Assembly (NCBI GenBank): GCA_000310025.1
Contig: FN649735.1
Span: forward strand, 1,716,633 to 1,762,733
Source: Ectocarpus siliculosus
Lineage: Eukaryota > Sar > Phaeophyceae > Ectocarpales > Ectocarpaceae
DNA length: 46,101 nucleotides
Direction of reading: 5' to 3'
The notes beneath the pieces were generated by a model, which saw nothing but the letters and a program-made list of their open reading frames with translations, ran no database searches and had not been told where the DNA came from. Both the position numbers and the translations under genes were made by a program. The stretch's first letter is position 1. Each line of letters starts with the position of its first letter. This document shows positions 1 to 46,101 of the stretch, in pieces.

Positions 1-62
1 GAGGGGGAGGGGGTACTCATAGTCGTGCATGCCGTAGTCGTTAGGCCATTGACTTCGCATCC
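1..62. repeat. dispersed repeat, copy 1 (GGGTACTCATG...GCATGCC family)
   Basis: This stretch shares an ordered set of blocks with two tandem copies at 34962-35000 and 35021-35076: a G-run, GGTACTCAT, GCATGCC, GTTAG-CCATTGAC and GC-TCC. The three copies are diverged but collinear. That points to a dispersed repeat family rather than chance. The copy is cut by the window edge. Confidence 0.6.
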
Positions 63-409
63 CTACAAAGCCGGGGGGGTGTGTGAGAAAATACGTGCAG
101 CAGGGGAGGGTTGGCGTGCTCCTCACTCCGGCAAGCTTGTTCCTATTCTCGTGCACAACAGCAGACAGCCTACGAACCGGACTATGAAAAAATCACACGA
201 TCCGAAACCGCACCAGGACCTACCCCTCGCTCTCCTTCCTTCTCGTCAAGTAGACGGGAAATGTCTTTTTTTTCTCTCCTGACACTCGCTCCTTGCGTCC
301 GGCTTGCGACCAAGGGCTGAAGGGGTGGCAGTCAAAGAAATTGGGACCGCCTACGCAGGATTTTAAGAGTATCTACCAAAAAAATAGGGAGGGGGCACGC
401 AGACCGTAT

Positions 410-432
410 CCCTTACCCTAATCCTAACCCCA
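410..432. repeat. short telomere-like CCCTAA tract
   Basis: The stretch reads as imperfect CCCTAA/CCTAACCCC units, the complement of the TTAGGG-type units at about 27575-27609. It is only three to four degenerate units long, so it may be an interstitial telomeric remnant or chance. Confidence 0.35.
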
Positions 433-1559
433 AAGCACGGATTCAATACTTTATCCCATATGTTTGCTTAATCAATTTTGCTGCGTAGACTACTGGGAAA
501 TTTTGATGTTGACCAATTTTGAAAACAAACGCAAGAGCACCAGAAAATGCACAAGAGCCACACACAAGACCAAGTCGGAAGGCATCGTGAAAAACAGAAA
601 TCGTTGATTCTCGGACAGAACGGCAGTAGAGGCTGCTCTAAATATATGTGGTATACATTTCACGCGTCAATCTCCACACGCCTCTTTTGAAATCAAGAAA
701 AAATTCACACCAGTCTGAATTCAAGTCAAGAGAGGCAAACCGGCCGGCGCTCAAAGTAGGCCGGTATTGCACTAGGTTCTATGCATTTCTACTGAGCGGT
801 GTGTGTGTTAGTGCGCTCAAATCTGCCTCTTGGGTGGTGATATCGAGGGTCGTAGTAGCGTCCTACAATGTCCGCCAATCTCCGCAAACTAGACCGACAC
901 CCAGTGCCTTGTGCTGCTTGTGCTCGCCCCCACTGACCCCAATCTTCTGAACTGCGGGTTGACTGCAGTAGCTGATGCCACCAGCTACTCCTGACGACCC
1001 TCCGTTCAGGGGCTAACGGTCCGTGGCGGTGAGCACGGCTGTGAAAAGTGTGTGGTTCCGGCAAGTTTCGGCGCATTTTTCGGACTGCTTTAGAGGCTGC
1101 TGCGACCTCAGATATTTCAGCTCCAGCAGCACACCTGAACGTGCCAGCACACAGAACGCCTCTACATGGTGTCCTCTACTGATAACAGCAGAAGGTACAG
1201 AACCTGAACGGCGGAAAGCTTGCTTTCATTCTTTGTACGGGATTTTAAGTATAATTATAGAGGCAGTGTCAAGAGAGCAAAATAGCTTGCCTTCAATCCC
1301 TTAAAATCCCGGCCACGAGCTAAAAACGTAGCCGGGAGAGACGCAAGACAACAACAAAAAACAACAATAACAACAACAAAAACAGGTTCACCAGCAACAA
1401 CCACAGCCAAAATCAACATCAACAACATAGTCTTGTGAGGCTCCCTTGTTGTGATGCGTCTAGACAAAACATACCGAAACAAAGGCGTAAAAAACGGACG
1501 CCCAGACAAGTTGGGACGACCCCCACCCCCACCCCCCCCTTTGTCGTGCTCGTCGCTCG

Positions 1560-4548
1560 CTACTGCTCCCCACCGCTCACCCATTGAGCGCCGGAGGCTC
1601 CGGCCCCTTCCGCCGATTGCTGCTGTTCGGCGCTAGCAACGCCTTCGTGCCCGTACGTGTCGTAGAACCTCTTCTTCTCTGGGTCTCCCAGGACCTCGTA
1701 CGCCTGGACATCGAAAAGGCACCAGCAGCAGCCGCAACAGCGACAGCAGCAGCAACGACACAGTGAGGGGAGTTGCGACAACAGTAACAACAGAAACAAC
1801 AGTAACAGCAGCAGCAGCAGCAACAGCAACAACAATAAGGGGTAAGGCGACAATAACACCACCACCAACAACAACAGCACCCACAGCAGCAACACAATGA
1901 GGGGCTCCGCGAAAGACTCGGCCTTGGCTTGAGGGCGGCCACCACGATAGGGTGATGGTGGGTACGTCTCGAACAACAAGAACGGTACGTTGTCAGGGCC
2001 ATGGCCGCCCAGATTCTCACTCATCTCTCTTTTTGTGCGACGTGCGCTTTTTACAGGGGCGAAACCCTTGGGGGGGAGGAAGAGGTTATCGGTAAAAACC
2101 GTACTCGAACACGTGAGTCTCGCCACAATCGGGCTGCGCCTCTTGGGCGTTGACTAAAACACCACACTGCTTTTTTAAGTAGGCACTCCGAAAATTGCAA
2201 AAGGTGCTACTGAAAAAAGAAAAAAACAAAATGGGGTGCCTTGGTACGGTACCGTTACACACCTTCGGTGGTGAGCCTGAAAAGCAAAAAACAGAAGAAA
2301 AAAAAACGCCTAATAAATAACTCCAAAATAACGTGTGAATGAGTGAGTGTGTCGTGCCTCTCACTTCGCAAAAGTGGTCCACGCCTTCCCTTTCTTTGAC
2401 TCGCTATGCTCAGGGCATTATCTGCCTACTCCACGGGTCTTCCTCCCAAAACCCGAAACCTCCGACAAGAATGAACAAACCCTAGTTCTGCAAACAAAAG
2501 GTACAAGAGCAGTCTACCTCGCTCAAACGTGCTCCAGACTTGACGGGGGAACGGGCTTCAATCCGAGGGTACCTCGAAATTATTCCACCTCGCCTAGCAC
2601 CCATTCGACCAGAGGTGGTCGACCAGAGGTGGTCGCAGACGCAGGCTCAACCTTTCGCACGGTGTGGCCTATTTCCATCTTCTGCTACACCCCATTCCAC
2701 CAAAGCATTTAAATAGCATCTCCGATGGCGCTACATAAAGCTGCGGCAAAGATGCGACCGAACATGACCATTTAAACAGTAAACACTTCCAATGACACTA
2801 AATACACGACATGAAGCTGCGGCATACGGTGCACAGAGCACCACGACTGGAAGATCACCTCCGAAACGAGCCGGAACATCTCCGTAGCCTGGTCTCTGTT
2901 GTTGGGGTTCTTATCCTGAGAAACGCAAAATAGCGGAGGTGGGGGCGGTCGCAGACAGGGGACGGGGTTGGTATTGAGAGGCTTTTCGGATGCGAGAGGA
3001 GCAATGGAGAAGGAGAGATCCTTGTATGTTCAAACGAGAGGTTGTTCCCCCTGTGTCCACCGCCGTCGGAGGCGTCGGAATCAGAGGGATGAGCGTTGCG
3101 GACGTGCGTGTTGTTACTGCTAGCATCGACCGCACGTGACGTGTTGGATGTATCTCTATTGTGGGTGCGCTTTACTCCTTAGTATCGACCGCGCTAACCG
3201 GCTGACCAATGAAAAGACGTCAGTCTTGTGGCAGGAAAACAGAAGGCGAACACGCGTTCCTAATCAAAGTGTAGACTATTGCACGGGTTCTTACATATGT
3301 ACCGACTTCGGGGCTGCACGCGGAGTTGGAAGACAGCAGTTGTTCTGCTTTTCAAGTACAAGACTACAATAAAGTACCTACAGGTACATATCACGCAGCA
3401 TTGCTTTCTAGAAAACATATATACGATCAAAGAAAGACTGCTGTACCAAAACCGTCGAAGGGGGGGTGTTGAAGCCTTCGCAGTGAATGGGAAGAAAACA
3501 GGCTGGATGTGGGCTATGTGTTTCAGTCTGTTGCTTTAGCTTGTGTCTGTGTTTTTATTGTTAGCATCGACCGCGCTAACCGGCTGACCCATGAAAAGAC
3601 GTCAGTCTTAGTGCGGTGGAAAACACAAAACACCTCTATCTGCCGTGAACTGGGACCCCGTGAGGGGGCAGCATGGGGGAGGCTAAACTATCCTTCGGAT
3701 CAAAGACAGAAACGGCAGCAACAGAAGAAAACTGTGTCTGTGTGTGCGTGGGCCGTTGGTCGAACAGCCCGGCCTCTTTCCGGGAGGGAAATACAATGGA
3801 AAACCGGGTATGGATGTACCCAACCGGGGGTATTTGTAGCCACGATCGGGTCCACCCCGTCAAAAGACGGTTCAGGATCGGGGGCGGAGGGTGACAACCA
3901 ATCAGATGGCGCCATACGGCCTGCGAGCTTCGTGTTTTCCGACTGCCTGTGACCCACGTTCGCACCCCGTTTTTCAACATTTAGAGTTGCGGAGAGACTC
4001 CTCCCACGAGAACGGCAAATTATTTATGTCAACGTGCAAAGTGCAAAGGCTCTCCTGGACTGGGGCGACAGCGGGCAGACCCGGCGATCCCCCTGGAGCT
4101 TCTGCGGTAGATACCGACGTAGTGCGCTTTTTGTGTACAGCAAACAAGGTAACGTCCGGACGCCGATGATGTGTCGGTTCATCAAGACATGATGCGCCAC
4201 CAGCACATTCGTACAGGTATTCCAGAAACGTTCCAGAAAACACAACCCACACACACCGCCGTGCATGTGTGCCTCGCCGACCCGCTGCGATAGAGCAGCA
4301 ACGCCGCCACCAGAAATAAAACAGGAACAACGAATTTCACCGACAAACGACGTAAAGGCCGAAGGGTGGAGGGTGGAGGGCCTGAGGCTACCGCAGCAAG
4401 TACAGCGTAGTAGAGTGCACGACCGCGGACCACACTCACTCACCGGGTGCCAGTACAAGGCCTTCTTCCGGTAGGCTTTCTTCACCTCCCCTGAGCTGGC
4501 GCTCCGCTCTAGCCCCAGCACCTCATAGTGGCAAGGCTTACCAGCCAT
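1560..4548 (-). CDS. J-domain (DnaJ/Hsp40) co-chaperone, three exons
   Basis: The exons on the minus strand are 4548-4444, 2915-2859 and 1703-1560, all with phase-0 junctions and GT/AG borders (GTGAGT donor on exon 1, TTTCTCAG acceptor on exon 2). The product is 101 aa. Residues 1-75 form a complete J domain: [13 protein letters not shown] in helix [19 protein letters not shown] around the catalytic HPD (34-36), then [19 protein letters not shown] and [11 protein letters not shown]. The HPD loop stimulates Hsp70 ATPase (family knowledge). The spacing and the YDTYGHEGV end resemble the DNAJB2/B6 class. The HPD motif is split by intron 1, with H-P in exon 1 and D in exon 2. After the J domain only about 25 Ala/Gln/Gly-rich residues remain before TAG. 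A good donor (TGG|GTGAGC) just ahead of the stop means the protein could instead continue into an unseen exon. The J domain is certain; the C-terminus is not. Confidence 0.85.
1721..1893. repeat. CAG/CAA trinucleotide-rich tract in intron 2 of the J-protein gene
   Basis: An imperfect microsatellite of CAGCAG, CAACAG and CAACAA units sits directly upstream (on the minus strand) of the exon 3 acceptor. It is read as CTG/TTG on the transcribed strand and so contributes a T-rich stretch before the TGTCCAG acceptor. Cysteine- or leucine-rich frames across it are microsatellite translations, not genes. Confidence 0.8.
3181..3229 (+). repeat. dispersed repeat, CGACCGCGCTAACCGG family, copy 1
   Basis: This stretch is nearly identical over about 48 bp to 3563-3611 (ATCGACCGCGCTAACCGG, CTGACC, ATGAAAAGACGTCAGTCTT). 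A third, diverged and inverted copy lies at 33957-33999. It sits in intron 1 of the J-protein gene. There are no visible terminal repeats. It is probably the remnant of a short interspersed element. Confidence 0.8.
3563..3611 (+). repeat. dispersed repeat, CGACCGCGCTAACCGG family, copy 2
   Basis: This is a same-orientation copy of 3181-3229, 382 bp downstream in the same intron. The sequences after the repeat (GTGG(C/A)(G/A)GAAAAC versus GTGCGGTGGAAAACAC) also remain loosely similar, so the original unit was longer than the conserved core. Confidence 0.8.
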
Positions 4549-7461
4549 TGTTCTCTCTCTCTGTGTGGGGGCGTGTCTCGTGTCCCGCCTGCCCTGCTCT
4601 CTGCGTCGTGTAACGGGCGACTGAGTTCAACGGGACCAGGAGGGGCACCGCGAAATGAAGGGTGGGTACGTGGGGGGTAGGGGATCGAATCTGGCCGCCT
4701 GCCGCGTGCTGCCTGCTGGTATACGGACATGGATCTGTCACACATGATGGTCAGCCGCTGTCCATGAGGCGACCCAGCTGTGTCTGCAGTTTACAGCAGT
4801 CAAGCAAACCCTGCACGAAACAGCAACGAGCCACAGCGGCCAAACACCAGGCAACATAATCAAACTAATTGCAAGGTCCGTACTGCTGTTGTATGGAGTG
4901 TTGTATTGCCGCCGGCCCGAGGATGCATACTCTGGTCTCGCGTATACAGCAGCACTGTAGTACCTCGCTCTTGCAGCAGTCAGTACATAGAACAAACGTA
5001 GGAGGGCACAGCTCAATGTAGTAAATAATGGTACACGATATAAATTGCCAATGATGTTGCAAGATTGAAAGTCAGGGATGTGGTGGTTGTGTTTGTATAA
5101 GCCTTGTATATAAGCGTCACACATTTATTTATTTTACATTTCCGGGCATGGAGTGATAGTAAGACTGTGTGACCCGTACATGGTACGTAAGACTAACTGC
5201 TGTGCCGTTCGTTGCAGTTGCTGCCCCAAAACATAAAATCTTGAATTGAAGAGACCATGCCCACCAATTATGCCCACTGCTGCTGTAGAATTCCGTACCC
5301 AATAAGAGTTTCAACACTCACTACATCATAGCTGGGCGGGCATTTTCTGCACGCGAAAAAAAGAGAAGTCCCTTCAGGTGACGAAAAATAATCGCTAGTC
5401 GTGAAGAAACTGACGATCGACCCAAATTAACATGTCAAAGCCAGACCCAATTAATATCAACGCGGGCCCACCCCACTTGCTGGGTTGGTTGAAATTGCCG
5501 CCTCCGTGGTGCGTGAACGCTCGAAACGTTTTCTGTTGCACTTATGTGCGTTGTTTTCTTGGTATACAGTATGTCCGCTGCTCGTGAGGCGTTCCAGATC
5601 GCTCTCAGTCAGGATAGAGTTTTTGTTTGGAGGGCATGGAAGCGTCGATGCGGCAATGAACGGCCTGCCGAAACAAGTTTCATTCACACTCCACGCAAAT
5701 AATCGTGTGGATAAATGTATCACCCACGCAACTGCATGGGGATAAGCACTGACGTCTCGGTGTTTGTTCGCGTCATCGTGCTTGTTAACATTCGCCACCA
5801 CCAGCTGGATAAGGTCCACACTCGCGGGCCACCCTGCTTCCGATCTCGTGGGGCCTGGCATGACTCCGAACTCCACCAGTCAGGACTGGCATCATCTCGC
5901 TTCATGATCCGGTCGACGAAGGTTTGTGGACGCTAGCTCCGCCGCAGCTCGCGGTCGGACCGTTCGGACGAGCCGATCGAAAAGTAAATCGTATGACCAG
6001 CGGCGATTTCTCTTCGCGTGCCCCTCGGCATCTGGTCCAACCTACCGATCCACCGCAGCCGAATGGCCGTAATCCTTTGGTGCTTGGGGATGAAATTCCA
6101 ATCCAAGAAATGAACAAATCATTGTGGCTCGCCATGCTTCGGCACCTGACTGACCAATCGGTCGGGAAACGCCGACATTGACCCGCTTCTCTCTGCAACC
6201 GTTGGCTTCAGGGCGGAATTTCTTGCTACCCGCCAGAGAGTACGCGTTCCGCGTCCCTTGCGACACCACCCGCGCGACTAACCGTTGCGGGGGGGGGGGG
6301 GGGGGGGGACTTCAAATGGCCTGTACCTCTTTAACGGCTGACTACTGTACGATGAATCTGTGGCTAGGCCGGGGCGTCAATGTAACTTACTGCGAGAAGA
6401 AAGACGAAAAACGAAAGGGGAACGTATCGCGAGTTGCTGAAGGCTTGCAGCCAAAGTCTCACTGTGCTCGACCCGTCCGTGCGGCAGCGACCGCCAAGAA
6501 AGCAACGTGGCATGCTGTGTCCATCGGCGCACTGCCGAGAACAGTTGCAATCGGCCGACTTCCCTTGCTCCGGGCGGGCACGGGGAACCACCTTGCGACA
6601 TATGAGCATCGCGCGACCCGTGGCATGCTCGAATGGGATCCATGCATGTCTAACAACATTTTCACCGGTTGAGCGGCAGGAAAAAAGTACAGGAATAGCC
6701 TCTAACTATTCGCAGAAACATCGCCCGTCTATGTACACGAATTTGTAGCATGATGACTTCAACGGCTCAATCGTGTTGGTGTACCGGGGTGAAGCCCGAG
6801 TTTGCACCTGCGTCGTACGCTGAATCTCTCCCCACCTCGAGAATGAGTGTCGTAGACCAGTTTCTCCTTGTCCTACCGTGCTCAAGGTTGTAGTTGCCGA
6901 TGGATTGCGGCCAGGCCACGTCGCTACGAATACAAGATTCTTTTGAGTATCTCGCCTACTTTCCCACGTCCCAACCACTCTGCGACCAAAATCCACCTCT
7001 ACACTGGTGATCAGAGGTGTAGGTTGTGCACCGATCACGACCTCCCAAGGGTTCGGTGAGGAGGATGGGAAGCCGGGATCGACATTGAACCATTTTCTTG
7101 GCTATGCTGCTTGCCCACCGTGTCGATTGGAAAAACGCCACTCACCAAGATGCGGGACTACTTGCCCACTTCGGGGTGCAACCTCCTCCCCCCTCAGGGT
7201 GCAATCGATGCCCAACCTACCCACCACTGACTGACTTCTGCCCATCATGATAATAGAAATGCTGGGGCATCAAGACAAAATTGGTCGCCGACAAAACACG
7301 ATAAAACCCTTTCGGATCGCCATCTCTGCCAGCACCTATGAGCCCCCCTTACTTCACCAAACAAACAACATGTATCTCTAAACCTAGCCACGGGCGAATG
7401 GGGTGCCCTCCGTTTGAAGCGAAATCAATCCGCGACCCCTTCCACCGCGCCCCTTACTAAC
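4549..7461. other. gene-free 2.9-kb stretch between J-protein and cysteine-rich protein genes
   Basis: No recognisable gene was found. Open frames of 100-160 codons exist on both strands, for example minus 5457-5876 and plus 6178-6672. They carry no family motif I know and no matching splice sites. A G-run of about 18 lies at 6291-6308. Three copies of the octamer ACAGCAGT/ACTGCTGT lie at 4793, 4882 and 5196. The first few hundred bases must hold the promoter of the J-protein gene. The rest looks like decayed intergenic or transposon-derived DNA. Confidence 0.5.
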
Positions 7462-9597
7462 TTAGCAGCCGCTGACATCGCAGCACTCGCCACACGTTGT
7501 CGAAGGTGTGCTTGCCCACGCCAGCTCGTTATCCGCGCAGCCCCAGGTGGCTGCACAAGCACGCAGGCAAAACCGAGGATCAACAAAAGGCATTAGCGAC
7601 GACGCGAAGAACAACACCAAAGCTTCACCATCGCGAAAGAAGAGCGACGCACACAGGCAGTGTTCGACAAGAATCCAAGCACCACCTACGACTGCAGTGG
7701 GCGGGCCTCAACAACGTCCGTTGTATAGCGCCGGTGGCTCTGAATAGCGCCAGATAAATTGCTCGATACAGGCTGAATCATCAAGTCATCCTGTAGTTTG
7801 AAAAAGCGCCGGTCCCTCTGAATCTGAATTTGTAGCGCCGGTCGATTCGCCGGGCTCACACCGGCGTTGTTGAGCACCCCCCCCCCAAATGTACTGCATC
7901 CACGGTCGTAGCACAGAAATACCAGCCATCGCGCCATCGACACGACAAACGAGATATACCTGCGCCGGAGAGACACACGAACGGCACCGTGCTGCCGCAC
8001 GCCTGCGACGGGTGCCCGGCCAGGTTGGAGCACTGTGTTTCGTCGCACTCTAGGCAGCGCCGCGGCAGGTCGTCCACGCCGGTGTTCTCAAGGGTATCGG
8101 CGCAGCCGGAGAGGTCGCAGAAGGACGTGCAGCCGTCGCCTCCAGACCACGTAGAGGCGCTGTCTGCGCACCTGTTGAGGAGGGGGCGCGCGGAAGAGAG
8201 ATAGCATGAGATATGGTGGTGGTGTAGCGCTCGCCGGGAAACGAAAGAGGAATCTCGTTGTGAGTTTTTGACGATGGCTCTTACGCGATGTGTGGTCGTT
8301 ATGTGTTTGTTTCTGGTTGTTTCACAGCAGTCATTCAATCTTGTTGCTGTACACGTACACCCTGAAGTAGGATTAATGCGCCGAGAAGACTCGAACGCGT
8401 GAGGCACGCGCGCACGCCAATACCAACGACCTATCATATGTACCGAATTCCGACGGACGGGGCGGGAGCTTACACTCATCACCTTTGATACGGATCTAAA
8501 ACACCGACAGTAGGTGTTACGGTCTGTTAGAGTTGAGCTACGGTTCAACATCCGGTCAGACCTTTAACAGGTACCACAACAACAGACCGTCAACAACGAC
8601 GACGACTAATTTAGCAACAACGGTACAAGGCGCCCACCCTCCAGCGGAGCCCCCGTCCAGGCAGAGGAAAGGGGCCCCGTCCCAGTCGCAGCCCGAGCTC
8701 GTGCAGGACAGGAGGCTGCAGGAAGGGACGCTGTCCGTGGAGGCTTGCATGGGGGTCGCGGCAGCGCCGGCAGCTGCGGGAAGGGGTCGTTGCCGGACAG
8801 AGGAGGCGGTGCGGTTGGAAGAGTAATTTTTTTCAAAAAAACGCCTCTGTCATGGCAAACCCTCCGCGTGTGTGGGAACGAAACAGACTGGACACATGGG
8901 ATGAGAACAAACCTGTTGGGGGGCAAGCAAGCAACAGAAACACAATCAAGTTGTTCGACCACCACTCGCATGCCTGTGAGCGACGGTTTTGGCTGGGTCG
9001 CTTGACGAGAACAAAGTTGGTTCGAGATGTGCAAACCTCAGGATTAGCGAATGGTGTTTCTGCAATCATATCTCATGGCTACGTGGATTGCGCGTTTAGA
9101 TTCATCATTATTCAAAACCTGTACGTCGGTACATATCTACGACCCTACAACTCGCAGCTTTGGCAGGTCCGCAAGCACGCTGCTTGTGAAGCGTTGGCTG
9201 CCGTTTGATTCGGCCAACCTCGATCAAACGTGTTGAAGTTCCCATCTCCGAACCCACATCGGGCTTACACGTGTGTTTAGCATGTTAACCCGGTAACAAC
9301 TAGCTACTGCTGCTGTGTTGCATTGCTGTGCATTGTGCTCCGGAAGTGGTAAATCTACAGCAGTCAGCACACGTCTTCCCAACAGACCAACACACCGGAA
9401 GCATCCTCCCGAGCATGATGAGCAGACAGTCCACAGGCCAGCAGCAGAGCGACACCAACCGCCGCCGCCAACGCCGGTACCACCCATCCTTTGCGCCGCG
9501 GCTCAGTGCCAGCTATCAGCGACCCTTCCTCCCCCCGTTCAAGGGCTGCTGCCCCGGCACCCGCCTGGATCATCTCATACGATTGCTTGTTGGTCAT
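7462..9597 (-). CDS. membrane-anchored protein with duplicated cysteine-rich module, four exons
   Basis: The exons on the minus strand are 9597-9396, 8773-8638, 8171-7960 and 7550-7462. The intron phases (1, 2, 1) match at every junction, and the product is 212 aa ending in TAA. Residues 1-36 are polar and end in RRK. Residues 37-58 form a hydrophobic helix (WVVPALAAAVGVALLLACGL), predicting a type II anchor with the C-terminus in the lumen or outside. Two related cysteine modules follow. Module A has C86, C91, C96, C105, C114, C127, C131 and C136. Module B has C152, C155, C160, C171, C179, C188, C203, C206, C207 and C212. Both share PF-x-C-L-x-G, then G-C-A-D nine residues after that Cys, then C-x3-C-D-(L/V)-S-G-C. 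The even cysteine count suggests disulphides. I recognise no named family and infer no function. An upstream in-frame ATG at 9648 would add 17 residues. The gene diverges from the GFA gene 385 bp away. Confidence 0.75.
7706..7875. mobile_element. probable small MITE-like element in intron 3 of the cysteine-rich gene
   Basis: The stretch is bounded by the inverted repeat CTCAACAACG (7707-7716) and CGTTGTTGAG (7865-7874). The interior holds repeated GCGCCGGT motifs and a block (AAGTCATCCTGTAGTTTGAA) that resembles AAGTCGTTCTGTACTTTGAA inside the better-defined element at 10998-11192. No target-site duplication is clear. It is probably a diverged relative of that family. Confidence 0.45.
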
Positions 9598-9982
9598 TCT
9601 GAGCGAGTTTGACCTGCTGCAAAGAAACATACAGCGATCGGCGCACATTCAACAAGACCGATCGAGAGGGGCAGCGATGGAGATCTCGCAGCGAAGTACA
9701 GCATGTCAACGGCACGGGCTCCTAGACCATTTGCCCGTGCCTGCTGCTGTGTCTCACCTGCCGCCGGCGTGTCGTATACGAGAAGTAGTAAAGATCGCGG
9801 CAGGCGTGATGTTGTGTTGCTCTGTTGAGCACCAACGCCCGCATCAACAAATCATGGAACTTTGGCTGCGACGGCGAGACTGTGAGAAACTGGCGGACAC
9901 CAACGACCAACACCCCGCCACAGCGTCAACCCGTGTCTCTCTCTTCCACCGCACCTTCGGGAGAAAAAGCAATGCAACCAGC
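9598..9982. promoter_or_regulatory. divergent intergenic region between cysteine-rich and GFA genes
   Basis: The 385 bp separate the ATG of the minus-strand cysteine-rich gene from the ATG of the plus-strand GFA gene, so both promoters and 5' UTRs must lie here. I see no TATA box at a convincing distance. No transcription start can be placed from sequence alone. Confidence 0.5.
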
Positions 9983-12900
9983 ATGGCTGAGACCAAGCGC
10001 ACTCTGACATGCTGGTGTGGCGATGTGGAGATGGAGCTCGTGGGCGCTCCGCTGGCTAGCCTGCACGTGAGTTGTAGACGTACCGCTGTATGCAACTTGC
10101 AGCAGTTCTGCTGCTAAGCTCGTCTGTGTATGTAGTTCCGCCTGTTTTTCTGGTCAGCTCCGAAGCCCAAGTGAGATTGACAGGAGGTGCCTGATGATGC
10201 TGTGCACAATGTGCTGCTGGCAGCCCTCACGGCCACGCAGCTATTGTCACCCCGCAAAGGCTGCCTGGGCCTGTCCCGCCTTGCCGTGGGCTCAGTTGAG
10301 TCAAAGCCTACACACGTAACATGATACTGCTGTAGATAGTCAACACAACAGCAGTGGGTTGGGTGGCTGCTTGGGCACTGCTGTCTACGTGCAGGTCCAG
10401 TGGTCACGTCTGCCCGATTCCCCCTGCTCGACGACTGGCTGTGGGTGTGGTGGGTATGCAAATACTTCGATTATTCTGTGATGCACATACACATGCGTAG
10501 ATCTCTCTTGCCCTGTGCTCCCCCGGACAAAGCAGGAAACGGATGGGAAGAGAGGGGAAGGAGCGCAGCGTTTTCGTTTTATTTCCAGCGGTGACTCGTA
10601 CAGTACGCGGCGTTTTTTCATGCAACCCACCGCTCGGTATCGCGCGTTTGCCGTCGACGCAGCAGAGACATGCAGGAGTTCGGCAACATTACCTGGTAAA
10701 CCCAAACCTCCTGATGCATGGCTGCAGTTGTCTCATCACGACTTGCACGGACTGAGCTGCGTTCAATATATCCAGCAGTGTCACCGAACCCTCACTGCTG
10801 TGTGCAGATTTCAACCACCTCCTCTGAGAATTTTCTCGAACGGGTGCTCGCTGTGATGCCACGTACACTGCTGTCTCGAAGTCCGAGTGAGAACAGAATT
10901 GGAAGGGTTGAGGGTTGTCCCTGCTGTTGGCATGTGGTGGTCTGACCACGTCGACTTGCCTCGGTGCTCCCAATGGGAACGGGAATACAGCAGTGTACAG
11001 TAGAGGTCCCTGTTTAGTGCCTGTTGAAAAGTGCCGGTTGCCCGTATAAAAGTAGACTATTTTAGGGCCGGTGTTTTCGCCCCGCATACACTGGGATACT
11101 AAGTCGTTCTGTACTTTGAATAGTTCCGGTGTCCGGTTTATTGTCGGTGAAATTTCTGCGCACACCCCGGCACTAAACAGGGACCTCTACTGTAGAAGTA
11201 CAATGTAGAGGCCCGCTCATCAGAAAAAACTCTCTTTATCGCGGTAAGATCCAATACCTTATCCAGGGTGATACGCTAGGGCTCGTTTGCCCCGGACTTA
11301 TGACACACCTTATGTCTCAGGCCAAACGTGTTGTACGTCAACTGCCTCCTCCCCCCTCGCCGTCCGTGTACATATCTCTCCACAATCGAAGACGGTCTGC
11401 TGTATACTGTATCACGACGACGGGACGTTTCTCAGCCAGTTGAGACACCCGAACTCCGCTACGCTGGTATCCTCTTCTACCGCTGCGTGGCCAGCGTTCT
11501 TTGTCTTGCCGGTGTTATGGCGACAGTTGTTTTTTTCCAAGAAATGTTCGTACCAGTACAGGAGACGACGTACACTGTTGTCCGTAGGAGATTTTAGCCA
11601 CAGCAGTCTGAAGAGGTGTGTTGAAGTTTTTGTTTCATGCTGTCTACAGGTTTTGTTTAAGACACAGCACAACGACACAGACAGCAAGGCCGCGTTGTCG
11701 AACCATTCCTGATATCCGCATGCCTTACACCTGCCTGCCAAGTTAAACGAAGAGATCACCCTCCCCCCGACCCCCACGTGGTTTGTCGAATCATGCTTTA
11801 CAGTGCCACTGCGTCATTTGCCAGAAGTGGTCGGGGGCTCCGTTCCAATGGCTAGTACTATATAAGGCCGACAAGACGTCCGTCGTCAAGGGGAAGGATA
11901 ACATCACCATCACTAGGACCAGCGAGGACATGGAGCGCGGGAGGTGCAAGGCGAGTCGCTGGCCGCTTCGGGCATGTTGAGGAACCGTTCCAGTGTACAT
12001 GTAGCTTCGATCCACAATTATTGTGGGTGGAGGTTTGGGACTCAGCTGTGCCAAAGCGACCGAGGTTTGCTCGCTTTCTACCGATCATCCCTTACCGATG
12101 TAGTATGTAGACAGGGATGATGGGATGAAGGAATTCAAGGTGCCCATTTTCTTCGTTTTCCTCGGTCATGTGAGTAATTTGGGTGCATGCAACGCTGAGC
12201 CGCAAACACGGTGCCGCTCCCCTCCCATGGTTGAGAGCGTTTCAAGTTTTCGTCTAATGAAACGCACAGAGACCTATTTGCGGTTGAGACGGGTGAAAAC
12301 GGGGGGCCGGAATTTGGGACGAGTTCTTGGTGATGTACGTCTGCCGGTAGCGCTGACAGCGCGCGGTCTTGTTTTTGTTGGTTTGTGCGCTTTGCAGGCA
12401 CCGTGCATAAACAGGGCGATCCTTTGTACTGCGCCAGCTTCGCCGTCATCGCCGCGGTCACCAATACTACTGCCGTACCATCACTACCATTTCATCGAGC
12501 TTCATCTTTGCGAGGTCCCCCCCCCGTTCTGTTCGCAGCTGTTACAAACACCTGCTTCATATTTTCCCCTCCTAAACTCCATCTCCCTCGGCTTTTGCCG
12601 GCCCCTTTTGGCACAACATGTTTTGCGTCCGCTCACTAAATGGTCCGCATTTTTTTTTTCGGTTATACTGTTTCCGGTGTTGCCTCTCCTGGCCCGGATG
12701 GATGCACGGATGGGCGGTCGGATCGAACGTTCGCAGACATGCACCTCGCACCTCTACAACAATCGGGGCGGGCACATTTTTGCCATTCCGGGTGTCGTTA
12801 TAAAGGTAAACCCGAAAAAAAGAAAAAGAAAACACGAGTACGGTTGGAAAGGTTTTCTCTTTTTCGATGCGCACTTTCTTGACGCCGGGCTGGTGGCGTT

Positions 12901-13669
12901 TGAACTTATCGAAAACGGTATAAAACATTACTTCTGCGCAGACTTGACGCAGTAGCCCAAGGCGCCGGGCTGTTGGTGTGCAAAATTATCGAAAACGGCG
13001 TCAAAAATTGCTCTGCGCTGACTTGATGGCCCGACTCCTTGATGGCCCAATTCCACACTCGGATCGCCATCACCGCAGTAGCAGTAACATTTTCGTTGCC
13101 TAATCTCGATCCTGAACGCTCCTCCGGTTCAGGGCATCCGCTCCGAGGACCGCACCATCGCCGAAGGGTTTGCGCCTTCCGCCGAGATCTTCTACGCTAC
13201 CCGGGTCCAGGTAGGGTAGGTACACAACTTTGCTTGCTGTGCAGAATAGTCGATTCAAGACATTGAATGGCGCATCTTAACAGTACATTCCGTAGTGTTC
13301 GGGCTACTCTACCGTCAGGGAAGGTGCAAAACGTTTTTTGAGGGGATGTGTTCGTTTGCTTTGTGGCGTGTCTTTCCGTTATTGCCTTTTTGGGGGGGGA
13401 GGGCGTGACGCCACGTCGACACGAAAAGGGACACCACAATTCTCACGGAAAAAAAAAAAAGAATCGCGTCGTGGTTCTGCAGACCAACGCTCAGCAACTC
13501 GAAGTTATTTTCGTAAACCCCTGCTCTAGCGTTTAGCGGGCTTGTCATGGTAGGATATTGTTTTGTGATACTGAGACCGCACCCACCGCTACCCTCCTAC
13601 TTGTTCGACGGTTTCATGCAGGATACGAACAGAGGCCTCCCAACCTTCGACACTGTTCCGACTCTATAG
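9983..13669 (+). CDS. GFA/CENP-V domain zinc protein, five exons
   Basis: The exons are 9983-10066, 11804-11950, 12737-12805, 13133-13210 and 13622-13669, all phase 0, giving 141 aa, a normal length for a stand-alone GFA domain. All seven zinc-site cysteines of the family are visible: CWCG (C10, C12), CHCVICQKWSGAPF (C29, C31, C34) and GRCKTCTSHLYNN (C76, C79). The residue after the last CxxC is Thr where most members have Gly. The C-terminus (EGFAPSAEIFYATRVQ, then GLPTFDTVPTL) fits the usual GFA ending. The family includes glutathione-dependent formaldehyde-activating enzyme-like proteins and vertebrate CENP-V; the substrate here cannot be told. Intron 2 appears to use a GC donor (AAG|GCGAGT), because only that junction restores CKTC and the phase. 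Intron 1 (1.7 kb) carries a MITE and intron 3 a tandem duplication. The first ATG was chosen because it directly precedes the conserved CxCG. Confidence 0.88.
10998..11192. mobile_element. 195-bp MITE with perfect terminal inverted repeats, TA target site
   Basis: The left end (CAGTAGAGGTCCCTGTTTAG, continuing TGCC) is exactly repeated in inverted orientation at 11169-11192. Both ends are flanked by TA (10996-10997 and 11193-11194). A TIR starting CAGT and a TA duplication are typical of Tc1/mariner/pogo-type elements. With no coding capacity, this is a non-autonomous copy. The TIRs have no mismatch, suggesting recent insertion or strong sampling luck. It lies in intron 1 of the GFA gene. Confidence 0.88.
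12881..13025 (+). repeat. tandem duplication (2 units of about 70 bp) in intron 3 of the GFA gene
   Basis: Unit 1 (12881-12955) and unit 2 (12959-13025) share GCGCCGGGCTG or GACGCCGGGCTG, then TTATCGAAAACGG, AAAA, TTCTGCGC/CTCTGCGC and GACTTGA. A shorter ACTCCTTGATGGCCC echo of the unit end follows. This is non-coding, although it lies inside a long open frame that is an intron read-through. Confidence 0.75.
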
Positions 13670-15791
13670 TGATTATATTAGCGGCTGCCGTTCTGGATGG
13701 AGAGTTGGCAGCTTCATCCGCGGGTGGCGTCAGGCGTGGTGCACAGAGAGCACTTCGCCATGAATGAAAGCGTCGTGCGCGCAAGAGAGATGGTGCCCAT
13801 CTGCACTGCCGGAAACTCGGTTCGAAACATTTTGGCGCGAGCCGCAGCATGCGTGTGTTGACGTGGAGTGAACATTTGGTGTGTGTGTGTGCTGTTCATT
13901 TGCCCATTAAGGTTGAGATGCGGTTTTCTCTAGGCGGCAAGCACCACTTCCCCTGGCAGTAAATAGGCTCTCTCCCTACAAAATCGTGACTGAGGAGCGC
14001 CGTCAATGTTTGTTGTTCGACCCCCCGAGATGGTGAGACTTGTGTGGTTTCGCGAAGACGCCGGAAGGTAACGCATGAAACGAACAGAAAAAAACAATGC
14101 CGCACGGAGAGACAGACGGCTCAGATCCGTCCTCGACCCCCTGAAACAATGAAGCACCGACACCTTATACTCTTGTGCGGTGTCGCGTTTGGTTCGGGCA
14201 TCAGGCCTGCGCCTTGGTGGGGAAGACTGCGGGTGCGTGTCGTCCAAGGGTGAGCACCTAGAGCGTGCCATTTAAAAATATGTGAATAATTATTTTTTGT
14301 CCGCCTGTCTGTGTATCTGCGCGGGTTGCGCTGCGGGCTGCTAGTAAGTTACTTCATCACAGTTTTGGGGTTATCCATTGGTGTTTGTTGGACATTGAGG
14401 CCCAGATGCACCGTATTTTGAAATAGCACACCCGACGCGGGTGTGGGACGGTGCGCGACTTGGATTTAAAGAGAGAAAGGGGGCGATGCTGCAGAGATTG
14501 CGGAGATGAGAGTAGACTCGTAGAAAGTTTCTGCAGGAGATTGCGTGGAGAGTTGCTTCGTAAACGTGTCTTCAGATCGCTATAAGCCGACTATTATCAG
14601 TCGCACCGGCAACTCAAGTCTTCGAGAATGGTACTACTTCCGTGGAACAATCCAACACACCAAGCAGAGGTGACAGCGCAAGCTCTGAAGTAGAAACAAT
14701 GATGGGTAGGGTTGCGGTGCGGCTGCACGTTGTGATCTCTATCTGTGTTGTCGTTGGCACCGGGAGATACGTGCAAGTATGTCTGAACCGAGCATGCGGG
14801 TTTTTGTTGCCCGTTCCCGTCGTGTCTTGCGGCCCTGGAATCGGGGCAGCTTTGACGCATTTCAAACTCATCGCGCCTGGGAATTTGCGCTTGAGGTGTC
14901 AAAGACACATGCGAGATGTTCGTCGGAATACTGCGTGCCGGACAAGGCAGCTTCGAGTGAGTTGACGCGTGTGTGTGACACGCGGTATTCGTGGTCCGGC
15001 GGAATGAGCACGTACGTTCCACGAATCTGTACGACGACATGGGAGAAGCTGTTGAATCTCTCTCCTGGAAACCAGGGTCTCCTCTCCTCGTGGATGCCTT
15101 TTCGAGGCACCGGCCTGGGCCTCAAGATTCCAGATCTAATAAGAGACCTGTAGGCCTGCAAGATCAAAATACAAGATCTTGATTTATTAAGATCTTGATT
15201 TATTAAGATCTTGATCAAAAGATCCTGACGTAAGAAGATCCTGACATAAAATGTTGACAACGTTCCTGTGTTTTACGCCAGAGCTTGTGGCACAAGGAAG
15301 GTTTTCCGGGTACCCTCAGCCCATTTAATGTCTAAGAGGGATTCTGGTGGTGGGTAAGGTTCCGCCCTCCTGTCTAACCAACGCCTTCCTCCTGTCTTTC
15401 GCTATAATACGGTGTGGGATCTCAAGCTCCGTCCCACGTGTCGATTAACAACTGAACGCGCATGTTCTCCTCCGCGGCAACGCGAACAGTCGAAAAACTG
15501 CAACAGCAGGGCATGGACAAGAGGGGGAAATACAATACTAGGAGAAAAGAGCGCTGCTACTGAGTGAGTTTTGCCTCAGCCAACGCTGGCACCTGAGACA
15601 ACAGACAACACCTGCCAAGCGCCGCAGAGTCCCCCCAACCCGCCGTCCAGTCTCCCAAACCCGTCTACGCGTCAATTCCACATGCTCCCGGCTACTACTT
15701 CCGACTTCGAGCACAAGCTACCGGCCGGTTGCCCACCTATTCTTCAGCTATTTACGGCTCTCATCGCGGATGGTGTCCTTCCATGTCTACC
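13670..15791. other. convergent intergenic region between GFA and UTP6 genes
   Basis: The two flanking genes point toward each other, so this 2.1 kb holds both 3' UTRs and terminators. I found no exon. Open frames of up to 147 codons (for example minus 14597-15040) have no motif and are rich in His/Thr/Arg, like random sequence. A direct-repeat array at 15174-15245 is listed separately. Confidence 0.5.
15174..15245. repeat. short AAGATC-type tandem array
   Basis: There are two adjacent copies of AGATCTTGATTTATTA, a third partial AGATCTTGATCAAA, then two AAGATCCTGAC(G/A)TAA units. Each is about 15-16 bp. The self-complementary AGATCT and TTGATCAA parts could fold. It lies downstream of the UTP6 stop codon. 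Confidence 0.7.
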
Positions 15792-18700
15792 CTAACCCCA
15801 TCGCTGTTTCTTTCTGCCGGTGCTAGACGTGACACCCCCCCCCAGACCGCCCTCCGTCTGCTGCTGCTGTTGGGATCTCCAACGCACAGCGTTCGCTCTC
15901 TTCACATCCCCCTCCTGAATCTCGAACTGCGCGTACTCCTCCCAGATGGCAGGCAACTCCCGGCCGAACTTGTCCACCGAATCCTGACACGAGAAAAAAC
16001 GAAGAAAAAAAAAGGTACACGTGTGGCGAGGGGAAATGTGTGGGTCGAGACCAAACGCCACACGCGCCATGATGATGATGGACAGGAGGAGTCGGGACCT
16101 GCGGTGGAAGCCCTGACAACGACGCACGTGGACACCAATCACATATTTCGCCGCCGTCCCACACAGAGAGCCGACCGGTGCACGTGGGGGCGAACAGACC
16201 GGAACCAAAACCCGAAGGTATAAAAAAATATATATGACAGCGAAAACAAAGAAGCGCTACCATAAGGACGCCGAGGAACACAATACGCTCGAACGTTCTA
16301 GGTTTGTATTGTAGCTAGGTTTGTATTGTAGCGCAAAAAGAGTGAAGCCTCGCGTTCCTTTAGAGTGCCCGTGCGATTCCGGCTACAGTACGGCGGTAGG
16401 TGTCAGAGGGGACATGTAGGGAAGGCAAAGAGGTGACAAAGGATAGGGCCTGCCTCCCGCAGAAGGCAAGCCGTGACGGATACGGACAAGTAAAGGGTCA
16501 AAATACCGTAATTGTGCGTGTTATTTATCGCACCCCCGTGTTAGCGTTTTTCCGTAGCGTATTTCTCCACAACCAGGGAGGTATCACCTCCGAAAAGGGG
16601 TGGTTCCAGAAACATCTCGTCGAGGGCTTTCCTGAGAGGTATCGGTTGGTGTTCGCACCCTCCTAGTTGTGGAGAAATACGCTACAGAAAAACGCTAACA
16701 CGGGGGTGCGATAAATAACACGCACAATTACGGTATTCAGAGACGGCATCGCAGAAAAACGAAATAGTTACCCGCGGTTACAGCCCAGAAAAAACTGTTG
16801 CAGCGTTTTTCCAGCCAACTTGTTCGCTCCTCAACAACATCCCACCACACCTCCGGAACAGACCAGTAACTACCGTGTGTTGCACAATACACGCGGCAGC
16901 ACGGCAAGTGGCTCTGCCGAACCGTCTCGTCGACAGCATTCCAACAACGTATCATTCGATTTTGGCAACCCTCTTCGTCGTAGGGTAACCGAGCTCTAAA
17001 TATCGACCCAGGACGGGGGCTGATATCTTACGCAACCTGCGGCTTCCTTGAACGCCTTCGCGGCGCACCAACGGATCTATCTATCATCATCATCATCACC
17101 TCAAATAGTTCCCGCACGCGCTTCGCCCTTGCCCCTTCCTCCCCCGCCTCCTCCCCCAGCGCCCTCTCCAGCTCGATCGTCTCGCCGTACGCCGCCGCCG
17201 CCCCGGTCCCCGTGAGCAAGAAGGAACGCCTTGCCCACTGCAGAGCCCGGCGGGCGGCGTCAGGACCCTCCACGGCCGCGCTCCAGCGGACGTACCCGGC
17301 CAAAAACTCCCCCTGCGCGTTGTTCCCTGCGGAGCCTCCCCCACATGCCTCGACGGCCTCCCGGAACGCCGCTGCCACCGCAGTTTTTCCCTTTTTGCTG
17401 TGCCCACCCCCCGAGGCCACCAGAGACGCGAGCAACTCCCGCCACAGGTCGGGGTACCCCGGGGCCGCCGGCGGGACGGCCTTTATCCCTGCCCGCAGGG
17501 TCGCCGCGGCCACGTCGGCACCAGCAGCGCCAGCACTACTGCTGTTACCTCCAAGGCTGGGCTTCTTTCCACTGCTGGCCGGCCGCCCGGCTTGCCCGGG
17601 GTCGCCGCCCAAGGCCGCGAGCCGCCTCTCCAGCGCCGCGCGGCGGAGCCAGGGTCCCGGCCGCCGGGGCAGCACCCCGGTCGCGGCGCGGAGCGCCGCC
17701 AGAGCCTCCTCGGGCTCGCCCAGCGCCAGGCACACGTCCGCCAGCCCCGCGGACAGGGCCTCTCGGGAGTCCTCCTCCCGGCGCCGACTCGGCGCCTCGA
17801 GCTCCTCGGCTGGGGCCGCGACCTCTCTCGTCGCGAGCAGCGACGCGCCTCCTCTCTCCTTGCGGGCTGCGATTGCCGCGGTAACGGCGGTGGTGGAACT
17901 CCGCGGCGGATCGTTCGGTGCGGCGCGGCCGGCGAGGTGGATCTCCACCGAACGCGCCAGCACCTCCCGGAGCCGAGCCGCGAGAGCGGCGGCCGCGGCG
18001 GCGGCCGGTGCCGAAACCCCAACCATCTCACCGTCTTTGCCCCCGTCGACCGCGCCGCCGCCTCTCTTCCTTCCTTCGGCCCCCTCGCAGGCCTCGAGCC
18101 TTCCCCGCAAGAACGACGCGTAGCGTACCCACATGTCCGGCTGCGACGCCCCGACCGCCTCAACGGCGACTTCGAACGTGTCCACGCTCTCCTGCACGAC
18201 GGCAAACCCTAACCGACCGCCATCGCGACCGGCCGCCGCCGCCGCCTCCGCCGCGAGCTGTGGGTACGACGCCCGCACTTCCCACGCCTCGCAGCTCTCG
18301 GGAAAGTCTCTCTCGATGGAGGTCAGGATTGATTGCGCCACCTCGGCCGACAGCACCGGGAAGTCCTCCGCGCAGCACCGCAGAAACCCCGCTCGGAACC
18401 CAACGTCCGCGGGGATGGCCTTGACGGCAGCCCGAAACACGGCCATCGGGACGGCCCCCTTGTAGAACCGCCGGGCGGTGTCGTTCATCACCGGCGCCGG
18501 ACGCGCGCCGTCGCCGCCCCCCAGCGCTCCTTCCGCTCCCGCCGCTTTCCTCACGGCCTTGAAGCTGGGACCCCCGCTCTGTCCCGCTTCAGCCTCGAGC
18601 TCCGGTATGTCCATGCCTCGCCTCCCGCCATCATCATCATTATCATCGCTCCCCTGCGCGTTGTCGCCGGCCCCGCCCCGTTCCGCTTCCAGGCCGAGGA

Positions 18701-21700
18701 TCTCCCTCCTGCCCATGAGCTTCTCCACGTAGGAGAACTCGAGGCGGAAGTACTGAAGCCAGAGGTTCCGGGCGCCCGGGTTGATGCGCAGCCCCCTCTG
18801 CATGAGGGAGCGAGCGGACGAGGCGTTGCCGCCGTTGAAGAACTCCCAGCTCGCCGCCTTGATCCAGAGCCCGGGGTTGCGGGGGTGGAGCTGGAGGGCA
18901 CGGGCGAAGAGCCTGCCCAGCGCCTGCGGTATTATATTGTGCGCAATGTAGGGTGGTGGTCGTCGTTGTGGGGAGGAAGGGAAGGGGGAGAAGAAGGACA
19001 ATGTTCGATTTCTTGCCGCGTATTTACGGAGACCAAAGGAAGCAAGGGGTCTTTGGTGTGCTGCGGAAAAACACTCCTGAATGTGGTAGTAAGTTGAGGA
19101 TGAGGGCCCGTTCGCGCATTTCCTTCCTGCTGACAGTACCATCACGAAGGCTTCCGGTACTCGTTGGTCCTGACGACAGAATTTTTTGGACGTTTCCTCC
19201 GCCCGTTCCCCCTCTCGCTCGCTAACGCCGGTATTACGCCTCCTCCCGCTCAAGGCCTCTGACCGGCGGCGAAGTCAACGAAAAACATTGTTGCTGACAA
19301 AAAATCAGTCTAGTCGTTTCCTTAGACCCCCTCATCTCGCTCGTCAACGCCGGTACTACGCCGCCCCCCCCCCCCCCCCCCCTTGGTCTGCCCTTGACGG
19401 GGGGGGAAATCCAAGTAATGGAACCCGAAGTCCCCCTCCCCGGGAAACTTCATCACGGGGCGGTCGAAAAACCCCCCCACCCGGGGCACCCCACAAAAAT
19501 CGGCCGTGGCGGCCTTCCCCTTCTTGGGCTTCTTCTTGTTGCGCTGCTGGGCCCCCCTGGGGCCCCCCTCCATCCCTCTCGTGGGCAGGGCGCGCAGGGA
19601 CTCCAGGTTGAACTCGTACTCCACGTAACGCATGAAATCCAGNNNNNNNNNNNNNNNNNNNNNNNNNNNNNNNNNNNNNNNNNNNNNNNNNNNNNNNNNN
19701 NNNNNNNNNNNNNNNNNNNNNNNNNNNNNNNNNNNNNNNNNNGTGTTATTTCGGGGGGGGGGGCCCTTTTCGCTCTTTTCTTCCCGGCAGGAAGTCCCCA
19801 CCAAAGGTCCCCGGTTTTTTTTGGTCCCGGCGAAAAATTTTTTTGGGTTTTTTCTGCCCCCTTTCCCCCTTCTGGTCTCAAGAGGGGGGTTTTTGCCCCC
19901 CCCCCCCCAAAGGCCTTGGCCCGGGGGGGAAGTCAAAAAAAAATCTTTTTGGGGGCAAAAAATCGGTTGGGGTTTTTTTTTGGCCCCCCCCCTTTCGGGG
20001 TTTGGACCGGGGTCTTCGCCCCCCCCCCCCCCCCCCCCACCTTGCTCTGCCCTTGACGGGCGGCGAAGTCGATGTAGTGGAGCCAGATGTCCACGTCCCC
20101 GGGAAACTTCATCACGGCGCGGTCGAAGATCCACCGCACCAGGCGCACGCAGCAGAAGTCGGCCGTGGCGGCCTTCCCCTTCTTGGTCTTCTTCTTGTTG
20201 CGCTGCTGGCCGCCGCTGGCGCCGCCCTCGATCCGTCTCGTGCGCAGGGCGCGCAGGGACTCGAGGTTGAGCTCGTACTCGACGTAGCGCATGAAGTCCA
20301 GGCGACGGGCCTCGTGCCGCCGAAGCATGTACTCGAAGCCCTTTCTCCTGGAGACGATGGCGCGGACCTCGGCCTGCGCCGGTTGGGGGTGGGTGGGTTG
20401 GTGGGTGGATAAGACGCGTGTGGTGGCCAGACTGAAAACACTTGTATGCCGTCGGGTTTCGTTTCCGGGAGAGAACGGGTGATCGCTGCTCTCGGGCCGT
20501 GTATGTATAAAGATGGTGTGGAATTCGGTAGCGTGCTCTGTGCAACACGACAGCGACAACAGCCCACACGCTCTGGGGGAAGTAAGGGGTGCAGAGGTTT
20601 TCCTCAGGCAACAGGTTGCGTGCCGTGTGCTACCTGGGAGAGGCGCATGTTTCGTTCTTTTACTTCTCCGACTGCCGTCCAAAACAATGTGCAGCGTCGG
20701 CACCAAAGCAGGAGGGTGGTCTCCAGATGAATCACCGCCCTCTCCCAATAAAGGTGAACGGTACGGGTGAGAGGGTCACGAGGTTGGGCCAAGGGACACA
20801 AACAGCACGTCAAACACCCAGGGTTCACACAAGAGCGTAAGTATCACGGAGAGCCACCGTACTGTAGTGTACAGTTTTATTCATCGTGTCTTATTCTTGT
20901 CTACAACTGCCGCCGACTATCGCAAACGGCATCGTGCAGTTCGGCACACATGTACACACATCGTTGCGTCGAAGTTCCTCGCGGACATGTCCGTGCGGTA
21001 TTCGTACCGTGCTGCTTTTCTCGAGGTGCAGCTGTCTGGGTTGCTGTCTGTGAGGAAGCTCTGCTAACCCCTGCAACGCTTTGGGCTGGCTGCCCGTGCA
21101 TTGACGTTGCCATCGAGCATGTCCAATCCAAACTAATAACCAAGAGGGGTCCACAGCGGTACGATCATGTTCACCCACGCCAAGCCAAGGGGTATTCAAC
21201 CCCGCGCGAACTAGAGGCAGGCGGCAGCAATTGTAGTAGACTACCCTCGTGCTTTGTTGCAGCAGCAGCGGTAGACATTATTCACCAGCATGACGCATGG
21301 ATGAGGGCCAGAGTACGGCTGTCGGACTGGAAGCAGGCACGGTTTTTGCAGGCAGAAACGACACATCTCTGTAGACATCTCGGGCGAGCGGGAGGCTGAG
21401 AGAGAGAAACACACAGAGAGAGAGGCAGTCCTCAACAATGGCAGCTCCTCGGTGGCCGCACCTGTGTCTTCAGCATACGCTGTTATTGGCGTCCGGTTTA
21501 AAAACGAAAAGAGGGTTTTGCCTGTCCTACACACTACTCAACGAGCACTGAAATCGTTTCACCGGCCCCATTCTCTGCCCTAGAAATCGTAACGGAGCCC
21601 ACGGCACAGAAGTGCTGTGCCCTCTCCCTCTGTGGAGGCAAACGAGTCATGTCCAGTCACACCACACAGCAGCCGGCGAGTTCATCTCCGATTCCTCCCT

Positions 21701-21784
21701 CACCTCCGAGAATATCCCTCGACATCTCAGGTCCTCCAGATCTACGACCATGCGATCGAGGGCATACTGCACGCTGTCCGCCAT
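15792..21784 (-). CDS. UTP6: UTP6, U3 snoRNA-associated protein 6, four exons
   Basis: The exons on the minus strand are 21784-21704, 20373-20041, 18923-17100 and 15983-15792, all phase 0, giving 809 aa (the family is usually about 440-600 aa; the excess is Ala/Gly-rich insertion). The N-terminus MADSVQYALDRMVVDLEDL.. RCRGIFSE is the conserved UTP6 start. Exon 2 carries RAIVSRRKGFEYMLRR, FMRYVEYELNLESLRALR and FPGDVDIWLHYIDF, and exon 3 opens with RLFARALQLHPRNPGLWIKA and ARSLMQRGLRINP. These are HAT (half-a-TPR) helices. Exon 4 gives DSVDKFGRELPAIWEEYAQF and VKRANAVRWRS, the C-terminal HAT. UTP6 is part of the UTP-B module of the SSU processome for 18S rRNA maturation in the nucleolus (known). 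Exon 3 is open to TAA at 17028, but a GAG|GTGATG donor joined to exon 4 restores the conserved end, so that stop is intronic. Exon 2 is followed by a spurious second copy; see the assembly features. Confidence 0.93.
16299..16332. repeat. 17-bp tandem direct repeat in intron 3 of UTP6
   Basis: There are two perfect adjacent copies of TAGGTTTGTATTGTAGC. No function is suggested by position. Confidence 0.85.
16502..16737. mobile_element. 236-bp foldback element with 72-nt inverted arms, in intron 3 of UTP6
   Basis: The left arm 16502-16573 (AATACCGTAATTGTGCGTG...) and right arm 16666-16737 are reverse complements with about one mismatch. The similarity continues weakly beyond (AGGGAGGT against the complement of CCCTCCTAG). 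The central loop is about 92 bp. It has no coding capacity, as expected of a foldback MITE. No clean target-site duplication can be fixed. The transcript would form a long hairpin, a possible small-RNA source. Confidence 0.85.
19083..20301. other. artefactual duplication around a scaffold gap (unmerged contig ends)
   Basis: Bases 19083-19642 and 19743-20301 are the same sequence at a constant offset of about 659 bp. Shared anchors include GAGGGCCC, AAGGCCT, GACAAAAAATC against GGCAAAAAATC, the long C-run, GCCCTTGACGG and CATGAA(A/G)TCCAG. The left part degrades rightwards over the UTP6 exon copy; the right part degrades leftwards over the intron. Differences are mostly inflated homopolymers, the signature of poor trace ends. 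The true sequence is probably about 659 bp shorter, with UTP6 exon 2 present once and intron 2 about 458 bp long. Confidence 0.9.
19643..19742. other. assembly gap, 100 N
   Basis: A run of exactly 100 N marks a join between contigs. Because the flanks overlap, the gap probably contains no missing DNA. Confidence 0.97.
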
Positions 21785-24347
21785 GATGCTCCTCAAGCTG
21801 TCAACACCAGGCGGGCAACCGTCGTAGTCCTCCTGTACTGCTGTCCTGATCACCGCAAGCACCAAGCAGCGTGATCTGAACCCAGAAATCTCGCCGCATG
21901 TCAAGGGCCAACAACGGAGAGGTGGGTATGGCCCCGTTCCGCGAGTTTCGACCGCGTACCCCCCCCTTCACTCTTTCTCAGTTCTCTTGCTCCTCCTGTG
22001 ACTCCCTTTGGCTGCTGGTGTGATGCGGCGAGGAATGATAAGCGGGACCGAGCGAGATAAGTCAAGTTAGGGTAAAGTGGAGAGTTGGGCGAGCCTTCGT
22101 GGACCCATCCCAACCTCCTAAGATTCATCAACCACTCATTCGCACCTGTTGAGCATCAATCAAAAGATACGATCTTTGAAGAACAGGGAATATACACATA
22201 TTACACATGTACGCCCATCACCAATCTACGCTCATATAATGCGTGTCTGCACTTGTAGAATACCTGACCTCCACACACCCCCCCTTTTTCTTAGCCGAAA
22301 GCTCAGCTTGTTGAGTTGGGGTTTTGGTTCATTTGTTTGAAGTACATATGTACATATATGATGCTGCGTGCCTAAAACTATTTATAATAAAATAATAGAT
22401 GCCCGCAAGGAAGGAAAAAAAGTGTGAGGTCTTCTTCTTGCTCATTTTAGGGACCGCGGCTCGAAAACAGCTTACCACCTCTTAGGAACAAAGCCATGAA
22501 TGATCGATATGTGACCGCCCCTGTGCTCAGCCCTGCTTTCGCGGTGAACTAGCATGCTTTCATCTCCTCATCTGGCGCACACGCACTTCTTCTCGATCGA
22601 TGAAGGCGGTGCCTCGGTCGAGAAAAGCACCGCACCAAACACGCACACGTCCCACCTGTTACCGTAGTAGTGCTGAGTGCTAACTGCCCCAACCCCGCAA
22701 ACTCGGAATATTTGGCAAGCCCTTATCGATTGTAGCCTTTCCATTAGACTTCGACGGTCAGCGCTGAGTCTACTTGTATGTATGTAGTGGGTGTATCCCC
22801 AAAACCAAAAACCAATAAACACCCGCCAACCCAAAACACGCCCAACAAGAAAACACCAAATACACCCAACCTATGTATGCAGATTTGTCTCTTATATCCT
22901 TTGCTGCCACCATTATGCGGTGCCCTGTACGGATCGCCTAATTTCCGTGCTGAACAACAGACCTCGCTCTCAGCAGAGAAACTTCCGTGTCTTGCCCCTC
23001 ACAGAAAACCAGACTCCGGGATACCTCTGTGTACAAGAGGCATGTCGAATGGATGGACCTGTGCTCCGAGATAGGGAGGAACCCTCCGAACGACTGGAAC
23101 CCCATCCCTCTAACAGATGGGGAAGATGACGTGCTCCGGCCACGCCGGAGAAGACAGTTATTCTTGGGATGAGGTATGGTTCATCCTTGGGATGAATCGT
23201 TGAAAGAAGCAGCCGCTGGAGGTCGCTTGGGCGTCCTCCGATGGGCACGAGAGCTAAGGTTGCCCATGGGTCAAAGGGGAGTTGCAGGGGTTTGACAGCC
23301 GATGTTAAACAGCCCGAAAATGTTGTCCATCCGGGAAAATGATCCATCATATAGAGGACGGATACAACCCCAGAGACCGTAAAAGGGTAGCGCTACGGCT
23401 GGAGAGTGGCAGGTTAGATTTGGACGTCCGAAGCTCTACCATAGGCAAAAGCCAATAGCGTTCGAGAAACATCGGGGAATTCGTTCGCGCTCCTTTGTGG
23501 GGGTCGAGTACCACGGTTGACGATGCGCACCCAAGGGTACCAGGGTACCACCCCGTAGGAATTTAGCGTATGGTACAAGGTCATTGCGATATTCGCGCTT
23601 GTATCCAAATGGCCCATATTCTTTGAACAGACGTGATAGTCAATTACCACCCACGCCGTAGCATTCAACTGTTTGTTTACAACTCCCCAGCTGCGTTGCA
23701 TTTCAGGAGAGTGCTACAGGTGTGAAATGGGGTACGTCCAAGAATTATTTGCGTGGCTTTGTCTTGGGGGAGATTTTGTTTGAAGGTCGCCTGGGCGACC
23801 GTCGTGGTTGCTCCATGTTTCCCTCACGGACCGAGACGTTCACAGCCACGGCGGAGACAGTGGCAGAGGGCTAGACTCTACCGACAGTCAGCAGGCGGAT
23901 GGATTGTACATGGCTGGCCGACGTCCAGTAGGCAGCGACAAAAGCAGTGGTGTTTCCCTTGCGTTTGGACGACTGGTCGTGTACTGACTCTGGCCGTTGT
24001 CGACACTGATGAACAAACGGTGTGATCTTCTTTGCGGAAAAGCATTTGTCAATCGAACGGTATGAATTACCTTCACTGGGAACGTTCGCCCTTCAACACC
24101 CCCGCACCAAAGGAAGAGCAACAGCAACTAGCGGATCCTGACACACAAGACACACCCCAACACATCACTACCTCGTGCCTCTGGTGCAGTTGGACTAAAG
24201 CCACAATCGGCAGGGACAGAACATGAATGATGACGAATTAGAGTGTACCGAACCCCCCTGCACTCTCGAGCCGTCGACCTTACCCCCTGAAACGGAAAAA
24301 TTCACACGGCAACAATATTCTCGTCGACTTACCACCACAACGGAGTA
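21785..24347. other. intergenic region upstream of UTP6
   Basis: These 2.6 kb lie between the UTP6 ATG and the 3' end of the next minus-strand gene. The part next to 21785 must contain the UTP6 promoter. I see no supported exon. Open frames such as minus 22970-23350 and minus 23414-23701 lack known motifs. An AT-rich stretch at 22340-22410 and one octamer copy (21837) are the only other visible points. Confidence 0.5.
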
Positions 24348-27300
24348 TCATCTATCACGAAAATGGACGGTTGATTGGTACGGGGCGGCGTCGAACCCTC
24401 GCAGTCCCCCCCCCCCTGCGGCGGCGGCGGCGGTACCCCCGCCGCCGGCACCGAACGTCCGCCGACGCGAAACCACCCTGCCGGGGACCGCCCGGCCGCC
24501 GCTCCCTTTGCCGCGCTCGCCGTTGCCCTTATCGTTGCCGTACGAGGCGGCGGCGGCAACAACTGCCACTCGCATCGCCCGCCCAGCGGCGGTCGTCGGT
24601 GCCGGCCCAACCGCTTCGGGCGAGACTTGCCCAGATGACGAGGGTCCCTCGTGGGCAGCAGCGGCAGCGAGAGCGCCGACCCGCGGGGGCGAGCTGTGCC
24701 CCCGTTCAAGAAAAGCGGTTGCGGTGGCGACGGCGGTCGTGGACGGCAGGGCCGCCGGCTTTGGGGACGACGCTTTCGGCGGAAGGCGTGAGACCCTCTG
24801 ATGCTGCTGCTGCTGCTGCTGCTGTTTCTCGCGCAACCTCCTGCCGCTGCCGCCCCCGCGTCGGCCCGACGCCCGTGTCAGCAGGGTCGACATCGGCGAC
24901 AGCTGGTACAGCTGCTCCTCGGCAGGCGGGGCGGGAAACCCCTCCAGAGACAACGGCGACGACGACGAGGGCTTGAGCGGAGTGCCGGAGGCCTCCCGGC
25001 GGCCTCCGCCGTCCCCGCCAGCAACGAGGTGTCTGCTGCTGCCGTTGCCGCCGCCGCTGCCGCCACCCGCCCCCCCTGCAGTAGACAGGACGGGCGGCAT
25101 GGCACCCAAGGGAGGAACAGGGGTCTGCCCGTGCCCTCTCGCGACCATTCTCGGAATCTCGGCCTGGACGTGCGACGGGCACGGTAAGGAAAAAAAAAAA
25201 ACTCTCGCATTCACGCGTGATTCCGTAGCAATCATTGCAATCATGGAGAGGACCTTCACAGGCATCCTTACAGCGGTTGCTGAGTATGTGGGCGATTTAT
25301 TGGTGGGCAGACCAAGGAAGGGGGAGAGCGAGAGGCAGCGATTGCAAAAATGGTGACATGGCAAAGGGAGCACTACTGCAAGAGAGGGGCGAATGTGTTC
25401 ACGCAACGAAAAAACAACCGATTTCTTCCAGCAACACGCAGAAGCGTCCCACAGGAATACACCGCACACCGCACCCTTGTCAGAGCGCCTATCTCTCCGG
25501 CCTGTAGCCCAACATCGCGCAACCAACATTTGCCTCTTCACTCTACCCGCAATCTCTTCGTAATACGCCCGGCCGGCGCCCCCCCCCGTCACCTCTTGCC
25601 GACGCCTCCTGAACAGAGCCCACTTCAGCCGCGAAAACTCGAGCTCAATCTCCTGCTCGCCTCGATTCTCGCTTTGCGACCCCAGACCCTCCTCTTTCCC
25701 GGCACCGCCGCTACCGCCGACCCCGGTTGCCCCCTTGACCTTCCCACGGACGCCTGGCGGGCCCCGACTCCCGGGGATGCTGGCACCACCGTTGCCCCCG
25801 CCCCCGTACCCCTTCCGGCGATGACGGCGGCCGTCCGGACGCTTGTCGGCAGCGTTGCCGCCGCTGTTGGCTCCGCTTCCGCCGCCTGCCCCGGTCGCTG
25901 TCAAGGGCCCCGACAGCGAAACGCCTCCTGAAGCCGCCGCCGCCGCCGCCGCGGCTGCGTCCTCTCCTGCCGTAGAGGCGATAAACGGGGCCAGCGCTAT
26001 CTCTTTTCGTCGCCGTTTCGTGCCGGATGGGGGCAGCAGCATCGCCAGCAGCGACGGCGGTTGCGCGGCGGTCGCCACGCCTTTCCTACTGCCGATAGCG
26101 GCGGCGTTGGGCCGCGGCAGCAGCCCGCCGCCACCGCCGCCGCCGCCGCCAACCAAGTCCCCTTCGTCATCGTCTTCCCCTACTACATGGAGCCGTCCGT
26201 GCTCATCGTCCGTGGCGTCTTTGCCGATGACCTGGATAAACCGTTTTCGGAAAAAACATGCACAAAAAAGAGAAAAAAATAAAGAAACAACGAAAATAGT
26301 TCTCACTGCACAAAAGACCTTCAGCACGCACCCTTCGACTGTGGTTTTTCCTCGAACGGCTATTGTATGTGTATTTTCCAAAAATGGGAGGGGAACCAAA
26401 AGTAACGTCTGCCTCACACACGTTCATGGCCGAAAAAAAAAAAAAGTGCGACCTCGCGCCTGACGCCCTGGCCAACTCGGCGAAAAAAAAAAAAACATGA
26501 CAAAACTGTAGTTACAGCATCGTGCAACAGGGGCACCCTGTGCAAATCGGTGCTTGCGGCATGTTTTGTGCGGATTCCCGGGCGTCCTCCGCCCGACGCC
26601 TTCATTCGTCATCGTTCCCAAACCTGTTGCCATTCCGTCGCCAGTGCCCGGTGCTCCCGTCGTATGTGAGCGAGCTCCGCCGCCGGGTAGACCTCGAGGT
26701 TGGACAGTCGCCGCAGTTCGAGGGTGACCTCCTTTTCAGCCCGCAGCACCTTATTTTTATGTTTCAGCGTCGCCGCAGCGTCCATAGCACGACAGGCGGC
26801 AGCAGTTTAGTTGTACAAAAAGGAGTTGGAGTACCACCGGGTCTACATGCGGTACGCAGTATTGGTCGTGATTTTGTTGTGACGATTTTCGCGCGTATCG
26901 ACCATCGCACGACAGGCGGCAGCAGTTTAGCTAAGCATTCAACTGCCTCGGAGTTGGAATGCCACCTGGATGACACGGGATATTATTGTACACTTGGTAC
27001 GGAATGGGCGTCCTCGCCAGGAACCAGAAATAAGGATCGGTCTGACTTTTCGTCCGCAAGGCGAACGAAGAATGACACCAATAGCAGTAGTCCCTGCTGT
27101 GGCATGTTCAAGTTGTCTCAAGTTCTAAACAGCGCGCGGTGCGGCCTTACAAGTACAGGGACCGCTACTGAAAATGTCGTGTGAAGAAACCAACACCCGC
27201 AACGACCGGACACAGCATCATCGACTCCAAGCCCCCGCTGCTGAGTTCTGCTGTACTCCCGCTCGCTCGCTCACAACGACGAAAAAAACACATACAGACA

Positions 27301-27454
27301 CACATAAAGCGTCCCGCATGGCGCGGTCAATGCGAAAAAACAACAAAAACACACTAAATACCTTTTCTGCCCAGCGTGTGTCCGCCTCCAGCTTACGGTC
27401 GGCAGCCTTTACTTCCTCAGGATCTGCCCACCTGGCCCATTCCGGCTGGATCTC

Positions 27455-27491
<37 letters not shown>

Positions 27492-29004
27492 GATCTGCCA
27501 GCAAGGGCAAAAAAAGGCACCACGCTGCTGTTTTCAGTAGCGAAGTTTCGCAAGGATAATAACTTGGTTTTAATAGGGGTTAGGGGTTGGGGTTAGGGTT
27601 AGGGTTGCGAAACCCCCCTGTCAATTTCGCAACGCTTAGTGTCCTCGCGAAGGCTGTCCCGGAGATCTCGGAGACCTAGTAGGCTTCGACAGGATATTAA
27701 GCCTCGTTTCAGTAGGGGGCGCGCGGTTGGGGTCAGGGTTACGAAACCCCCCTCTTCATTCACACGTTAAAGCTTCGTATCCTCTCCAAGGCAGTCCCAG
27801 CACGCCAAAGAATCGTCAAAATAAAAGTAGCCGAAACTACAGTGAGGGGCCATGAAGCCATGAAATGAAGCCTGGGTTAGCCAGGGGCGAGGGTGCGGGG
27901 GTTGGCCGCTACAGTGTGCCGCTCAGAGTGCGGTTCTTGACACACTGAAGTTTCGACTGTACCGGACATGGGTGTGATGATCTTGTGTGCTTTTGAACCA
28001 GCTGGTTGTCCGAGGATAGCAGGACGGCACTGATAATGTCAGCGACAACGAAATTTGGCAGACCCCTTCTGCGTCATCCCACCCTGAACCGTTTCCGGTG
28101 CACCCCCGCTCCCCCGCAGAAAATTCTGCGCGGCCCTCAAGACCGGACTGCGACACCGCCCACGCGATGCGAGTGGCGTGGTAAAAGGGGCGCAAGCAGC
28201 CCAGAGGTCCCGATCAGGTAGAGAGCACGAGATGACGCCGCCTACTCCGACTTGGTTCATTCAAGGAGACAACGTAGGCGACGAAAGATTTCACACCCCC
28301 TGGGCCATTCTCAAATCTCGAATACTCCACACAGCTCAGAGGCTGACGGTGCCTGAAAAAAGGCGGCGCTGGAACTGTCTCATCGAGAGCTTTGCGTCAA
28401 CGCATCGTCTGATTTGTACATCCTCGCCGTCGTGGAGAACGTGGCCTTTGAAAATCGATCGGCGGTACCCACTGCAGTCTGACCTTTCCTACATTCTTGT
28501 TTAGCGACCTCGGGTGTACTTTTTCTCATGGCGTCAATAGCTTCGCCTGGATACTTCGTCTGGATTCTCATTTTCTTCGCGCACGCTGCAATGTATTTCG
28601 CCCTTGGTGCAGCATCTTGGCAAGACAAAAAACAAACACGTCTTCTGCTGTTCAATTCCCTTTTCTCTCGTGCACCAATGCCCTTCCACCCACCCTCGTC
28701 GCCCTGGAGCCCTAGCCTCCGCCGCCGCCCGCCGACAAAACATGGCGATGGTCGTCCCGAGCTTGCCGTTCAGCAGCTCCGCCAGGAGCGGCGACATGGA
28801 CCTCATGACGGACAGCTCTCCCTCCCCGCCGCCGTCAACGGCGGAGAGCGCCGCCACCACACGAGCGGTGCCGGCTTCTGTCGCCGCCGGTGCCGCCGCC
28901 GCCGCCGCGGCTGCGCGTCGCTTTCTTAGGGAGGACCGCCGCTTGGGACCCGACCCCGGGGGAAGGAAGCGGAAGGCGTCGCTCACCCCGCCGGTCTGTC
29001 CCAT
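24348..29004 (-). CDS. unrecognised coiled-coil / low-complexity protein, five exons
   Basis: The proposed exons on the minus strand are 29004-28694, 27494-27362, 26749-26624, 26231-25542 and 25163-24348, giving 691 aa. Junction phases 2, 0, 0, 0 agree. Visible parts are a basic Ala-rich N-terminus (KRRSSLRKRR, 21-30) and a helix (MSPLLAELLNGKLGTTIAMF). Next come polyQ and an acidic/charged stretch (EIQPEWARWADPEEVKAADR, then KLEADTRWAEK). It flows into a likely coiled coil (VLRAEKEVTLELRRLSNLEV ... AELAHIRREHRALATEWQQ, 149-190). The remainder is Gly/Ala/Pro/Ser-rich with one conserved-looking segment, EIELEFSRLKWALFRRRRQE ... YYEEIAGR, near the end of exon 4. A basic, possibly nuclear protein is suggested by composition only. 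I do not recognise a family. The weakest points are the acceptor of exon 3 (poor pyrimidine tract), the donor of exon 4 and the C-terminus. Confidence 0.55.
27458..27487. repeat. CTG/CAG microsatellite encoding polyglutamine
   Basis: Ten uninterrupted CTG units on the plus strand are read as CAG on the coding strand and give a run of glutamines at the start of exon 2 of the unrecognised gene. It lies only a few bases inside the acceptor, so every CAG is also a potential shifted acceptor. Confidence 0.85.
27570..27800. repeat. duplicated unit with TTAGGG-like interstitial telomeric repeats
   Basis: Bases 27575-27609 read as GGGGTTAGGGGTTGGGGTTA followed by GGGTTAGGGTT. The following sequence (GCGAAACCCCCCTGTC ... 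CTCGCGAAGGCTGTCCC) recurs in diverged form at about 27726-27798 (GGTTGGGGTCAGGGTTACGAAACCCCCC split over two blocks, then CTCTCCAAGGCAGTCCC). It is therefore a tandem duplication of an approximately 100-140-bp unit that begins with telomere-like repeats. It lies in intron 1 of the unrecognised gene. Confidence 0.7.
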
Positions 29005-29823
29005 GGATGGATGGCAATCGGAGTTCCGGTGGGGCGGAATTGGTCATGTTAGATTGTGGCGGCCACGGCACGGGTAGTTTCAGGGTTCAATTCGATTTCA
29101 ATGCTTGGCGTTGACTAGAGCGTAAATGCAGCAACATTTTGATGGGGCGGAATCGGTGATTATAGATAGATCGTTGATGATTTTGGCGGGGGCGGAATCG
29201 GTCAGTAAAGTCAAGTCGGTGGGAAGCAGCTGAGGCAGGGTTTAGGGCTCCAACTACGCTGTCCTGTACTCCCGTGGAAGAAACGCCGGTCTCGTATTCA
29301 TCCCGAAACTCTAACGGATCCCCCAAGACCTAGGCTCAGATTCCAGAGCCTATTGACGGATGGGTCAACACAGAACGGGAAACGAAAAGGGCCTGATCAC
29401 AACACGAAATCGGTCATCTACCGTTAAACTACTCGGATCTCAAAGGTCCCTCCATGGCCAGGGCATTCCAAGGACCTCGGTAGGGGTTCACCACGAGGCG
29501 TACAGACCAAAGAAGGGTACAGCAGTAGCCAGTGGCTCACCCTAATTGTACGGGCACAGTAGAGTGGTGGGGTGTTCACGCATGTGCAGGGACAGATGTC
29601 TGGGTGCACATGCTACACCGCACGTAGGAACCTCCAAGTATTATTCTTGGCCAAAGCTAAGGCTCTTCGTGCCTACCGTGGGCTACGAACGGTCGCAATA
29701 ACAGGTTTCAATGCAGGGCTTCGTGACCGGGCTCACAAACTTGCTAAATCAAAACTCGTATATTTGATACGTACAATGTTGAGCATGGAGTTCGTCACCG
29801 CCAACTTCCCAAGTGCGGGCGGT
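29005..29823. other. short intergenic region upstream of the unrecognised gene
   Basis: These 0.8 kb separate the ATG at 29004 from the 3' end of the large coiled-coil gene. The first 200 bp hold a thrice-repeated GC-box-like motif. The rest contains a plus-strand open frame from 29572 running past 29823, with no recognised motif and no splice support. Confidence 0.5.
29031..29202 (-). promoter_or_regulatory. three copies of ACCGATTCCGCCCC upstream of the unrecognised gene
   Basis: On the plus strand GGGGCGGAAT(T/C)GGT occurs at 29031-29044, 29144-29157 and 29189-29202. On the gene's strand these are ACC(G/A)ATTCCGCCCC, about 27, 140 and 185 bp upstream of the proposed ATG, all in the same orientation. 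The core TTCCGCCC resembles GC-box or E2F-type sites. A transcription-factor site cluster or a small tandem duplication are both possible. Confidence 0.5.
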
Positions 29824-32800
29824 CTATCTGTACGTGTCTCGGCGTACCTTTGCGGCCTTGCCGTCCAGAAAACGTTTCAGCTCCAGGTGCACCGGGCAGA
29901 GGGGGCTGTCTCATCCGTGTGGCGGCGGCAAGGGACGACGCGGGTTGGAGTTCTCGGTGACGTCGCGTGACAGGCTAAGAAGAACAGATAAGAAGATTCT
30001 ACGTTGTGGATCAGCACGCACCGTTTTGTTGCCTTGTCTTTCACAAACGCGGCGTGCGAGGTTCAGCAATACGTTTCACACCAGCAACGTCGACGAGACC
30101 ATGCCAAAACCTTTTAGAATACACCACACACATCACGACGGCCATGTACAATACAAAAACCCAGGCCCGGTGATTTTTTGAGCAGCGCCCGTAAACCTCA
30201 CAACAACACGATAGATGGGGCCGAGAAAGCGCGAGAGCGGAATAGCAAAAATCTCCCAGGTGAATAGCTAGCTCACCCAGCAACGGCATCCGCAAGACAG
30301 GCCCTCCACCCGCAAACTCGTCGCGGCATCTCACTGCCCGCTCCTCCTCCTCCTCCTCGGGCTCCCCCTGTTCCACCCACCACCACCGCCCCGTCACCGT
30401 TCCCACACCCAGCCACAGCAGCCGCCGCACCACACTGACCGCGGTCTTGAACGGCACCGAACGACGACAACGACGAGCCTGTTGCCGTTACCGGGGTTTC
30501 CAGCTGCAAGATGAGAGCCGACGCTCCCGACAAAGGAGTCTGACCCCTGCCGCCGCCGCCGGCGCGGGCTTTGTTGGTAGTAGCGCTCTGCCCGTTGCCG
30601 CCCCCGCTACCGCCGCTGCCCGCCGCGGACGAAAACGGCGACGGTGGTTGCGCCAGGGGCGGGGCTAGCACGGCGACGTACGTGTGGCGGAACGGTGCGC
30701 GGAGAGACGACGATATCGGCGCGTCCGCCCCGGAGTCGGCCGTCGAGCAAAGCGGGGTCCGGCGGCGGCGAGCACTCCAGGCCGCCTCCGCGTCGTCTTC
30801 GACGTTGTCGGCAGGAACCTCTCCGCCGCTACTAGTAGGCCCACCGTCGGCGCCCTCAACACCGTCGCCGGGACACGACGGGGCCGCCGGCCGCGTGCCA
30901 GTCCGGCCGATTCCGACCGGCGGGGCGCTGCTGCTCGTGGGCGGTTCGTCCGGGAGCACGTCGACCGCGGACGGTGGCGTCGCCGCAAGGTTAGCCCGGT
31001 CTCCGCCGCCAGCACCGCTACACCCGCCACCCTCGCCGGGGCTTCCTTCTTCACGCCCGGGCTGGCCTCCGCTGCTCCAACGCCGGCTCTCGGTATGGCC
31101 GCCGTCGTCCGTCCCGGCGTCGTCCTCGCAGCCGCTTCGGACGACGCCGCGGTCTCGAGCCGTCAACGGTGTTGGCGGAGGCGGTGGTGGTGCCGCGGCG
31201 AGCAGCCCCGACGTGCGGCGGCAGCGGCGCCGCCGCCGGACCCCTCCCCCGCCGCTCCCTCCCTCCGCCTCCCCGACCGCCCGGGTCGTGGCCACGTAGA
31301 TCTGCAGCAGCTCGCGCACCGCTCTCGCGGGGAGGGGCTGCACGAGCGCTCCGAGCAATGGAGGACCCGACCCCGCCGTCAGTGTGTCCTTTCCCGGGCG
31401 AGCGGGCGCGAGGGGAACGTAGAGGTGGCCGATCGGTGGGAGCGTTCCGTCCGGAAAGGCCTGGGTCAGGGCGAGCACACGGGCGCGAGCCGGGGGCGGG
31501 AGTGCTTTCACGAACTCCCGGCAGTGAGCCGTCCCGAGGAGCTGCCGGACTCCGGCGGGGGCAAAGTGAAGTTGTCGTCGCCGCGGCGGGGTCGGCGGCG
31601 TGGCCGTAGCCGCCGCGGCGTTTGCTGTTGACGCTCCTGCTGCTGGTGGTACTGGGCTCGAGCCGCTACCGCTGAGGCCACCGCGCTCCCCTCCCGACGC
31701 CAGCGTTTCGCGGGAAGAGTGGTCTCCGATCCGGCGATTGTCATGGTCTCCTATTGGTCTTTCCGCTCCGGGTCCGGCAACAAGAACATCCGGGACGGAG
31801 GCGAGGGCTTCCAGGCGGCGGTCGTCATCGGCGCTGCCGCCATCAGGCGCTGCCTTCAACCGCCCCCGCTTCCGGTGGTCGTCGACGGTGCCGCTCACCA
31901 CAAAGGACGGGGCCGACGCGCACCCTCCCTCCCCGCCGCCTACGAACGCTCCCCAGAAGCTGCCGCCGAGTTGTTCGTCGCCGCCTCGTACTCCTGCTAC
32001 CGTTTCTTTTTCTTCTGCCGACGCGGTCGCTTGGTTCGCGCGCAGCAGGCCTTCACCCCCCACGTGTTTTGGGGTTACTAGACGATCGCTTTGTGTGGAA
32101 CCCTCCTCCCGCTCCAATACACGGGAAACCCCCGCGTTACCGCCAGAGGAAGGGGGCTTCGGGCGAAGGTACGTCTCTGCGAGCATCGCCGACACACTCT
32201 TCGCGAAGACCGACGCCGCGGTCCTGTCGTTCCCGCTGCCGGCGTTACCGGCGCCCTCCATGTACTTCTCCTGCCCACCACCCCCTTTCCGGTCGGCGTG
32301 CCCCCCCCCTGCCCCATCGCACGCCGCGTCACCCCCGCCTACCGCCGACTGCGGCGGCGGGCTTCCTTCGTCGCGCTCGGTAGTCGTCGCTACGGGATAG
32401 GGGGAGAAAGACGGGAGTTCTCTCTCTCCCCGTCGTCGCCACCGTGAAGCCTCCCATTCGGCCTCCTCCAGGCAGTAGTACACGCGAGATCCCACCGGCG
32501 CCGCGCCGATCCAGGCCACCTCCCGATCGAGATCTCGCCGCCGGTCGCCGCCGCCGCCGCCGCCGCCGCCGATGCTGCTGCCGCGGCCACCGCTGCGAGC
32601 TCGGGCTTCGGCACCACACCCACCACCCCCTGTAGTAGCAGTAGCAGCAGCCCAGCCCCCTGATATCCCACCCCCCGTGCTGTCTGCGGCAGATCGCGGC
32701 GATCCATCTTCCCTTGCCTCTTCTCCTGCTGCTCCGCTGCTAGCGTCGGCGCTGCCACCACCACCACCGCCGCCCCTTCTTCGACACGGATGGCCGTCGT

Positions 32801-33346
32801 GGACGGCGTTCGTGTCAAACGGAGGCCGCAGCGTCCACAAGAGGTGAGACGAGCTCAGCAGCAATCCGGGCTCCGCCTCCACCACCGTACACTGGGTACC
32901 ACAGCCGCTGCCGCTGCCGCTGCCGCTGCCGCTGCCGCTGCCGCTGCCGCCGCCGCCGCCTTCCCGTCCCGTCCTCTTTGCGCTGCTACTCCCCTTACAG
33001 GAAGCCGGCGACCCTTTCCCGACGGCGGCAGCGTCCGGCGGCCCGACAACCGCCGACCATCTTCTCGGCCCCCCGGGAATCGACCGAAACGCCACACGGT
33101 CACCACCGCTGCTGCCATGACTCCGGCTCTCGGAAACCGCGGCGTCGTCGTCGTCATCCTTGCAAGGCAGCAGCGCAGTAGCCAGGCCGCCGTTCGCGCA
33201 GAGAACGGCCCTGCGGACGACGTCGGCTACGGCCGGGGGAGAGGTCCCCGCGGGGACGGCGAGAACCGCCGCCGCGGAGGCGGAGACGTTCTCACCCCCG
33301 GCCTTCTTGCTTTGCACCGCCGCCTCGCGCAGCGCCCTGACAACAT

Positions 33347-33379
<33 letters not shown>

Positions 33380-36300
33380 CCCTGCCATCCCCTCGGCGCT
33401 GCCCGCCGTGCGACAACGCGCGCCCACCCCCGTTGTCGTCGACCGTACCCGGTCCAAAGCCTCTCGAACGGCGGCGGTGGCTGTCAGCACTAGTGCTGCC
33501 CGGGCCGCCGCCGCCGCCGCCGCCGTGGCACGGGGACAAGGCCACAACGCGGAGAACGCGAGCGTCACCAAACCCCCGCGAGGCTAGCAGAGGCGTCACG
33601 AGCGAGGCCACCTTCGTCGCCGCGGCGGCGGCGGCCGCGTCGCCGCCTCGAGCGGCAACGGAGGTCGGTTGCGGCGGGTCTCCGGCGGCGGTCGTGATTG
33701 CCGTCGGATTTCCCAAGTCCCGCGCTACGATCAGCCCGAGCGAGTCTTCCTCGAGCCTCGAGCAGAACCGAAACCACCTATAGAGGGTGGGGGGGGTTGC
33801 GCCCAATAGGCACGGGTAGCAGGATGAGAGAAGCAGGCGAGGACGCCATTTCGCGTTGTGGCAGACGTAGACATGAGCGACAAAGTACACCCTTTTCACC
33901 ACACACACAGATGGCCTTTAGAAGCAGTGTCTGTTTTCAGCCGCAACGGTAATGACCTGCTTTCATTGGTCAGCCGGTTAGTGCGGTTAAAATCCTAACA
34001 ACAAAAAACACACACACACACACACCTTAGGTCGAGGATCTTGCCGGCGAGAACGGAGTCGCACGCCTCCGCCGAGAGCCTGCGGCGCCGGGCCCCTCTC
34101 AGCCTCGCCTTCTCGTACTCCCCCACACACTCGTGCAGCAGCTCTTGAAGGCGGCGCGTCGAATCCGCACTTTGTAGAAGGAGCCTGTGGTCGGTCGCAA
34201 AAAGCGGGGACCGCCGGTGGGCAAGAGGGTATTGTTGGCCATGGAGGGAGGGGGCTATGTACAAGCCGTCGGTGGTTGAAGATTTCGTCGCGATTGGAAG
34301 TTGATGAGACGAAAATAACGGTCACCGATTGGAATGAGCACGCGCCTACAACGACAAAGTTTGGGGCGAGGCCGCTTGTGGGCTACGGGACGTCCATGCC
34401 AACAGGATTCCATCCCTGGAAAGGCTGATAGTAGACATAAGCTCTGTGGTGGATATATTTGCGGGGTGTGTTCCTTGTGTGCGGGGACCCTTCCAGTTCT
34501 GGGCGTGGTGTCACTCTCTCTGTTTCTCATCAGAGTGTCATTGATCACTTAAGCCTCTGCCATCAGGGACAAACGTCCTGACGGCATGAACACTTGCCCA
34601 AGGCAAGTTATTCATACGACGGGTGCTGGAGGCAGTGTAACGGTTACACCGACAAGACAAATTCGTTGCGCGAGACGACGGGCTTGGTGTCGGTGGGCCT
34701 TCATTTTCAACCTACACTCCCGACCTCTCCCTCGCCGCTGCCAACAAACCAACTCGCCACCCTCACCTTCTAGTTTTGGCGAGGCTCTGCGCGCGAGCCT
34801 GCGCCAGCCTGCACTCTGCCAGGTGCCCGAAGGCGTCGCGCCGGGCAACCATGTGTGCCAGGCGCGCTCGGCGGGCCATGTCTGCGTGCTGCCGTCGCTC
34901 GCTTAGATCTCGAAGGGTTTCCTCTGCATTTTTCTGGCGTGTGTTGACGGGGGGGGGGGGCGAGGGTACTCATGTTTTGCATGCCATGGCGGTTAAACCA
35001 AAAACTACGGGGGTGGGGGTGGGGCGGGTACTCATGTTTCGCATGCCTTAGCGGTTAGACCATTGACCACGCGTCCTCGAGCATTGTTTCCACAGGACCG
35101 ATCATCGATGGCCAACCGCTCCTTCCGGGGCAAGGATTAAAGGGGTGTGTGTGGAAATCATGTAGTCTCGAGCCCGGTTCGTTTGTGGCCATGAACCTGA
35201 GCTGAGATGGAACGAACCTCCTGTAACGTTTGAAAGAGCATCGCCCAACGATTCAAAGCACATTCACATATTCATCGGTTGTGCCGCATGCTCTCGAAGT
35301 TCTCGGAAGAAGGGGAGAGGTTGTAATGGCGATGGGAGCAAGGTGAAGGGTGCGTCCGGGGTGCACGCCGAAAAGGATTTTCAAATGCAGCATTGGCCAA
35401 GGGTATTCTCGCGGTTTTTTTCTCTGAGGGCAGATCTGGATGCTAATGTTGAGGGACGCTGAGATGTGGCCGTCCTCAACGCCGATCCCGGTGAGGACCA
35501 TGAATACGGATTGCGCGCCCGCGCTTACGAAGTTGGCAGCCAAGAAGAAACGCTCCACAAAATATCTAAACTAAGAACTTGAGCATCATTTGTGAGCCCG
35601 GGTAGGAATCTCTACACTAAATTACGGTCAAATCTCTCGAGCAGCCAATAGTAGCCAACAAGAGGAGCTACAGCAGTATTGAAAGAACACCAGCTTCGGC
35701 AAAAATTGGAGGTTCGTAAGTGCGGGCGCTATCTCTAGTTCCTGCATAGAAAAAACTTGGCCATGATGACCAGTGGTCAAGTCAGACTGCTGCTGTGGTA
35801 TAATCATCCTCGCTGGGACCGGTAACATCACCCGGTCGCCGGGAGACCGGCCGGCGTTCACGTGCCGCTTTAAGGAGAGGTGTTCCTTGAAGGACGTCGC
35901 TTGCGGGAAAGAGGGTCAGCACGCGAAACAACAATGCCGATGCTATGTACGGCGTGTTTGGTTCCACACTGCTTGTCCTATTATAGCCAAAGAGCAAAGA
36001 GCGGTATTCGTGTGGGTGTGTACAAGTACAGTTTAGTCTCCTGAGCAAAAATGTTTGTGTCCATCTCTATTATACTTGCATATATCTCGATGTCTCCACA
36101 CACCCACCATTGGCGCGATAGGGGCGAACTGGAAACGACCGCTGAAAAAAGCAACAGTTTCAAACCTCATGCATGCACAACACAGAGTGCAGCCATCGAC
36201 TCAGAACCTACTTGTAATGAAGTACTTGAGCACATACATACCGCGGCCACGGATCCATGTTGGAGGGGGACATGGATCCATGTGAAATCCAAACGGTTGT

Positions 36301-36822
36301 TTCGCACACAATTTCAAAAAAAATCTTAATCTTCACGCAGGAGTTATGGGAAAAACACAGCTGCAGCCTCTTTGACACACGCACCTCTATCGCGTTGTGC
36401 AGAACAGTCTCGTGGGCACTACTATGAACCCGCCCCCCTCGCCTTGCTCCTGCAGCGCTCGTCAGCACCCTCCGCGCCTTCGCTTGCCCGAGCACAGCAC
36501 ATCCCGCCGCACCCAAGTTACTGCTCGAGCCCGCAGGGCAGCCATTCTCAACCACCGCGCCCATCGCGCATCTTGTGGCTGGATCTGTACGCTGGGCGAC
36601 AGCAGCACCCGCCGCCACGGCCACCGGCGGTGTTTTCCGTGCTGTAACAGCAGCACCGGCGCGTGATGAGGTGGATTGGCGGACGTTGGTATCGTCAGTT
36701 GTGCTGATGCTGATGCTGCTGCTGCTGCTGCTGCTGCTGGAGAGCCGATGGGACGATTCCTCACCCAGCGCTCGCCGCACGGAAGCAAACAAGGTGTCGA
36801 TGGTGTCGTGCCCGACATCCAT
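29824..36822 (-). CDS. large unrecognised coiled-coil / low-complexity protein, five exons
   Basis: The proposed exons on the minus strand are 36822-36385, 34933-34767, 34184-34026, 33777-30277 and 29905-29824, giving 1448 aa. Phases 0, 2, 2, 2 match. Exon 1 begins MDVGHDTIDTLFASVRRALG, then a serine run and HETVLHNAIE. It continues in exon 2 as KNAEETLRDLSERRQHADMA and in exon 3 as LLLQSADSTRRLQELLHECV, together about 110 residues of charged alpha-helix or coiled coil (about 140-254). Exon 4 is 1167 codons of Gly/Ala/Ser-rich sequence with islands that look conserved: RWFRFCSRLEEDSLGLIVAR, AGVRQLLGTAHCREFVKALP, PIGHLYVPLAPARPG and RAVRELLQIYVATTRAVGE. If exon 4 is not spliced at GG|GTGAGC the protein stops at 30273 (TGA); splicing gives PLCPVHLELKRFLDGK and a natural end. 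An ATG at 36873 would add 17 residues. I recognise no family. It is head-to-head with NEDD1 (about 1.5 kb apart). Confidence 0.6.
33957..33999 (-). repeat. dispersed repeat, CGACCGCGCTAACCGG family, inverted diverged copy
   Basis: Read on the minus strand this contains ACCGCACTAACCGGCTGACC followed by AATGAAA, matching the core of 3181-3229. It is in intron 3 of the large coiled-coil gene. Confidence 0.65.
34962..35076 (+). repeat. dispersed repeat, two tandem copies (GGGTACTCATG family)
   Basis: Copy one (34962-35000) and copy two (35021-35076) both read GGGTACTCATGTTT(T/C)GCATGCC, then GGTTA-ACCA, separated by a G-rich spacer. A third copy is at 1-62. They lie in intron 1 of the large gene, about 30-150 bp upstream of its exon 2 acceptor. 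Confidence 0.75.
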
Positions 36823-38298
36823 GCGCCTTTGTGCCGGACAGACACACGCGCTAGGCCGTTGTGCACAACACAACTAACTGTAACGTGTCGGCTGAGTGTG
36901 GTTGGGTTTGTTCAGCTGTTCAGCCCCAGAGGCTCCGTCATGTGAAAATCACCCCCCCCCTATGTTTCCCGGATTGGGGACCCTCCAGCGCCAACCGTGG
37001 TGTTGTGCCATGTGCCATGCACATCGGATGCCCTGGGAGGAAGAGAGGGGCTCGAAGCGCGGTGAGACATAGAGTCGAGTGGAGCAGTTGGCTGTGGTGG
37101 CCTTGATAATGGAAAGCTCAGGTTTTGAAGGAGCGAGTTCAACGAGAATGCCGCCCTCTCTTGTGTCACTGGACGTTTGAATTTTCATCGTACTCTTGAG
37201 GATGCGGAGGCGGCGCGTTTGTGTGTACTGCTGTACGTGCTTCTTGCTCTCTCGCGGGAGCGGTGCCTGGTTTGGTGGATCAAAAGGCGGCCGTCGTGTC
37301 GTGCTGCGGAGTTTCTCGGTCTTGTTTTTTTGCTCTGGGGTGTCATGCGTAGGTCGTTGCGCTTCCGTCGAATCCGAAAAAGATTGCTGCAAACGGCTGC
37401 GCCGGTGGCCTTGTCTGTTTCTCGCGTACCACTGTAGGTTGTTCACCTCCCTTTCACATGTGCAACAGCAGCAATATAGCCAGCCGGTGTGAATCCACAC
37501 CAGCCCAGCAGGCAGGCATGGCATTTCGGGCTGTGTTGCAACCCGATACAGCACTTGTTGTCGGTTCAGTCCCATCGCCACAGCGCTATCGAAAAATCTT
37601 TGAACACCATAGTTGACACCTCAGGTACAACGGCGAAACACCGACTTGGATGCCAGGTGTGAGATGTGAGACGAAAGGGAGGGTGCTGCGGCATGTAGGT
37701 AGATACACCTATCGTTGGGCAGGTGTGGATCGAGATCTATCGCTCTGGCTCTTCTCTGCACACCCGCGGTTGCTTGTACCCCGTAAGAGATGTCTCTCTT
37801 TCGAAACCCGCCCTTTGCTGTTGTCACACCTCCCTTGGCTGCTGCTGCTCTGGCTGTTGGCTGTTGTTGTGGTGAATACATCAAAGTATCCATCGTTTGT
37901 TTCATCCCGACAAGCAGGTGGTGACTCGTGTCCACGAGCGAAAGGGAAAACACGTGAACGAACGCAACCTCTACTGCAAGAAAGGCTGCCGCCGCTCGCT
38001 GAACGTTGCAGCGATCATCCCGTCGGGAGGAGCTGTCGGTGTGGGGAGAAGAGGGGGTGGGGTGAATAGCGTAGCGACGTGGTAAATCACCTGCTTGAAG
38101 ACCCCGGCGGGGGAGCCTTGGAGTAGGAGGGGTCCACGCAGCTGGGAGGGCACCGTCTCCTTGTTTCCAGATCGTTAGGAGAGCGAGAAGCCTTGCCGTC
38201 CCGCTTGTTTGGAACCGGTCATCCGGAGCCCCGCTCACGTACCGCCGGACGCACGCATAGTCGGAGCAGTAACGGCTGTCCGTGCGGCAACGGCGAAG
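36823..38298. promoter_or_regulatory. divergent intergenic region between the large coiled-coil gene and NEDD1
   Basis: The region lies between the two ATGs and must contain both promoters. One open frame of 210 codons on the minus strand (36949-37581) lacks motifs and I do not call it. One octamer copy is at 37227. No core promoter element stands out. Confidence 0.45.
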
Positions 38299-41200
38299 AT
38301 GAGCAGTCTCGCCACGTGCTCGGATGTCATCCGGTTGTGGGACACGGGCGGCGGAGGGGGGGGGGGGCTGGAGCTGAAAAAGACGACCAACGTCGCGGCG
38401 GCGGCGACGAATTCCTGCTGCTGGAACCACAACGGTAAGGATATTGTATCTCTCGCGCGCGGCTTGCTGTTTTGTGCGTCCCCTGCTTCTTACGGCCCGC
38501 CCCGTTGTAAAGGAGAATCGGGCTTGTGTCGATCAATCCGTCTGCTATTTTTTTTACGCGCGGTTTTTCTTTTTTTCTTTTGTCAGAGCTGACAAAGCGT
38601 TTCTCCTGCCCGGCCCACACCTGCAGTGTTATATTGCAGTGTCGTTCCTATGCACATTATTGTTGCCCACCGACTCTTCGTGCGTGTTTTATCATTTTAT
38701 TTTTTGCCGTCCATACCTAAAGTATTCCCTGAATACCCACCCCTCTGTGTTTTTCGTTTCGGTCTTTTTGTCTGGCTCGCGGTGTGCACGTGGAACTCAA
38801 CTCAACACCAGGGCAAGTCGTAGCCACGGCGGGAGACAATGGCTCCATCACCGTGCTCAAGCTCAGCGGCTCCATAGTGCCAGCGGGAGTTCTCAGCGCG
38901 CACGAGGTGCCCCTTTTTTCTTCCCGTTTGGTTGCCGCATGGCAGCGGTCATGGCGGTAGATAGATAGCAGTCTTGGTGATGGGGATTCAGGGGTGCTTT
39001 CCGCCCGTTCTTTCGTTCCGCACTCGTGCGTGAGACGAATCAGCCCGCTCTTGGCGATATTCATGCATCTCTCGCACCCCCTACCCCGTCGTGCCGACCA
39101 TTCTTGTTTTCTGTGTCGTTTGTTACAAGGCCCTCGGTGCTTGGTGGGGTCTTCTTAGTCTGCCTGTTTTTTCATCGTTGTCGTAGGGCTGGTGCCTGTC
39201 CCGCCGGCAGGTGATGCCTGGAATTATTGTTTTTTATCTGCCAACCTGCCTACCTACCTGTTGGTCTTTGTTTTTCTCTTTAATCCCTCCCTCCCTCTCC
39301 ACCCCTATCTGCCTGTCTCTCTCTCACCTCCCTCCCCTCCCCACCCCTATCTGCCTGTCTCTCTCTCACCTCTTTCTCTCTCTCTCTCTTTCTCTCTCTC
39401 TGTCTGTCTACCCCCCCACCCCCTTTTTGACGGCGTATCTTGTCGTGTGGCGGGACGTTGCCTCGTGCCTATTCCGTATTTTTTTTCCGCCGCTGGTACT
39501 ACAGAAAGCAATTCGGGGAATCACCTTCAGCTCCAAGTCGCGAAAGTTGGCAGCGGGAGGTGACGCGGGAGTCGTCGAGGTGGGTACATTCATTTCTCAA
39601 TCGTACACGGGGCCCCTTAGCTGTTACCGCTTGGGCTTCAGCCTCGCAATGCGGCGAGACGATAATCGCCTGCCCTGGCATGGACTGCCTGGGTGATGTC
39701 GTGTTGCTTTATTTCTACTGTTTCAAACGGTTTCCAACAGCTTGGCGGCGAGACTGAGCGCAGGGTAATGAACGGGGTATTTTGAGGACGCGGCGAGTCC
39801 GTTGCGGGTGGTGTGGTTTTCACGTGTCTTTTCGACGATCCCGCTGTCATCACCTCCATCTCCGCACCCCTATCCATATCCAAATCCACAAGACTTGTTC
39901 AGATCCGAGTTAATTTCTCTTTGGTTCGTTCAGGTTCGCTGGGCTTTCGAGTCGAAACACGTCTGCGGTTATCAGCTGTTGAGCAAGAAACGTCACAACT
40001 TGCAGCTGGCAGCCAGCTATGGGCTGGTCTTGCCTGCCTATTTTTTTTACTTCATCTTGCATCCACCCCCCCTTGATGGCACTGCTGTGTTCTCATGATA
40101 CCACCCCAGAGGGATCCCTTGTGTTGTTCTCCACCGTCGTCTTGATGTGTCGCTTGCCGTTGCTTCTTCTTCCGCTACTGCTGTTGGCATATCAGGTCTG
40201 GGACCTGAAGCGCAACAACAGCAGGGTCACCATGCGGGGGCACCGCGGACCGGTGACGTGCGTCTCCTTCTTCGACCGCGACTCTTGCGTGGCGGCGGGG
40301 GACGAGCGGGGGAAGGTCATCCTGCACCGAGTCGCGGACGCGCCTTCCGACGACGAGGTGAAGGGGGGGGGGGGGGGGGAGGCACACCGGATGGGAAGTG
40401 TTGGCAATGCTCGCTCACGCTTGTAGATACCATTCCCTCGTTGTAGACCGACCATCACCAATCACTAGAATTTTCGCTGCAGAACGACAACGCCGACGAC
40501 GACTGACAAATGCGGACTAGCGTGCGCCAAGGAAGAGGCCAGACCAACAAGCCCACCCCCATGCCCTCGGTCCGCTGCTCATCATCAATCATACCCGCAA
40601 CAATAGGTGTAATGCGAAACATCGCCTGGAAAGGAGGAGACCAGACCACTCCCATCCCCTTATGCCCTCCGCCCATGCTCCGTACTCTCGAGGACGCGTG
40701 GACGATGCTCCACCCGCAAAGGCATGCAAACCATGAGTACTCCCCACCCCCAACCGCCCACCCCCATATGCCCTCCGTCCACCATACCCTGTAGGCGTCG
40801 GCAACCTTGCCCCCGGCGGGAGGGTACTCGAGCGTTACCGGGCTGTCCATGGCCTCCGCCGCCGCCGGCCCCGCAATGTTGGGGGTTTCCTATGCGGATG
40901 GCACTGTTCGCCTGTGGGACACGGGGAGTAGGGCGTGCGTGCGGGAGATGCAAACGCAGGTACGTAGGTGATCGTTGGCGGATGGATCATCAGGTGTGCT
41001 TTTGTCGAAGGAGGAAGTTGTTGGTAGTGCGGCTGTTGGTGTTGTTGGTGTTATTGGTGTTGGTCCTGTTGCTGCGGCTGTTGTTGCTGTTTGGCCACTT
41101 GTGTTGCCGTCGTTGGTGCTACGGCTGGAGGCCCAATATGTACGTGTGTCTTTTTTGGCAAGTGTGGGTTCGGGAAAGGGTGCTCGACCGGTTATTTGTT

Positions 41201-41740
41201 GTTGGGGTGTAGCTGTTCAATGAAATGATTTGACGACGGTGGTCCGAAGACTCGTCTCACACACATGACGGATTTTGCCGCGCCTCCCCCCCCCAACCAC
41301 GGGCACATTACACGGGTGCGAGGTCACAGCTGCAGTCTTCCCCCACCCCTTCCCCACGCAGACTGCCGCTTCGCACTCGGCAGAAACGCGTACTGTAGAA
41401 CGCTGGCATTGTCTCTCTGTGTAAGGAGGCGGACCTGACAGCGGTGCTCCGTCTCGAACGGGATAGTCAGGAATGGTCAACTACCTCCATAGGCAAGAAG
41501 AAACTGATGAGTAACCCGCCCCCCCGTCATTTTGACAGCACCGCGGAGCCGCCGCTGGCATAGTGTTCCACCCGCAAAATCCCAACCTAGTGGCGACGGC
41601 GGGCCACGACGGTGTTGTTCGTTGCACGGACGTGAGGGTCGGAGAGCGGAAGGATGGTGGAGGCGGCGATGGGGTGTTGAAGTCGATTCAGACAGACGCC
41701 CCGCTGACGTGCGTGTCGTTCCATCACGAGGTACGGTTTC

Positions 41741-41771
<31 letters not shown>

Positions 41772-41857
41772 GCTGCTACTGCTGCATAGTGGCCGCATCG
41801 TGTTGAGTCGAAAGCTCCTCTGGGCGTGGATTACTCGTCACTTGACCTGCAGCAGCA

Positions 41858-41896
<39 letters not shown>

Positions 41897-44800
41897 CGTC
41901 TAAAATAGAAACTAAGTTGAGAGGGCAGGCCAGGGCCAAGTGACGGTCTATATCGCTCTCAACGTATTCAGTGCATTTGCCGGGTTTTCTGTTTGCCACA
42001 ATATTGTCTAATAACTTAGATTTTTTTTGTGTCATGTAGAAAATCATGCGCAAATCGGCACACCGGTATTTTGGAACTCGAACAAATGACACATATCGTT
42101 ACACAAACATCGAGTTTGTAGTCACTACTACGATGCAATGCAGCGTCCGGTAGGTGCCTGAACTAGGAAAATCCACTATTTTTCTTGTTTGTTTTGGAGG
42201 GCTTCGAGGGACGCTTCCCTTTAAGATGACCAAGAACAATATTTCCCGTTTGGTAGATATATCAGTGTGGTCATGTTGGGTGGTCGAGATTCGGTGTGGT
42301 GGTAACTTTGACGAATCGTTCTTGTGGCAAGGTGCAAATGAGGCCACGTTGAGAACGTCTTCCTGACTGCTTACAAACAGCGCCCCCAAGAAAATTCCAC
42401 TCTTGTATGCACACGTCCGTCACGATTTTTCTGTTAACGTTCTTTCTTTCGTGGTTTTGGTTCGTTCAGGGCCTTGCGCTAGCCGCGGGAGCCTCAGACG
42501 GCACCGTCCGGCTCGTCGACTTACGCACCGCTCGCGAGGTGGGGGGCCCGCCAAAGAAAGCCTACGCCGGCCCGACCCCCCCGTCAGGCGGGGTTCGAGC
42601 CCTGGCCTTCCAACGGCAACCCCCCTCCAGGAGCACCTACGCCGCCGCAACCGCCACCACCGCGCCCGGCGCCGCCGTCGCTGCTAACGGCGGTGGCTCG
42701 ACGAGCGCTAGAGCTTCATCGTCGTCGTCGTTGTCGTCATCGTCGCGTCCGCGACGCACCGCCGCCGCCGCCGCCGTGGAGGCGATAAATTCGGCACGGC
42801 CAACGCGAGTGTCGAACGGCGGTGGAGGAGGCGTTGACGGGGGGGGGCGGGGTTATTTCGGCGAGGGGTCTGGCGGCGGCGGCGGCGAGCGGCGGCGGCC
42901 ATTGACGACGACACCGGCGGTGGCGACGGAGGTTGCCGGTGTCGGGAACCCGGCGGGGAAGGCGGCGGCGGCGGTGGCGGAGGCGACGCCGTACTTCTCC
43001 GTGGGGTCACACGGCGGACCAATCCAGCAGCAGCAGCATCACCACCACCAGCCGGCCGCGGAAAACACGAGCAGTAGCAAAGGCAACGGCGACAGTGCCC
43101 CCGGCGCCGGCGCCAACGCCGTTGGAGCCGGAGCTCCAGCGGCTTTGGCATCGTCTTCTCGGCAGCGGCATCAAGACCCGTACGGGGTCCCAAACGAAGC
43201 GCCCGCGGGGGTGGGTGGGGGTGGGGCACCGCGGTATGGTAACCAGAGCGTCGCCACCCCCCCGCAGGAGAAGAAGGAGGCACGTTGGGGGGGTGACGAT
43301 GATCACCGCGGCAGCAGCAACGGTGCTCCGGCGCCGCGCGCGCAAGACTACGTTGATTCTGCTGCGGCGGTAGCGGCGGCGGTTGTCCCAGCAGGGAGGC
43401 CTTGGCCCAACAGCAGCAGTCCCGAGCGCGTGGCGGCGGGTTTTGATCGACGGAGGCGGGAAAATGGCGGCAGTCTTGGTGTTGCCGGCGGTGGGATGAC
43501 TACGGGCGAGGGAGACGAGTGGGACGTCCAGCCTCCTACAACGGCCTACGGCAACAAGAGCGGCGGCGAGTATGACAGGGCGACGGTCTTGTCGACCCCG
43601 GACTCGAGGGGGGCGCGGGTGGACGCGGGGGGCGGAGGCGGTAGCGGCCGCGGGACTCGCATGAACGGTGACAGCAGAGCAGGGAGTGGTGTGTTTTCGT
43701 CTCCTTCGGGGGCCCCGAGAAAACCGGCGATGCACTCCGGTGGTCCATCTACAGCTGGGGGAGTGGGGCGGACAGGGGCGGCGGTGGTAGCAGGGGATGG
43801 AGAGGCGATCGTGCGGCGAGAGCCAAGGGGGGAGGAGGAAGGTGCTGCGCCGACGGCTGGTGGTGGGCAAGTGGTTTCGCTGGATAGGTGCGTACTTGGA
43901 GGGCTTACTGTTCTAAGTCGGTGTGAGGTAGGAAGAGCGTCTCAGCTTGTCGGGTGTCCTGTCTGGTGTTGGGGGCGGCGAGAGGGCGGAGGAGGGAACT
44001 TATTTCCACGTGACGCCGCTGTTGGGGTGTTGGCTTGCTTGTGCGAGGGGGGTGGGGCGGAATGCTGCTCTGCATGCCATGCCCTGCGATGTCCCGTTAA
44101 TCGCCCCCCGCCGCTAGCCCAACTTGTGGTGTTGTCCCTCTCTCTCGTTGACATCCTGCTTGTGTCTATTGATCCCCAGGACCGTTTTGTCACACACGTC
44201 TCTCCTCCCCGCCAGTGTAGTCGATGTTCTTGCTGGACCAGCCCCTTGATTGTTCACGATTCGACTTGCTTCGTTGTCATGGTGGCAGGTCGGTGCTGGA
44301 GCAGGTGTTGTCAAACCACGTGTCGGGGCTGCGAGAGGAACTGCGGCAAGAGCTACGCAATCTTCACGTGGACATGCTCCGTCAGTTTCACTCTCTCCAG
44401 GTACTTTTTTTTTTTAGGGGACAGACCTCAGCCGAGGGATCCCGGTATCCGATCCGGTTTGGGGTGACCCCACTTCACCCGAGTTGTCCGCTTGTGTGTG
44501 CTTTTTTGTTTTCGCGGTCATGTGTGGACTCCTTGGTTTTTACCGATGTCACACAAGCGGGAGGCAACGGGTCTTTTTAGGGTGACCTCCGCAAGAGACG
44601 GCTTGAGTTCCTCCTCATCGAGGGATTCTGAAGCCAAAATTCACCGTTTTTTTCACCGGTCTCGTCTTGCAACCGTAACCGTTGCAACAGCAACGCAGTA
44701 GACAGCAGTGCGCCAGAGACGCGAGACAGCAGCACGGAGTGCGGGAACACAACCAACAGCACCGTGCAACGGCGGTGCTCAGGCGTTGAGCGTCCCCTAG

Positions 44801-45415
44801 ATGTGCGGTGCACAAGTGCTGCGGACGTTTTTATTCTCTTACGAACACCACATGCCTACAACAGCGGCACACTTTCTTCAATTCAAATTGGCCACCTACT
44901 GGTGTACGCCTGCAGCAGTGTAGCAGTTTTTTTGTACGGACGACGACGCAATGCCTTCCTTTGCTGAGCAAATGAATGCAACAGTTCATGTTTTTTTTTT
45001 TTCTCGTAATTTTGTGCGTCTCTGCTGTCTCTCGTCTCGCTTTGTCACGGACACAGCACGTGTATACAACATGTTATTCTTCTCTCGTAATTTTGTGCGC
45101 TTCTGTTGTCCCTCTTGCCGCCTTGTCACGGACACAGGACGTATATACAACATGGTTCGTACCCGTTGTTTTCTTTCGTAATCCTGTGCTTTCCTGCTTT
45201 CTCTCTTCTCGCTTTGTCACGTACACAGGACATGCACACAACACGTTTTTTCTATTGTAATTTTGTGCGTTTCTGCTTTGTATCTTGCTGCTTTGTCACG
45301 GACACAGGACGAACAATCGACGGCTCTGTCCGGGTTCGAGGAACGCTTGGGGGGGCTCGTGGCGGAGAACCAGGCCTTACGGGCGGAAAACGATAGACTC
45401 AGACGGGTGTATTAA
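38299..45415 (+). CDS. NEDD1: NEDD1 orthologue: WD40 protein recruiting the gamma-tubulin ring complex, nine exons
   Basis: The exons are 38299-38434, 38812-38906, 39505-39579, 40196-40357, 40795-40959, 41539-41730, 42470-43887, 44289-44400 and 45308-45415, giving 820 aa. All phases match (1,0,0,0,0,0,2,0). Residues 1-320 form WD40 blades: VIRLWDTG, QVVATAGDNGSITVLKL, KLAAGGDAGVVEVWDLKR, HRGPVTCVSFFDRDSCVAAG, MLGVSYADGTVRLWDTGSR, LVATAGHDGVVRCTDVRVG and LAAGASDGTVRLVDLRTAR. Residues about 320-748 (exon 7) are a Gly/Ser/Ala-rich linker. Residues 749-820 form a helix, EELRQELRNLHVDMLRQFHS, and then ENQALRAENDRLRRVY at the very end. This is the arrangement of the conserved NEDD1 C-terminus (helix with Lx-V/D-(M/L)-(I/L)-(K/R)-QFH, ending in LR-EN-RLR). 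In animals and plants NEDD1 brings gamma-tubulin complexes to spindles and centrosomes (known). Its role here is inferred. It is longer than the human protein (about 660 aa) because of exon 7. Confidence 0.87.
39300..39412. repeat. CT-rich tandem repeat in intron 2 of NEDD1
   Basis: Two copies of a unit of about 42 bp beginning CACCCCTATCTGCCTGTCTC are followed by a (CT)n run. The tract is within 100 bp of the exon 3 acceptor and forms part of a very long pyrimidine region. Confidence 0.85.
41740..41774. repeat. (GTT)n microsatellite in intron 6 of NEDD1
   Basis: About eleven TTG/GTT units begin ten bases after the exon 6 donor (GAG|GTACGG). Confidence 0.9.
41850..41895. repeat. CAG/CTG microsatellite in intron 6 of NEDD1
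   Basis: Three AGC units switch to thirteen CTG units, making a short self-complementary CAG-CTG hairpin at the left end. It is non-coding. Confidence 0.9.
44990..45307 (+). repeat. four tandem copies of an intron 3' end, including the splice acceptor (NEDD1 intron 8)
   Basis: The units are about 44990-45072, 45073-45153, 45154-45244 and 45245-45307. Each contains TCGTAATTTTGTGC or a variant, TCTGC/TCTGT, CTTGTCACG(G/T)ACACAG and (except the last) a TATACAACATG-like tail. Each unit therefore carries a pyrimidine tract and a CACAG acceptor. Only the last (AG at 45306-45307) leads into the conserved C-terminal exon. Confidence 0.88.
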
Positions 45416-45872
45416 GTAGACTGCTGTGGGTCTTGCTGACGCTGGTGCTGCGGTGGCGACGTAGATTCGAAGGCGGGGAGGGGGGGGGCGTTGTCTTGCT
45501 GATGACTGTTGCGGTGGTGGTGTCGACGAGAACGATGGACTCAACATCGGCGTTTCGAAACTGAAGGCCGACGGCGGTTCTCCCGAAGCTTCTCCTGGTA
45601 TTTCGAGCTGACGGTAGGTAGTGCTCGTGTTTGTCGGTGCTTGAGTGTGGGCGTTCTTATTGGCACTTGGCATCGTGTTGTCTCAACGAACGTGATTCTT
45701 TCGTTGGTATCTTACTGCGGACGGGACGAGGGAGGGGTTTCCTAGAGTAGTTGGCCGTGCTCGCTTCTGCCCTTGCCGCCACCACCGCCGTTGTTGCTGC
45801 TGCTGCTGCTGCTGAGGTAGACGGACCCGCAAAAACCGGCGTGGTTTTCACTGTCGTATTTGTCGCGTTCTC
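45416..45872. other. 3' flank of NEDD1
   Basis: This holds the presumed 3' UTR and terminator of NEDD1. An octamer copy (45420) starts five bases after the stop codon. A short (CTG)n tract is near 45795-45815. No further exon was seen. Confidence 0.5.
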
Positions 45873-46101
45873 CCGGGGGGGGGGGGGGGGGGGGACCCTT
45901 GGGGCCCCCCCCCCTGGCGCCCGGGTTCCCTAGGGGAAAAGCTGTGTTGTTTTGAAAAAAAAATCCCCCGAAACAAAAATTTCGGGCCCCCGTTTTTTGG
46001 TTTTCCCCACCCAAAAAGGTGGGGGGCAAAAGAAAACAAATTTTTTTTTTTTTTGTGGCCCTTTGGGGGGCTCAGCCCCAGACCCCCCCCCCCCCCCCCC
46101 C
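45873..46101. other. low-quality sequence at the window end
   Basis: Long runs of G, C, A and T replace ordinary sequence, with the same inflated-homopolymer look as the flanks of the gap at 19643. This is most likely the degraded end of a contig next to another gap. Nothing in it should be annotated. Confidence 0.8.

Follow-up and report, generated by a model that had tools for sequence, protein, structure and literature searches.

Gene model at the locus

The window, by which we mean the whole stretch of 46,101 nucleotides of Ectocarpus siliculosus DNA that was analysed, contains on its minus strand, from 9597 to 7462, a gene model of four exons. Joined by predicted splicing, these exons give a coding sequence of 639 nt and a protein of 212 amino acids, with the following features in order of transcription.

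Exon 1, 9396..9597, minus strand: 202 nt; ATG at 9597; residues 1-67, with the predicted cytosolic N-terminus and the hydrophobic segment
Intron 1, 8774..9395, minus strand: 622 nt; GT...AG; GC 0.51; boundaries are one of several possible sets
Exon 2, 8638..8773, minus strand: 136 nt; linker and first half of module 1 (CSLLSC...PFLCLDGG)
Intron 2, 8172..8637, minus strand: 466 nt; GT...AG; GC 0.51; interrupts module 1
Exon 3, 7960..8171, minus strand: 212 nt; second half of module 1 (CADS...CDLSGC) and first half of module 2 (...PFVCLSG)
Intron 3, 7551..7959, minus strand: 409 nt; GT...AG; GC 0.54; interrupts module 2; contains a dispersed repeat at about 7688-7885
Exon 4, 7462..7550, minus strand: 89 nt; second half of module 2 (TWGCAD...CDVSGC) and the stop codon TAA

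An earlier note on this DNA, made from the letters alone, had proposed four small exons, and this structure is upheld, with all introns of the GT...AG type. The GC content steps at the exon borders, from 0.64-0.73 in the exons to 0.51-0.54 in the introns. The note had also described the phases as fully matching. The frame does hold through the model, but this match is a weak argument for the exon 1-exon 2 join, where 15 GT/AG pairs preserve both the frame and the hydrophobic segment, with products of 188-244 residues. The donor at 9395 is one of several fitting donors for exon 1, and all 18 later cysteines are retained in 11 of the 15 pairs.

The dispersed repeat (7688-7885) lies wholly within intron 3, which we count in favour of the gene model. 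It has 40 further matching pieces in the Ectocarpus genome, two of them adjacent on contig C17, and carries 23-nt inverted arms at 7699-7882 that are 78% complementary. The open frame of exon 4 extends upstream into PRFCLRAC, which somewhat resembles PFxCLxG; we rejected this extension as coding and regard it as intron sequence, since it contains a pyrimidine-rich tract and a CAG acceptor, and since the corresponding half of the module is already encoded in exon 3.

Codon usage, with the neighbouring UTP6-like gene as the training set, gives a mixed result. Among the three frames of the minus strand, the proposed one ranks first in exons 1, 2 and 3, and it is the best of all six in exon 1, but it ranks last in exon 4, and a plus-strand frame outscores it in exon 2 and, by a small margin, in exon 3. 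Codon usage therefore speaks against the exon 4 frame and is ambiguous for exons 2 and 3.

Two cysteine modules share spacing and motifs

The protein has 8 cysteines in residues 86-136 (module 1) and 10 in residues 152-212 (module 2), the numbers given in the earlier note, while Cys55 lies inside the hydrophobic segment. Likewise, the spacings of 9, 4 and 5 described for both copies are found in module 1 (C105-C114, C127-C131 and C131-C136) and in module 2 (C179-C188, C203-C207 and C207-C212). The MAFFT alignment of the two modules has 22 identical residues over 59 aligned positions, and their local score is 96 (BLOSUM62). This score is not reached in any of 20,000 full shuffles (mean 35.9, maximum 78), nor in any of 20,000 shuffles in which the cysteine positions were kept (mean 41.2, maximum 89). 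The motifs themselves are similarly rare by chance: PF.CL.G and C...CD.SGC each occur twice in the six frames of the window, compared to 0.06 and 0.00 occurrences, respectively, per shuffled window (100 block shuffles).

To locate the shared signal within the module, we compared the module pieces with the whole window by tblastn (BLOSUM62, composition correction off; BLOSUM45 gave the same picture). With the second half of module 1 as query, exon 4 is matched at E 1.2e-4, with the best unrelated place at 0.068, and in the reverse search the second half of module 2 finds exon 3 at E 0.001, with the best unrelated place at 0.046. Module 1 in full matches exon 4 at E 2.4e-4 (best unrelated place 0.008), in an alignment that reaches 27 bases into intron 3. 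By contrast, the first half of module 1 matches exon 3 at only E 0.25 and is surpassed by an unrelated place (0.019), and the reverse search for the first half gives E 0.32, no better than unrelated places in the window. The second half of the module carries a strong duplication signal, but the first half alone does not rise above unrelated places.

The codons of the two modules have diverged. Different codons are used at 12 of the 22 identical residues, and in two of these cases a serine has switched between AGC and TCC. The identity between the modules is 0.42, 0.56 and 0.46 at codon positions 1, 2 and 3, and is thus highest at position 2 but not lowest at position 3, unlike the classic pattern in which third positions are the least alike. 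Third positions are 76% GC, which raises the identity expected by chance at position 3.

Searches for relatives

The protein matched none of the families in Pfam, NCBIfam and PHROGs at E ≤10, in agreement with the earlier note, whose author knew no named domain with this pattern. EGF-like and WSC domains had been named beforehand as matches that would refute the proposal, and Pfam returned neither at this threshold. No match for the protein was found among PDB sequences, and a profile of the module drew three PDB chains at chance level (best E 0.34). Pattern matches in IMG/VR viral contigs (50) and in prokaryote genomes (462) yielded no confirmed case, phages gave none at E ≤1, and Rfam had no match in the window. 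We met no description of the module in the papers searched. AlphaFold, run on the exon 3 peptide as a single sequence, gave an uninformative prediction (mean pLDDT 43.5).

We also searched the genome itself (189,456,909 bases in 492 contigs, with the window on contig C10), using the full protein (E ≤1) and, each at E ≤10, module 1, module 2 and the second half of module 1 joined to module 2. The only significant matches are the four exons of this locus, although single-sequence queries split by introns leave distant paralogues possible. Three other places were considered as paralogues and rejected: C13:543169 (E 0.747 with the full protein and 0.135 with the joined query, with one TGA inside), C489:1167383 (E 0.166 with the joined query) and C33:2286862 (E 0.955 with the joined query and 0.354 with module 2). 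All three signature motifs are absent in six frames at these loci, and we therefore take the matches as chance. The suggestion that the module belongs to a family expanded in brown algae thus finds no support in this genome, since the sole significant match is the locus itself and the others, at E 0.135 to 0.955, lack the signature motifs.

Comparison with known cysteine-rich families

WSC and EGF-like domains resemble the modules in that they too are small ectodomains rich in cysteine and frequently occur on proteins that are anchored or secreted, but neither has a Pfam match in this protein at E ≤10, and a loose six-cysteine EGF pattern is absent from the protein. The likeness to LDL-receptor class A modules is a loose one: F-x-C, a tryptophan, and then Cys-Asp ahead of the last cysteine. 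Class A modules carry the calcium motif D-C-x-D-x-S-D-E, however, and its acidic S-D-E is absent here, nor is there a Pfam match at E ≤10.

The EsV-1-7 family (PF19114), to which IMMEDIATE UPRIGHT of Ectocarpus belongs, shares with our protein a repeated short cysteine motif and the brown-algal setting. Its pattern, C-x4-C-x16-C-x2-H, is absent from this protein, which again has no Pfam match at E ≤10. The two also differ in number: there are at least 150 EsV-1-7 stretches in this genome (a lower bound, as 150 of 880 candidates were scored), whereas the present module matches significantly at this locus only. No EsV-1-7 stretches were found in 14 control genomes, but the two controls identified by name are prokaryotes, so this contrast does not set brown algae apart from other eukaryotes. 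A review describes EsV-1-7 as expanded in brown algae (PMC7457493).

Interpretation of the module gene

The single hydrophobic segment, which peaks at residues 39-57 (mean Kyte-Doolittle 2.46), coincides with the signal anchor that had been placed at residues 37-58. It is preceded by 36 residues, the last of which, directly N-terminal of the segment, are PRRK. Under the positive-inside rule, positive residues before a segment favour an N-terminus inside, and PRRK thus favours a cytosolic N-terminus. One N-terminal hydrophobic segment with PRRK ahead of it would suit a type II protein, although cleavage is also compatible with the sequence. The calculated pI of residues 60-212 is 4.05, and each module has an even number of cysteines, which we count in favour of a disulphide-rich ectodomain.

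The locus probably holds a real, lineage-restricted gene without an assigned function, matching no family searched. The fullest explanation we can offer is that of a single-copy protein-coding gene whose two modules arose by internal duplication and whose product exposes an acidic, disulphide-rich ectodomain at the surface or wall; taken jointly, with all its parts, this explanation has about an even chance of being right. Entry into the secretory pathway would depend on the hydrophobic segment, and the protein would most likely stay anchored with its N-terminus in the cytosol. An acidic ectodomain of ∼150 residues would then be exposed, and the two modules would fold outside the cytosol, held together by as many as 4 and 5 disulphides. 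Judged by this architecture alone, the ectodomain would most likely be a small, rigid unit with a binding or structural function, either on the cell surface or within the wall matrix.

The alternatives concern mainly where the protein goes. A lumenal Golgi or ER resident, anchored as Golgi enzymes are, with modules that help to hold or recruit wall-polysaccharide enzymes, is unlikely: the short cytosolic tail and one hydrophobic segment form a type II layout, common among Golgi proteins, but no enzyme domain was found with Pfam, and the sequence features examined do not separate Golgi from surface. We consider it quite unlikely that the segment is a cleaved signal, and the product a secreted small cysteine-rich protein or a precursor of two peptides. 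The small residues ACGLSA, C-terminal to the hydrophobic core, make cleavage conceivable, and the modules could be released apart, but 36 residues ahead of the segment is long for a cleaved signal. That exon 1 is part of another transcript, and the module exons use a different first exon, draws on the 15 compatible exon 1-exon 2 pairs, which make this fit cheap; it is nevertheless improbable, as a cysteine-rich module pair wants a secretory signal and codon usage prefers the exon 1 frame. That the gene has decayed, or that its open frames arose by chance, might explain the lack of a homologue in the databases and genomes searched and the mixed codon usage, but is very improbable given the shuffle tests, the motif counts against shuffled windows, the open frames and the GC step.

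Returning to the anchored surface protein, we consider it possible, though rather doubtful, that the module represents a novel type of disulphide-rich extracellular domain, limited to brown algae or near relatives, which anchored surface proteins would use in recognising the wall or other cells. It would have been overlooked so far because an intron splits each copy and the sequence between the cysteines changes fast. Should orthologues share the cysteine spacing, the module would count as an extracellular domain not described before, from a lineage whose multicellularity and wall evolved independently. As matters stand, the gene is an orphan of an ordinary kind, one among many, in which a previously undescribed module is duplicated. 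In a study of generation-biased genes in brown algae, up to 18% were without an ortholog in the other species compared (PMC6374913).

Neighbouring genes and repeats

On the minus strand, 4027-4626 matches the beginning of a DnaJ domain (PF00226, E 5.8e-9), and a possible end piece at 1563-2153 on the same strand is very weak (E 0.081, below the cut-off). The divergent neighbour of the module gene, on the plus strand, has a GFA-family (PF04828) stretch at 11792-11953 (27.9 bits against a cut-off of 24.3). Its first exon is probably 9983-10066, in a frame without a Pfam match, and would lie head to head with the module gene, 385 bases from the start codon of the latter. A small MITE-like element with perfect 26-nt terminal inverted repeats occupies 10996-11194. 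The UTP6-like gene has its PF08640 stretch at 19936-20775. A stretch of 282 nt occurs there twice (19361-19642 and 20020-20301, 86% identity) with a run of N between, and has the look of an assembly duplicate, rich in errors, beside a gap.
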